Positions 1 through 64,000 of a stretch of DNA of 64,000 bases are shown in pieces. Both the position numbers and the translations under genes were made by a program. The first letter of the stretch is position 1, and each line of letters begins with the position of its first letter. Under the pieces are notes generated by a model. That model was not told the origin of the DNA. It saw only the letters and a list, made by a program, of their open reading frames with translations, and did no database searches. Source of the stretch: Cristatella mucedo (lineage: Eukaryota; Bryozoa; Phylactolaemata; Cristatellidae); assembly GCA_009760855.2 (NCBI GenBank), contig WPIO01000046.1, forward strand, positions 36,001 through 100,000. The letters are read 5' to 3'.

Positions 1-312
1 CACCTGTTGACTCGTCCAAATTTAAAAAGAAACTGAAACTGCATCTATTTATCACAGCATTTGGTGGGTCCCTGGGATTCTTCGTTTATGTGCTTGCGAG
101 TGCTGACGCTGTGCATGCTGCAACTAACCACACTTGCATGTTGACCCTGTGCATGTTACCTCCAGCCATATTATTCATGTTGTTCATTCAACGTGCTACC
201 ACTGACTGATCGAGTTTCTTTTGCAGCAAATGTAAAGCGCCCGGGGAGAGAGAGAGAGAGAGAGAAATTGAGTTCTCTGGGGGCACTTTGTCAAGTGTAT
301 TATTAATATTAA
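1..312 (+). mobile_element. L2-like LINE family A, 3' end (cut by window edge)
   Basis: The segment encodes the C-terminal tail of the family A LINE (a LF-type end after a TFKR-like stretch), then the 3' UTR with the phrases CATGCTGC.ACTAACCAC and GCAAATGTAAAGCGCC. It ends in the usual ATT-type tail. A short (GA)n expansion at about 246-265 has grown inside the loop of the 3' stem-loop. It is a 5'-truncated, dead copy whose 5' side lies outside the window. Confidence 0.85.
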
Positions 313-351
313 AAATTAACGTGTCATTTTACAGCGCCATAAAGTACCAGA

Positions 352-500
352 ATCTGGTTTGGTTCAGCGGTTAAAGGGCTCGCCCCGACCAAGGTCTGGC
401 TGAGGTCGTGGGCTCGATTGAGCCCGGAGGCATATGTGAAGCGCCTGAATAGAGATTAAGTTCTCTTGGGGCGCTGTACAAATGAATTGGATATTTTCTT
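352..500 (+). mobile_element. SINE1 (tRNA head plus L2-like tail)
   Basis: The head carries a box A-like TGGTTCAGCGG and a box B-like region around GGGCTCGA. The body continues into GTGAAGCGCCTGAATAGAG and GGCGCTGTACAAATGAATT. This is the full architecture of the SINE1 family: a pol III promoter head followed by a tail nearly identical to the family A LINE 3' end. Non-coding and presumably mobilised by the LINE. Confidence 0.85.
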
Positions 501-513
501 TTTAATCTCTAGC

Positions 514-600
514 CAGACGCCTCACATGCACCGTCGGGCTCGAGCATACGACCTTCCGTTGGTCAAAGGCGAGACCCCCTTCACCCCTGAACCAGGCCAG
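514..600 (-). mobile_element. SINE1 fragment, head only
   Basis: Read on the minus strand this shows a CTGGTTCAG-like box A, a GGTCGTATGCTCGAGCC box B region, and the start of the tail (GTGAGGCG). It sits tail to tail with the plus-strand SINE1 just upstream, giving a local inverted pair. Diverged and 3'-truncated. Confidence 0.7.
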
Positions 601-689
601 GGCGCCGGGCTTGTGCGTGCAGCTTGTGGTCGTTAGTCGCCATACTGTGGGCTCCTAGGCGGCCAGTCTTGCTTTGCACTTCGAGGTCG

Positions 690-905
690 CACCAAGGGCG
701 AGCCAGCGCGTCGCGCGACGCGACGCGAGCCCACCCTCGCGTCGCGTCGCTGGCGAGCCTGCGCTCGCGTCGCGTCGCGCGTCGCGTCGCACGTCGTGGG
801 CGAGCCAGCGTGAACTGGCCGAGCACTCAGGCCACGCGTCGTGCCGCGCGGGCGAGCCCTCGTGCACCGGCGGAGCACCCAGGCCACGTGTCTCCAGACA
901 GCGAG
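690..905. repeat. CpG-dense degenerate repeat block
   Basis: The block is built from CGTCG/CGCGTCGC motifs with a recurring GGCGAGCC phrase at irregular spacing of about 45-60 bp. It contains local inverted copies, so ORFs stay open on both strands (Arg/Ala-rich products). I read those ORFs as composition artefacts. It could be a minisatellite or a CpG island, but no promoter elements are recognisable. Confidence 0.55.
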
Positions 906-1954
906 TAGTGCGACTAGTTGGTTGGTTTTCGAAGTGCCGGCAGCTTCATAGATATTTGGCATGCGTGGCCAAGGACTAGCAACGTTACCAGCGCTGCGCA
1001 CGCGGCAAAGGTCTCTGGTGCATAAGCCGTCGCAGTGCTCGTGCGTTGTAGTTGTCTTCTTTGTTTGGCATGCGAGCGTCTTAGAGATCGTTCGGGCGAC
1101 GCTAGGAACAATAACGGCGCCAGAGTAGAGCGCCTTTTCGTCGTTTAGGCGAGTGTCGTTTACAGCTCTTACGTTTACGATACGAAGTCCGAGGATGCAC
1201 ATACAAGTTTACTGAAATTGACGTTGTGATAGTCCGTAGGGTTGGTAGACCAGATCCAATTGTCGCTTGTTGCGTGTGGTTAACGTACAGAAAAGAAGCG
1301 TGCCATTCCGTCCAGTAGCCTCGCCACCGTTGAGCAGATCGTTTCAGTTTATAAGTAGTCGAAGATACTCCTGGCAGAGACTAAGCGGTGATGACTTAAG
1401 CATGTTTGCAAGCTTTTCTATAATGAAGCTAGGGAACACTCTGGAAGGTTTTTCCCAGTCACCTATTATAGGTCCCTAACAACCTCTCAGAAGAATAACC
1501 AATATCTTCCCTCCACCCGCCAGCGTCCTGACAGCCGCTGACCCAATCTCCCGAAACTCTTTTAATTTAGGCTTGAATGTAAAAAAGTAACACTTGGAAC
1601 GGTATAGGTTCAGAAGTGATGACGGTCGCTGGTAGCCGAACACAAAAGCAGCAGTCGATAGCAGATATGTGGCATTTTGCAAAATAAAGCGTATCTCCGT
1701 GCCTTCACGAACGCCACAAATCGAGCTCGTACAGTTGCAGCGGCCATTTGATGCCAAAGCTTTTGGCAGCTGTCGGAGCATCGCGACGAATCTAAAAGAT
1801 GTCAGTAGAGCCCCGGCCCTTGCACTCTGCTCTTACCGGCCAGTTTTACGCTCGAGGCAACGTTGTCAGGGGGCGCATTAGCTCGTCGTGCGTTTATCAA
1901 AAGATTTACAGTATTCTTAGTTCGATCGGATCCTTTCAAACCATTCCCTTGCAG
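906..1954. other. No recognisable gene
   Basis: Unique-looking sequence of ordinary composition. Short ORFs occur on both strands, but none shows a domain, a splice-consistent exon or similarity to the repeats in this window. Confidence 0.4.
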
Positions 1955-2165
1955 CTAGACTGCCACTAGCCACATTTGCATGCTGACCCTGTGCATGTCA
2001 CCCCTAACCATATTACTCATTTTGTTTGTTTATCAAGCATGATATTACTCACCATTCGATTGCATTTCCCTTTGCAGCAAATGTAAAGCGCATAGAAAGA
2101 GATTGAGTTCTCTGAGGGTGCTTTATCAAGTGCATTATTATTATTATTATTATTATTATTATCAA
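1955..2165 (+). mobile_element. L2-like family A 3' tail
   Basis: It contains GCCACTAGCCACATTTGC, TTTGCAGCAAATGTAAAGCG, the loop AGAAAGAGATTGAG and a terminal (ATT)7-8 microsatellite. Only the 3' UTR remains, so it is strongly 5'-truncated. Confidence 0.9.
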
Positions 2166-2492
2166 GAGTCTTTGAAGCTCTACGGACACAGCGAAGCTAA
2201 CACCGGTTGCCAGCTCAGATCCTCTTCTGATGGAACGGAATAAGTATAGTCGGTTTGGTTTCATATCGCAAGAAATAGCCGACAAAGCGGTATATTTCAA
2301 AGTCAAACTTAAGTAAGTTCTATAACCTATAGGTAGGAGCACAATATGCAGGCCTAGCCACTGAATTTATCCAGTTACCAACAATAAGCTAGCTACTAAA
2401 TGTTGTTTATGAACTGGAGGAGCACATTTCGCATTGACCAAAGTGAAATTTACATCCCTTAAAACAGTGGGGCTAAATCATAATCCAAGATA

Positions 2493-2630
2493 CTTGAACC
2501 AATACAGCCTTTAGCCCGTACATAGCGGTAGAAGAGCATTTGAGGCTACCATCCCGTTTGCAGCAGGCGATCAAATAGTGTCTGCTGCAGAAATCGAACC
2601 CCCGACCAATGCAACCAGCGGAGCCTTAGG
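2493..2630 (-). mobile_element. Old SINE2-like copy
   Basis: On the minus strand a box B-like GGGGTTCGATTTCTGCAGCAG is followed by the SINE2 body pattern (GGTAGCC..AAATGCTCTTCT.CCGCTAT). Divergence from the other SINE2 copies is high, so this is an old insertion. Confidence 0.55.
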
Positions 2631-2658
2631 GTTAGGGACCAAGGATGCTCTTATTATA

Positions 2659-2697
2659 CGACCGACGAGTGACGTTCCGTCCACTCGTCGATCGTTC
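2659..2697. repeat. 39-bp palindrome-bearing repeat, copy 1
   Basis: This 39-bp string recurs exactly at 8957-8995. Its core is CGACGAGTG ... CACTCGTCG, a perfect 9-bp inverted repeat with a 10-nt loop. Flanks of the two copies are unrelated, so the unit itself moved or is conserved. Confidence 0.8.
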
Positions 2698-2699
2698 GG

Positions 2700-4500
2700 G
2701 TTGGCCACTGGCAGCTGCGTCTCCGAGGCCAAGTGGGTCGCTGCTTTAGATGCGATTAGACGGGTCGTGCTGTGCCTCTCGCCGTCGATTGAGAGCTTCC
2801 GTGGAAGACAGCATTGCTGGCCATTGGTCGTAAAAGTGTTCCCTCAGCAGAACTCGTAACATTCGCGATGAGGTCGGGCACTAGAAGTGCCCGAACCAAA
2901 GGGTCCGCTGGTACTTGGGCCGCAGGCCCGACAGTGGGGCTACGCAGGCTGCCGCCCATCTTTTCCAATCCGTTAATGTCTGTCATTCCGTAAGCAGCAG
3001 CGACTTCTTCAGCACCAAGGCTGCCTGCGGTCATGGCTTGAGTGCTCAAAGCAAGGCCGCTGCAGGCGAGGCGAAGTTTGTACCGTCGGTCGCCAGGCTT
3101 GGCTGTCAGTCTCGGCTCGCTGTCCTCGCTGGCGTCGGCATCGTCCTCTTCCAGATCTGGTACGGGGCCAGTCCGTCGCTGGTTTTGTCTGAGCAAACTA
3201 GCGAGCCGACAGTTTCTCCTCAGTTTGGCGACATCAGCCTTTCAACAGTATTGTCGTGTTCAGATACGATTGTCGTATCTTCTACAGCGACGTCGGTACT
3301 ACCAATGTTTACTATTCTCGGATCGGTAATCTGATTACTTCCTTGCTACATTGCTACGGTTCGTGGGGACCTGACTATGGTGGCACACTCTATCATTGAC
3401 ACGGTGACAACTCCTGCTGACTGGGCGAAAAACCGATATCGGAGACTCGTTAGCGGCATTGCGATTGGCTATAGAAATAGAGGAGAAGCAGGTACTCATT
3501 CGTCGAAGCGTCAGCGTTCGCTGTTCTGGCTTCATGCACGAGCTGACTCGTAAGCTCGAGATTGGTCTGCAGAACTGTTGGACGCACGCATGCAGCAGGA
3601 TTAGAATAGTCTCGCTTATGAACTGCTGGTGACTAGCATGGACCCGTCCTCTTTTTGGTTACTGGCGGATCGCAAATGACATGGCAGTTGTTATCTATGT
3701 ATATTTATGCAAGAAGTCGCACACCCGAAGATCGAATCGACAATACGGCAGGCAGTGTATTAACAATTGCAGGAAGCCACGAAAGAGCTAACGACCGTCA
3801 TGACCGATCCTAGCTCCTGAGAATCTCAAAGCGTGTCACTGGGTCCTCTGTTTTCCTTCTTCGACTTCCGCCGACGTAGTAGGCTCACGGGGTACTTCGG
3901 ACCCTACATCATTGCTAGGTTTTAGGGTTTTGTAAGTGCGGCACTCGCAGTACGTTACTGTAGCAATATTCTGCTGCATCGGGTCACGCGTAACGCAGGC
4001 ATGGCGAATTTATACATTCAGGTGCTCCGTACGCCACGCGCGATTTAAAGTGCCGGCCCGAGCCTAGCAGATGCCGTCGCTCGGCATGCTGCTCCTCAGG
4101 CGACGACCTCTTTAGAACCTGTCGGTTGAGCATGCTATGCCCGCTGCTCATAGCGAGGCTTGGAGGGTCTCATCATCACCGACATCCCTGACCGGAGACG
4201 CTCTATCGCTGGCTGCACATATTCAGTGCTAATAGTTAATACGACCCTCGTCGACCTCGTCGAATCCACCGCGGCACCCATTGCCCCTAACAGAAGCCGT
4301 CCAAGTTTGGCCTTCCGGGAGGCTCGGCATTGTTGCAAACCTGGTGTCGCTGCTGCTATGTCCGGACAGACTAGACCACAAACGCAGCGTTCGTAACAGC
4401 ACCGGTATCAGCTGACAGGCGACGAATGCCGGCGAAGGCCTGCAAGTTGTAATCACGGATGGCGACCTGTATGTACAGCACCAATGCACTCAGGTTAGCC
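2700..4500. other. No recognisable gene
   Basis: A minus-strand ORF of 146 codons (2756-3196) begins within an Asp/Glu-rich stretch, and a plus ORF overlaps it (2915-3334). Neither shows a family signature I can name. The remaining sequence to 4500 has only short ORFs. Confidence 0.3.
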
Positions 4501-4502
4501 GA

Positions 4503-6346
4503 TAGTAGCGTGTCGCCGTCTGTAACTCCACAAAGCCACAAAGACTAGGCGGGTGTTACGCTGGAGCGTTTTTTATAGCGTAGCACTCACAGCCTATGAG
4601 GTTTTCGGTACGCATTCTTTAGCCAATAGACTTCTTCTCACACAAAAAGAGAAAATGAGAAGCATAGCTGAATCAGGAGAGGAGTTGAAGTAGTGAGTAG
4701 CTTGGAAGTAAAAGTTTAGGACCACTGGAAATGAATGACTAGCTGATTCAACAGCCTCTTTTATATAGCGACAGAAGAGCCTTTACGGCTATCACCACCG
4801 CTTGAGGTGGCGATAAAGGATCGTCCAACACAGGATTTGAACCCACGACCTCGGGCCAAGGTCGTGAAAAGCAACCACCTTACCGAGTGAGCCATCACGG
4901 CTCACCAAGGAAAGGATGGGCCGTGGTCGGCAGCAGCAGAGTAGCTGTCGCTTCGTAAGACTTGTGAAAGTGAGTTCCAAAGTCTAGGACCCGCAGAGCA
5001 AACGTTTCTGTCGCCCACGGTCTTTAAGCTGTAGAATAGAACAGCTAATTTATTGACCATACAAGATCTGAGGGCACGAGGAGGCTGAAGCTGGTGCAGC
5101 AGTTCAGCTAGGTAAGAAGGAGCCAAGCTACGACAGGCCTTGTAGGGCAGTGTTAAAACTTTGCTTTGTTCCCGTTGATCAACCGGCAGCCACCCTAGCT
5201 CTTTTAGCAGAGGAGACACGTGGTCAAACCTCTGGGATTTGCAAACTAGCCTTGCAGCCATATTCATAGCCAGCTACAGTGGCCTAGTGGCTTTTTTAAT
5301 AGCTGAGCCAAAAGAGAATAGCAATAATGAAGCAGAGCCAGATCTATGGAGCTAGTTAAAGTTTACGCAACATATCTCCGTGGAAGACAGTTCCTAATTT
5401 TAGATAGGGATCGGACGAGATGGGTAGCTGTGGAAGCAGTCTTCTTAACGAAACTTGAAAATTTAGGCAGCTGCTAAAGGTGACACCTACATTCCGAGAG
5501 CATGGTCGCACAAAAGCGTCACCTTTTGGAAAAGCAAAGCCTTCTTGTCAAGCCACATGCTTAGGGTGTCCTATTAGCAGCGCTTCAGTTTTATCGTCGT
5601 TAGTTTAAGAAAATTTGCCCGTCATTCAGGATCGAATTTCGGCAAGGCAAGCATTCAGTTTATCAGTTGCTGTAGCAGATTCTGACGGTTTAAATGACAA
5701 GTACAGCTGAATATCGTCAGCATAAATGTGATATCCTATTCCATCGGCCTTTATAACTTTTCCCAGAGGTTGAGTAAAAATGGAGAACAGCAAGAGACTG
5801 AGGACGGACCCTTGAAGGACTCCGCAGGTGACTGGTCTGGTAGATGAGACCTGACCTCCGTACAACACGGATTTAACATGATCGGTAAAATGTAATATAA
5901 ACCACGCCAGTACCTCGTCTTCCAGATCGATTACTGCTCTCGATTGTTCAAGTAGGACATAGTGATCAATGGTGTCGAAGGCAGCTGATAGATCTTGCAG
6001 GGGTAGGGCTGTGACCTTCCCGTCATCGCTGGTGCATATGATGTCATTGGTTAGACAAAGAAGGGCAGTTTCAGTGGAGTGCTGCCGCTTTTTCCCCGAT
6101 TGCAATTTTTTTGAAATTGCAGTCTTCAATGTGTGCTACCAGCTGCTGAGCGACAATTTCTCAAGGAACTTTGGGAAAAAAGAAAAAAGGAAAACTGGGC
6201 GATGGTTTGCAAGGATCTCTGTCATCTAATCCATGCTTTTTTAAGTGTCGGTCTAACGATAGCCGACTTGAAGGACTTGAGTGCAACCCCTTTTTCCAGA
6301 AAAGCATCAACAATCTCGGTTATGGCTGGGCTAAGTTGGTCTGCCG
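4503..6346 (-). pseudogene. LINE family B, 5'-truncated, with nested SINE2
   Basis: On the minus strand the RT region is visible at 6129-5626, including AFDTIDHYVLL, GVLQGSVLSLLLFSI and the active-site YADDIQLYLSF. The C-terminal region (5267-4902) and 3' end (to 4503) follow. The two parts of the 3' end are separated by a SINE2 at 4741-4903. Frameshifts and stops break it. Unlike the long copy at 51-54 kb, both catalytic Asp residues of YADD are kept. Confidence 0.9.
4741..4903 (-). mobile_element. SINE2 inserted in LINE family B
   Basis: Minus-strand tRNA-like head (GCCGTGATGGCTCA start, GGGTTC box B) and the body CGCTATATAAAAGAGGCTG. The flanking LINE sequences GGAAATGA and GGAAAGGATG look like a decayed target duplication. 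The insertion post-dates this LINE copy. Confidence 0.85.
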
Positions 6347-6698
6347 ATGTTGTGTGAGCCTTCTGCTTCTGCTACTGTAATGAGTGCAGCAGCATTCGGT
6401 CATTAATGTATACCCGCCTGCAGCAAGTGGTTGGGCAATTGACTCGGCAAAGCGTCAGGCCTTCGATGTAAGGATGTTGCGCGCCACAGCTCCACTTCCC
6501 CATCTACGGGAGTCAGCCAGCACTCACATGCACGTTGAGAGAAATGAAGACTGAGTCTCGTTTATCGCTCACATCCGTGCCGTGCCTCCATGAGACTCCA
6601 CTAGAGCTGCTGCCGCTGAAGCCACAGCAGTACTACACTAGCAAAGACCGCAGCGATGAGTATAGGATCCTCAGGGTAACTAGTTCCTTAGCTATGGA

Positions 6699-6990
6699 CT
6701 TCTTACGCAACGACAACTTCTCTCCTGCTTCCGACTATGGCTCATCCTCTCCAGCGGTCCTGAGCTGCAACCTCCGTGCGACTCACTACGTCTACTGCTC
6801 TCCTCACTCTGCTAGGCTTCCAACTTTCTCTTTGTTGCGTGAGACGAAGTCTGTTGGCTACCGAATGCGCACCGAAAGCCGCTTAGGCTGTGAGTGCGCC
6901 ACACAAAACTCTCCTGCGTAACACCAACGTAGTGTTCGTTGCTTTTTGGAGTTACCGACGGAGATACGTTACGTTACATTACATAATTGC
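6699..6990 (+). mobile_element. LINE family B 3' end
   Basis: Encodes the terminal LINE tail (FLRND-like start, LLRETKSVGYRMRTESRL, ending QNSPA then TAA), followed by the 3' UTR with GGAGTTACCGACGGAG and ATTAC-type repeats. Strongly 5'-truncated. Confidence 0.85.
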
Positions 6991-7989
6991 ATCTTGTGTT
7001 GAATCCCTTTCCTGTTGATAAGCATTCTCGATACAGTTCATAGTTCTATACCCTGGGTCATTTTTAATATGCTAATAATGAAGAAAACTTTCATAATCTT
7101 ACTTAATTTTACTAAAAATGTGGAGGCAATAAACAGCACACATGCAGGCCCACAATATAGTGGCGCGTCTAGCTGGAGTTCAAATTTTAAGTGTTATCGG
7201 TAGCATTGCAAAGCATGCTGCAGGCCTACGACATATAAATATAACATAACAGAGGCGACAACAAAATGAGATCAGAACGCCAAGTGGCTTTGAGTAGCGC
7301 ATAATTTGCTGCGAAAGCCCGGCAGGTCGCCGAATAAGCCGAAAATGTATTGTGGAGCCTGCAATGACGCACGGCTCGAAACTCGCCCAAATGAATTCGG
7401 TGTGGGTTTCGCAGGCTTGACGAGCTTGTAGAGGAGATATCGCGGAGAAATGAGGACCAACTGCATGCAGCAGCATTTCTAAGGAGATGCGCGATAACTT
7501 ACCGATCGACTAAAACGCGAAATGCTGCAACTGGTGAGCCACGCCCCGGAAGTTCGCAGTTTCCAAGTCGGTCAGTTTTGACCACATTACGTTTTTTCTC
7601 ACGTTTTAACGTTAATTTTTACTCTTTTACTTCCTTAAAATGCCTCGCCTCGTCGTCGAGCGTCGCTGCGCCAGCGGCGACGCTCTCGTTAAAGGCTGCC
7701 TCTGCAATCTGCCGGCGGAGGTAGTGCCACCAATGGTTGCCGCTTTAGGCCGTTGGTGTAAGCATCTGCTTTGGGGGCAGCAGTTGTACTCAATGTATTA
7801 GCGGCCGTTGACGTACGCTTTTTATAGCTGAACCGTTCACCCAAGGTTCTTACGTATCCGCGTCGCCTGCGAAACCGCCTAAAGCTACTGCAATCCACGT
7901 GGACCTCAGCTGTTGGGTTTATAGATAGCACCGTGCAATTCGTATCCTTGTGTGACTACTGCTAGCTTAATGGGCTGAAGAAGGCCGCC
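6991..7989. other. No recognisable gene
   Basis: Unique-looking sequence between a LINE 3' end and a TIR element. ORFs under 100 codons on both strands show no domain. Confidence 0.35.
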
Positions 7990-7993
7990 ATTT

Positions 7994-8826
7994 GAGCCCG
8001 ATGGCGGTAACCCGGGTTAGCATGGTAACCCGGGTGCGAGCGGACTGCGATAAGTACCTAAATGTTGGTCAAAATTGTATGCAAAAGGCCAACAATGTCG
8101 GGATCGTCGAGTTCTATTCGTCAGCAGAAAGACAGCAATTTCGAAAACGATAATTTTAATTGATCAAGTGCGCAGCGGTTGACCAGATCCAGGGCAAGGA
8201 ACCAGGGCTCGATCACGAAAATTGAGCCTATTTTTTTGAGAAATAGCTTAAGATTGATGGCTGATTTGGGACAACCACTGGTGCCATCTTCGGGCGCCAC
8301 ACAGAACGTATACGCACGCCCGGAGCAGCCTTCTGCGCTGATGCTCTTTTTATCTGCCACGAGTCTGCGCCATATGCCGGATGCCGCCGCCAACAGGTCA
8401 ATATCGCCAATATCATCCGGATCTTCGTCCTCACTGTCAGCGATACTACCCAGGCGAGCACTGGCGCAGCGATTTCGGACCTCCTGCATAATCTTTTCAG
8501 ACCAGCGGGGGGGGGGCAATGAAGTTCCCGGGAAATGTTTCCAAGAACTTGCACACCAGTTCCATTGCGTTGTTAAGAACATAATTGCTAACATCTTTTA
8601 TGTCGTCATTAAAGCCAACCATAGCGTGCATCCTTTCATGGAGCTCTTGCGCACAGAGTTCTTCAGATTGCTTCGACATGACTCTGACGGTGCTGCTCCT
8701 GCATCAGGTCAGCGGCGGTTTCAACTTGGAAACGCTCTATTTTTAGAGCAGCTATCCGCAAAATAAAGAATTAATTGCGATTGTACTTGTGGAAATTCGA
8801 TAACCCGGGTTACCATCATCGGGCTC
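7994..8826 (-). mobile_element. 833-bp DNA transposon-like element with 26-bp TIRs
   Basis: Left end GAGCCCGATGGCGGTAACCC (7994 on) and right end (to 8826) are inverted repeats with 24 of 26 matches. Both are flanked by ATTT, a possible 4-bp target duplication. The GGTAACCCGGGT motif is repeated just inside the left end. Minus-strand ORFs (8679-8497, 8594-8121) in different frames include an acidic stretch, DSEDEDPDDIGDIDLL. A run of ten G near 8507-8516 may cause a frameshift. I do not recognise a transposase, so it may be a non-autonomous or captured-gene element. Confidence 0.7.
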
Positions 8827-8956
8827 ATTTACCGAATCAAGTACGACCCGGGCTTCGCGCATAAAGTCAATTAGGGGAATATGAGTACTAATACTAATAT
8901 CAATAACAGGGTCTTACGTGCAATGTCTTTACTGCAAAAGCATTCAAATCTCTATC

Positions 8957-8995
8957 CGACCGACGAGTGACGTTCCGTCCACTCGTCGATCGTTC
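8957..8995. repeat. 39-bp palindrome-bearing repeat, copy 2
   Basis: Exact second copy of the 39-bp unit at 2659-2697, including the CGACGAGTG/CACTCGTCG stem. It lies about 130 bp right of the TIR element but outside it. Confidence 0.8.
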
Positions 8996-9149
8996 TATGG
9001 CTTTACTAGCAGCTGCAAGAGAAGCGACAACCGAGGTTGATGGTGAATCAAGATCAGCCTGTTTACGTTAGCCAACATGCAAAAACACTCAAGAAGACGC
9101 CGAGTGCCATTGAGGTTTTTTGGGACCCCTGATCGCCAGCTTGCACCGA

Positions 9150-9184
9150 AGCGTGCGCGCGCGCGCGAGCGTGCACGTGCGCAC
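9150..9184. repeat. Alternating purine-pyrimidine tract
   Basis: A run of GCGCGCGCGC and GTGCACGTGCGC steps, a composition known to favour Z-DNA. No gene context. Confidence 0.6.
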
Positions 9185-9189
9185 GGAGA

Positions 9190-9918
9190 GAAATTCACAT
9201 CCACCTGCGATCGGAGAAAGCTGAGAAAGCCGCAGGCGAGCGCCCCACCACGTGACATGTAAACGGTGCGCCGCCCGTTATTAATGCAGGCGGCGACAGA
9301 AGCCGGAAGCGGGTTCCGGAATGTCCGCGTACGCAGTGAGCTCCTGAACGCGATAGAACGTCGACTAAGGTGGCCTTGGCTTTGAGGGAGCAGCGAGCCT
9401 TGCCCTTCCAGCATCCGCCTACTTGAGCTGCTACCGAGAGTCGAGCGGTTTTCGGGAGGACAAGCGGCCAGCGGCTGATGACTTCGCGGGCGAGCGGCGA
9501 ACGAATGCACATGCGGCATTCGACGAGCCATCCGTCAACCTGAACTGCCGTCTGCGATCAAGCGGCTCCACAGCGGACGATGGCTTCTGGGTGCTAGATT
9601 GCGACTGCCAAATTATTCATTGTTCGCCGCTCCTGAATATAGCCTATAGCAGCATGGAACAGATGACGTGATAACCCACGGTTAAGCAGCATAAAAGCCG
9701 AGGTAATGAATAAGTGCAGAGCTCTGTCTTAGCAGTTAAGCTAGCCAAGTTGCACTCCATACAGTGAGCCTTACTATGAACACCATGGTTTGCAGTGGGT
9801 GACTGTAACCCACCGGTGCTGTCAAATAAACCGTTTTACGCCGCGGATATGGATTTGTTAGCGTAAGGTATGTGGGCTCTCCGTAGCTGCCGTATTCTGC
9901 TGCAATCGGCATACTTGC
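9190..9918. other. No recognisable gene
   Basis: Overlapping ORFs (minus 8995-9531 and 9195-9512; plus 9423-9671) have basic, low-information products without domains. Confidence 0.35.
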
Positions 9919-10166
9919 TGTATGTAGATTGGTCATCGTCGCGAACAGCAACAGAACGCCAGCCGACGAGCAACACCACCAGTTTATTTCACTAAACACG
10001 GAGCAGTGGGAAGTGCGACTCTCTTCTCCCCTCTCTCGCTCCGAGTGCCTGCGACTCCCTTGTCACAACAATCACTAATAGCCCATTCCGACCGCATATC
10101 ACATCGAGTGCCACAGCCCACTCGTACAACGATCAGCGGCACTGCCATCAATTAAACGAAACCACA
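9919..10166 (-). mobile_element. Solo LTR, copy 1
   Basis: On the minus strand it starts TGTGGTTTCGTTTAATTGAT and ends ATACA, the TG...CA ends typical of LTRs. An AATAAA signal (GAAATAAACTGGTGG) lies about two thirds along. Flanks CTTGC and CTTGG give a 5-bp target duplication with one mismatch. It aligns along its length with 43636-43885. No gag or pol is adjacent. Confidence 0.8.
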
Positions 10167-10935
10167 CTTGGGGGGTATTGATGATGCACAAACAAATCGC
10201 CAGCCATGCATTAGGTTCAGTGCTTCACTTGTATTTGTCCCGCGTTGGCTGGGACTAGCCTACTACGAGCGCTTCGTTCACGACCTAGTTCAGTCAGGAC
10301 GTGGAAGCCGCTACACCTCGTTCTTAACACTGCCCAGCCTGATGACGTCGGTCCGAGGGCTATCTCAGATATCGATCTGAAACTCGATTATTTAATTGCA
10401 AAACTCTGCCTCGGCCTTTTCTGAAACGGATTGAGGCCAACTACAAAAATCTTCGAACGCCAAGCTGTGTAATGAAAGTTCCTTTGTTTTGACTAACTTT
10501 TTCATGCCTACCTTTACCTTTACCGTTAGCTACTCCTTGCTTTTCCGATGTCGGCTGTAAACCAAAAGGCGTCAGGGCGGTAGCGGACCTATCGCTTAGA
10601 CGAGAGGTGGAGAATCGTCTAGAACGTTGGCTAGCCTCGTCTTTTAGCCCACCGATAAGGCAAAGTGGGCAAAAGGGTCACGCAGAAGGACAGAGGCCGC
10701 TAGTCTTTCGGGTGCAGCATCGATGTCAAGAGGCTTATGAGGTCTTGAAGCGTATACAAGTTTGGCTAAAGAAATAGAAAGACGGTGATTGGAGAGTGAA
10801 ATTTGCATATGATCAAATGTGAGAAAAGGGGTTAAAATCCAAGTCGAATGTTTACAATCCTGAAAGAGTATTTTTTGTTAAAGGCTCGGCCTTTTAAGAA
10901 ATTTTGTCAGGGCTTTAATGCGGGCCGGGAGGCAA
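10167..10935. other. No recognisable gene
   Basis: Short ORFs only; no exon or repeat recognised. Confidence 0.35.
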
Positions 10936-10939
10936 AAGG

Positions 10940-11449
10940 ATTAACGTAATGTAATGTATGTAATGTTATGTAATGTACTATGTATCTCCGTCAGTAACTC
11001 CACAAAGTCATAAAGACCATGTGGGTGTTACGCAGGAGAGTTTTGTATAGTGCACTCACAGCCTAAGCGGCTTTCGGTACGCATTCGGTAGCCAACAGAC
11101 TTCGTCTCACGCAACAAAGAGAAAGTGGGAAGCAAAGCTGAGTCAGGAGAGCAGTTGAGGTAGTGAGTAGCATAGAAGTAGCAGTTCAGAACCGCTGAAA
11201 AAGATGTGCCATAGTCAGCAGTTGGAGAGTAGTTGTCGTTGCGTAAGAATTGTGGAAGCGAGTTCCACAGTCTAGGACCTGCAGAGCTAAAGCTTCTGTC
11301 GCCAACTGTCTTTAAGCGGAGGAATGGGACAGCTAATTTATTGTCCACACCGGACCTGAGGGCGCGAACAGGCTGAAACTGATGTAGCAGTTCAGCTAGG
11401 TACGAAGGAGCTAAGCCGTGGCGGGCCTTGTGGGTCAGCGTAAGAATGT
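10940..11449 (-). mobile_element. LINE family B 3' end
   Basis: The right side encodes the C-terminal region, with VDNKLAVPFLRLKTVGDRSF and GPRLWNSLPQFLRND, ending in the QNSPA tail. The left side is the 3' UTR with ATGTA/ATTAC repeats. The coding tail (11348-11028) is open for 106 codons, so this is a fairly young copy, 5'-truncated. Confidence 0.9.
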
Positions 11450-11653
11450 TGACACACTCCCCAGCACCTTATCGTAATGCTGCAGTATTTCCCTGCTGCC
11501 GCCGGTCCAATACATCCCAAGTGGCATCTTCAACAGCTAGCTTAGACGCGTGGAAGCCATTTTCTATTCTACGGACGTGGCCGCATGAACGTACATGGGC
11601 TTGGCGGTCTAGCAGGTGTCTCGCAGTCTAGCGGAAGCTATGCGGTATATTTC

Positions 11654-11727
11654 TCTCTGTCTCTCTCTCTCTATTTTATAGTATACAATATAAGAATATA
11701 TATATATATATGTATATACATATATTA
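11654..11727. repeat. CT then AT microsatellites
   Basis: (CT)n near 11657-11672, followed by TATA-rich (TA)n at about 11697-11727. Confidence 0.85.
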
Positions 11728-12028
11728 GCATATTTCCCGACGACCATTGCTCTTACAGCCCTAACAGACTGCGAGGACGGCGAATTTCAGCCAGGCAAAA
11801 GAAAATGGCTGACGCCGAGCACAGAAGATGCTCTCTGACGCAGGACTGACGGCTTCCGCACCTACATGCTTTGTCGTGTAGCTGCATATATTCTGGAAAG
11901 TTAGGTAATGAGCAGCAGTGACCAGGCAACCTGACGAGGCTACTAGCGGTAAAGCGCGGATGACCTGCAACAGTAGTCAGTCTTCTTTTCGACCGCTGCC
12001 GGTCTGCTGTACAGATAGTTTCAGTGGG

Positions 12029-12383
12029 TAATAATAATAATAATAATATTGCACTTGATAAAGCGCCCTCAGAGAACTTAATCTCTTTCTAGGCGCTTTA
12101 CATTTGCTGCAAAGTGATACGCAATAGAATAGTAAGTAAAATCATGCTTGAAAAACAAACAAAATGAATAACATGGTTAGGGGTGACATGCACAGGGTCA
12201 GCATGCAAATGTGGTTAGTGGCAGCATGCACAGTGTCAGCACGCATAAGCACATCGAGGACGAATCACAAGGACCCACTAAATGCTGTCCTAAATAGGTA
12301 TGTTTTTAAGTTTCTTTTAAATGTGGTCAGGTCAGGGGATGTTCTGATGCAGGTCGGGAGGGAGTTCCAGGCTGTGGGAGCAG
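12029..12383 (-). mobile_element. L2-like family A 3' end
   Basis: Begins on the plus strand with (ATA)n, then the reverse complement of the 3' stem-loop (AAGCGCCCTCAGAGAAC ... GGCGCTTTAC). It extends into the coding tail (AWNSLPTCIRTSPDLTTFKR on minus). 5'-truncated at about 12383. Confidence 0.9.
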
Positions 12384-12777
12384 GTACGGTCATCCGAGGT
12401 GCCTCGTAAGTATGGATGTGGGTGGAACCCAAGGGATCTGTGCGCGGTTCATCTCTTTTCACAGTGCATACTCTCGCTCAAGCGGATATAATTAATCATC
12501 ATGCACTATTTAGGCTTTCATTTTTATGCAAATGGCACGCCACTGTACGATTCCATGATGATTCATTCACGGACGTTGTACTCCCTAGTATACGAAGTAA
12601 CGGAAATTTAAATTCGATACACTGCTCGACGGAGAGCCCGGACAGGTATGTCAGAAGTATTATTACGTGGCAGTTGAAAATTCTCGAAAGACAACCTCAG
12701 GTGCAGATTTTGCACCGCACAGCTGCAGTAGTCTTGCTGCACTGTTAGGAAGACCCGCAAATCGTGAGTTACAGAAG

Positions 12778-13560
12778 TAATAATAATGCTCTCGATAAAG
12801 CGCCCTCAGAGAACTCAATCTCTTTCTAGGCGCTTTACATTTGCTGGAAAGGGAATTGCAATTAGATGGTAAGTAGAATCATGCTTGATAAACAAAAAAA
12901 ATGAATAATATGGTTAGGGGTGACATGCACAGGGTCAGCATGCAAATGTGGTTAGTGGCAGCATGCACAGTGTCAGCACGCATAAGCACATCAAGGACGA
13001 ATCACAGGGACCCACTAAATGCTGTCCTAAATAGGTGTTTTTAAGTTCCTTTTAAATGTGGTCAGGTCAGGAGATGTTCTGACGCAGGTCGGGAGGGAGT
13101 TCCAGGCTTTGGGAGAATACGAACTAAATGCACGGTCTCCAAAGGATTTGAGGTTTGTACGGGCTATTTGTAGACTGTTGGATTCCGAAAAGCGGGTGGT
13201 ACGATGCTTGGCCTGATGGGGGAGTATATCTGAAAGATAGGCTGGAGCCATAGAATGAAGGGACCTAAAAGTGAGCGACAAAACCTTGAAGTCAATCCGT
13301 TGCTTGACTGGTAGCCAGTGCAGGTCGGCGAGAAGTGGAGTAATGTGACAACTGCGACGCTCACGACAGACAAGCCTACCTGCAGAGTTTTGCACCAGCT
13401 GCAATCGCCTGATCGCACATGCCGGTAGGCCAGCGAGCAGTGAGTTGCAGAAGTCGAGACGGGATGTCACGAATGTATGGACCAACTTGGACGTGGTATC
13501 CTTATCTAAACAAGCCCAAATTTTAGCAATGTTATGAAGCTGAAAATAGGCAGATTTGAC
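12778..13560 (-). pseudogene. L2-like family A C-terminal region and 3' end
   Basis: The minus ORF 13485-13027 encodes the region C-terminal to the RT: HTFVTSRLDFCNSLLAGLP, RLVCRERRSCHITPLLADLH, YLSDILPHQAKHRT, AWNSLPTCVRTSPDLTTFKR. The 3' UTR with the AAGCGCCCTCAG stem-loop and an ATT tail follows toward 12778. It is the cleanest family A C-terminal reading frame in the window. Confidence 0.92.
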
Positions 13561-14345
13561 TGTTTGTTGAGAAGTGTACCTGCAATGTCCCCTAATACGT
13601 GTGCAAGCTCGGCTGTTGTACCATTATCTAAGCAAGTCAAAGAGCGATTGCTATAAATAAAAAAAACTGATAATCTGGTAGTGACACGTGACTGCCAGCT
13701 CGCTCGTAGTAGCACGTGACTTCCAGCTCGCTCTTAGTGAAGCGTGATGTGACGGCCGTCAGGTCATACGGCGTGCAGCGCTCGGTATTCAGCTGGCTCG
13801 AAAAGAAAATCGCCTGGTTGGCGTAACTTTCAGAGAACATAGTTCGGCAGAAAAACACCGCTGCCCCTCGACCTCAAGCACGGTGAGGTTGTGGCGCGAG
13901 TTTTTGCAAGATCAAATAGAAAGCTCATCTCGGTTGAGCAGAGCTGGCAAGCCGGCCGCGGCGTTTCCGCCTGCCTCGCTCATCGACCGGGAATGTCGGG
14001 TCAGCGTGTCATCCACACGCACGGCTGATTACACGGGCACCTTAGCTGGAATTCGAATCTTTCCGTCGTAGATTCAATGCATTTAGGCTGCTTAGGCTTT
14101 TCGCTCGTCAAACCGACAGGAAGGTTTTTTATTCTCCAACCGAGTGGGCCGTGAATACGCTAGTCATTCAAAGCCTTACAGACTTGGTTTATACAGAGTG
14201 GCATCCGCGTACGTAACAGCTGTCTACAAGAAAGCGGATATAGGGAACGCAGCTGATAGTGTGCATTGTACAACCTATATTTACGCTCTCTAGCAGAGAA
14301 ATAGGCTGTGCTGCGAATTACGTCATCATTCAATGCCCTACGGAA
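13561..14345. other. No recognisable gene
   Basis: A pair of near-direct repeats around AGTCACACGTGACTGCCAGCTC/AGCACGTGACTTCCAGCTC (about 13680-13735) is visible. No gene signature otherwise. Confidence 0.35.
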
Positions 14346-14349
14346 AATG

Positions 14350-14470
14350 CTGCCCTGGTTTAGCTCCGGGGTTAAGGTGCTTACCTTTGACTTTCGAGGT
14401 CGTGGGTTCGAGCCCTACGGCATACGTGAAGCGCCTGTACGTAAGAGATCTCTTAGGGCAACGATTCTCA
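14350..14470 (+). mobile_element. SINE1 copy
   Basis: Head CTGGTTTAGC..GGTTAAGGTG, box B GTGGGTTCGAGCCC, then the L2-like tail start ACGTGAAGCGCCTGTACG, which degrades after CTCTTAGGGC. Confidence 0.75.
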
Positions 14471-14984
14471 GCCTGTGGGTCGCGATCCCTTTGGGGGTCG
14501 AACGACCCTTTCGCAGGGACCACCTAAGACCATCGGAAAGCACGCATTTCCACATTTCGCACGCAAAGATTTTATGGTTGGGGGTTGCCACAACATTTGA
14601 AACTGCATTAAAAGGGGTCACGGTAGTAGGAAGGTCGAGAAACACTATCTTAAAGCGTCTAACAAATAAAATATATTTATTTTACATTTATGGTATTTTG
14701 TACTGAGGGACGTAAAACTCCGTGTTATATAAGAATGTGAGAAACGACAAAATCAGCGTCTATCAATGTCAAGGCCTTGAAGTGTGACCTTGAGTGTACA
14801 CCTTGTGTAGCTTTTAACTTTTAGGCCCTTCATTGCTTTTCTGCAGCATATATATCATAAAAATAATAACCAATCAGGGTCTCTAGCACGGTACTACATG
14901 CTCGTCTGACGGAAGTTCTTTATGTATGCCTCAAACTAACCTTAGATACTTTAAAGCCTGTGCCTAGTGATCGTACACCCCAAA

Positions 14985-15225
14985 GTTTGGAGCTCAACAG
15001 CGACTGTCCAAGTACGACATATCAGACTTTTCGGCATTATAAAGAAGCTAAAACCTACCTGTTCGCCTTAGCATTTATTCCAAGTGCAGGATCGTCCATT
15101 GTGTGCTCAAGCGTGCTGACATTGTGCATTTCACCACTAGTCAATCGACTTGCTTCATTTCTCGCTTACGGAAAATTCAAAGACAGAGATTAAGTTCTCC
15201 TATGGCGCTATAAAAATGCTTGAAA
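14985..15225 (+). mobile_element. Old L2-like 3' end
   Basis: The deduced TYLFALAF and the phrase GCTGACATTGTGC match the family A tail at low identity. It ends with AGAGATTAAGTTCTCCTATGG and CGCTATAAAA. Diverged relative to other copies. Confidence 0.5.
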
Positions 15226-16369
15226 TTATTTTTATTTTTATGACTTCGCATTTTTCTACCCGATGCACTCCCTCACGGAGGAGCTGTATTCGCAGACGTA
15301 CTGCCCACATCCTTCGAGTCGATCTTAAGTTGTGCCATGTAACTGTGGCTCTACAGGAATCCCCGTCGCACGTAAAAAAACAACCACTTTCAAATTGCTC
15401 ATTACAACGTAGTAAATCATTCGAACAGGGCTTTTCAGCGAGGCTTTTGGCTATGTATTACATGTCAACACCGTTAGACGGGACGCGTGTCAAGTTTGCA
15501 GGCAAAGCAAGCGTTGCGACGCTAACCGAGCTAGTTGGATTTAGGCAGCAATTTTGAAGTCAACCTGTTTCACGGAAATTGCCAAAATTAATTCACTTAT
15601 TTTGAATTTTGTTGGTTCGACAATGCCTCACAGCCGGGATGCGAATATTTGGGTACGTTCACATAGTGATACTGCGCTTCGCACCGAAGTGCTTCTATGG
15701 CTACAACGACGACGTCTCGGCTTTGAGCAGAGAATGCCGGATACAAAGCCAAAGATGAGAAACTCTCATTAAAAATCATCGAACAGATGCTAAGCGACAA
15801 TTCACTACCTAGTCCGAACAAGCGAGCGGCTGCTTCGGCTGCTTCTGGTGGCTCGCCTCTCTCTGCTATGAGCAATGGTGTCAATCGCCAGGCGCCGATA
15901 AACCTCTTCGCAGACTTGAAAGTATCCGAAAATGCCAACCAGGCTATTGCAGATAAGCCAGCCTCGACGTTGGGACAATCTCAAGCGCGACTGTGGATCT
16001 CAGAAAGCCAAGATGAAATGCGCGTTATTTACCGTACGTACGGACGTAAATATGATAGCGCAGGGATACCAGGCCAGTGACCGCAACTGCTTTTATTTCA
16101 AGTAGAGCGAGCTGCCGATGATGACGCGTAAATGGTCATGATGACGCCGAAAGGATGGTTAATAGCCAGAAGTCTGAATAGCAAGTGGCATTGAGCGTCT
16201 TCTTGAGTGCGCTAGCATGCTGGCCTTAGGATGCTACTCGTTTGCTTGCTTGCTCGTCTAAGCAAGACACCGTGCTTGTCATTATCTCTGGGCTACCGTT
16301 ACTCTCTCATCCAGTTGAAAAGAACCCGTACAGAGTTTGGTTCTGTCGGGCGCAATGCAAGCGATCTTT
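15226..16369. other. No recognisable gene
   Basis: ORFs on both strands (for example plus 15787-16080, Ser/Ala-rich) but no domain or splice-supported exon. Confidence 0.3.
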
Positions 16370-16398
16370 TATCATTATTATTATTATTATTATTACTA
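16370..16398. repeat. (ATT)n microsatellite
   Basis: About eight ATT units followed by ACTAAG. No LINE tail is recognisable directly upstream, so it may be a relic of an old L2 tail. Confidence 0.7.
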
Positions 16399-16752
16399 AG
16401 TGGTGCTTCGCAACTACGGACTACTTCTCGGTCGCATCAACTTCAATAGCAAGTTTTCCTACATTGTCCCTTGGTTAAAATAAACTCCTTGAGTGGCGGG
16501 GTCTGCCGCTTTATTACATCGTAAATACGAACACGCCCCAGTATATGCCATTCCCAAGCTGTCATCCACCATTTTTTGAATGTCCGCGGCTCGTTAGACG
16601 ATAGGTCTGACTGTTTATTAGATTGGCAATACCGGAAATCGTCGGCTAGACGTCGACCCACGCTCCACAGCTCCCTGCCAATGTCTTGGTTCGAACGCCT
16701 GAACTCGTCGGTCCTGAAGCAAAACACAGCCAGCCAAGAATTATCGAACATA

Positions 16753-16808
16753 GATCGATGGTCGAAGATCGATGGTCGAAGATCGATGGTCGAAGATCGA
16801 TGGTCGAA
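16753..16808. repeat. 14-bp tandem repeat, four copies
   Basis: GATCGATGGTCGAA repeated four times without mismatch (16753, 16767, 16781, 16795). It lies inside overlapping ORFs on both strands that I do not regard as genes. Confidence 0.9.
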
Positions 16809-17984
16809 GAAAGAGAGCGACGCCATCTGCAAGCGCTGTCGGAACATTCGCAGCGAGAGCGACGCTGCGAAGCCTTCGGGGCGAAGTTTTGAGATATTAA
16901 TACTGAGTCGATGCATATTTATTTCATTACAGGGGCTGAAAAGGCTACCAGCTGAGCGTGCCTTCAGCGGCTAAGCTGCTCGTAAATAGATTTCTTGAAC
17001 GTACTATCACTTTTGTTCATTAGTGATCGTATTTGGAGGGTTGGCAGTACCGATAGAGGAACTGGTCACTGTTGTTAGACAGGTCTGGAGAGGCGTGGCC
17101 TTAAAAAACTTTGTATCTCCTACCGCGAACCCAGTTACTCTTCTTCAGATGCATTTAGCTCACAACCGAATCACTGCGCGTCGTCTCCTGATTTGACGAT
17201 AGTAAAAAAGAATTTGAGTGGAACAAACCGTTTTGCTCGTCGAATTTCTTCCGTCAGAGTAAAATGCCATTTGTGTGCCTATTTACGACGATGCTGTGCA
17301 TGCCATGACTAGGTATTTTATTTCCTTACCTATTCATGAGTCGGTCCATGTTACTCGTTAGAAGCCAGGTACGGACGAGCGGCCGTTTGAGATTTCTCTC
17401 TTGTACATTTGCACACTTCTCTGAGCATGATACTGGGTGGTTTTGAATGATTGTCTCAGCATGATACATTTCTTGTCACCAGCTGTTAGCTGTCGCTTCT
17501 CTGTCAGCTTGTTGTAAAGCACCACAATAGAGAATCGGTTTTCTTCAGGCGCCGTAAAAAAGCTCACAATTTTCACTATTCCCATTCTGAGTGCACCTAT
17601 ACGCTTGCTTTTTAAGGTAAACTGGCTTTTTTCCCCTACCGCTGTTTTTCCGTTAAACTCACGGTCGGTCGGTCATTTTGGAATGCTGGCCATCCTCATA
17701 ATAATCAAGCCGCTTAAAGTGATTCGTGAAATAGATCAAATTAATGAGCCTCGTTCAGCCTGTCACTGCAACGCTGATAACATCAGACGCCGTAGCAATT
17801 CTTAACTCGTAAGCCGGATATTGCAGCATTATATCCTCTGAAATCTCCGAGATATCGGAAATCTCCGAAACGCTGCCAAAACTGGACGCCGTGGCCTCAC
17901 AAACTCCGCCTTATGTTAATGCCGGTGCTCGCAGCGACGCGAGCGGCGCGTTTACGTCGCGCGCGGGGGGGGGGGAGCGCGCTG
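16809..17984. other. No recognisable gene
   Basis: No exon or repeat identified. A short poly-G tract (9 or more G) sits near 17965. Confidence 0.35.
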
Positions 17985-18047
17985 TAATAAATAATAATAA
18001 TAATGCACTTGATAAAGCGCCCTCAGAGAACTAAATCTCTTTCTAGC
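17985..18047 (-). mobile_element. L2-like family A tail fragment
   Basis: (ATA)n then TGCACTTGATAAAGCGCCCT and AGAGAACTAAATCTCTTTCTAG: only the last about 60 bp of the LINE 3' end, antisense. Confidence 0.9.
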
Positions 18048-18059
18048 TGTGCTAAAACT

Positions 18060-18890
18060 TCTCATCAGCTCATCGTCGTGCATATCCTCGCTCAATTGCT
18101 TCGGCCTTGCGGCGTCGCGCTCGGCCGGCTATAGCTGTGCGACAGACTGCCCCGCTCGACGGCTGCTCAGAAGCAGCGCAGCTCGTCGGACGCGCTGCGC
18201 TGCTTGGCGAAGCGTCGGCGCCCAGCGCTCGCAGCACCGCCGCCTCCGCTGCACCGGACATGGACGGCGCGGCCCGCAGCCGTCGCTCCACCTAGTGCCC
18301 GCCGTTGGCCGGTGCTAGCTTTTGGGTGCAGGTAGCGAGCGCAATTTCTTACTTCCTTCGCTCTATTGTCGCTGGCTTCGAGCGGCCGCGGGCAGCAATT
18401 ACCCCGCCAATGCCGGCCGTAAATGGGCAGGAAGTGTCGCCCGCTGACGGAGGGGTTTTGACATTCGGAGGCGATGACCTTCGAGAGTCGCCGCCGCTGA
18501 TTAACGGGCTCGTCGATTTCCTGGTCAGGACAGCGGCGGTGGCCGGCCCGCTTGCCGCGGCGATCGGAAGGCTTCGGCAGTTGGTCAACTCGAAAGTGAC
18601 GGCTTCAGGCGCACGCCGCCAGGAAAGCCTCGTTGCTTAAGCGTAGATTCCGCTCAGGCAATGGTCGACGGATTCAGCGGCCATTTGCATTTAGCCGCAG
18701 AAGAGCGTGAGCGGCGAGTCTCCCGCTTGTTCGCAGGCAGTTGGGCAGTGCTCGCTCACAGAACCCAGGACTTGGGCGGTACGAGGACGCCTGAGTGGGC
18801 GCGGTGCGAGAGCCTCACCCTTCGGCACAGACGCAGGCAAGCCCGTCGGTAGCTCTTTGTTGGGCCCCGAATTCGACTTTCAAGATGTAA
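18060..18890. other. GC-rich unassigned region
   Basis: CpG-dense sequence with overlapping ORFs on both strands (for example plus 18305-18640, 111 codons). Products are Ala/Arg/Pro-rich with no motif. It could be a CpG island or a first exon of an unknown gene; no support either way. Confidence 0.3.
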
Positions 18891-18892
18891 CA

Positions 18893-19412
18893 ATTGACTT
18901 CAAGGTTTTGTCGCTCACTTTTAGGTCTCTTCATTCTATGGCTCCAGCCTATCTTTCAGATATACTACCCCATCAGGCAAAGCATCGTACCACTCGCTTT
19001 TCGGAATCCAACAGTCTAGAAATACCTCGTACAAACCTTAAATCCTTTGGAGACCGTGCATTTAGCTCGTATGCTCCCACAGCCTGGAACTCCCTCCCGA
19101 CCTGCGTCAGAACATCCCCTGACCTGACCACATTTAAAAGAAACTTAAAAACATACCTATTTAGGACAGCATTTAGTGGGTCCTTGTGATTCGTCTTCGA
19201 TGTGCTTATGCGTGCTGACACTGTGCATGCTGCCACTAACCACATTTGCATGCTGACCCAGTGCATGTAACCCCTAACCATGTTATTCATTTTGTTTGTT
19301 TTTCAAGCATGATTTTACTTACTATTCTATTGCCTATCACTTTGCAGCAAATGTAAAGCGCCTAGAAAGAGATTAAGTTCTCTGAGGGCGCTTTATCAAG
19401 TGCAATATATTA
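18893..19412 (+). pseudogene. L2-like family A C-terminal region and 3' end
   Basis: Encodes FKVLSLTFRSLHSMAPAYLS, HQAKHRTTRFSESN, FGDRAFSSYAPTAWNSLP and TFKRNLKTYLF, closely matching the copy at 12.8-13.5 kb. The 3' UTR has the full stem-loop and ends ATATATT. 5'-truncated around 18893, where it joins GC-rich sequence. Confidence 0.92.
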
Positions 19413-19423
19413 TCAACTCCGGC

Positions 19424-19451
19424 GGATGGGTGGGTGGGTGGGTGGGCGGGG
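19424..19451. repeat. (GGGT)n tract
   Basis: GGATGGGTGGGTGGGTGGGTGGGCGGGG. Five or more runs of three or four G, a composition compatible with a G-quadruplex, directly after the L2 copy. Confidence 0.7.
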
Positions 19452-20465
19452 TTGCCGTTTACTCACCCAAAATAAGATGGGCAGCGAGGTCCTGCTGTCG
19501 CGTTGCTTCACACCACACCCACTTCGACCGTGCACACAGCACAGTATTGATTGATTGTACTGAGCGCAGATGATTGAAAGTGATGAACAGCTCGTACTCG
19601 TCGCACGCACTTGGAGGAGGAAATATCGGCAGCGCGGACTGTCTGACGCGAACGTCGATACAGCCACATTGCACAGCCGTTCATTAATCTTCACTACAGG
19701 CCTAACGAGCAGCGTATCGAACTCCAGGTTCTGGCTCTTTCCTTTTGGCTGTTGCGTTCTCTCGCTCCAGCCCACCTTTACGAGCTGGTTTCACATGAAC
19801 CTCCCCCTCCCCTCCCCCGTCGCACCACCAGCTCTTCTGACTGGTTCGTTGTTTGTGCACATGTCTAACTACAAATATTTTGGAGACCGCGCCTTCATTT
19901 TTCTACGCTCCCAAAGCTCAGAACTCACCATTGACTGACATCACGTCATCTCGTTTTGGGCGATATTAAAAAAGAAGCTAGAACCTAGCGGGTACCTGGT
20001 CTTCCTCACAGCCTTCACTCTGTCCGAATGAACTGACCTTTTGTGCGGTTTTGCTCAAAGAAAAAATTCGCATGTTGCGAGTAAAGACAAGCATAGTACG
20101 CTTTTCATAGAGCTCAGTGAACTCTTCTTTTATTTCTGTGAGCCTTGCTTACCAGTGCATAATTAAGGGCATGTTCCTGACCGGGTCCTACTAACTGGCG
20201 GCCTTGAGTACCTTCTGTGTGCTTGTGCGAGCTCGTCTGTGAACGACACCTGGGTGCCTTAGCTTTCGTGCCTAAGCAAAATACCTTGCAACTATCGTTT
20301 ATTGTTTCTCAAGCTCTGAGTTATAAAGTACCTGAATATAGGGCGAGTACTCTAAGGACGCTTCACAAGAGAATTTGTATCATCGTTATTCTTTTCTCAA
20401 AGCTTCATTCATCTATATCCATCTTTGTGCATCTGCTTGTATATGTAGTTTATAGTTCATTTATG
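19452..20465. other. No recognisable gene
   Basis: Short ORFs only. Confidence 0.35.
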
Positions 20466-20540
20466 TAGCAGCTCTCTTAGAGAACCTAATCTACATCCAG
20501 GCACTTAACACATGCCGCAGGGCTCCTCGAGCCCCTATAT
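20466..20540 (-). mobile_element. SINE1 tail fragment
   Basis: Antisense CTCTTAGAGAACCTAATCTA and AGGCACTTAACACATGC.GC.GGGCTC match the SINE1 tail and end of its head. Diverged. Confidence 0.55.
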
Positions 20541-21474
20541 ACCTTTGCACCTCAATAGCGCGAAGCGATTTCCGAATTTCAGACATTCGCAATGCGATTT
20601 GCTACTGTGTGACACACTCCGCTTAGGTTCGAAATTGCCTGTGCCCTTTGATGCTCGGGTTATTTTCTGATTCAGAAGATGCAAATGTCTGCGATTATAA
20701 GCAGCAATTTTTCATGAAGTTGGATTCTTCTTGTACTCTTCCCTTGAGTGCAATGTCATTCAAAATGCTTTATACACTCTTCCACGTTTGTAATAGGCAT
20801 GATGGACGTCAGCGTGAGAGAATCACCAGACGTAATGGGCCGTGGGGTAAGGAATCCTCAGGCAGTTCAAGCAGAGGTCGCATGCGCTTGGTAGGATTGT
20901 GTAGGCGTACTTCCTCGCGAACCTGTAGAGATGACCTGCAGCATGTGGTCAAAGGATCAGTTCGCACTTCTACAGCTACAGAAAACTCCAAGTCTCCACT
21001 CGGTGAACGTCAAGCTACAGGCTAATGACAGGAAGCACTGTCAGAAGTGTCTAGTGTCCGTCAACTTTCAGGAAAAGACAGACGGCAAACGGAATGAGGA
21101 GCATGCTGAGCGTGTAGCCGTCACGGAGGCGTTGAGTCGAGAGCAACGTCACGGAGCCGAGACAAACGTTCGAGCGACGTTTTGCTGTACATCAAGATCT
21201 TGCTGTCGCTAGAACGGGAAGCCACGACTTCTGCAGTATTTGCATTCTGCTATAAATATTATCAGTTGCTGGGACTTTTCTCTGCACAGTGATTCTACTT
21301 ACTCCCGGCACTGAATTCACAAGTATTTACAGTTGGGAAGTCGCGGCGGAAAGTAGCTCATGTGGCTACAAGGATCTTATGGGGTTCGATCAAGCAGTAC
21401 AAATGTTATCCCGCCCGTGCGTGTTCCGGTTTACATGCACATTTATAACAGTATTGTTTTACCGCGAGTAACTG

Positions 21475-21475
<1 letters not shown>

Positions 21476-21547
<72 letters not shown>
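21476..21547. repeat. (GA)n microsatellite
   Basis: About 36 uninterrupted AG units. Predicted Glu/Arg ORFs through it are artefacts. Confidence 0.98.
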
Positions 21548-21549
<2 letters not shown>

Positions 21550-21807
21550 CTACAAGTACATGTATGGGCTCAAGAGTTTGCACTCGAAGCCGTAGAGAAT
21601 TATTAGAGGCTCCGTAAGCATTTCGTCCACATCAGATTATATTTAATTTGTCAGCCCATTATTCGCAAGTCATCTATTCTTCATTTACCCTGAAACTGCT
21701 CCGTGATTTATTTCGTGAAATGATCTACTTCCGGCTTTTTCGAACCGTTGCCATCTCAGGGGACAAGGCTCCAAACATGTGCGACGGCAATTCTGAATCC
21801 CGTTCAC

Positions 21808-22146
21808 GCATAAACGAGCCAGTTCTTTCTAAGTGTTGCAGCGAATAGCGACAGTAGCGCGATCTTGGCCGGCTCGAAGATGAAAATGTGCTGCAGCAAC
21901 GCCCATCCGAGCAGACTTAGCCATTCGCGTGACTCGAGCTCGTGTAGGCCCACGCCCACGTGCGCCGCCGCGAGCAAGGCCGCCGCTCCTTGCAGCAGAG
22001 AAAACGCGACGGCGGTGCGAGCGATCCGTGGCGAGAAGAACTTGGTGTGCTCGCCGCTCATCTCCATGTCAAGCTGCAGCAGGTGCGCCTCCGATATCTT
22101 GATGGCGTCTTTCACCAGGCCGGGAACGATGCCGCGGCAATGGAGC
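21808..22146 (-). CDS. Polycystin-1-like exon: TM4-TM5
   Basis: The acceptor is CAG before 22146 and the donor is GTGAAC after 21808. The exon encodes about 112 residues: a polar lead, then the hydrophobic ARTAVAFSLLQGAAALLAAA, then REWLSLLGWALLQHIFIFEP and AKIALLSLFAATL. The W-L-S...Q.IFI.EP.K pattern is characteristic of TM4-TM5 of polycystin-1 proteins (family W.S...S..Q...I.QP.KV). It opens with one base completing a codon, which matches the two bases left by the 38602-38891 exon. Composition is GC-rich relative to the flanks. It ends two bases into a codon, so a further exon is expected at lower coordinates; I could not identify it. Confidence 0.75.
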
Positions 22147-22219
22147 CTGATTCAACACGAACGCCGAACGTGGTTGTAGCGGAGAGGCTTCGCAAGTCGA
22201 AAGTGGTGCATGCATAGTG

Positions 22220-23505
22220 CAATGGCATAATGCATTTGGCAAGCAAGCGATTTCGATTACAAGGTCATCAAAATAGCTGCGCCCCTCTGCGTCCGAGCTA
22301 CTTCGTCTAGAACTTCTTCTTTCATCGCGAAATGAAGCAACGGCTTGCTTGCGAGGTTTTCAATTGCAACTTAAGAGGTTACGAATCCGATGTTGAAAGC
22401 ACGCAAAAAATTCAAAGGGCTGCACGGAATGTACAGTATGTACTGCATACCATCCGAGTATATATATTCTATGAGTGTACATCTTCGGAAGGTAAAGTCC
22501 ACAAATAACTCATTAGCTTGGGCTAAGGATTGGATTTTAAGAGATGAGAAATAAGCTTTAAACTTGAAAGCTGAAAATGTATATTACTTTTATTGAGAAA
22601 CAATTTTTAGCCTGGTACGTGCGTAAACTTCCTAAGTTATTGAGATAAATTTAATAAAATTGAAATTTACTGAGAATTATAACAGACAGTAAGTCTTCAA
22701 AAGCAGTGAAGATAGGTTGCTCTGCCATTGTAAGATTTGTCTGTACAAAGGTGATGCAAGAGAAAATCCGACTGGTGAACTGTGCTGATTTACTAGACTT
22801 GACTACTCACCTCATCGTGAGGTTCGTTCTTCTAAGTAATCACTGTTTTGTATACTATTTTTATATAGATGAACAAGAGTAGCTTGAACAATTGCCATTG
22901 ACTACTCAGGATATTTTGTAGTATTTCCTCTTTATGATTTTGCAGCAGAGTGTGGACACCATCTATACCGTCATACTGGTCTGTCTTACCAAAGCATGCA
23001 TGTCCAAGCAGCCGAAAATTATCACTTTGTAGCCACGTTGAATGATAAAGTACCCAATGACGATCTAAGTGAAAGCAAGAACGACACCGCAAAGCCATGG
23101 AGTGAACGAACGTCAGCATAACGGGGGGAGGAGGGACAGCATGCAGCCTCAGCCAAATTCTTCCGAGAAAAATAGCGCGATATCGAAGCAATCGTGAGCA
23201 CTCAAGTCATGCATTCGTAGGAGTGAAATGCAAAGTGCTTAAGAGGTTCTACCTACCGATCAAAGAAAGCTGGCCTGCCGCTAGGCAGCACGATGTGAAT
23301 AGAATGACTGTGTTAACCTACTTAAACTGAAAGGAAGTGCTTGGAATTGCATTTCTTCAAACGTGACTTTCGAAGGCATTGGTATAACTAACTTTCGTTG
23401 CGTTGTAGCAGTCCGTGATTGGTTGCAGTCAATGCAATACTCTAGCTACGATTGGCAACACTGCGAAGTATAACAGGCCATTTATTATAGCATGGTCAAT
23501 ACACC
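22220..23505. other. Intronic, no feature seen
   Basis: AT-rich, without a recognised repeat. The minus ORF 22832-23191 has no domain. Confidence 0.35.
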
Positions 23506-23506
<1 letters not shown>

Positions 23507-23579
<73 letters not shown>

Positions 23580-23592
23580 TAGATAGATAGAG
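23507..23592. repeat. (GA)n and (GATA)n compound microsatellite
   Basis: About 33 GA units followed by four GATA units and a short GA remnant. Confidence 0.97.
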
Positions 23593-24004
23593 AGATTGTG
23601 TTCTGTATGTATGCCTGCGCTTCTGTATGCTAGATCAAGAGTAGCTTAAAATGATACGTTTATGGATTCAACACACTATGGCACGTATAGTTTCCTATCG
23701 GTTGGCTCCTAAAATTGTCGTCTCACTGTAAATGTCTTTGAAATGCACGTACCTATGGGTATATATCTATATTGAGCATTTACATTATATGCTTACTTCA
23801 AGACCTGTTTGCATCACAGCTAAAGACTCACAGAGTCACAAACTTTCCCGAAACATGAAGATTCATGCATTTTTGCATTGCTCTTACTTGACAGAACACA
23901 CTACAGCTGGACCATCCCATACCAGGACCATCCCTTACCATCCCCTACTCCTTCATAGGCTTGCGCATGCAGTCTGCTAGGGGATCAGGGTACCTTACAG
24001 TTTG

Positions 24005-24192
24005 AGCCGTGATGGCACACCAGGTAAGGCGGTTGCTTTCACGACCTTGGTCCTGAGGTCATGGGTTCGATTCCTGCGGCGGGAGATTCTTTATCGCCAC
24101 TGCAAGCGGTGGTGATAGCCGTAAAGGCTCTTCTGTCGCTATACAAAAAGAGGCTGTTTAATCAGCTAGGATTTATTTATTTATTTATTTAC
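24005..24192 (+). mobile_element. SINE2, near full length, with (TTTA)n
   Basis: The head GCCGTGATGGCACACCAGG has a box A-like region and box B GGGTTCGATTCC. Then come the body CGCCACTGCAAGCGGTGGTG, CGTAAAGGCTCTTCTGTCGC and the end AGAGGCTGTTTAATCAGCTAG. A (TTTA)n stretch follows at about 24169-24192. This is the best reference copy for the family. Confidence 0.88.
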
Positions 24193-24341
24193 AGTTTTCT
24201 CTACCAGGAGCTACTGTCACAGAGCTCAAGATCACAACTGCCTGAAACTTATCAACAAGATGTCAATCAGTACTTGATAATTCTGTTAGATGGCTTCGGT
24301 GTCTTGAGCGAAAAGTCAGGCAGATTCAGCTACACATTGCT

Positions 24342-24342
<1 letters not shown>

Positions 24343-24420
<78 letters not shown>
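24343..24420. repeat. (AT)n microsatellite
   Basis: Nearly pure TA dinucleotides with one C, adjoining the tail of the antisense SINE1 that follows; probably grown from its AT-rich tail. Confidence 0.95.
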
Positions 24421-24421
<1 letters not shown>

Positions 24422-24552
24422 CCTATACATAGCGCCCCAAGAGAACGTGATCTCTATTCAGGCGCTTCACATATGCCTCGGGGCTCGAGCCGACGACCTC
24501 AGTCAGTCCTTGGTCGGAGCGAGCACCTTAACCGCTAGACCAAACCAGCAGC
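24421..24552 (-). mobile_element. SINE1 copy
   Basis: Antisense order: AATTCCTATACATAGCGCCC tail, GGCGCTTCACATATGCC junction, GAGCGAGCACCTTAACCGC head, ending CCAAACCAG. Full length. Confidence 0.88.
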
Positions 24553-24591
24553 TTCTACGATATTATGTGTGACTACGTTACAATGCATAGC

Positions 24592-24845
24592 CGCGCTAGT
24601 GTGGCCCAGTGTTTAAGGTGCTCGCCCCGATCAAGGTCTTGCCGAGGTCGTGGGCTCGAGCCCCACGGCATACAAGGATGATATAACTCACCATTCAATT
24701 GCATTTCCCTTTGCAGCAAATGTAAAGTGCCTAGAAAGAGATTGAATTCTCTGAGGGTGCTTTATCAAGTGCGTTGTTATTATTATTATTATGTGAAGCG
24801 CCTGAATTGAGAAAGTTCTCTTAGGGCGCTATACAAATTAATTAT
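24592..24845 (+). mobile_element. SINE1 split by an L2 tail
   Basis: The SINE1 head (CTAGTGTGGCCCAGTG to CCCCACGGCATAC) ends at about 24673. The SINE1 tail resumes at 24793 (GTGAAGCGCCTGAATTGAG ... CGCTATACAAATTAATTA). Between them lies a 120-bp piece of family A LINE 3' end. The break is at the junction between the tRNA-like head and the LINE-like tail. Confidence 0.85.
24673..24792 (+). mobile_element. L2-like family A tail nested in SINE1
   Basis: ACTCACCATTCAATTGCATT, GCAGCAAATGTAAAGTGCC, the stem-loop and a (TTA)n end. It lies in the same orientation as the host SINE. Confidence 0.88.
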
Positions 24846-24906
24846 ATATATATTTAATTATAATATATATATATATATATATTATAATTATTATATATAT
24901 ATATAA
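24840..24906. repeat. AT-rich repeat after SINE1
   Basis: Imperfect (TA)n with TTAATTATAA interruptions. Confidence 0.9.
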
Positions 24907-25077
24907 TGCATCTTCGCGCTAGTTCTGCTGCTCGCCCGGCAAGAGGGATGTAAAGATGCTGCGTCGGAGATAAAAAAAAAGCTGCTTCTGGCAACTCACT
25001 GATATCTGAAATTGTGTAATCCAATGAAACCTCGGTTCTGTCCACTGGGTCACTAAGTTTTTGAGAAAATTTCAATG

Positions 25078-25883
25078 CAGTCAGCCCCGACTTACGAAAT
25101 AGAGAGGGACCGGAAAACCTATCGTAAGTCGAATTTTTGTAGCTCGAGATATAATACGTACTACTACAATATACGCTCTGACGAAGATATAGAGAGGTAA
25201 CGAGTTGAATTCTTTTTAAACACTTGGCAAATAAGAAGTAAATAGGAGCGAATAAATCAGATTATATTCACATACCATAATGTGGAGTATTTTAGGCATA
25301 AAAAAGCTGTTAGTTGTAGTACTATACATTGAGTACTATTGGGAGGAGGGAGAGAAGGAGTTGGACGACCTTGCCTATAGATCACCAGCTAGCTCCCTTC
25401 CCTCTTACTCTAAACCCTTGTGACTGGGTCAGATCGAAGGAGCTGCTTCGATAGTGCACGGTTGGGGTTCACTAGTTTCTATTTTGATGAAATAAGAATC
25501 AAACTTTGACCGCTTCGTTTTTTTTCCAGCCATCTCAAAATAAACAAAATATCTAATAAAGAATTAAGTATTAGTAAATCCTGTAATAAAGTATCAAATG
25601 GCAAAACCATAACACAAAATATGAGAACGCACGAGATCACCCTGAGCACTTCTTGCCTCTAGCAAATCACGCAAGCAAGAGAGAGCCATCAGTATCCATA
25701 ATGCTTAGCTATCAGACAACTTTTCTTTCCTACTGTTTGCTGCGTTATCAAATCTACTGACAGCGAACGGATTTGAAAGTTTTCTCGGATAAATTTTGAC
25801 TTTAGATTATCTTGCGTGAATGTTACAGAGTTCTTATCTCCAAATTTTCTTAAGTCGAGCCGTCGTAAGACGACGGCTAACTG
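25078..25883. mobile_element. Pogo/Tigger-like non-autonomous element, copy 1
   Basis: The left end CAGTCAGCCCCGACTTACGA is the inverted counterpart of the right end, whose reverse complement begins CAGTTAGCCGTCGTCTTACG. A TA follows the right end, and TG (a one-base change from TA) precedes the left. Subterminal TAAGTCGA motifs occur on both sides. This resembles pogo/Tigger ends (CAGT.GGCCCTCGACTTA type, TA targets). No transposase ORF remains. The right half matches 44385-44587. Confidence 0.75.
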
Positions 25884-26727
25884 TAACTAGCTTCTTGAGA
25901 ATTGTACACGAACGCGAACCCATGCACCATCACAATCTAACCATCACACTCTCCGGCATTTTTTCTCTTGATTTGTCAAAGTTATGTTCTAGATCTGCCC
26001 ATTTTGTCTGGCCTTCAACTTTTAGTCAGTGTCTTATTATTGTTATTATTATTGAGCTCTATTGTCGAGTAGCGTTGCTTTCCAACCAGAATCATTATCT
26101 TCTCTTTGTTAATTGTCAAATATTGGCAGCGCTACGAGCTTACGTTGGATATCACCAGTTGAGAACCATGACATAATTCCAGGAAACCGGTGCACTGCAT
26201 TACCAGAACATCTGCACCTGCTTCCAGTCATAAATTAATGACTGGCAAAACTCTGCCGTATCCATTGGATGACGACAGCTAAAGTACTAGCAGACACCGG
26301 CAAACATGCAATTTTTGACCGATAAGCGAGTGAAAACATATCAGAGCCTTGTCGCAATAAATACAAGTGCAGTACTTTTCGAAAGGTCCCTCACGAACAC
26401 TCGAGAAAGTTCGACAGGCTAGCCTAATGGAAGCTAAGCAGTTTGGCGAAATGGCGGGCGGGATTAATTGTGCTTATTCTTCCGCTTGGAGTATTTGTGC
26501 TTCTAGCCGCTGCACCCTAAAAACTTTCAGTCATCACACGAGCCACTGGTTCCTATCCGGCTAAGATTTTACTCTATTTCATTTTACTTTTCAAAGTCAC
26601 AATTTGCCTTTCTGGCAAGACATTACTTTCAGTGCGAAGCTAATATCGCTGTGAAATAACGACGGGGAATTATCGATGGATTTATGCAGCTACTGGCATA
26701 TGTATATACAGCTGTTTTATGTCTATA
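25884..26727. other. Intronic, no feature seen
   Basis: Only a short (ATT)n near 26036-26054. No exon recognised. Confidence 0.35.
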
Positions 26728-27480
26728 ATAATAATAATAGTACATTTGTATAGCACCCTCAGAGAACTTAGTCTCTTTCTACACACTTTACATGTACTGT
26801 AAAGGAAGCATGACCATATAGTTAGTAGCAACATTCGCAACGTCAGCAAGAGTGACTTGAATGGAGATGACCTGCACAGAGTCAGCATGCAAATATGGCT
26901 AGTGGCAGCATGCACAGTATCAGCACGCATGAGCACACAAAGGAAGAATCCCAAGGACCCACTAAATGCCATGATCAAATAGGTGCTTTTTAGCTTTTTT
27001 TTTTTAAATATTGTCATGTCAGGGGATGTCATGACGTCCATCGGGTTCCAGGCTTTGAGAGCGTACGAACTAAAGGCTTGGTCTCCAAAGTATTTGAGGT
27101 CTGCACAAGGTATAACTAATTGATTCGCAAAAGCCGGTGGTACGATGCTTAGCCTGGTGGGGCAGTAGATCTGATAGGTCGGCTGGAGCCAAAGAGTGAA
27201 GGGACCTGAAGTGAGCGACAAAACCTTGAAGTCGATGTGTTGCTTGACTGGTAGCCAGTGCAGGTCGGCGAAAATTGGTGTGATGGGGTAACTGCGATGC
27301 TTATGACAGACAAGCCTAGCTGCAAAGTTTTGCACCAGCTGTAAGCGCCTGGTTTCATTGGCCGGTAGACCAGCAAGCCGTGAGTTGCAGAAGTTACAAA
27401 TGCATGAACCAATTTGGACGCGGTATCCCTGTGTAAACAAGCCCGGATTTTAGCAATGTTATGTAGCTAAAAGGTGGCAG
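26728..27480 (-). pseudogene. L2-like family A C-terminal region and 3' end
   Basis: The left side has (AAT)n and the antisense stem-loop. The minus reading (27440-26682) shows CNSRLAGLPANETRRLQLVQ, RLVCHKHRSYPITPIFADLH and FGDQAFSSYALKAWNP, with small indels against the 12.8-13.5 kb copy. Pseudogene. Confidence 0.88.
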
Positions 27481-28505
27481 ACGTTGCTGCGGTCACTTTG
27501 GAACCGCACACCAAGATTTTGTGCAGATGCAACAGGTAATATGCTGGCAGAGCCGATCTTGAGCTATGTGACATGCTTTCCAATTTTTGAGTCGCACTCG
27601 GCTTGCCCATAGCTAATAAGTTGGTCGCGTAATCTCCACCGAAAGCGAAGAGAGAACGAGAAACGTTAAAGAAGATAGTTTATAAATCTTTCATTGTGGA
27701 ATGAAGCAAGTGGGTGCATAAGGAGTCGCAAGCGGCGACGAAATCTGAAAAGGCTGAGTGGCTGATAGAAATTGAATGCAATCAATCTCCAGGCTCCTTT
27801 TTCAATTTGCATTCGTATGTGCAGAAAGCTGTACTGAGAAGAGCGGAGTAGGAAAAAGGAAGGCGCGTTAGTTTTTCGTAGTGCGATTATTATCTTAAAT
27901 TAACTCGAACTAACTTACACGTATTGCATCAGCGACTCGAAGTTTGCAGTTCTCCACAGCCAGCGTATCTGAGTAGGATCAAGATGGTACGCATGCACCG
28001 GTTTAGCGGTGACCAGTATCGAGTCCAGCAAACGAACGTCGCATCCTGGCAAGACAATGAATGGCAAACTAGTTTCAGCAGACGGACGTGCTGGCAGACA
28101 GCCGATAGCGTCCGACCTATCGCCCTTACTCTTACTCTCTGCAGCAGTCGACCGAGCGCAGGCTTCTGGCCGTCACTGGCGTCCAGGCTGCAGCTCACCT
28201 TTTCTCAGCCATATCCAGACATTCTCCGTGTGACCGGACCTGACCAGACCAATGTTCGGCTCGACGACGTACGACTTGGCGTTGTTCGATCGGACCTGCA
28301 GCGAGGCTCCGTTTCTAAGCAGCGGCTGGAGCGCGGGCAGACTCTCATATCGATCTGGCTGACTCGCCGCTTTTTCTTTTCTTACTGAATTTCTTGAGCT
28401 ACTTGCTTCGACCGACCGTGTCTTACTTACTCGTATAGCTATGATATAGATTGGCTACAGTAAGTAATGCGGGCAAGTATTTAAGATCCAACATTACACT
28501 TGATT
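27481..28505. other. Intronic, no recognisable gene
   Basis: A plus ORF (27924-28388, 154 codons) has no domain I know and no splice support. An antisense ORF overlaps it. Confidence 0.3.
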
Positions 28506-28506
28506 A

Positions 28507-28596
28507 CTGTTCTCTCTCTCTCTCCGTCTCTTTCTCTCGCTCTCTCTCTCTCACTCTTTCTCTCTCTCTCTCTCTTTCTCTCTCTCTATCCCCCTC

Positions 28597-28658
<62 letters not shown>

Positions 28659-28692
28659 TATGTCTCCCTCTCTTTCTCTGTCTCTCTCTGCA
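28507..28692. repeat. (CT)n microsatellite
   Basis: Interrupted CT/CTTT/CCCT runs. Ser/Leu ORFs and their antisense Arg/Glu partners here are spurious. Confidence 0.97.
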
Positions 28693-30035
28693 TATGACGT
28701 AAGTGATATTGACCAAGTTAAGTGAAGACCTGTAGAGTTCGCGGAATCGCCAAACAATTTATATGGGATGGTATCTTCAAAAGTATCCCTGAAAAAATAC
28801 ATTCGAAGTGAAGAGCGCCTATTCTATAAAAAACTACTAGTAGAAAAACCGAATCGCATAATCATAAATTGGCTGATTAAAGCACAATCAGTGTTAGTGT
28901 AGCCATGTGAGTGCTAATATTAAGAGCAAGACGTGACATAAAATAAGACTTAATGTGCAATGGCTAATGCAAAACTTGATGCAGAAAGTTAATCGCTAGG
29001 GCAACAAAAAAAGCCTTGCATGTCGACAAAAATTAAGTGCCGCAGATACCTCGTACGCGACGGCTCTGGGTAGACAGTTGTGCAGCGTGATAAGTGCCAT
29101 CGAGTCTTTGTTTGTGTCTTTAATGTAAAATTCCACGTCTCTATAACGTTAAAAAAACACAAGCTCTTAGAACGCACTGTGCTGAGATACTTACAAGAAA
29201 AGGAGAATATTCGCGAAATCCGATAGGACTAAAGTTCATCGCCACGCAGATCGTATGGATCTCCAGCCGAAGCATAAAGTAGCATTTCCATATGAATATT
29301 ACGAACCGCATGCATCGCACGCATTTTTCCGTTGATCTAATTCGCACACTGAGCAAGCAAGCAAGCCCTGCCACACTGAGCAAGCATGCCTCCTTCCCTT
29401 CTTTCTCGGCACTGCAGTAGCAACAGTCGCTGTCGCTTCTCTACACTGATTCGTCACAGATCCAGACGCTGACGCGGAAAGAACCGAGAGTACCGTCAAA
29501 GACGTGCGATGACGACCTCTTCATGCTTCGCCGACTGCATGTGCGGCTGGCTGAGCGCTGCAGCAGCAGCGGCCGCAACTGCTGCTGCTGCTGCTGCGTC
29601 AGTAAAGGACGAGGAAGCAGGCGGCGCGGAAGCGAGCGAGCGAGCGGTCTTAATGCGAAACTTCACGGCGACCTTGGGCGGGTCTGACGCATGCTAATTC
29701 TAGTGCAAACGCGTCGCAGTTGGTCTTCTACAAGACTAGAATTATAGAGCAAGCAAGGACGCGCTGTCCAACTAGGGCACGGGACTCGCGCTTTACCGTT
29801 TCTCCAAGTTTCATAAGACACCGCTGCCAAGCCGCTAATTTTCCAAGTGAACAGATTCGACCTGACTTGGAAACCTCCGCCGACAGTCAAGCTTCCGCCC
29901 TCGTCTTCCTCGTCTACCCACGTGACCATCGCCCTCGCTGCATACGACCACTTTGCACGAGCCCGGAGTGAATTTTGGACTAAGCAATTGTCCTTTGTTT
30001 CTTCTATATTTAGCTTAGTAGCACATGAAGCAACC
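28693..30035. other. Intronic, no recognisable gene
   Basis: Contains a GCA/GCT trinucleotide cluster around 29558-29600 that reads as poly-Ala in a plus ORF (29509-29697). No other structure recognised. Confidence 0.35.
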
Positions 30036-30039
30036 TGCT

Positions 30040-30175
30040 CGCTCTTCGTGACCGAGGTCGTGGGTTCGACCCGTGGGCAGTGGGCGATCCTTCATTGCCA
30101 ACTTCAAGCGGCAGTGGCAGCCGTTAAGGCTCTTCTGCTGCTATACAAGCGAGGCTGCTACATCAGCTGACATGT
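30040..30175 (+). mobile_element. SINE2 copy, head truncated
   Basis: Box B GGTCGTGGGTTCGACCC, the body CTTCAAGCGGCAGTGGCAGC, then CGTTAAGGCTCTTCTGCTGC and AGCTGACATG-like end. Confidence 0.8.
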
Positions 30176-30565
30176 TTTTAACGTTTCTATAAGCACTTCG
30201 ACTTCTCAAGTACTGCATGAAATTGCGATTCCTGCTCGGGCAGGCAGCGTCGCATGTGACAATCGCCGCCATCCCGGTATTTTGTCAGGCTAGCGCCGCA
30301 TGTCTCGTGAAATGGGCACATCTCACGCGAGCTTTTTGGCTGCTCCTTTTACATGAAAGCGCAGGCATTCAGCGCCGCTACGTCAGGTACTATTTTCTTT
30401 GAGGACGCACAGTATGCGCAGTCTGCCTCCGGAGTGCAAGCATCCCTTCCCTCCCAAAGCATAGAAGCAGAGCGCAAGCCTACGGGTAGCTTCGCTGGGT
30501 GTCCGCTCATCCGCTCTCAATTGCGCAGGCACCAGTCGCACAGCAGCGCTTCTTCATTCTGTGAA

Positions 30566-30735
30566 CCTGTGCATGTCACCTCTAACCATGTTATTCATGC
30601 TGTTTGTTTATCAAGCATAATATTACTCGCCATTCAATTGCATTTCTCTTAGCAGCAAATGTAAAGAGCCTAGAAAGAGATTGAGCTCTCTGAGGGGGCT
30701 TTATCAAGTGCATTATTATTATTATTATTATTCTC
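30566..30735 (+). mobile_element. L2-like family A 3' tail
   Basis: ACCTGTGCATGTCACCTCTAA, GCAGCAAATGTAAAGAGCC, stem-loop, (ATT)7. UTR only. Confidence 0.9.
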
Positions 30736-31049
30736 GAGGGCCGCGTTTTCGAAAACCGCCATTGATTTTCCCCTTATTCGCGGAGGCGACAAAACATCCC
30801 AGTACGAGCGAGCGCCACCGAGCGCCACGTACGAAAGGAACAGTATGCGCGCCGTCTGAGCCTTCTGCTTCTTGCCCTGCGCCACTTCCGCATCGCGGAG
30901 ATTTCCGCCCGCAGCGTGGTATATGGCCAGATTGTTGGCCTCGTTACCGTCGGCTTCCGGTGGCCTCTTCTCGCCGGGCTCTCTCTGCGGACTGAGGAGC
31001 GGCTTCGTATCATCGCCTCTTCTATCCTACGAAGAACGGGAGAAGCCCC

Positions 31050-31424
31050 GAGTTGCGCGCCAGAGTTGCGCGCCAGAGTTGCGCGCCAGAGTGGCGCGCC
31101 AGAGTGGCGCGCCAGAGTGGCGCGCCAGAGTGGCGCGCCAGAGTGGCGCGCCAGAGTTTCGCGCCAGAGTGCCGCGCCAGAGTGGCGCGCCAGAGTGGCG
31201 CGCCAGAGTGGCGCGCCAGAGTGGCGCGCCAGAGTGGCGCGCCAGAGTGGCGCGCCAGAGTGGCGCGCCAGAGTGGCGCCAGAGTGGCGCGCCAGAGTGG
31301 CGCGCCAGAGTGGCGCGCCAGAGTGGCGCGCCAGAGTGGCGCGCCAGAGTGGCGCGCCAGAGTGGCGCGCCAGAGTGGCGCGCCAGAGTTGCGCGCCAGA
31401 GTTGCGCGCCAGAGTTGCGCGCCA
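31050..31424. repeat. 13-bp GC-rich minisatellite, 29 copies
   Basis: Unit GAGTGGCGCGCCA, with 28 full units and one 11-bp unit at 31271 that lacks one GC step. The first three and last three units carry GAGTTG instead of GAGTGG; two internal units vary (31154, 31167). Each unit contains the self-complementary octamer GGCGCGCC. Because 13 is not a multiple of 3, three units make a 13-residue repeat, and plus-strand ORFs stay open in all three frames. I treat them as by-products, not a protein gene. Confidence 0.95.
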
Positions 31425-31667
31425 GAGTTGCCGGCGAGCTCGTCAAGCGCTCATGTCTTATCTCTACGTAGAACCTCATCATGCCGACGTCTGAGAATGA
31501 ATGAAAACGTCGCAAGCCGCTTACTGGCGGACGCGCGCTGGTGACTGCACGTCCGGTGCGCTAGCTAGCGACGCATACGCTCTTACGTGAATGCGACGCA
31601 CACGGCTCGGGCTTGCCATTTTTCGGGAGCGTGTGAATGCCGGCTACTTGCTCACTCTAAGCACTGC

Positions 31668-32240
31668 TTTGTAATGCAATATATCTCCGTCTGTAACTCC
31701 ACAAAGTCATAAAGACTATGGGGGTGTTACGCAGGAGAGTTTTGTATGGCGCACTCACAGCCTAAACGGCTTTCGATACGCATTCGGTAGCCAACAGACT
31801 TCGTCTCACGCAACAAAGAGAAAGTGGGAAGTATAGCAGAGTCAGGAGAGCAGTTGAGGTAGTGAGTAGCATGGAAGTAGCAGCTCAGGACTGCTGAAAA
31901 GGATGAGCTATAGTTGGCAGCAGGAGAGTATTTGTCGTTGCGTAAGAATTGTGGAAGCGAGTTCCCTAGTCTAGGACCTGCAGAGCTAAAGCTTTTGTCG
32001 CCAATGGTCTTTAAGCGGAGGAACAAAACAGCTAATTTATTGTTCACACAGGACCTGAGGACGCGAACAGGCTGAAACTGGTGCAGCAGTTCAGCTAGGT
32101 ACGATGGAGCCAAGCCGTGGCGGGCCTTGTGGGTCAGCGTAAGAACTTGGCTCTGTATCCGTTGCTCAACCGGCATCCATCCTAGCTCTTTTAGCAAAGG
32201 AGACACGTGCTCAAAAATCAGGGACTTGAAGATTAGCCTT
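31668..32240 (-). pseudogene. LINE family B 3' part
   Basis: The minus ORF 32206-31727 is open for 159 codons: VSPLLKELGWMPVEQRIQSQ, KARHGLAPSYLAELLHQFQP, RLGNSLPQFLRND, and the QNSPA end. The 3' UTR lies at the left edge. The 5' truncation is at about 32240, inside a snap-back inverted repeat. Confidence 0.92.
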
Positions 32241-32250
32241 CAAGTCCCTG
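32219..32250. repeat. Inverted repeat at LINE 5' junction
   Basis: CAGGGACTTGAAG and CTTCAAGTCCCTG are perfect 13-bp arms around a 6-nt loop. The left arm belongs to the LINE sequence (family: GGGACTTGAAGACCAGCCTT); the right arm is not in other copies, so it is an inverted duplication made at the truncation point. Confidence 0.8.
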
Positions 32251-32273
32251 AGGTTTGGTTTATTTGATGACGT

Positions 32274-32431
<158 letters not shown>

Positions 32432-33220
32432 AGTGTCTATGGCGAAATCGGTTGAAAGCACAGCGAGAAATCAGAGGCGGCCATTTCTTTTCCTCGATAG
32501 ATACTCTAAGTGAAGTTCGACCGCTCGCATTACGTCATGCACGAGGAACGTTTACTATTGGCACTCGCCTATACATTGACTATGCCTTCCCATAATGCCG
32601 CGAACTAGTTCCTGGGCGGCCGCTATCCCGATCGCTGCAGCTCTCGGCCAGCTAGCTGTCTAGCTGTGCGTGGCTGACGGTCTACTGTCGACTGCTCTCG
32701 GGGAAGCGACACTTCGATGGGTCCTCCCGCGCGAGACGCAAAACGCAGCCTCACAGCGAGCGGCTTTGGCCGACCTGTATCTTCCAATTGGTGTCCGCTA
32801 TGTCGTCGGAAAGCGGCGGTCTGACTGTCCCGAAAAGCAGCCCACGTGGCTCGACAGTGCGATCTTAAGCTTTGGGCCAGCTGCGATGCGGGCGAGGTAA
32901 TGGGGCGAGAATGCTCGCACATGCCCGCCCGCCCGCTCGCGGGATCTCTTGTTAGCATCAGCCCGTTGCTTTGGCAGCGAGACTTTCGAGAGTTTCGGCG
33001 TTGGACTACTGCGGTCGTTCTGCGACCTGCTACCGATGAGAAGATGATGACATAGCGGCTCGCCGACGCGAAGGGAGGGCGTCGCCTTTACTTTTATATT
33101 TGTCTTCGCGAATCGTTGCGCAGACCAAAGAACTAGTCTACGCCGAGCATAAGAAAAAATAGGAATGCGGCAGAGTCGGCCGCAAGTCGCTGGCATTGCG
33201 TCCTAAGAGAACATCCCTAT
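32432..33220. other. Intronic, no recognisable gene
   Basis: Overlapping ORFs on both strands (minus 32623-32958, 32798-33196) lack domains. Confidence 0.3.
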
Positions 33221-33221
33221 C

Positions 33222-33650
33222 TGCTGCATCAGTTCCAGCCTGTTCGTGCCATGAGGTCCTGTGTGGACAATAAATTAGCTGTTCCATTCCTCCGCTTAAA
33301 GACAGTTGGCGACAGAAGCTTGAGCTCTGCAGGTGCTAGACTGTGGAACTCGCTTCCACGATTCTTACGCAACGACAACTACTCTCCTGCTGCCAAATAT
33401 GGCTCATCCTTTTCAGCGGTCCTGAGCTGCTACTTCCATGCTACTCACTACCTCAACTGCTCTCCTGACTCTGCTATGCTTCCCACTTTCTCTTTGTTGC
33501 GTGAGACGAAGTCTGTTGGGTATCGAATGCGTACCGAAAGCCGCTTAGGCTGTGAGTGCGCTATACAAAACTCTCCTGCGTAACACCCACATGGTCTTTA
33601 TGACTTTGTGGAGTTACAGACAGAGATACATTACATTACATTACATATCT
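33222..33650 (+). pseudogene. LINE family B 3' end
   Basis: The plus ORF 33251-33583 encodes the entire C-terminal tail (MRSCVDNKLAVPFLRLKTVG to QNSPA). The 3' UTR GGAGTTACAGACAGAGATAC and (ATTAC)n follow. Young, 5'-truncated. Confidence 0.92.
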
Positions 33651-34892
33651 AAGTGCTTTATGACTTGGCGAAGCTATAGTTACATTCAAGAAAAGCAACA
33701 GTTATATGCATACACAGCATTCTCGCGGTGTTACGCTTAGACAGGCATGCAAATGCGCTCAAGCATCGCGCTCACGTCAGCATCGGCAAAAGCGCAACCT
33801 AAGATAATCACGGCCTCGGCTTCGTGGGATCCCGATAGGTAGTGGGCGCTGAATCTTGTGCGGCTAAGCATGCACAGGACTAGGGAACAGAAGGTGAGCC
33901 GATGGCGCACGGCAGAATGGTGTCAGAAGCCGGAAAAGAAGCGAACTGTTCCAGACTGTTTGGTGCCGTAGGAGCCGAATGCCCTACACGCCCCTGCCCA
34001 ACCACCCCGAGCGCTAGTGGGCAATCGAAGGGAGCCGGGACCGAAGCTACAGCAATGCATCGCTTCGCGAGCCGCCGCGTGCGCACGTGACCTGGCGAGC
34101 GGCGGAATTTAAACTCTTGTTTTTCCTCGCCCATCTGGGTGACGCTGACTCTTGGCGAGGCGGCGTACTGACGACCGTCGGGCGCGGCTGATCGAGCCAG
34201 GCGCCATATTCGCGGCCGCCATCTTCGAAGAGCATTTTGTCCAGATTATTCTTAAGCGATTCGACGACACGGGCTGCGCGTTGCTCTATGCCACCGCCTC
34301 GCGTCTACAACGGTAAATGCCTATAATAATGACCAATAACAATCACTAATAATAACGATACGGACGGCAAGACCGCATAGATCGCCAAGCTGGGCACCTC
34401 TGAGCCGAACGAGTATCTATGAGCCCTATGAAGACCGGCAGACCGGTTAGCGAGTTCGATAGCAACTACAAAAAAGTTCTTTGAGTTTACTCGCGCATGC
34501 TTAGTTTGGCCCGTACACCTTCGGTACGTATTTTAGAAAACTTGCTACACTATTAGTAGCTTTGCAGGCTTGGAGCAGTTGGTTTAGATCGAAGCATGCA
34601 CGAACCTCAAGATGCAGCTCACAGATTCACTTTATAATGCGAACACTGTCGGTTCAGCTGGATTACCCAATGAGAAAGGACATTAGCACTTGCCATTTGG
34701 CATTAAGTTGCGCAGTGAGAAAAGAATCTGTATGCAGGCAAGTACTGCAGGTATATAATTGCGTATCATATGCATACCAAATATTTATTTGCATTTTTAT
34801 TACGTTTACTAGTTAAATGTGTATGTATGTACTGTGGAAGCAGCTGTTTACGGACACTATGTATCTGCAGATAAACGCTTGTCTCAACGCTA
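33651..34892. other. Intronic, no recognisable gene
   Basis: No exon or known repeat recognised. Confidence 0.3.
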
Positions 34893-35064
34893 TCCTGGTT
34901 TGGCCCAGAGGTTCGGTGCTCGCCTTTAAACGACCAAAATCGTGGGCTTGAGCACGCGGCATATATACAGCGCCTGGATAGAAATTAGGTTATCTCCGAG
35001 TGCTATACAAATGAATTATATATATGTATGCGTGCGTGCGTGCGTGCGCGCGTGCGCGCGTGCG
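34893..35064 (+). mobile_element. SINE1 plus alternating GT/GC tract
   Basis: Head ATCCTGGTTTGGCCCAGAGG, box B region GTGGGCTTGAGC, tail CAGCGCCTGGATAGAAATTA and TGCTATACAAATGAATTATA. At 35029-35064 the tail runs into (GCGT)n/(GC)n, an alternating purine-pyrimidine stretch. Confidence 0.82.
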
Positions 35065-35190
35065 TAGAAACCAAATGCGTACCGAAAACCGCTTAGGCAT
35101 TGAGTGCGCTATACAAAACTCTCCTTCGTAACACCAACATAGTCTTTGCGGTTTAGTGGAGTTACAGACGGAGATACATTAAATATTATG
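35065..35190 (+). mobile_element. LINE family B, last 125 bp
   Basis: AAATGCGTACCGAAAACCGC through CTATACAAAACTCTCC and GGAGTTACAGACGGAGATAC. Starts directly at the end of the GC/GT tract. Confidence 0.85.
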
Positions 35191-36100
35191 TCAGCGAGAG
35201 ACAGTCAGCCAGTCATAAGTTCTAACAGCCTATCTTGGCAGGTATATAATGTATGAATACAACGGCATATGCCGTATGTACTATGTGTAAGCTACGCGTA
35301 TAGTATGTGCACAAGTACTTCACACCTCTAGAAAATTACTGGCAGTCTGAAGGTCGGAGAAGTTTTTTGCTTCCTATTAACTACAACCCTTTAAAATTCA
35401 CAGCCGTTAGCACCAAGTAGGTAAACTTTTGAGAGGGAGCCCTGGCCACGAATCCTTAGGAGGGCATTTATAATAGCGCGGGATCATAGCCTCACCTACT
35501 GGCAGAGTAAACGTTAGAGGCATTAATTAAAGTTTCAGACTTAAATGGTTAACATTGTTTTTCGCTTGGGTCCTAGCCGAGCGGAACGCGATGATTTCCT
35601 ATTTATTATAGGAAGAAAGGCGCCGACTTTTAGCAAATGAAGGAGAAGTTATAAGCTGCAGCCACATATGCAGGAAAGCGCAGAGCTGCAGCATAGGAAG
35701 GAAATCATTACTCTTCACTGGAGTAGAGTTCACGCCTCCGGCGCTGGACTCGAGCACTTTCCGAACGTCGCCGCCGGTGGGGCGAAATAAACTCGTTTCC
35801 AAAGTAACCACAGATCGCTTTTACTCAAGAACGTTAAGGTGTATTTTGCATTCCAAAACGTTCATAAATTTCTTGCACGACCGCGGTGCAATTGCAAGGT
35901 ATCGTGCGTTAACTGGCATTGTCGGTACACATTCAAACGTACAGAAAACCTAGCGAGCTTTTAAATGCAACATATACGCACTGAATGCATACGCGCTTAC
36001 ATAAGGAAGTATATTTTTGTACGAGTGAAAGTGTGACTTGAGCATTGACAGAAAATCCAAGGATGTTACGAGTGCTGTATACAGTAAAAGCCACCTCGGT
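35191..36100. other. Intronic, no feature seen
   Basis: AT-leaning unique sequence. Confidence 0.35.
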
Positions 36101-36180
36101 CAGAGTAGCTAACGGCCTCACAGAGTAGCTAACGACCTTACAGAGTAGCTGATGGCCTTACAGAGTAGCTGACGGCCTTC
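36101..36180. repeat. 20-bp tandem repeat, four copies
   Basis: Unit CAGAGTAGCTAACGGCCTTA with one to three differences per copy. Confidence 0.9.
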
Positions 36181-37345
36181 GAGCGCGTTCTATTTTCTCA
36201 TGCATAACCAGACTATTCGATAGGATCATTTGAGCCTTTAACATACGTGCTACTTTCTAATCCGTCAATGGACTATCAGATCGCAGTAGCCTGGCCTTTT
36301 CTGCACGTCTCTGAGGGCAAGCAGAATATCTCTCGATATGATTTTCTGGGGGGTTTATAGTGGTTGCCACAGCAATCTCACAACCTGCGCAATCGGTCGG
36401 TGTTTGTTCCAAAAAGAGAGAGTAAGGAAGAGAGCAGAAAGAGCGAGACGATAAGGAAGAAGCTTACTGATGTAGTTGACGAGAGATCGGTCAGGGAGGG
36501 AGTTTCTGAATGCATGTCATCGCGATCGCGCGCGTTGTTTGTTCTCTGAACTTCTTTTTGTTGTGCCTAAAACAGAAGAACAAAGTATTGCTTATATTTA
36601 CAACGTGAATAAATTCGTTTGAAACCCATCGCCTAGGTCTACTTAAAAAATATGTCTTTTCGCTTGCGCAAAACCATTTCCTAAAACTGCTTTACCTTTT
36701 TTGATTGAAATAAATAAAGTAAATAAACGAAGAGGAAGAGCAGCTGAGTTAATTAACTTCTTTATAGAGCGTGAATGCATGACCTGGATTATGAAGTGCG
36801 AGAGTCTGAGGCCTTGCGCTCGGCTACTTTTTTAAAATTACGGTTACAATATCGCCTTTTCGCGAGAAGCAATAGAACGTGGTAAATGTGAGTCCCTTGT
36901 CGAAACATTGGCTACGGAAATAAGTAAACTATGAAAGCTAACTTAGTACACAGCATCGAATGCGTGCAACGAACGCCCTGTTTGAACATCGCCGGATCTT
37001 TTTAGCGCGTCAGCGACCGCGTCAGCGACAGGCTAAGCGATCGCAGCCGAGCTGCGGTTCTTCTCAGCTTCGCAGTGTGCGCCCCAAATTAATTCGCCAG
37101 AGCTTCAATGTCCAGGGTTCAATGGTCACGGCAATGTCGAGGTCAAGCGTGCCTCTCAACGACTCGGCGACTGTGAGTTTGTATTGTGCCTACCTAACTT
37201 AACCTCGTTAGGCTGTCGAGTCTCCATGGCGCCGAGGTAAAAAAGAGAAGCGGAAAGGCGCGGAAAGCAGCGAGTCCCCGAGAGTCAGTGGCGACCGTCC
37301 TAGGATGCTGTTCGCACGGGGACGAACGGCTAAGATGGCGCCGCC
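36181..37345. other. Intronic, no feature seen
   Basis: No exon or repeat identified. Confidence 0.35.
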
Positions 37346-37440
37346 CCCCCCCGCCGCCGCCGCCCCAGTGTAAAGCGCCCAGAAAGAGATTGAGTTCTCT
37401 GAGGGCACTGTATCAAGTGCATTATTGCTATTATAAGGCG
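37346..37440 (+). mobile_element. C-rich tract and L2-like family A tail
   Basis: CCCCCCCCCCGCCGCCGCCG leads directly into GTAAAGCGCCCAGAAAGAGA, the stem-loop and ATTATTGCTATTAT. Confidence 0.85.
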
Positions 37441-38601
37441 CCCACTTGGCGCGTCCCCGATCCTGCACCTGGGGACATTTGCCCGATGACCCCCTTTCGG
37501 TACGCCACTGCCGAAGAGTAGCACAGTTGCAGGAGACGCTTTCCTGCAAAGGAACTGTAAAAACACCACGGTTAGCAAGCACATTTCGTTCGAAGGGTGT
37601 TGAGCTGTCGTAAGAGAATGAAGACCTATACAGGTGCTCGCCGACGGCTTTTCTCAGAGGAGTCCGACGATATCAGCTACTTAATTAATAGACGTGAAGG
37701 ATGCGAGGTCATTGTAGCAGTTACCCTAGGCGCAAGTGAGTTTCACACTTGACGTGCATACGAGCTGAACGTCCCATCACCAAAAGATTATCGCAATTCA
37801 ATTAAAATAAGTCTTTTGCTGCGTACGTTAATTGTCGAGAATGAGACTTGGGTCTCTTACGGCGCTTTATTATATTACGATTTTTTCTTATTATTATTAG
37901 TATTGCTATTTCGGGCAACGCAAAATTTTGAGGTCCTGGCGTTTGGCTCTACGGCCGGCTTTTTCAAACTTCTTTGCAACTCTGGAGAATTGCCTCATAC
38001 TCACACGTAAACTTCCGCTGAGCATAGAGCCCACCGCAGCAGTGTGGCCAGGGTTGTCAACGAAAAATGCCGAATTCCGACCTTGCCTTCCTTTCACATC
38101 AGACTGAACTCCGACCTCATCTCGATGGCACTAGCGGTTGAACCCTGACCTCGCCTCGCTAGCTAGTGAGGTTGAAGGTGACGGGTCATACGCTAGCAAT
38201 CAGCTTGAGGACAACAGGCCGAGAAGCTCTTTTCCCCTTCGCCGGTGTTTTATCGCCGTTCTTTCAGTCGAAAAACAAATTAATGCAAGCATTATTAAAA
38301 ACGACAATGTGCTTGCTCATGGTAGACTGTTCAAGAAATTAATAACCGCATCCGTGACTTCGTATTTCAAGAGAATCTTGAGTGTACTAACAGCTATTTT
38401 CACTGTCCTGCAGCCCTCAGGTGTGGTTTACAAAGTCTGCCGAATCTGTGCGCCTTTAATATGAGCAGTGCAAGCAAAATTGGCAGGGAGATTAACATGA
38501 AACATGGGTTTAACCTAGAGATATAGAAGGCAAAACCAAATATCTAAAAAAAAACCTGCTAATATATTATTGAAAGTCGGCACTGCGCATAATGAAATTA
38601 C

Positions 38602-38891
38602 CGCGCAATGTAGGATGGATCCAATACCTCGACGAGTTCCTCGGCGCTCTTTCTGACAGCGCTCTCGGCTTTTCTAGAATGCTGCTCGGCCATCTTGTAG
38701 ATGAAAGCCTTGATTACTTCATTTAGCGCCTCGTCACTCGCGGGCGGTTGTCGAGCAGAGCGCTGGCCCAGCTTATCTAGCACGCCGCGGGCTATGCCTC
38801 GAGCTTTCTTCCAGTCGTTGGCTGTTAAAGATATCAGCTCAAAGCTCTCAAAAGTCCGTTCGATGCCGCCCAACGCTTCAAAGCTGCCAAC
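38602..38891 (-). CDS. Polycystin-1-like exon: probable cytoplasmic loop between TM3 and TM4
   Basis: A pyrimidine-rich acceptor (CTTTCTCTTTTCACATACCGACTAG) or a CAG eight bases on gives the 5' edge; the donor is GTAATT after 38602. The product is about 95 residues, charged and helical: ERTFESFELISLTANDWKKA, DEALNEVIKAFIYKMAEQHS, KSAEELVEVLDPSYIAR. It has no TM segment. It ends two bases into a codon, matching the TM4-TM5 exon at 22146. No family motif is recognised, so the placement rests on order, phase and openness. Its 5' phase (0 with the GACTAG acceptor) does not match the one-base overhang of the 41699 exon, so an intermediate exon or a different acceptor is likely. Confidence 0.55.
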
Positions 38892-39198
38892 GGTCTAGTC
38901 GGTATGTGAAAAGAGAAAGTCGCTGTTGGCTGCGTCTCGGGCTTTCGAGACGCAGTCCCTTTGGTGGTGCAGCTGCTGTTGCTGCAGGAGTGATCGCCCT
39001 TGCGATAGCGCTTCGCTATGACTTTTGCCGGAGTTTCACACGGGCGTAGAGTTACGCTTAGCTAAGTTTTCAACGATGGCTTGTACGTGTCTGACTTCTG
39101 AAAATAAACCGCCTGAAAATCCCTATGTCGTTTGAGTAACTAATTCGACAGTGCCACGAGAGACGGTGGCAACTTGTAAATGGGTGCAATCAATTTGT
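38892..39198. other. Intronic, no feature seen
   Basis: No feature seen in these about 300 bases. Confidence 0.3.
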
Positions 39199-39470
39199 AA
39201 TGTAATGTATCTCAGTCTGTAACTCCACAAAGTCATAAAGACCACGTGGGTGTTACGCAGGAGAGTTTTGTATAGCGCACTCACAGCATTAGCGGCTTTC
39301 GGTACGCATTCGGTAGCCAACAGACTTCGTCTCACGCAACAAAGAGAAAGTGGGAAGCATAGCAGAGTCAGGAGAGTAGTTGAGGTAGTGAGTAGCATGG
39401 AAGTAGCAGTTCAGGATCGCTGAAAAAGATGTGCCATAGTCGGCAGTTGGAGAGTAGTTGTCGTTCTCTT
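39199..39470 (-). mobile_element. LINE family B 3' end
   Basis: Minus-strand ENDNYSPTADYGTSFSAILN-like tail and LLRETKSVGYRMRTESR, then a stop; 3' UTR to 39199. Truncated at about 39470. Confidence 0.88.
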
Positions 39471-39782
39471 CAAAACAAAAAATTAAACAGTATTTGACAA
39501 AAGCCATTTAGGCTTATTATGTTGCAGCACAGTTTTTGGTAGTGTTAGCTAGCTAATAGCGCAGACCAGCTGCTAAGCTATCGCTGCGCCATGTCGCTAT
39601 GTCGGGTGACAGCCACGTCGACGAAACTCCACCGAGGCCTCCCGTCGGGCGGCATCGGCAACTCTGCTTCCCAACGCCGTAAATAGCGAAGGGAGCTGTT
39701 TTGAAGCAGCGCGAGGGCCGCGGCGCTGACCTCGCCAGGGAAAGTGTAAACGTGAGACCGACAAAGCAGAGCATGGCCATAG

Positions 39783-39879
39783 CAATGTGTCAGCAGAACA
39801 CCGCCACTGCAATGTGTCAGCAGAACACCGCCACTGCAATGTGTCAGCAGAACACCGCCACTGCAATGTGTCAGCAGAG
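39783..39879. repeat. 27-bp tandem repeat, 3.6 copies
   Basis: Unit CAATGTGTCAGCAGAACACCGCCACTG, three exact copies and a 16-bp partial. A multiple of three, so ORFs through it carry a 9-residue repeat (MCQQNTATA); no other evidence of a protein. Confidence 0.93.
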
Positions 39880-40124
39880 TTTCGAGTCGATCGATCGTGT
39901 TTCGTGGATGAAAAGGGACCGTGCGCCGGTAGCCGGAGCTTGATTCAATGGCAGCGGAGGCGAAAAGCTTAACTGCTCATCCGCCTACGTTAGCGTGCTT
40001 ACGCTCGCCAGTGCAGCTTCCGCCACACCCTCGCTCACGTGCCGCCGCCGTGGCTCCAGAGACCTGTAGAACTCGTCGCCTATGCACTGGAACGAGATGG
40101 CCGACCAGCCGAACTCACATCTGC

Positions 40125-41000
40125 TAAAACTTTGCACCTAGCTAGTAATTTCCAGTGTGGTTTAAGAGCTGATCACTCCACAAAGTCAGCGTTGCTTCGG
40201 GTGTATAACGATTTTCTTAGGAATGCAGACTTGGGTAGAGTCTCACTGCTTGTTTTGCTTAATCTTTCCGTAGCTTTTGATACTATCGATCACCAAGTCC
40301 TTCTCGAGTGCATCTCATCTCGCCTAGGCATCACTAGTACTGCGCTGCCTTGGTATAATTCCTTTCTCAGTGGGAGACTCCACAGTATTGATGTGAATGG
40401 ACGTAGATCATCCGAAGAACCTCTGAAATATGGGGTACCTCAGGTCTCTGTGCTTGGTCCGGTTCTTTCCACGGTTTATACTTTGCCTCTTGCCGATGTG
40501 ATTTCCAGGCACAATCTAGGCTTTCACTTCTGAGCACATGACTCAGCTGTACCTTTGCTTTGATCCCTCCTATTCCTCCAGCACGTCGAATAATCTCAAC
40601 TCCATTGCTGTATGTATTGATAACATCCGCACATGGATGGCAGAAAACTTTCCTGTCGTTTGTTCGGACAGCAGAGAGTCTGCCGATGCCCACGTGGGGG
40701 CGCGTGGGTGTAAATTTGAGCCTTGCCCGTTCCGTTCTTAATCAGTATACCTAATTTATTTCGGAGGATCGGTGCGCCAATATAAGCACGGGCATTGTGC
40801 ACTGCCGCTTGCTTGCATCGTGCTGCTGATAACTTTCTATTGGTTTTCAGCCTTCCAGCAAGAATAATTGAGCTGCAGAGCATTATCCTTAAAAAGCTTA
40901 CAATTATAAAGCACCGATTATTAGACAGAATTTTGGAGCGCCTCTGCAGCCCAATACGATTGTGGTGCTATCATTTTACCGCAAACAATTAGAGTGGGCT
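40125..41000 (+). pseudogene. L2-like family A reverse transcriptase remnant
   Basis: The plus reading 40039-40533 contains FQCGLRADHSTKSALLRVYN, VAFDTIDHQVLLECI, KYGVPQVSVLGPVL and TLPLADVISRHNLGFHF, RT motifs 2-5 of an L2/CR1-type enzyme. The active-site region that should follow is destroyed (stop, then HDS in place of ADD). Similarity fades after about 41000. Confidence 0.88.
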
Positions 41001-41698
41001 AAATCACAGCGTGTTAATCTAGCAGATGCACGTAAAGAACAGTGGCATAGACTAAAAAACATCTAGTATCTTCCGAAAAAATTCAAATTTTCTTTTAAAA
41101 ATTGATGAATTTTGTACGCAGAATCATGCATGCCGTAAAGCCAAAAAATAGTGCTTTAAATTCTACTAATTTTTTTAAGCAAGTGCAGTAAGTCTCTTTC
41201 GGTTTGAGAAGACAAGGTGGACATTATACCAGCCTCCCAGCCTAACGGAATTTAGATAGACGGTCGAAAATATAAAATGCACATAGTGTTTCTTCTCGCA
41301 CTTTCTTATTTCTAAACTTCATTGGAATCTCGGTATTTAGTGAAAGGCGATGAGCTTTTGCATTTCACAAGATCGCAATTTTCTTTTAGCAGCAAACGAC
41401 AGGAGATTCAGCATTCGTAAAGCTGATTGTTTTTGTTGCTGTTGCACTTTAGTCTGAATCACTGGAATCTCATTTGCTCAATTGTTTTCTCTCGTCTAAA
41501 TTAATTAATTAAATTAATTAATTAAAAGAATTTACGATAAAAATAGTATGCAAGATTTTCGGGTTTAAATTTGAAGGCAGTTTGTTAATACGTGATTTGG
41601 CATATTCTCATGAGGTTCAGCTCGTTTTAAAGATTAAAATTTCCGGCGGCAAAAACCTACAACTTCAATTTATGAGAACTGAGAAAACTGCATCTCAC
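41001..41698. other. Intronic, AT-rich
   Basis: Includes a run of AATTAATT units at about 41501-41526. No gene. Confidence 0.4.
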
Positions 41699-42117
41699 TT
41701 GTTAGACAAGTCAGCAAGGAATTGTAAATCGGTTGAACGACGTCACGGAAATCGCGCTTGGAGATGACCAGGTGAGTGGCGTTTCGCTGAGCGGCGAATC
41801 TGTCTTCCCACTCGTGATGATACGGACAGCTGCACGCCGTCAGAGGACGCACGTTCCGTATGATGACTTCAATGAGCAGCGACATAATGAAACCAATGAG
41901 GTTGAAGGGCAACGAGTATGCGAGCAGATCTCTGTGGGAAACGTCCGGAGGAATAATGGATGGCACCATGTTAAGCACAAATACGTTTGCCGTGAGCTGA
42001 AGTAGGACTGCCACCGCGGCCACGCCGTCAAACTGTCTGCCTCGACCATTGGTCACCAACCAGGAGAGCCACAGATGATATTTGCTGAATCCACGCATCA
42101 GGGTTTCGAGAAAAATT
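41699..42117 (-). CDS. Polycystin-1-like exon: TM2-TM3
   Basis: The acceptor is TTATCTTTCAG before 42117 and the donor is GTGAGA after 41699. The exon starts with one base completing the codon left by the PLAT exon at 44787. Residues run IFLETLMRGFSKYHLWLSWL, then a shortened linker, TM2 (VAAVAVLLQLTANVFVLNMV) and TM3 (LLAYSLPFNLIGFIMSLLIE), then VIIRNVRP and a cytosolic stretch. The HLWLSW motif followed by TM2 is the strongest polycystin-1 signature (family HLW.S...RP....F.R.QR). The FTRVQR motif is replaced by RGRQFDGVAA, so that segment is divergent. Confidence 0.85.
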
Positions 42118-42124
42118 CTGAAAG

Positions 42125-42800
42125 ATAATAATAATAATCGTACTTTTGATGCAGTATAGCGCCCTTAGATAGCTCAATTCTTTTCTAGGCACTTTACATT
42201 AGCTGCAAAGGAAGCACGATCACATGGTTAGTGGTTGCACGCTCAATGGCAAGTAGCACAAAATGGTTAGGGGTGACATGGACAAGGTCAGCATTCGAAT
42301 ATGGTTAGTGGCAGTACGCAGTGTCAGCACGAATAAGCACGTAAACGACGAATCATACGGACCCGCTAAATACTGTAATAAATAGATGCATTTTAGTTTC
42401 TTTTGAAATGTGGTCAAATCAGGGAATTTCGTGACGCGAGTCGGAAATTAGTTCCAGGCTTTGGGAGCATACCAAGTCAAGGCACAATCTCCAAAGGATT
42501 TGAGGTTCGTACGAAGTATAGGCAAGCGGTTAGATTTCGAAAAGCGGGCGATACGATGCTTAGCATGGTGGGGAGCAGATCTGATAGGCAGGCTGGAGCC
42601 AATGAATGAAGAGACCTAAAAGTGAGTGACAAAACCTTGAAGTCAGTGAGTTGCTTAATCGGGAGCCACTGCAAGTCGGCGAGAAGTGGTGAGATGTGGC
42701 AACTTCGACGCTCGCGAAAGACAAGCATAACTTCAAAGCTTTTCGCCAGCTGTAAACGCCATTCTTGCAGCAATACGACGCTCAGAAATATGAGATGGTC
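42125..42800 (-). pseudogene. L2-like family A 3' part
   Basis: The left side has (AAT)n and a decayed stem-loop. The minus reading shows RERRSCHISPLLADLQWLPI, TDFKVLSLTFRSLHSLAPAC and the tail. Inserted only about 8 bp outside the acceptor of the TM2-TM3 exon. Confidence 0.87.
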
Positions 42801-43344
42801 AGTGTCTCCAGATTTGTTTTGCTGACTGTAATTATGTGATCGTCTTTCCATCTTCTCTCTGTTTTCTTGTGTCGCTTGATGGAAACGAAAGGGCACTAGC
42901 TTCTTTGCTCCCTATCGAGCGCTGCCACGCTGCCATGTTCTCACCATGCTGCCATGCTTCCATGCTCTCACCGGTAGAACAGTTTCAGTTCGGATTCCTC
43001 TGCTCCTTCATCATGGCTATCGACCAGTCACTAGGCTCCCTGCATTGTTCTCTGTGTTGGCGCCGCTATCGAGCTTGATTCGGTTCAGGGCAACCGCTGC
43101 TGTGACATGAGAAGATCGGACGATAAAGGAGGCAAACTTGACAGCGTGGCTCAGTAGCTGCTACCCACGGCCAATGACCAGAGGCGAAAGGCAGGCCTGG
43201 TCACGTCTCAGAACGCCATTCGACATGCCCGCGGAGGGTTGCAGGTGTCCAGCGATAGCCATAGCAGCTCTCGAACAATGCCCAGAGCACCACTGAACTG
43301 GCCTTCCGGACTCAAAGCACAGAGGGCAGCCTTTGAATGCAGCG
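42801..43344. other. Intronic, no feature seen
   Basis: Short CCATGCT repeats near 42930-42970; nothing else. Confidence 0.35.
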
Positions 43345-43348
43345 CTGG

Positions 43349-43490
43349 TTAGGCTCAGTGGGTAAGGTGCTTGCCCCGACCAAGGTCTGGCCGAGGTCGT
43401 GAGCTCGAGCCACGTTGCATATGTGAAACGCCTGAGTAGAGATTAAGTTCTCTTAGGGTTCGCTATAAAAATGAATTATATAATTGTATT
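43349..43490 (+). mobile_element. SINE1 copy
   Basis: Head GCTGGTTAGGCTCAGTGGGT, GCCCCGACCAAGGTCTGGCC, tail GTGAAACGCCTGAGTAGAGA and CGCTATAAAAATGAATTAT. Confidence 0.87.
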
Positions 43491-43635
43491 TTATGTAGTC
43501 TAACCATAGATATGGAAAATAACGGGTTCCTAATAATTATAATTCAGAAGCTGCGAATAATATCTCGGCACTCATAATCTAGCTGACGAACCGAGTCAAT
43601 GTATCGGATGTTCATCATCAAGAGTACGACTGGAC

Positions 43636-43885
43636 TGTGGTTTTATTTAATTGATGACACTGCCCCTGATCGCTGTACGAGTGGGCTGTGACACTCGATG
43701 TGGTAAGCAGCCCGGACGTGCTATTAGGGTTGGTTTTGCCAAGGGAGTCGGGGGGGGGGGGCCCGGTGGGCGAGAGGGGCTAGGAGAGTCGTGCTTCGCC
43801 CTGCTCCGTGTGGAAGAGGAATAAACTGGTGGTGCTGCTCGTCGGCTAGCGTTCTCTGCCATTCGCAACGATAATTCAGAATACA
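43636..43885 (+). mobile_element. Solo LTR, copy 2, with 5-bp target duplication
   Basis: Starts TGTGGTTTTATTTAATTGAT and ends CAGAATACA; flanked on both sides by TGGAC (43631-43635 and 43886-43890). An internal AGGAATAAACTGGTG supplies a polyadenylation signal. A run of 12 or so G (about 43750) and GTGCTATTAGGG sit in the probable U3. It aligns with the minus-strand copy at 9919-10166. No internal retrotransposon sequence remains, so it is a solo LTR from recombination. Confidence 0.9.
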
Positions 43886-44324
43886 TGGACTACACACACC
43901 ATCATGAACTCGGTCATTCAGTCTGAAAATATTGTGCCTTCGAGACGAGAAAGCCAAGCAAAGCAAGATCAGGAGGCAAGCTGATGCTTCGAATGCCCTT
44001 ATGGCAAAGGTCAGTGAGCAGCATTCGTGCTGACGTTCTTTGAAGAACTTATCTTCGGTACTTTCCCCCCCCCCCAGTAAGCGAGCTCTACCTCGAGGCT
44101 CTTGGAGTGCCAAGGAGCAACCACAAGCTCATCTGGAAGCTCTATATCAGAGACGCCATTGCGGACTGCTCGTGTAGCATGAAAAAAGTTTTCTGCCGCT
44201 AACGAGATGTGATCGTGTTGCTTATCGAAAACCGCCGTCCGCTCCTCGGGTCGCAGTTCCATCCCGAGTTTGTAAATAATATGCTTATTAATTTTGAGAA
44301 TACAACCAGCCTTTGACTTAAAAC

Positions 44325-44587
44325 AATTACAAGATACGGAAAACCTGTCGCCAGTCAAATTTGCGTAAGTCGAGAATGGTATGTCATGCATGGTATGTCC
44401 CACAATGCTTAGCTGTCAGGCATCGTTTCCTCCTTACTGTTTCCGACATTGTCAAGTCTACTGACCATTTGTGATTTTGAAAGTTTTATTTGATAAGTTT
44501 TGATTTTCAATGTTTTTGCGTGAACGTGGCCGAGTTCGTATCTCCGAATTTTCATAAGTCGAACTGTCGTAAGTCGAGGGCTGACCG
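44325..44587. mobile_element. Pogo/Tigger-like element, copy 2 (left-truncated)
   Basis: The right end has TAAGTCGAGGGCTGACCG then TA. The interior (CACAATGCTTAGCTGTCAGG, TTTTGAAAGTTTTATTTGAT) follows the 25.6-25.88 kb sequence. The left TIR is missing, but the CGGAAAACCTGTCGCC motif next to it is kept. Confidence 0.75.
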
Positions 44588-44786
44588 TACATTTTTACCA
44601 ATGTTCAAGGCCGAACTGTGAAACCAGAGCTTTAGATCAGAAAACCGAAAAGGCTCGTCGTATCGTAGAAGCTAGCGCCTGATAGATAACCTCCGACTAA
44701 TTTACAGTAGTTAGGAAAGTAAAAATTCGAAATGTAGACGACTGCAGAGAAAGGCAGCGCAGAAATTGCAAAACCGAAGTGCTTAC

Positions 44787-44927
44787 TCGAAGAACTGGCG
44801 GCTCGTTGTTGGACCGACCAGGAGATGCTTATAACTGTCGCTGCCGGTTCGGAGCCATCTGCGGCAAGTGAATACATAAGGCTTGTAACTTTGGCCCGGA
44901 TCTTGAACAAAGATTTCAGAAAGGTAC
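44787..44927 (-). CDS. Polycystin-1-like exon: PLAT domain C-terminal part
   Basis: The acceptor is AATTTTTTTAG and the donor is GTAAGC. The first base completes the Trp codon begun in the 45097 exon. It encodes YLSEIFVQDPGQSYKPYVFT then CRRWLRTGSDSYKHLLVG and ends at RQFF. In polycystins and lipoxygenase PLAT domains, W-(Y/F)-L-x-x-I-x-V-x-D and F-x-C-x-R-W-L form the last strands; all key positions are present. The PLAT (LH2) domain lies in the first cytosolic loop and binds lipid or protein partners. Confidence 0.9.
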
Positions 44928-45096
44928 CTAAAAAAATTTCTTAACTGTTTCTCTCGATGAGCCATTGCAATCGTTCGCTGCATCTTCAGAAAACAGGAAG
45001 AGCACGAAAGCCCCCATGCATAGCCATACAGCGAGTCTAGTAAACGCTTATGTCCACAGCAGAAAGGAACGAGCTACGAAAGAGCAGTCCACTCAC

Positions 45097-45163
45097 CAAT
45101 CCTGATCGACGCGTCCATGTGCGTTTACGTGCAGTTCGACTTTGCAAATTTTACTGAGCTGAT
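45097..45163 (-). CDS. Polycystin-1-like exon: PLAT middle
   Basis: A 67-bp exon with acceptor CCTTTTTTCAG and a perfect GTGAGT donor. It encodes QLSKICKVELHVNAHGRVDQD and the first two bases of the Trp codon. It corresponds to the PLAT strand L-G-x-L-x-x-I-x-I-x-H-D-N-x-G-x-x-x-x-W. The usual HDN is HVNAHG-like here, so the acidic residue of the motif is changed. Phase fits both neighbours. Confidence 0.9.
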
Positions 45164-45667
45164 CTGAAAAAAGGAAACCTAACGGATCACCATGTTATTT
45201 AGGAATTGAAGAAGTTCAAGTTATAACTTAATCCCAACTAGCAGACACAACAGTTCTAGATCGTAAGGATCTTGTCTTATGAAGAAAAACAGTGCAGTGC
45301 GCTGTAACAGGCTTGGTTAAGGACTATCCATGTGGATTCAGAGGCGTTGTGAGACCTTTCGGGGCCCGGGGACAACGCTACAAATGGCGCCCCCTCCCCT
45401 TGTCAAAAAGTTGTTGGAAACAAAAACACATGCTAGCAGGCACATCGAGTCGCGAAAGCTTTATTAACTGTAGTAAATGTACAAAGTAGCTAAGACTTTG
45501 ATTAAGCTTTGATTAAGTAAATTTTTCTTGCCTATAACGTAGCAAACAGGTCTATTACAGTTTGAAAGTCGATATCTTCCAGTGTTTTTATCTCTATGCT
45601 TACCAAGGCCAAATCAGAGAGCCGATCTTGCCACATTGATGCTCTCAGATAAAACAGATTTATCTAC

Positions 45668-45845
45668 ATCATTTGGTGGGTCTTTGTGATTCGTTCTTTG
45701 TGTACATGTACCTTCTTATGCAATGGTTGCTGTTTGTGGCTGGTAGCACTAATCATTTGGTAATGCTTTCTAAACAGTATATGTAAAGTGCCTAGAAAGA
45801 AATTCAGTTCTCTGATGGCGCTATACAAACTTATTATTATTATTC
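45668..45845 (+). mobile_element. L2-like 3' tail variant
   Basis: TTTGGTGGGTCTTTGTGATT, TATGTAAAGTGCCTAGAAAG, TGATGGCGCTATACAAAC then (TTA)n. It shares the CGCTATACAAA end with SINE1 rather than CTTTATCAAG. The same variant occurs at 49330-49530. Confidence 0.82.
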
Positions 45846-46960
45846 TTTAGCTTTTTAAAGGAACTTTCAAAACTGGAAACTGATACAGCTATGTTGAGAA
45901 GAACTTGCAAGGCAACTCTCAAATTAGGAAACACGTCTTCTTCACAACTGACAATGAAAGACATGAGTTTCAGTGGTGCCTTTAGTGCCGAGTCGTAACG
46001 TGTGGAAAGAAGCATTTTACAGTCACATGTTTTGCTGTACAGCTCTATTCCATCAATATCTGAACGATAGAAGCCTTCGAGATCTAGATATTGCTGGCGG
46101 AGTTTTTCAACTTCCAGTAACAAACCAACTTTGGCATCAAGATCTGTAAGCTGCTAAAACCTAGTTGCAATTTCTATCTTTTCGGTGATAGTCTAAGCTG
46201 TCATTAATGATGCTTGAAATCTTCTCTTTTGCCGTGAGACCAACATATTGAGAGAGTTCCACAGGCATCTGTGTCCTTCGGTGGATTCTTCGTTCAACTG
46301 CAACTCCACACAGTTCAAATCTGTTTTGGCATCTAGTCGTGATTCTTGGCACAGGTCTTCTCGAAGTCTTTACAACTCAATGTCAAGAGAGTGGATGTCA
46401 TATGAGGTGTCCTCGAAGTTTATCTTTGGATCCTGCAGACTTTTCTGAACGCGTCAATCTTCCTTTAGATATTGTACGAAAATGTCAACTGAGCCAAAAA
46501 GTTAAAGTTCAAAGTACAATGTAGGAGGCTGCCAGCTTCATTTCTTGTTTCAAGTGTTCCACTTGTGTCTTCAGACCGTTGCTCCAGAAGACCTACACTG
46601 CTATTCAATCTATCACAGATTACCTTCACTGCCTCTACTCTGGCACTCCACCTTACTGCAGAGTCACGTTTGCCAGTGATGGCCAAGATTTTCTTCAGTT
46701 ATTCCCGTCTCAGAGTTGATCTTGAAAAGAATAAGTAGCTGCTCTCTATTGTTCCAAAAAAGGTAGTGACAAAGGAATCTTGACTTGCAGCATGAACTCC
46801 TGCCAGGTTCCAGCTGTGGTTATCCCGGTGTACAAAAACTCCCTTCTCATTTCTGGACCGAGTTCTCTTTTGGACACTTGAAAAGTCACCAGAAATGACT
46901 GCTGCGTTGTTGTCGAAGCACAGCGCAGCTAAGTAAGACTAGCTTGTGTGGTCCAATAGC
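45846..46960 (-). pseudogene. hAT transposase remnant (ZMYM1-like)
   Basis: On the minus strand, in several frames, conserved blocks appear in the right order. These are a FFGTIESSYLFFSRSTLR-type block (about 46790-46710), VRWSARVEAVKVICDRLNSS with ETRNEAGSLLH (46686-46465), and the C-terminal dimerisation block VFPNLRVALQVLLNIAVSVS then SFESSFKKLK (46123-45850). These match hAT transposases of the ZMYM1-like group, in which the C-terminal block mediates dimerisation. Stops and frameshifts separate the blocks. No TIRs were identified. The C-terminus runs directly into the antisense (ATT)n of an L2 tail. Confidence 0.85.
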
Positions 46961-47159
46961 ACGTCGGTGTTCAGCTACGGCACACTGGCTCGCCCTTGAC
47001 GCGGCGTAGCAGGCCGGAATCACCCTTGACGCAAAGCAGCCCGCCTTTGGCAGGCAGGATAGGGCGAGCGGAAGGGAAGGGCAGGGGAACGCGGACGGAG
47101 GGGTGAACGGCTGAGTGCTTGTTGAGCTTCGAGCGCCAGCTGAACAAAAAACGAAATAA
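46961..47159. other. Intronic, unassigned
   Basis: Two near repeats, CCCTTGACGC.GCG/AGCAGGCC, around 46992-47045; otherwise nothing. Confidence 0.35.
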
Positions 47160-47335
47160 AAAATACTAGCTTATTCAACAGCCTCTTTTGCATAGCGATG
47201 GGAGAGCCTTTACGGCTATCACCACCGCTTGCAGCAGCAATAAATGATTGTCCACCGCTGGATTTGAACACACGACTTCGGGATCGAGGTCGCGAAAAGC
47301 AACCGCCTTACCTAGTGTGCCATCGCGGAATACCC
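47160..47335 (-). mobile_element. SINE2 copy
   Basis: Antisense: CTAGCTTATTCAACAGCCTC, AGAGCCTTTACGGCTATCAC, box B complement TTTGAACACACGAC, head complement CCTTACCTAGTGTGCCATCG. Full length. Confidence 0.88.
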
Positions 47336-48683
47336 GGTGGTTAAAGCCCCCTCGGTGTTTCCGTGCCGTAGCGTGTGTGCCACCAAAACGTCAAGCTGCA
47401 GCTTGGTCTAAGTATGTAAACACGGTTAACTAGCTCAGCCAGCCATAGTCAAGTCAATTGAATTAAGGACTTGCTCAAGATTTGGATTGGTATTCTTACA
47501 TGAAAATCAACAAAAATATGCATAATCGATTTTAATCTTGGCACCCCTTGGCCTTGGCGCCTGAAGACATCTGTCCCCCTGCCCACCCCTGCTACGCCTC
47601 TGTGTGGATTTTACGGTTTTTTCAATCACATGCAGATAAGCTAAATACATTGCGAAGTCATTTCTGTGGCAAAAGATCTGCATCCTCAGAAAATCAGCCA
47701 ACGGAAATGGTTTTTTTAAAAGTTCGTCTTAGGTAGCTCTTATTAATACTCTCACCTTTCAGACTGCGAGAAATTCTTATAAAAGCAAAGATGGATTCAA
47801 AATAACCGAAAGTTAATAAGGACCATCTTGCTCTTGGCAGCGTGTGGTTTAAATAGACATAGCTACTGGATAAGCATGCTGTTAGCGTTGTATTTACTGC
47901 CTTTGCTCTGTCCATGCTAAGCACTCATAATGGCAACAGGAGTGCCTAAAAGCTTGCCTAAAAACTAATTGCAAAGAACTAGATTAGCCTGTATCTAATT
48001 TTAAATTAATTAAGTATAAAATGATTTTACTAGATGTATGGAGCTGCGAAGGCAACTGCTTGCAACGTGAGTTCAAGAGGTTATTGACAAAATTCTTCAC
48101 GAGATTCTTAGTCAACCATTTTAAAATTAATCTCTGCAAAAGCGAATCAAGTAACAGTGCTTAGAGTTAGTGTCGGCTTACAAGAAGCAAAAGGAATGTT
48201 TTCATAAAAACGCATATGTTAAAACAAACGTAAATGCACCAGGATGCTGGAAATTTCAGTGACTCAAGGCGCTTGATACGTTTAGGTTCATGGATGCTAG
48301 CTGACATTACAAATCATAACTTTACGTTCAACATTATTATATGCCTAAATCATTCTAGAGCGAGGTGGAATTTATAGAGTAACAGTATACTATTCGCGAT
48401 ATATTCTAGAATATATACGTTATACTCACGCTCACGAACCCTGAATTTATATCGAATGCTGTATTAAATTCAATTAGGGGTTATTTATTTCACCTAATTG
48501 GACTACGTCGTGCAACCGAAATTATATAAAAGGAAATCACGGGTCTGGGGAATTATAGCGATTGCTGCGCGATATCTGAAATTTAAAATGAATTAGAATT
48601 AAGTGAGCAATAGCGATTCGAATTTCTTTAAAATACTCATGATGTAGTGATGGTGCTCTGGTGGCTATGGAGGTGTAAGTTAC
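47336..48683. other. Intronic, no feature seen
   Basis: AT-rich, no exon or repeat recognised. Confidence 0.35.
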
Positions 48684-48821
48684 TTTTGGAAAACAGTAGG
48701 AATCTGTCAATGCTACATCTCTGGAAGCGACCTTTCGAGATATCGTCAATACGGAAAAGGTCGCTGGTTGCTCCATCTTCGCCATGAAGGCGTAGGTAGA
48801 TGCTAGCCTCCGTTCCAGCAG
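48684..48821 (-). CDS. Polycystin-1-like exon: PLAT domain N-terminal part
   Basis: The acceptor is GCCACGTTTTAG and the donor GTAACT. It starts with two bases and ends with one, and the one base joins AT of the 45163 exon to make Asn. It encodes AGTEASIYLRLHGEDGATSD, LFRIDDISKGRFQRCSIDRF and LLFSK. The TG..AGT.A.V...L.G..G.S and F.RG..D.F signatures of PLAT are clear. The ORF called on this strand in another frame is a shadow. The preceding exon, which should hold the start of PLAT (Y.V.V.TG), was not found with certainty; the stretch 48860-49060 is a weak candidate. Confidence 0.9.
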
Positions 48822-48984
48822 CTAAAACGTGGCAAGCCCCACATTATAAAAATGGCAGGTTACGCAACAAAAGACATGCGATAATGCGCACTAGTACAAT
48901 ACTAGGTACCGCTATCCAAGACCAAGCATTGCCGCATTGCCGATGCACGAACAATCCGGTGTATTGTAGTGATCGCAGAGCTTG

Positions 48985-49018
48985 CCAATGGTCAATATAA
49001 CAATGGTCAATATAACAA
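48985..49018. repeat. 15-bp direct duplication
   Basis: CAATGGTCAATATAA occurs twice in tandem. Confidence 0.85.
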
Positions 49019-49329
49019 GCATGAGCATCTTCATGATCTGGCACCACACGGATCTAATTTCAGTGTAATGGTAATAATCACACTATCTTTTGTTGCATTC
49101 TAAAAAACTAAATCTCTATTCAGGCGCTTTATATTCTCGCTGCGAGATCATCTATAACTAGGAATTGTGAAAAGTGAGGTACCATGCTTACACAAGCCTG
49201 CACAAGCTCAAGTGTATCGTGGATGAACATGCTTTCAAATCACATAAAGAAGATACTCGTGGCAGTTGCCAAATAGGAAACCTGGTTAGTTACATGAACT
49301 GCCTCATGCACAGGTAAGAATGCAAGGCA

Positions 49330-49530
49330 AGTTCACTGCGTTTGGTGGGTCTTAATGATTCGTCCTCGCGGGCATGTACCTGCTTATACTGTGCCTGATG
49401 CTTGTGGATGTTACCACCAATCATTCTGTAATGCTTTAAATGCAGCATCTGTGAATTGCCTAGAAAGAGTTTCAGCTCTCTGATGGCGCTATGCAAATGT
49501 ATTATTATTATTATTAATATTATTGCAGGG
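49330..49530 (+). mobile_element. L2-like 3' tail variant
   Basis: TTTGGTGGGTCTTAATGATT, CTAGAAAGAGTTTCAGCTCT, GGCGCTATGCAAATG, (TTA)n. Confidence 0.8.
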
Positions 49531-49972
49531 TCCAGGAAAAGCTGAGCGGAATGGACTCGCCTTAAGCCTAATCTTAAAGGATGGCTACTCAATGCATGTA
49601 GTGGTGGCGATCAGACGCTAGTTCCATACTTTGGCCCATGGGAGCTACGGCTAGATCACCAAAACATTTTAATTTATTGTGGCGAATAGCAAGACACCAG
49701 GGAGCCGCCGCCGCAGAGTGGGTGTTGCGATAGCATATTGGACGAGCAATCAAGCTTTATAGGTAGGCTGGTGCAAGCGCTTGAAGCGGTCTGTAGGAAA
49801 AAGCAAATTCCTTTTAAGTGCATTGAAATGTAAATTGAGATGCAAGGAAGTATACAAAAAAGGAGAAAAATGCACACACTGATTGATGTCAACAGCATGT
49901 TGAAGTCAATTTGAAGCTTGATAGAGAGCCAGTAGAGCTCTGACAGAAGTGGCGTGATGATACTAATAATAA
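49531..49972 (-). pseudogene. Diverged L2-like C-terminal remnant
   Basis: Antisense phrases parallel the family A C-terminal region (AGTTCCATACTTTGG, GCTAGATCACCAAAACATTT, AGAGAGCCAGTAGAGCTCTG, AGAAGTGGCGTGATGA). Protein similarity is low. An older, distinct subfamily. Confidence 0.55.
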
Positions 49973-50052
49973 TAATATAAAAATGCTCATAGCGCCCTCG
50001 GAAAACTTAAACTCTGTATAGGCACTTAACATATGCTGCAAAGAAAGCGCAA
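49973..50052 (-). mobile_element. L2-like 3' tail, antisense
   Basis: (AAT)n, CATAGCGCCCTCGGAAAACT, ATATGCTGCAAAGAAAGC. Abuts a sense-oriented copy. Confidence 0.75.
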
Positions 50053-50395
50053 TCTTCCCTCCCGACCTGCGTCAGAACATCCCCTGACCTGACGACATTT
50101 AAAAGGAACTTAAAAACACACCTATTTAGGACAGCATTTAGTGGGTCCCTGTGATTTGTCCTTCACGTGCTTATGCGTGCTGACACTATGCATGCTGCCA
50201 CTAACCACATTTGCATGCTGACCCTGTGCATGTCACCCCTAACCACGTTATTCATTTTGTTTGTTTTTCAAGCATGATTTTACTTACCATTTAATTGCAT
50301 TTCCCTTTGCAGCAAATGTAAAGCACCTAGAAAGAGATTAAGTTCTCTGAGGGCGCTTTATCAAGTACATTATTATTATTATTGTTAATCATCTG
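50053..50395 (+). mobile_element. L2-like family A 3' end
   Basis: Starts TTCCCTCCCGACCTGCGTCA, followed by the C-terminal tail, 3' UTR, stem-loop and (ATT)n. It lies between two antisense pieces, probably as an insertion. Closely matches the 18.9-19.4 kb copy. Confidence 0.9.
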
Positions 50396-51240
50396 ATTGC
50401 AAACGCCGGTAGACCAGCAAGCAGTGAGTTACAGAAGTTGAGACGGGGATGTCACAAAAGCATGGAGAAATTTGGATGTAGTATGTCTGTTTGGGCAAGC
50501 TCAAAATTTTAGCAATGTGATGTAACTGAAAGTAGGCAGACTTGACTTCGGAGCTGATTGGTCATCTATTGAAAGGTCTTTTTGGAACAGAACGTCTAGA
50601 TTCCGTGCAGAAGCAACAGGATATATACTAGCGGTACCAATTTTTAACGTTTAGCTTTCCGTTTCTGAGTCACACTTGCTTTGCCCATAATTAGTAAGTT
50701 GGTTTAATTGACTTTTGGTTTGAGAAAGTTTGCTGCCACCCATGTGCGGATGTCTGTAATACATTCAGCAAGGGTGTGAAGATTATTCGTGCTCGAGGGA
50801 TGGGAGGGATCGATCAAAGCAAAGGTGAGTGTCATCTGCAAAGAAGTGAAAGCCTAAATTGTGCTTGACGATTACATCCGCAGGCAGGAGAGTATAAACC
50901 ATGAAAAAAGTGGACCAAGCACAGAGTCCTGTGGTACCCCGTTCTTCAGTAGTTCCTTGGATGAGCTTTGTCCGTTCACATCAATAATGTCGTGATGTGT
51001 TACCTACGCTGTTGACGGCGGACAAGCCGCAATGCTTTGCAACAGTTGCAGACACTTAAGGGTTGAGACCGCACGTCTTGAATAAAGAGGATCACGGTAA
51101 TCTGGACTCAAGGTCATAAATTCGTGACATAGAATTTGTCAATATTAATCTTGTCTAAGCAGACCCTAATTTTGGCACTGCTTCTCAGCTGAAACTATGC
51201 CGACTTTACATTGGGGGCAATATGCTCATCCAATGCTAAA
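50396..51240 (-). pseudogene. L2-like family A RT remnant
   Basis: The minus strand contains the region upstream of the C-terminal domain and, at about 51010-50790, an RT block with GVPQDSVLGPLFFMVYTLL, ADVIVKHNLGFHF and an intact ADDTHLCF active site. Multiple frame breaks. Confidence 0.75.
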
Positions 51241-51262
51241 TCAGCATAAAACAACACGCTTA

Positions 51263-54200
51263 TGTAATGTAATGTATGTAATGTATCTCCGTCAGTAACT
51301 CCACAAAGTCATAAAGACCATGTGGGTGTTACGCAGGAGAGTTTTGTATAGAGCACTCACAGCATTAGCGGCTTTCGGTACGCATTCGGTAGCCAACAGA
51401 CTTCGTCTCACGCAACAAAGAGAAAGTGGGAAGCGTAGCAGAGTTAGGAGAGCAGTTGAGGTAGTGAGTAGCATAGAAGTAGCAGTTCAGGACCGCTGAA
51501 AAAGATGTGCCATAGTCGGCAGTTGGAGAGTAGATGTCGTTGCGTAAGAATTGTGGAAGCGAGTTCCACAGTCTAGGACCTGCAGAGCTAAAGCTTCTGT
51601 CGCCAACGGTCTTTAAGCGGAGGAATGGGACAGCTAATTTATTGTCCACACAGGACCTGAGGGCGCGAACAGGCTAAAACTGATGCAGCAGTTCAGCTAG
51701 GTATGAAGGAGCCAAGCCGTGGCGGGCCTTGTGGGTCAGCATAAGAACTTTGCTCTGTATCCTTTGCTCAACCGGCAGCCATTCTAGCTCTTTCAGCAAA
51801 GGAGACACGTGCTCAAACCGCTGGGACTTGAAGACCAGCCTTGCAGCCATATTCATAGTCCGCTGTAGTGGCATAATAGCTTTCTTTGGTAGCCCAGCCA
51901 AAAGGGAATTACAATAATCAAGCCGAGACAGAACTAAAGAGCTAGTTAAATTGTTTACAAGCCACTGTGGGAGACAGCTTCTAATCTTGGATAGGGATCG
52001 GATGTGATGGCTAGCTGTAGAGGCAGTCTTCTGAATGAAGCTTTTGAAATTGAGGCAGCTGTCGAACACGACACCTAGATTACGAGCACGTGGTCAAGGT
52101 CTCACAATAGCATCACCTATTAGAACAGCAAAGCCTTTTAATCCAGCCACACGCTTAGGGTGTCCTATGAGAAGCAGTTCGGTTTTATCGTCATTTAATT
52201 TCAGGAAGTTTTCCGACATCCAGGATCGAATATCGGCAAGGCAAGCATTCAGTTTCTCAGGTGCTGCAGCAGATTTCGACGGTTTAAACGACAAATACAA
52301 CTGAGTACCGTCAGCATAGAAGTGATATCCTATTCCATGGGCCTTAATCACTTTTCCCAGAGGTTGCGTATAAATGGAGAACAGCAAGGGACCAAGTACA
52401 GACCCTTGAGGGACTCCACAGGTGACCCTTCTCATGTCTGAGACCTGACCCCCACACGACACGGATTGAACACGATCAGACAAGTAGGATTTAAACCACA
52501 CCAGTGCTTCGTCTGCCAGACCCATCGTTATTCTCAATCGTTCAAGCAGAACTTCGTGATCAATGGTGTCGAAGGCAGCAGACAGATCTAGCAGAGCTAG
52601 GGCAGAGACATTCCCGTCGTCGTTGCCACGTAGAATGTCATTGTTAACACGGAGGAGAGCAGTTTCAGTAGAGTGCTGCCTCTTGAACCCTGATTGAAAT
52701 GTATCTGACATTCCATTATTTTCAATATGTTCAACTAGCTGCTTAGCAACAATTTTTTCAAGAATCTTTGATAAGAACGGAAGAAGGGAAACTGGACGAT
52801 AGTTTGCTAGGACCTCTGTGTCTAATCCAGGCTTTTTAAGAATAGGTCTAACGATTGCCGATTTGAAGGACTTGGGGACGACCCCTTTTCCCAAAGAAGC
52901 ATTAAAAATCTTGGTTATGGCAGGGCTAAGTTGGTCTGCAAGTGAAGACCACAGAGATGAAGGTATAGGGTCTTCAGGAGACGAGCTCTTTTTGCTAGAC
53001 CTTATTAAGGCAGCCACATCACAGGCAGAAACATCGGAGAACCTTTTAAGAAAGGTCACAGGTTGAGGAACGGCGATTGCTTTGGTCGGAGGGGGCTTAA
53101 TGGAGGCACGAATGTGCACAATTTTTTCAGTAAAGAAGGCTGAAAACTTTTCGGCTGAGCCCTTAATATCTGGGGAGTCAGACCTGGCAGCATTGGCCAG
53201 TAAATGGTTTACTGTCTTATAAATCTGTTTAGTGTCCGACTGGCAGGAATTCAGTTTTCTAATGAAAAAAGAAGCCCTGGTTTTTTTTAAGCTTTCGGGT
53301 GTAAACTCGAAGGAAGTCTTTAAAATTGACTAGGTCTGCCTCAGACCCCGATTTCTTGAAACGACGTTCCAGCCTGCGCTTAACACGGCGCATCTTAAGG
53401 AGTTTTTTTGTAAATTGAAAGCAATCTCGACGACTTTGAACATGGATAGAGCGAACGGGAGCATGCTTGTCAAGAGCACTCCTGAGTGTCATGTTCATCG
53501 CATCAGTGAGGGTATCGAGGCTGCCGGTCGAGTCTGAATGCAGATCAAGAAGGCCTGCATCACAAACAGATTTCAAAAACTTGTCCAAGTCAATGCTTTG
53601 TAAGTTACGTCGTTTGGCAAATTCGACATTACCCTGCACGTACGAGGGAGCAGGAACAGTAAACGAGACCGAACAATGATCTGAGAGGGTCAGTGGGCAC
53701 ACCACAAAGTCAGTGGGGAGTACATCCTTAGTGATCACGAGATCTAGAATGTGGCCACCGACGTGGGTGCTGTGATTAACGTGTTGGGCCAAACCAAGAT
53801 TCTCCAGACAGTCAAGAAATGAGCGGACCTGGCTGTTGCTAGGGTTGTCAACGTGAATATTGAAGTCTCCTACAATCAGTAGCGGCCTGTCACACACAAA
53901 TATTTTAGCGAGGAACTCTGAAAACTCCTCTATAAACAAGTTTAGACAGCCAGAAGGAGGCCGGTATATCGCAACGGTGAGAGGCATTGTCTTTGATGAA
54001 GACCTGATAGCAACCGATTCAAACGATGACCCATGCGAGAAACTGCACATTTTATAGCCGAACGATTCGCGAACAACAATTGCAACCCCGCCACCAACCT
54101 TGTCAGAACGCATGGACTGATAGAATGAGAACCCGGGTGGGGTGGTCTCGGAAATACAGCTACTGGAACAAGGCGTCATCCAGGTTTCGGTAAGCAGAGA

Positions 54201-54345
54201 TGCATCTAGCTTCTCCTGGACCATCTGATCGCGGATAAGTAACCCCTTGGTTTTTCGCGAGCGGACATTTAGTAGGCGGAATTTAAGAGGCTGTCCAACA
54301 ACTGGGCGACGGCGATCTAGATTACAGACAGATCTCATGGGAGTT
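51263..54345 (-). pseudogene. LINE family B, longest copy (endonuclease + RT)
   Basis: Endonuclease domain at 54338-53690: LLNVRSRKTKGLL, LTETW, IYRPPSG, VGDFNIHVDN, HILDLVITKD, LSDHCSV, the catalytic motifs of APE-type LINE nucleases. The frame is lost at a run of eight T (53280-53287). RT at about 53285-52094: ANYRPVSLLPFLSKILEKIV, SAAFDTIDHEVLL, GVPQGSVLGPLLFSIYTQPL, then YADG in place of YADD (codon GGT at 52307-52309). C-terminal region 52069-51365, then 3' UTR with ATTAC repeats. Three in-frame stops (52094, about 51674, 51363) interrupt it. Few lesions overall, so it is young. L2/CR1-like; 5' end not defined. Confidence 0.93.
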
Positions 54346-54639
54346 CTGCTAGTTGGTGAGGCCTTCCAGCTTTGGGGTGATATTGGGTTCTCCCGTAACT
54401 ATCAGGTTAGTCTCGTCATCTTTGAGCTTCGGGATGTAATTATACGATACAATCGAGCTAATGCAGTTGACGCACAGGGTTGTAAGGGATGCAAGTGAGT
54501 CGGATGGAGAGCGAGGTTTAGAAGTGTCAAATGATAATCAGTGTTGAAAGTCCGCGGCATAGAAATGAAAGTCAGCATCGAGATTGGTGGTTACATCGGT
54601 CACAGGGAGAATAGCCTCGTTTAGCCAAAGGCATCCTAT
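54346..54639 (-). other. Probable 5' flank of LINE family B
   Basis: May contain the LINE 5' UTR or first ORF end; no second copy in this window to compare with. Confidence 0.35.
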
Positions 54640-54997
54640 GTAACAACGATGACTGAATGTTACTGCCCTGGCCCTGCTGGATCCATCAGCTGCCTTGGAC
54701 ACCATTGATCTCGACATGCATAGAAAGAGATTCAGTTCTCTGAGGGTGCTATATAAATATATTATTATTATTATCATTATCACTATTATATCCTAATTGA
54801 ACGATTGAGAGCAATGATCAATCTGGCAGACGAGGCACTGGCGTGGTTCAAATCGTATTTGTCCTATCGTCGTCTTAGTGTCTTTACCGAATGCGTACCG
54901 AAAGCCGCTTAGGCTGTGAGTGCGCTATACAAAACTCTCCTGCGTAACGCCCACATGGTCTTTATGACTTTGTGGAGTTACTGACGGAGATACATTA
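54640..54997 (+). pseudogene. LINE family B, internally deleted, with nested L2 tail
   Basis: The plus strand shows LALLDPSAALDTID (to about 54710). A 73-bp L2 tail interrupts it (54714-54786). The RT continues (ILIERLRAMINLADEALAWF) to about 54885, then jumps directly to the last 110 bp of the LINE (CGAATGCGTACCGAAAGCCG on). Roughly 1.4 kb of coding sequence is missing relative to the long copy. Confidence 0.85.
54714..54786 (+). mobile_element. L2-like tail nested in LINE family B
   Basis: ATGCATAGAAAGAGATTCAG, GGGTGCTATATAAATATATT, (ATT)n, CATTATCACTATTA. Confidence 0.85.
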
Positions 54998-55024
54998 CAT
55001 CATCAGACTCTAATAGTACAAGGT

Positions 55025-55172
55025 GCATGTCACCTCTCACCATGCTAAACTGGTTGTCATTGAGCAAGATGCTATTACCCATTCGATCGTCCTTCCTTAG
55101 CAGCAAACGTAAAGTTCCTAGAAAGAGATTGAGTTGTCTAAGGGCCTATATCAAATGCATTATTATTATTGT
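55025..55172 (+). mobile_element. L2-like family A 3' tail
   Basis: GTGCATGTCACCTCTCACCA, GCAGCAAACGTAAAGTTCCT, AGAGATTGAGTTGTC, (ATT)n. Confidence 0.85.
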
Positions 55173-56430
55173 CGTGTTCAATGCATGTCGAGTGGTGGTC
55201 TCGTCTCATCCAACAGGCCAATGACGAGCAGTTTTTTGCAGTTTGCAGCACTTTGCAGTTTTCAATTTATACCTGCTCTCTTGGAAAATAATTTCAAGCC
55301 CAAAGGATAGGCTCAAATTCTATACTGACAAAAACCAGCAGTATTTGTCATTTAACCATCGGAATCTGCTGAAGCGACTGATAAACGGAACGCTTACCTC
55401 GCAAGTATTCAATTCTGGATGTCAGCCAATTTCCTGAAACTAAAAAACCAAACTCCTACTCATGGGCTAGCTATCCTAAGCTCGCAGCCGGACTAGAAGA
55501 CTTTGCTCTTCGAGTTGGTTATGCTGTTGTAGGACCGTCACCATGTGCTCGGAATTCGGGTGTCCTCTTTAACAGCAGCGTGAAGTTTGAAATCACGTTC
55601 GATCGCTGATTAAGGTTTGGGATTGTTCACCGCACAGGTATTTCACGCGTGCTAGTTAGGTGCTCTGTATAGCTTGCAGCAGACAAGCGCAGCTGAAGCC
55701 GCAGGGGCGACAGACCCAGCGTACGTCTCTGGCGTGCGCTGATTCTATCTGGACGAGAAGAAGTAGCTTAGGTACGCGCCGAGACCGCCGCGCAGCGCTT
55801 TCTAATTGCACGTCTTTGCTTCATAGCCGCGCACCCATCAAAAGACGTGAAAGTCGGATTATTGCAGCCAGAAAAAGTTCGACGTTCGGGAATTCGGGTT
55901 ATTGGTAGCCGCGTCTTTCTTGGAAGATGGCCGAGTTTGTCACGCCTCCAGCGCCATTTGACCAGCCTGTGAAGCTAAACTGCAGTGATTCTTACAGTAT
56001 TTTAGCGGGTAAGAATTGCCTGAAAACTGACCTTTAATGGAATTAAGTATTAAATAACCGTGAGCTTTTGCGGAAAAGTCTTCGAGTGAAAAAACAGTCT
56101 AGATGTAGTGAACGCTGTACAAAGTCATCTAAACGACCTAGAAGCGCAAGTGCTCTAGAGATCCAATTGCAGCAGCCTTCGGAGCAGGTCAGTTTCTAAG
56201 AATTCCGTGCAATAGACTTACATGGTCTTTGTCCTGTGACGAGAGTTACCAAGTACACGTGTTCAGTTGAATAGTAGACGTGTTCTTTAAATGGTGCAAC
56301 GAGGGTTGGCTGCAAAATGACAAAAGCTACGCCACATAGCTTGGACATGAAATTGCGGAAGCATCGGGTTGTCTCAGATTCAGTAATTATTATATACTTT
56401 TCCGTAAAGAAAGTTTAATCAGGGGCTTAC
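55173..56430. other. Intronic, no feature seen
   Basis: Between the last LINE debris and the TM1 exon. Short ORFs only. Confidence 0.35.
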
Positions 56431-56532
56431 CTCTGGGCTTCGGTACCGACTTGCTGCCAAAATTATAATCAGAAGCACGACGGCAAAAAACCATATGGCT
56501 GCCACGCACCAAGTTATAGCCGCTGTCATGAT
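56431..56532 (-). CDS. Polycystin-1-like exon: TM1
   Basis: A 102-bp exon between a TTTTCAG acceptor and a GTAAGC donor, phase 0 at both ends. It encodes IMTAAITWCVAAIWFFAVVL, LIIILAASRYRSPE: one 22-24 residue TM helix followed by basic residues, the arrangement after the GPS cleavage site in polycystin-1 proteins. Identification rests on position upstream of PLAT exons, splice signals and hydrophobicity. It cannot join the 48821 exon directly in phase, so one exon is missing between them. Confidence 0.75.
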
Positions 56533-56593
56533 CTGAAAAGCTTATAACAAGATTAAAAGCACAGAGCACTAGTACTAGTTAGTATACACTCAC

Positions 56594-56750
56594 AAATTGT
56601 GTGCACTCTTCTAATAGAGAAGCGCAAATAAGTCGCCGCGGTGCAAGCGCCGTCTGAAGCCTTCCAGCACTTGCAGCAGCAGCTGACTCGCTCGGCTGCC
56701 TTGCAGCTTGTAGCAGCTTGGCATTCGCACTCTGATGGCAGGCAGCGTTC
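56594..56750 (-). CDS. Possible polycystin-1-like exon ending at GPS region
   Basis: The donor GTGAGT at 56593-56588 gives a 61-nt intron to the TM1 acceptor; this intron contains TACTAAC. The frame entering the donor reads RRLICASLLEECTQF, phase 0, matching TM1. A C...CTQF end recalls the GPS C.C.HLT.F signature but is imperfect, and the upstream Ser/Ala-rich reading is not recognisable. The 5' edge is unknown. Could be chance. Confidence 0.35.
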
Positions 56751-57047
56751 TTGCATTGAATGCTGATAAGACCGCGAGAAAGGCTATTGTCACTCCGACA
56801 GCGGAATGCCCCCCGCCCGTCAAATCGACTCAGCCAACATCTCTCCAGCCATCTCTGCGACGAAGCTTTGCTTCGTATTCCAAAAGCTACTTGAAGCCAT
56901 TTAAGGACCACACACGTTGGCGCGGCAGGGAGAGTCGCCGTAGCCTTTCACTCGAGAAGCGTCGCCCAAGTTTGGGGCGCCATCAATGCGCTTACGGCAG
57001 GCGAGTTAGCCGCAGCATTCGCGTCGCATTTCAAAAAGAAAAAAATC
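56751..57047. other. Unassigned
   Basis: Overlapping ORFs on both strands, no domain. Confidence 0.3.
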
Positions 57048-57212
57048 CTAGCTGATTAAACAGCCTCTTTTTGTATAGCGACAGAAGAGCCTTTACGGCT
57101 ATCACCACCGCTTGCAGTGACGATAAAGGATCGCCCACCGCAGGAATCGAAGCCACGACCTCGGTCCCGAGGTCGTGAAAGCAACCGCCTTACCTAGTGT
57201 GCCATCACGGCG
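57048..57212 (-). mobile_element. SINE2 copy
   Basis: Antisense: AGCTGATTAAACAGCCTCTT, TTGTATAGCGACAGAAGAGC, CTTGCAGTGACGATAAAGGA, CCTTACCTAGTGTGCCATCA. Full length. Confidence 0.9.
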
Positions 57213-57270
57213 CCTAGACTTCCGCCGCTTCGCTCTCGATTGTCTTCCTGGTGGTTTAGAAAATAGGACG

Positions 57271-57335
57271 TGTAGCTTGAGCTATCGTCGCGAACAGCAC
57301 AGAACGCTAGCCGACGAGCAACACCACCAGGTTTT
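57271..57335 (-). mobile_element. Solo LTR family, 3' fragment
   Basis: On minus it reads CCTGGTGGTGTTGCTCGTCG to AGCTCAAGCTACA, the last 65 bp of the LTR at 43636-43885. Cut where an AATTA-rich repeat begins. Confidence 0.75.
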
Positions 57336-57472
57336 AATTAATCGAATTAAATTAAATTAATTAAATGAAATAAAATGAATGAAATGAAACAAATTGAATG
57401 AATTATATAAATGAATTTTATGAAATTAAATGAATTAAATGAAATTGAATGAAATTAAATGAAACCACAGGA
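57336..57472. repeat. AATTA/AATGA degenerate repeat
   Basis: Runs of AATTA, AAATGA and GAATGA units over about 135 bp, low GC. Confidence 0.85.
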
Positions 57473-58324
57473 CGCTCGCATATCGTGCCAACCGAACCGC
57501 GGCAGCGAGCCCCGCGTCTCGCGAGCGTCGCACGGCAAACACGGCGGCGCCTCTTCCAGCCCCGCAGCGGCTCCGCAACGAGCGGCGCGTCGACGGCAAG
57601 GTCGAGGCCACTCGGCTACGCAGGACCCGCCTCCATGTTAGCTCTCGCTCCGGTTCCGCTCGCACATGCTCTAGCTCTGTGCACGCTCGGCGTCACCTCG
57701 CACCGCTAGCTCCACCACTCGGCTCGCCCCGATCCTTCCGCTGCGGCCCTCGCCGGCCTCGAATCAAATAATAATAATGTCAGTGCCCCGACTTCGGCTC
57801 GCGTGCGCCCAAAGCCTGGAACTCGGCTGGCCGATATCGCGACATGGTAACTCCACCTAAATCATTCTCTCGGAATCTCGCGCATTGTCAGAGCGACGCG
57901 AATCGCCCTCCGTCGTGTGTCTGCGCGTCCTGCGACTTCGCGCTCGCCATAGTGACCGAATCGTTCGCGATCTGCTTCCTTTTCGTCATGCTAAATGTCC
58001 TTTGCAGCGTGCGTCAAGCGCCTGCGGTACAGACACTGGCTTCTCTTGGAGCGGCAAGATGACGTGCGATTATTGTTGTAATTATAATGCTATTCTAAAG
58101 CGTCTCCGACACGAACAAAAATTGAGCCCGTCAAAGATATTTCGCAATAACGGGCTGCGTGCTTCACTCTGAAATATCAGCACGTAGATATCGGCGTTGT
58201 GATAATGCTGAAATGGCGGCAAGCTTTGGCAGCAGTCTGTGACCACGTGACTCTACATTCGCTCATCCATCATCGCTCAAAGCTAGCGCACATTTGAAGA
58301 GGCCCGCGTAAACAGAAAGAGGGC
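57473..58324. other. GC-rich unassigned sequence
   Basis: CpG-dense from 57480 to about 57760 with overlapping ORFs on both strands, then ordinary sequence with an isolated ATAATAATAAT (57768). No gene signature. Confidence 0.3.
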
Positions 58325-58330
58325 GAAGAG
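58325..58330. other. Target-site duplication, left (GAAGAG)
   Basis: GAAGAG directly precedes the element's AGT end and is repeated at 61423-61428. Confidence 0.85.
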
Positions 58331-58426
58331 AGTAGCAGTGTCGTGGCTTACCTAGCGCAAGAGCTGGCTCGCTGTCCCAGCGGATTTTTAGCCAAACTCC
58401 GCCGTTCCAGCGTCCTAGCTCCGAGC
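58331..58426. repeat. Left terminal inverted repeat
   Basis: Starts AGTAGCAGTGTCGTGGC and includes GCTCGCTGTCCCAGCGGATT and TTTTTAGCCAAA. Its outer 40 bp is also inverted-complementary to 58421-58450 just inside, so the left end could fold into a long hairpin. A GCGGA...TCCGC mini-stem lies in the loop. Confidence 0.88.
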
Positions 58427-58526
58427 TAGCTGTTCCATAACACTACTACTTAGCGTAGCTCAATTGTGCGCTAGTGCGCTGAGTGGGTATAGTTATTTTC
58501 GAAAGTTTTCTACAAGTATATAAAGA

Positions 58527-58935
58527 ATGAGTCAGCACCCTGATGTCACTAGACGAAATCGTAGCGAGTCTTTTACCAGTATGCTACTAGAATGGTTGAT
58601 GCATGTCATTCTCTTTTTGATGTTAAACCTAAATATCCACGATCTAATGTCATTCTTAATGATCTTTTGCAAGATATTAAGCTTTCAAAGGATGAAGAAG
58701 GTTCTAAGGGAAAGTCTATTTTTATGAAGAAATCTGTCACTTCTAAATGGGTGCCTACTGCTAAATCACTTGCTGAATTTTATAGGTATAGATACAATGC
58801 TTATTGTCGTCTCGTAATGGTTCCTGACATGCTTTATAATATAATTATACCTTCTCTTAGCGATCTTATCTAACCAACTCTGAAGACTTATCCAAATTTT
58901 AGGTTTCAACTAGCTTTTGAAGTTACTGTTAAACG
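58527..58935 (+). pseudogene. Polinton-like ORF fragment 1, unknown protein
   Basis: Starts MSQHPDVTRRNRSESFTSML in one frame, is continued from about 58592 in another (a frameshift), and stops at 58873. Further weakly matching sequence in a third register follows to about 58935. The product is polar with YRYRYNAYCRLVMVPDML near its end. I cannot assign a family. Probably the 5'-most gene of the element, and broken. Confidence 0.45.
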
Positions 58936-58961
58936 TGATAACTGACTTGAATAGGTAATAG

Positions 58962-59022
58962 TAATGATAATGTAATAATAACACACTTGATAAAGCGCTC
59001 TCAGAGAAAATGAGTCTGTTAA
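58962..59022 (-). mobile_element. L2-like tail inside the Polinton-like element
   Basis: ATGTAATAATAACACACTTG, ATAAAGCGCTCTCAGAGAAA: the antisense terminal 60 bp of the LINE family A 3' end. Confidence 0.75.
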
Positions 59023-59050
59023 TAATTGAGCTGCTTGGTCTTTTGAACAA

Positions 59051-59341
59051 ATGAGGCTGAGAATCGGAGGACTTGAAGTTGAATCGTACAATACTGACTA
59101 TGGAATGACTGTAACTTTTACAGTTCTAGGAGCACTAATGTATCCTAGCGATTATAATAGGGGTGAGGGATTGACGTCATTTTGGAGAAAGGATGAAGGT
59201 GCTGCTGATTTAAATTGCTTTCCAGGAGCAGGAAATGCTGCAGCCGCTGATACTAATCCTCCTTGTGCTACTGCTACTGCAGATGGTTTTGCTGCAACAA
59301 ATGTTAGCATGGTTGATGCGGAAGCTAGTGTCAACCAGTGA
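59051..59341 (+). pseudogene. Polinton-like ORF fragment 2, structural-protein-like
   Basis: Open for 96 codons. Beta-rich opening (LRIGGLEVESYNTDYGMTVT) then an Ala/Asn/Gly-rich segment. It could belong to a virion-like structural protein, but there is no diagnostic motif. Its start codon sits just after the L2 insertion, so the true N-terminus is probably lost. Confidence 0.4.
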
Positions 59342-59344
59342 AAT

Positions 59345-59740
59345 TCTGCATTTCGATAGGATTTCAGGATTTTACGCAGGCATGGATAACGATATGTAGA
59401 AAAGTTAAGAAATATATTAGCAATCAGACTATAGAATTATGAACACCATTACCTTTTGGAAAAACGTTTGAACTAATAGTCACAAAGTTGCTTGAAATGA
59501 AATTTAAAAGTATCACAACTAATGCTAATGACTGCTTTTCTTAAGATGAATGTTATCGTTATAGTCCTGATGGTATGATTTATGATGGAGAGTCTAAAAA
59601 ACTTGTATAAATGATATGTCTATGATCTAGACGCTTGATTAAAGATGAGATACTTCTGCAATATGAAGCGCAATGGACTTTACGTATTAGAAACGGAAGA
59701 ATGCTTCTTCTGCAAATTTGAAATCTAAATCCCAGTTTTT
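59345..59740 (+). pseudogene. YqaJ / lambda-exonuclease-like nuclease fragment
   Basis: One frame contains YSPDGMIYDGESKKLV (SPDG codons 59563-59574), the first catalytic-Asp block of PD-(D/E)XK exonucleases of the YqaJ type. Directly after it, where the second block with its Glu and Lys would lie, a stop codon (59608-59610) interrupts. Further on, a Q.EAQ-type segment and TEECFF in another frame fit the downstream Q...QM...T...C.F region of the family. Several stops and frameshifts; not functional. Such nucleases take part in recombination or replication of phages and large DNA viruses. Confidence 0.6.
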
Positions 59741-59921
59741 AAATTGCTTTAATAAACCTAAATATTATATTGCAGCTGGAAAAGTTAAAATACCAAAAGA
59801 AGAAGAAGTTGAAGTTCCAATAATTAATTCTTGTTTTTATACCTTCTCAAGAATAAGAGGCATAATAATTTTGAGTTTGGTCCAATATCTGAACATGGCA
59901 GATTCAATAATAAGAAAATAA
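59718..59921 (+). pseudogene. Polinton-like ORF fragment 3
   Basis: 67 codons, Lys/Glu-rich centre (KVKIPKEEEVEVP). May be the C-terminal end of the nuclease gene or the start of another gene. Confidence 0.35.
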
Positions 59922-60097
59922 AAGGAAATTTCATCAAATTTTACGTTAAAAATGTGCATACAAACAGTTAGAGAACCTGACAAAAATAGATTTGAGAGAT
60001 TGGTTCTATCAGTCATAGAAGTAGTTAATAAAGCTTAAGTTTAACTTTGTAATATATAATGCTCAGGAAATGAGACTACATTGCCAGCGTCTGTGAA

Positions 60098-61060
60098 ATG
60101 AGATACACAGACTTGGATATTAGTGGCAATAAAGTTGTAAATGTTAAGGATCCAGTATATCCTGGAGATGGTTTGGTCCAGCATTTAAGGTGCTCGCCCC
60201 GACCATTGTCTGGCTGAGGTCGTAGGCTCGAGCCCTGAAGCACATGTGAAGCGCCTGAACAGAGATTAAGCTCTCTTGGGGCGCTATACAAATTAATTAT
60301 ATTTGGAGAATGTAAATAAAAAGTATGCAGATCAGAACTTTTCAAGATTATCCATTACGACTACCGCATCTACGTTTGATTGCTTATGTAACAAATTAAT
60401 ATAGGCGCTGCTGTTAATGCTAAATATTTGGTTGTTAAAATTCAACTGGATTCCAAAGGTAATAGATTAAGTTACCGTTAGAGATGCAACGACTGGATAT
60501 TTAAACATGGGAAGATTTGCTATAACGTCAACTTATTGGAAAACGACTTCTACTAATCCTTCCACTCTATGGGTGACTTTTGCTTTGTGTATGTAGGTAT
60601 GAAACGAGGTGTTATTGTAAAATTTGTTCCGGTAGGTTGTGACCAAAACACGGGTAATAATACGATAACCAATGACATTAATCCCACCAATCCACTCAAT
60701 GCCGCTAACAAATCTTATGCTGACAAAGCTGATGGTAGAAGAGTTGGCGAAGTAGTAGTACTGTCATTACGTGGAACTATGATGCAATGTGTAATACCTT
60801 TCTCTTTCTCTACAAGCTACACTTGGACCATTACTGATAAACATCCTGTAAGAATAGTTTTTTAACATGTAGTCGGAGGTAATAACTGCGTAAATTAATC
60901 TCAAAACTTGAATATTACGTTACCAGCTGGTGATATATGGATAATTTATGTTCATGGAGGATTGATATACCAAGCCGGGTTTACTAGATTCCAGTTGGGT
61001 TTAAAGGTATTGGTGGTACTGGAAACAAAGATGTCAATCTTCTAATCAGCTACATAGTTA
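60098..61060 (+). pseudogene. Fibre-like protein remnant, split by a SINE1
   Basis: Before the SINE: DLDISGNKVVNVKDPVYPGD (60109-60169). After it: ENVNKKYADQN (60306 on). A second such repeat, INPTNPLNAANKSYADKAD, lies in the 60569-60865 ORF. The pattern N(L/V)..P..P.DA..K.Y.D is typical of tail-fibre and baseplate-spike proteins of tailed phages. After the second repeat comes a beta-rich end with PFSFSTSYTWTITDKHPVR and, beyond a stop, AGDIWIIYVHGGLIYQAGFT. The resemblance suggests a trimeric fibre; the host role is inferred. Frameshifts and stops make it a pseudogene. Confidence 0.55.
60170..60303 (+). mobile_element. SINE1 in the fibre-like gene
   Basis: TGGTTTGGTCCAGCATTTAA, GCCCCGACCATTGTCTGGCT, GAAGCGCCTGAACAGAGATT, GGCGCTATACAAATTAATTA. 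Flanks TGGAGATG and TGGAGAATG form a target duplication differing by one base, so the insertion is recent relative to SINE1 divergence. Confidence 0.9.
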
Positions 61061-61326
61061 CATGAATAATGTAGATGAAATATTATAAATGATAGCTTTC
61101 GGAACTGTGTGATATTCGTTTCATAATTAGTAGTGTTAAAGATCATGATAATCACTTCAACTATCTTGTAAAATAAATCTGAACACGTAGATTCGATGAA
61201 TGGAGTGCATTCGCAGCTAGTTAGTGTCAACTTCAAGAGGCACAGTGTCATCCTCATCAATCTCACAGTCATCTGGCTCTTCTGGCGTCTCTGGCTAATT
61301 TAGACTATTAACGCCTGTCCAGATTG

Positions 61327-61422
61327 GCTCGAAGCTAGGATGCTGGGTGGGCGGATTTTGGCTAAAAATTCGCTGGGACAGCGAGCTAGCTCTTTACCAA
61401 GGTTCGCCATAACACTAGTACT
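61327..61422. repeat. Right terminal inverted repeat
   Basis: GCTCGAAGCTAGGATGCTGG to GCCATAACACTAGTACT; complements 58331-58426. GGCTAAAAATTCGCTGGGAC is the best-conserved block. GAAGAG follows at 61423-61428. Confidence 0.88.
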
Positions 61423-61429
61423 GAAGAGA

Positions 61430-62810
61430 GAAACCTAAAGAGCGGACGTGCGTCAGGGAACTAGACAGAGACGACAGAGATGGAAAGAAAAATACTAAAC
61501 AATGCAAAGTAAGAGAGAATTGCGTAGGTAAAATCTTCATGTGCAGAGACGATACTTGAATTTGTCTTCGGGGTCGCTGAATTTACGGTGCATCACCCTG
61601 CAGTCGTTTCTTTGAAATCGCTCCAGCTGCGGTCTGAGTCAACGCCGGGGCCGGGGCGCGACCAATAGGGTGACCGGTTGTGACATGACGCGAGGTGTAC
61701 GGGGCTCTTGGGGAACTTATGTTGGCCGACTAAGTCGTGGTGTTAGACGCTCTCAGTCTCGCCGAGTTATGCATCTGGATGAGTGCAGGCGTGCTGCGCG
61801 ATGCGGCCACCCAAATAAGGCAACGAGTACCCAAGGCCCCCGAGCGAGGCTGGAGAGAAGCACGCTCGTTGTTACGGCTTATTTATTCCGAATTTCCCCA
61901 GTAGCTTGTTAATCGTGACCCCCCCTCCCCTCCGTGAGCTGGCTCCCATGGCGAGCTGAGATGCACGGTGCTAGTGAATCCCCGTTACTGCAGCCAGTAT
62001 CGTCTTGGCTGGTACTAGTGTGGATTGTCGCTCGTACTCAAGATCGCTCTGGTCCGAGGATGTTCTCCCCCATTGGGAGCGTTGGCCTCGTGTTTCCTGT
62101 GTCCCCCATATCCTAATGTACACAGGATCCTCTGTAGTTCTGTTTAGTTCCCCTCTTGTTGTTGGCGGAAGCTACATTGTTATAAAGAGGTTTGATCAAA
62201 CGGCCGCTCGTCTTGCTCAGCGGCGTGGCGAGCGGCGGCGTCGCCTGAGCATGGCAGTGTCGAGAGGGAATTAGTCTAGATCTTGGTTACACGATTAAGC
62301 TTTTTCATTGTTACAAATATCAAAACGTTTACCAATACCACCATAAAGATAGCGATAACTGCTTGAGTTTAAAGATATGACTACGTTCAGCTCTTACATA
62401 GCTGTATACATTCGCGAGCCTAGGCCGCCCTACCGGAGCCGGTTACCACGCTAAAATCTCTGGTCCGAAAAGATGGAACCCGCGGTCTTTCATGATTCTT
62501 GCTATCGTTGCAGCAGGAATATAAAAATCCTCTAAATATTTTGAATGGTCGCGAACTTTAGTTGTACTGCATGCCACCTCAGTGCTGCGAGCTTTTCCTC
62601 CGAAGGTAGAATTTGAACGCTGTTTGCTAGTTAACGTGATTAACGTAAGCGCACTGCAAAACGCTCGCCAATAAAACTTCCCACCAAACTACTCATTCGT
62701 CGCACTCGGGTCGTGCAGCTGCGCCCCTAGCCAATCTCAAGTGCAGCGGAGACGGTCATGCCAATCGTGGAAGTTATCACTAAAAGATCGGCATGCCTCC
62801 TTTCCGCCGG
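61430..62810. other. Unassigned
   Basis: A plus ORF of 80 codons (61670-61912) and others without domain. No repeat recognised. Confidence 0.3.
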
Positions 62811-62811
62811 C

Positions 62812-62872
62812 ACATTGCAAGTGCCTGTAAAGAGAGACGCATCTCCCAAGAAAAGGCGCTACATACATGCAT
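62812..62872 (+). mobile_element. SINE1/L2-like tail fragment
   Basis: CATTGCAAGTGCCTGTAAAG, CCAAGAAAAGGCGCTACATA. The stem-loop pattern is recognisable, the head absent. Followed by (CATA)n. Confidence 0.55.
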
Positions 62873-63240
62873 ACATACTTTATTGCTAACACAAATATTA
62901 TTAGTATTCAAGCAATTCAGATCCTCGTACTAGCTGGCGTCTCTTGCTCATTTAGACTAGCGACGCTTTTTTGGACGGATATTATTACTGCGCAAAAGTT
63001 CGCGAAAGCTCATCAGAAACGTCGGTAGTGCAACTAGGCTCGATTCACTGGAGCAGCAGCAGCAGCAATTGTAAGTTCGGAGGTCAAGTCGGAGATGACA
63101 AAGCGTAGACCTCTCGCTGGCACTCGCGCCCTTAAATTGTGGCGCTTGAAAGGAACAGCGTAGCCCGCTCCGAACTCTGTCCTAAAGACTGCGCAGCAGC
63201 ACTCGTGGAGCGTTCGGTAAGCTGCACGGCTATCCCTACC
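62873..63240. other. Unassigned
   Basis: Contains a 31-bp phrase near 62935-62966 resembling 61280-61312 in the Polinton-like element; no gene. Confidence 0.35.
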
Positions 63241-63241
63241 G

Positions 63242-63273
<32 letters not shown>

Positions 63274-63285
63274 CAGCAGCAGATC
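63241..63285. repeat. (CAG)n trinucleotide repeat
   Basis: About 14 AGC/GCA units with one TAG interruption; reads as poly-Leu or poly-Ala on the minus strand. A smaller (GCA)5 lies at 63053-63067. Confidence 0.95.
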
Positions 63286-63583
63286 GGCCGCCGCAGCGCA
63301 GGCGCGAGCGTCTGCGCTGCGGCGGCCAGCCCGAGGCAGACGAGACTGGCTCGCCGGCGCGAACCTCCTTCGATCCAAGTAAAATCGGATATTGACGCCG
63401 AGGAGCAAATTCTAGCAAAAGCGCTAATCGCTAAAACCCGCTTGACGCGCCCGACGCTGCCAAGCAGCGATAAATGAACGGCGGCGGACAGCTAAACGCA
63501 AGCTCTCGCCGCGCGAATTGCTTGCTTCTCTATCGCGAGAGCCGCCAACGCCCGCTGCATGCTTTCTTCCCTAATTAGTACCC
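63286..63583. other. GC-rich unassigned sequence
   Basis: CpG-dense, inverted phrase CGCAGGCGCGAGCG/TGCGCTGCGGCGGCC around 63297-63330. Confidence 0.3.
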
Positions 63584-63935
63584 GTATTTTTATGAGAAGT
63601 CTTACCAAATTATAGGTCGCACCCTAAATTTCTGGACACAATTTTTGGAAAAAATATTTTTTTTTATAACTGAATATATAGCTCATTTTGTGTTAAAATA
63701 AGTTTGCCTTCACCATCACAGTTAGCAAGAAACTCGTCATCCGTATCACTGCTAGTTAATATAAACTAGTTAATCCCATATGAACAAATTGAGCAGTCCC
63801 GATAGGTAGGCTAGGTAGTTTTAATTTCGACATTATTTGACTTGCAGTGTATAATTCGCAGGTTTATTTTTTTAAATTGGAAAAAAGTGCAACTTATTCT
63901 AGGGTAGGATGTACTCTGGGAAAATAACGCTTCCG
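63584..63935. mobile_element. Mariner/pogo-superfamily MITE-like element
   Basis: Left GTATTTTTATGAGAAG...AGGTCGCACCCTAAATTT and right AAAGTGCAACTTATTCTAGG...TCTGGGAAAATAACG are imperfect inverted repeats of about 45 bp. The AAGTGCAACTTAT type of subterminal motif is common in mariner/Tigger MITEs. AT-rich centre, no ORF. Confidence 0.55.
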
Positions 63936-64000
63936 TTACTCACATTTCGGAGAGCGCGAGCGGCTCAGAGACCGGCTAAGAGCAGTGCCTTTAGTGAGTG

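Follow-up and report, generated by a model that had tools for sequence, protein, structure and literature searches.

A 3.1-kb element of Cristatella mucedo read as a decayed Polinton, and the palindromic ends of its family and two others

The element described here, which occupies positions 58331-61422 (3,092 bp) of a window of 64,000 nucleotides (the whole stretch of Cristatella mucedo DNA that was analysed), is in all probability a decayed Polinton that was inserted as a longer element and then decayed in place, and not a member of a new small lineage. The present 3.1-kb piece encodes nothing whole, and this form probably never moved as such. Its features, in window coordinates, are the following.

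58325..58330, no strand: left target-site duplication GAAGAG, read directly
58331..58426, plus strand: left terminal inverted repeat (TIR), 96 bp, common with the right end
58331..58450, plus strand: terminal imperfect palindrome, 120 bp, AGTAG...CTACT, folding end to end
58517..58525, plus strand: TATA-like box between the palindrome and the PolB start, read directly
58592..58955 (end approximate), plus strand: N-terminal remnant of a protein-primed DNA polymerase B (PolB), recognised via the L006 copy
58956..59008, no strand: 53-bp host-repeat tail at the PolB/capsid deletion junction
59018..59335, plus strand: DJR major capsid protein fragment, with many genomic copies
59407..59920, plus strand: YqaJ-type nuclease remnant with stops and frameshifts
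60074..61040, plus strand: phage-tail-fibre-like gene remnant
60169..60304, no strand: SINE-like repeat that interrupts the fibre gene
61327..61422, minus strand: right TIR, similar over 96 bp only, without the inner palindrome arm
61423..61428, no strand: right target-site duplication GAAGAG, read directly

The perfect GAAGAG copies at either side constitute a 6-bp target-site duplication of the Polinton/Maverick type, and by a simple count, agreement of the two flanking hexamers, taken alone, has a chance of 1 in 4096. The ends have the AG...CT form of these elements, here AGT...ACT, with AGTA outermost at the left and TACT at the right; the two arms are identical at 78 of 96 positions and align with each other with an E value of 1.7e-20 in a comparison made inside the window. 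Both the inverted ends and the perfect duplication had been described in the original prediction and are confirmed by these results. The interior of the element has a GC content of 35% vs 48-49% in the flanks. Its length falls outside the 15-20 kb of a Polinton/Maverick because of deletions, which become apparent relative to several longer copies (copy B, L044, C442 and C55).

The Polinton genes were assigned through relatives in the same genome (G000, 572 Mb searched), because no profile matches the window pieces convincingly: the Pfam models gave one match at E 0.1 with 10 pieces, and the PHROGs models two at E 0.22 and 0.25. The left TIR recurs at L010 5538, at L007 4938 and, minus its outermost 45 bp, at L006 5024, the left end of copy B, and the longer relatives carry a protein-primed PolB gene. 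These are copy B (L006/L009/L013), for which no right end was found, and copy C (L010/L008), whose ends show no clear 6-bp duplication and may therefore belong to separate elements. Positions 46-627 of the element align at 80% to L006 5024-4426, and the L006 copy runs on into PolB, of which the window retains the N-terminal remnant only. The PolB part of the relatives that share the left end matches own-genome PF03175 loci with tblastn E values down to 2e-41; the Pfam scan of single ORFs and frames from copies B and C did not detect the polymerase. At least 33 PF03175 matches were counted in this genome (91 of 400 candidates scored) and none across 14 control genomes. A box resembling the TATA-like box of the element is also present in the ends of L010, L006 and L008.

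The three other gene remnants match genes of L044: the capsid fragment its PF21738 gene (35% identity, 106 aa, E 4e-15), which gives the element the DJR capsid of Polinton/Maverick, the nuclease remnant its YqaJ gene (PF09588; 45% over 92 aa, E 3e-16) and the fibre remnant its fibre gene (PF03906; 36% over 121 aa, E 8e-17). The last two also have counterparts in copy B, at L009 366-5 and L013 9824-8884 respectively. The better preserved Polinton presents the order capsid, YqaJ, T7-tail-like fibre and integrase-like region, the L044/L045 ORFs matching PF21738 at 2e-12, PF09588 at 3e-8, PF03906 at 2e-8 and PF03175 at 2e-19. The scraps in the window (PolB N-terminus, capsid fragment, YqaJ, fibre), each of them part of a gene, stand in the same order. 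The integrase-like region is common to copy C and L044 (tblastn between them, E 5e-14), and the L044 integrase reaches the rve model at E 0.01, below the model cut-off; in copy B, a 35-aa match (E 0.004) lies near an L047 ORF with weak, sub-cut-off P-loop matches. No integrase, packaging ATPase or protease was seen inside the window, where Rfam also gave no match.

The original prediction had recognised the YqaJ-type and fibre-like stretches, which their matches to L044 bear out, and had proposed an internal deletion derivative of a Polinton as one possibility, now upheld by end-sharing relatives with PolB and by the gene order. It called for longer relatives that combine this TIR with the standard gene set, and these do exist, with the reservation on rve given above. 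It was mistaken in finding no PolB and no capsid gene, both of which are present as remnants, and in regarding YqaJ and fibre as unusual. YqaJ lies within 20 kb in 13 of the 33 PolB places listed, for an expectation of 0.01 per place, and is a regular cargo of Polintons in this genome; fibre-like genes occur in both better preserved Polintons examined. Outside this genome, no match was obtained among phage records and no relative in IMG/VR. The 98-aa fibre piece had no match in the protein database, in a search whose length rule left full-length fibres outside; the L044 fibre had 12 matches there (E 1e-12 to 5e-4), none informatively named, and the L044 capsid ORF none at E 0.001.

The history we propose begins with the insertion of a longer Polinton at GAAGAG, presumably by its integrase, which would have left the duplication that, like the ends, is seen today. 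The body of PolB through the start of the capsid gene would then have been lost: 14 kb in one relative correspond to 0.53 kb in the window element, with the 53-bp repeat tail at the junction. This tail also occurs at window positions 2108-2161, 12028-12076, 17995-18030 and 24747-24791 and in other places, and the host repeat behind it is taken to be a truncated retroelement. About 0.95 kb would have disappeared from within the capsid gene, the capsid-to-YqaJ distance being longer than in the window by 0.93 kb in C442 and 0.98 kb in C55, and further losses would have removed the integrase and, in the right TIR, the inner part. A SINE-like repeat, a label that rests on a tRNA-like stretch recognised by eye, would have entered the fibre gene, while stops and frameshifts built up; the repeat is also found at window 355-496 and 24414-24547 and is missing from the matching site of copy B (L013 9705/9702). 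In the better preserved relatives, as in known Polintons, PolB would copy the linear DNA by protein priming, the DJR capsid would package it, the fibre would serve in attachment, YqaJ would process ends or recombination intermediates and the integrase would ensure integration.

A short non-autonomous derivative, in which the deletion came first and the resulting 3.1-kb unit was then mobilised by the enzymes of a full-length relative, would account for the flush ends and the perfect duplication around the short form, but we consider it very unlikely. Among the 45 matches listed (40 of 661 candidates scored), none besides the window element spans the PolB/capsid junction. The deletions accordingly look local, although another short copy may have escaped detection at this number of candidates scored; the same result speaks against the small new lineage of virus-like transposons that had also been envisaged. 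Further arguments against such a mobile unit are the tail of a host repeat found at the junction and the absence of the inner arm from the right TIR; moreover, with 19% divergence about 28% of hexamers (0.81^6) would still be expected to be perfect, so that recent movement is not required. An endogenised small DNA virus was another of the earlier suggestions; in a form with hairpin ends like those of parvoviruses and a compact gene set of its own, it agrees with the 120-bp palindrome folding end to end and with a length within the size range of small DNA viruses, but its probability is negligible, since PolB N-terminus, DJR capsid, YqaJ and fibre stand in Polinton order, every gene is incomplete and further portions of these genes are present in other genomic copies. 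We abandoned the idea of so unusual a small virus when copies B and C turned out to carry PolB.

The decayed Polinton nevertheless shares with the parvoviruses, whose terminal palindrome is about 120 nt long, an end able to fold back. Unlike them it shows no parvovirus gene (no match to NS1 with SF3 helicase or to a parvovirus capsid in the Pfam scan of 10 window pieces), three of its gene pieces matching Polinton genes and the fourth being PolB. The folding of the left terminal 120 bp has a z of -3.9, and none of 200 shuffles was equally stable. Two further Polinton families in the genome have hairpins of 110-125 bases (z -6.0 to -8.4) that start exactly where copy-to-copy homology starts or at most 3 bases off. 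Palindromes of 110-125 bases stand directly upstream of PolB in three families whose ends have little or no mutual sequence similarity, the window left end resembling the L021 and L045 ends slightly more than shuffles do.

We give about even chances to the reading that Polintons here end in long palindromes which are kept as hairpins despite sequence change. On this reading such ends would either take part in replication, through snap-back priming or by protecting the termini, or offer the terminal protein or the integrase a symmetric site; being self-complementary, they may fold back on themselves in intermediates that are single-stranded. That the palindromes are accidental or not kept by selection, and not general to these families, seems unlikely, although several observations point that way. 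The right terminal 120 bp of the window element forms no single hairpin (z -0.6), no clear inner arm is visible by eye in L051 or L055, and the end of the element ranks only ninth of ten window palindromes by score. In the window family, pairs changed on both sides number 0 of 57, 51 and 53, and pairs formed in just one of two copies 14, 13 and 17; in the other two families, one-copy pairs (6/48 and 2/49) equal or exceed the two-sided changes (2 and 2). Against an accident stand the three barely similar families with their palindromes just upstream of PolB, the coincidence with the start of homology in two of them, the absence of two-sided paired changes in 12 of 12 slid controls for the comparisons in these two families, and the fact that 7 of the 10 window palindromes sit in tandem arrays.

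With its 6-bp duplication, AGT...ACT ends, protein-primed PolB and DJR capsid, the window element is like animal Polinton/Maverick (polintoviruses), from which this copy differs in being broken and 3.1 kb long; for vertebrate Mavericks, the accessible part of PMC8097293 gives the end motifs (AGT)2//(ACT)2 and a perfect duplication of 6 bp, and it mentions 134 intact elements. The better preserved Polintons of this genome seem to differ as well, in having YqaJ, fibre genes of phage-tail type and palindromes at their termini. Neither hairpin nor fiber occurs as a word in the accessible parts of PMC8097293 and PMC4028283, palindrom is likewise absent from that of the former, and no description of Polinton terminal hairpins of this kind was met in the accessible parts of the literature searched. 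Fibre proteins, TIRs and short target duplications are shared with the Polinton-like viruses of protists; the accessible part of PMC12220804 reports bacteriophage-like fibre proteins in those of cryptophytes, along with TIRs several hundred bp long and duplications of 5-6 bp. The hosts there, unlike ours, are protists, and the words YqaJ, hairpin and palindrom are absent from that text.

In conclusion, the window copy by itself is an ordinary fossil, and it points to host Polintons among which a YqaJ nuclease and fibres of phage type are frequent, and to the terminal palindromes of three families, which start at or beside the element boundary. If the hairpin reading is true, a PolB-type element would possess telomere-like ends of the foldback kind for which parvoviruses are otherwise known. 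According to the accessible part of PMC4061559, bidnaviruses have a PolB of Polinton type, and their inverted terminal repeats form no parvovirus-like hairpins. Should the features noted in these Polintons recur in other hosts, they would be relevant to the way in which Polintons replicate and protect their termini. They would also touch the proposal that bidnaviruses descend from a parvovirus and a Polinton, since hairpins at the ends would cease to be special to the parvovirus side.

The 3,092-bp element at 58331-61422 of the Cristatella mucedo window is very probably an internally deleted, decayed copy of a Polinton, of which the following features can be recognized:

58325-58330 and 61423-61428: GAAGAG target-site duplication, read directly
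58331-58426 and 61327-61422: inverted arms, 78/96 identical, AGTA at the start on each side
58592-58870 and the following codons: ORF with the N-terminal part of PolB, recognized by DNA similarity to a longer relative, copy B
58956-59008: host repeat tail of 53 bp, at the PolB/capsid junction
60169-60304: SINE-like repeat interrupting the fibre remnant, not at that site in copy B

The hexamer duplication and the 96-bp inverted ends had been read accurately in the original prediction; the two arms match each other in a search of the window (E 1.7e-20), and the GC content of the interior is 35%, versus 48-49% in the flanks. PolB and capsid went unseen there; both are present as remnants revealed by relatives of the element. 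Elsewhere in the window, 31050-31428 holds 29 copies of the 13-bp tandem unit GAGTGGCGCGCCA, 97% matching.

In the genome (572 Mb in 688 contigs, the window included), the left end of the element retrieved three other places and its first ORF three more. The search for longer relatives proposed in the original prediction was successful: two that carry both its terminal sequence and PolB are copy B (pieces L006, L009 and L013; contig C222, minus strand) and copy C (L010 and L008; contig C244). Copy B aligns with element positions 46-627 at 80%, 1161-1515 at 79% and 1521-2888, in three pieces, at 73-75%; between positions 627 and 1161, the 534 bp of the window stand against 14,060 bp in copy B, part of which consists of ORFs judged by eye to be LINE reverse transcriptase-like. 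The left end of copy B is without its outermost 45 bp, and a search for its right end found none. Over about 9.5 kb, copy C combines a complete left end and the PolB start with the end of a fibre, an integrase-like region and a second end in inverted orientation; there is no clear 6-bp duplication at its ends. At 4938-5021 of piece L007, an 84-bp terminal repeat of the element's family stands alone, adjoining repeat tails, and no element was found beside it.

The PolB assignment rests on relatives, because direct Pfam scanning of the PolB pieces of the element and of copies B and C gave no match. For PF03175 (viral-type DNA polymerase B), this genome gave at least 33 matches, from 91 scored out of 400 candidates; 14 control genomes gave none. 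Against 30 of these loci, copy B frames in which stops are written as X reach E 2e-41 (33.8% over 293 columns) and those of copy C match with E 1e-22. The DNA similarity between the element and copy B extends to L006 4426, and the PolB-alignable portion starts at about 4445. The three best PF03175 places (G000 C442:888011, C668:1245460 and C226:3404; L014, L015 and L016) contain 6, 2 and 2 in-frame TGA codons, plus one TAG in L014, as if their polymerase came from a replicon reading TGA as an amino acid, such as a linear mitochondrial plasmid.

In a better preserved Polinton of the same genome (L044/L045, contig C321), ORFs match PF21738 (DJR-like, E 2.3e-12), PF09588 (YqaJ, E 3e-8), PF03906 (T7 tail fibre, E 2.2e-8) and PF03175 (E 1.9e-19); six further scanned frames gave no convincing family. 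The element matches its capsid gene (35% over 106 aa, E 3.8e-15), YqaJ (45% over 92 aa, E 3.2e-16) and fibre (36% over 121 aa, E 8.3e-17) in the same capsid-YqaJ-fibre order, PolB in L044/L045 being on the opposite strand and on the opposite side of these genes. The integrase-like region that follows the fibre in L044 (rve E 0.01, below the cut-off) matches copy C (E 5e-14) and has no match in the fibre-to-TIR gap of the element (about 0.3 kb). A second better preserved Polinton, L046/L047, contains three fibre-like ORFs, one with PF03906 above the cut-off (5.6e-8), one weak (0.028) and one recognized by eye; L047 also gives two weak matches below the cut-off, Adeno_PX at 5011-6201 (E 0.025) and phospholipase A2-like at 6789-7553 (E 0.0078). 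YqaJ is a regular cargo of Polintons in this genome: PF09588 has at least 150 matches (150 scored out of 270 candidates) and, of the 14 control genomes, occurs in two bacterial ones; it lies within 20 kb at no fewer than 13 of the 33 listed PolB places, where 0.01 per place is expected. Among the matches listed, 20 of the 33 places have no YqaJ within 20 kb and the majority of PF09588 matches are distant from any listed PolB place; some copies may belong to other elements.

The deletions and the SINE-like insertion read as decay in place. The window has ten further occurrences of the 53-bp tail, and the genome has others outside it. With 58900-59480 as query, at least 45 genomic matches were obtained, the window included (40 of 661 candidates scored); among those listed, more than 20 cover capsid sequence only, one (copy C) covers the PolB part only, and the window alone joins the two. 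The capsid gene holds a second deletion, since the capsid-to-YqaJ spacing is longer by 0.93 kb at C442 and by 0.98 kb at C55. A third probably extended into the right TIR, because similarity between the two ends runs for about 200 bp in copy C (150/194) and ceases at 96 bp in the element.

The left 120 bp of the element form an imperfect palindrome whose pairing spans the first to the last base (z -3.9, folding stability against 200 shuffles). The L010 end of copy C likewise folds end to end (z -5.8), its L008 end for the greater part (z -4.3), and the right end of the element shows no such fold as one hairpin (z -0.6). Two further families have a palindromic end upstream of PolB: L046 and L057 (z -8.4 and -8.1), and L045 and L021 (z -7.6 and -6.0). 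These palindromes are taken to be terminal because copy-to-copy homology (450 columns at 95.6% and 412 at 92.0%, respectively) begins 0-3 bases from the first paired base, a boundary that concerns the PolB-side end only. When the ends of the three families are aligned with one another, most comparisons do not exceed shuffles; the element end is slightly above them against L021 and L045. The main support is this same anatomy across three families with differing terminal sequences. Comparison of copies within a family gives little evidence that pairing is under selection: pair-preserving two-sided changes number 2/48 and 2/49 in the two other families (0 in 12 slid, that is shifted, controls) and 0/57, 0/51 and 0/53 in the element's family, where one slid control shows 1; pairs present in just one of two copies number 6 and 2, and 14, 13 and 17, respectively. 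Only two palindromes score at least 20 in 30 PolB loci, the L021 end and a low-complexity stretch; most element ends fall outside these loci, which extend only about 1.5 kb from the domain. Ten reach this score window-wide, seven of them in tandem arrays, and the left end of the element (score 21) ranks ninth. A short arm pair (16 columns) with a different loop is retained in L053, and no arms are visible by eye in L051 and L055.

In the portions of the literature consulted, vertebrate Mavericks have (AGT)2//(ACT)2 and (AG)3//(CT)3 ends with 6-bp duplications (PMC8097293), phage-like fibres are reported in protist PLVs (PMC12220804), a virophage with a phage tail collar domain is mentioned (PMC3671162), and bidnavirus terminal repeats do not form parvovirus-like hairpins (PMC4061559). 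In word searches of the available text, "hairpin" is absent from PMC4642659, PMC4028283 and PMC11253617, is used for Helitrons in PMC6431247, and occurs in PMC11071308 solely in the title of a cited work, whose subject is a deletion derivative of a linear mitochondrial plasmid; "YqaJ" is absent from that of PMC11071308 and PMC4642659, and its single mention in that of PMC11253617 concerns Nucleocytoviricota.

In conclusion, our comparisons establish the ends, the duplication, the gene order, the deletions and the palindromes. Polintons combine protein-primed replication, a DJR capsid and an integrase with 6-bp staggered joining. In single-stranded intermediates, the palindrome would fold back on itself, and copying from arm to arm would preserve their complementarity. 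The palindrome may protect the ends, prime them, or act as a symmetric binding site. The element alone is ordinary; with their terminal palindromes and their cargo of YqaJ and fibre, these Polintons are a variant that deserves follow-up.
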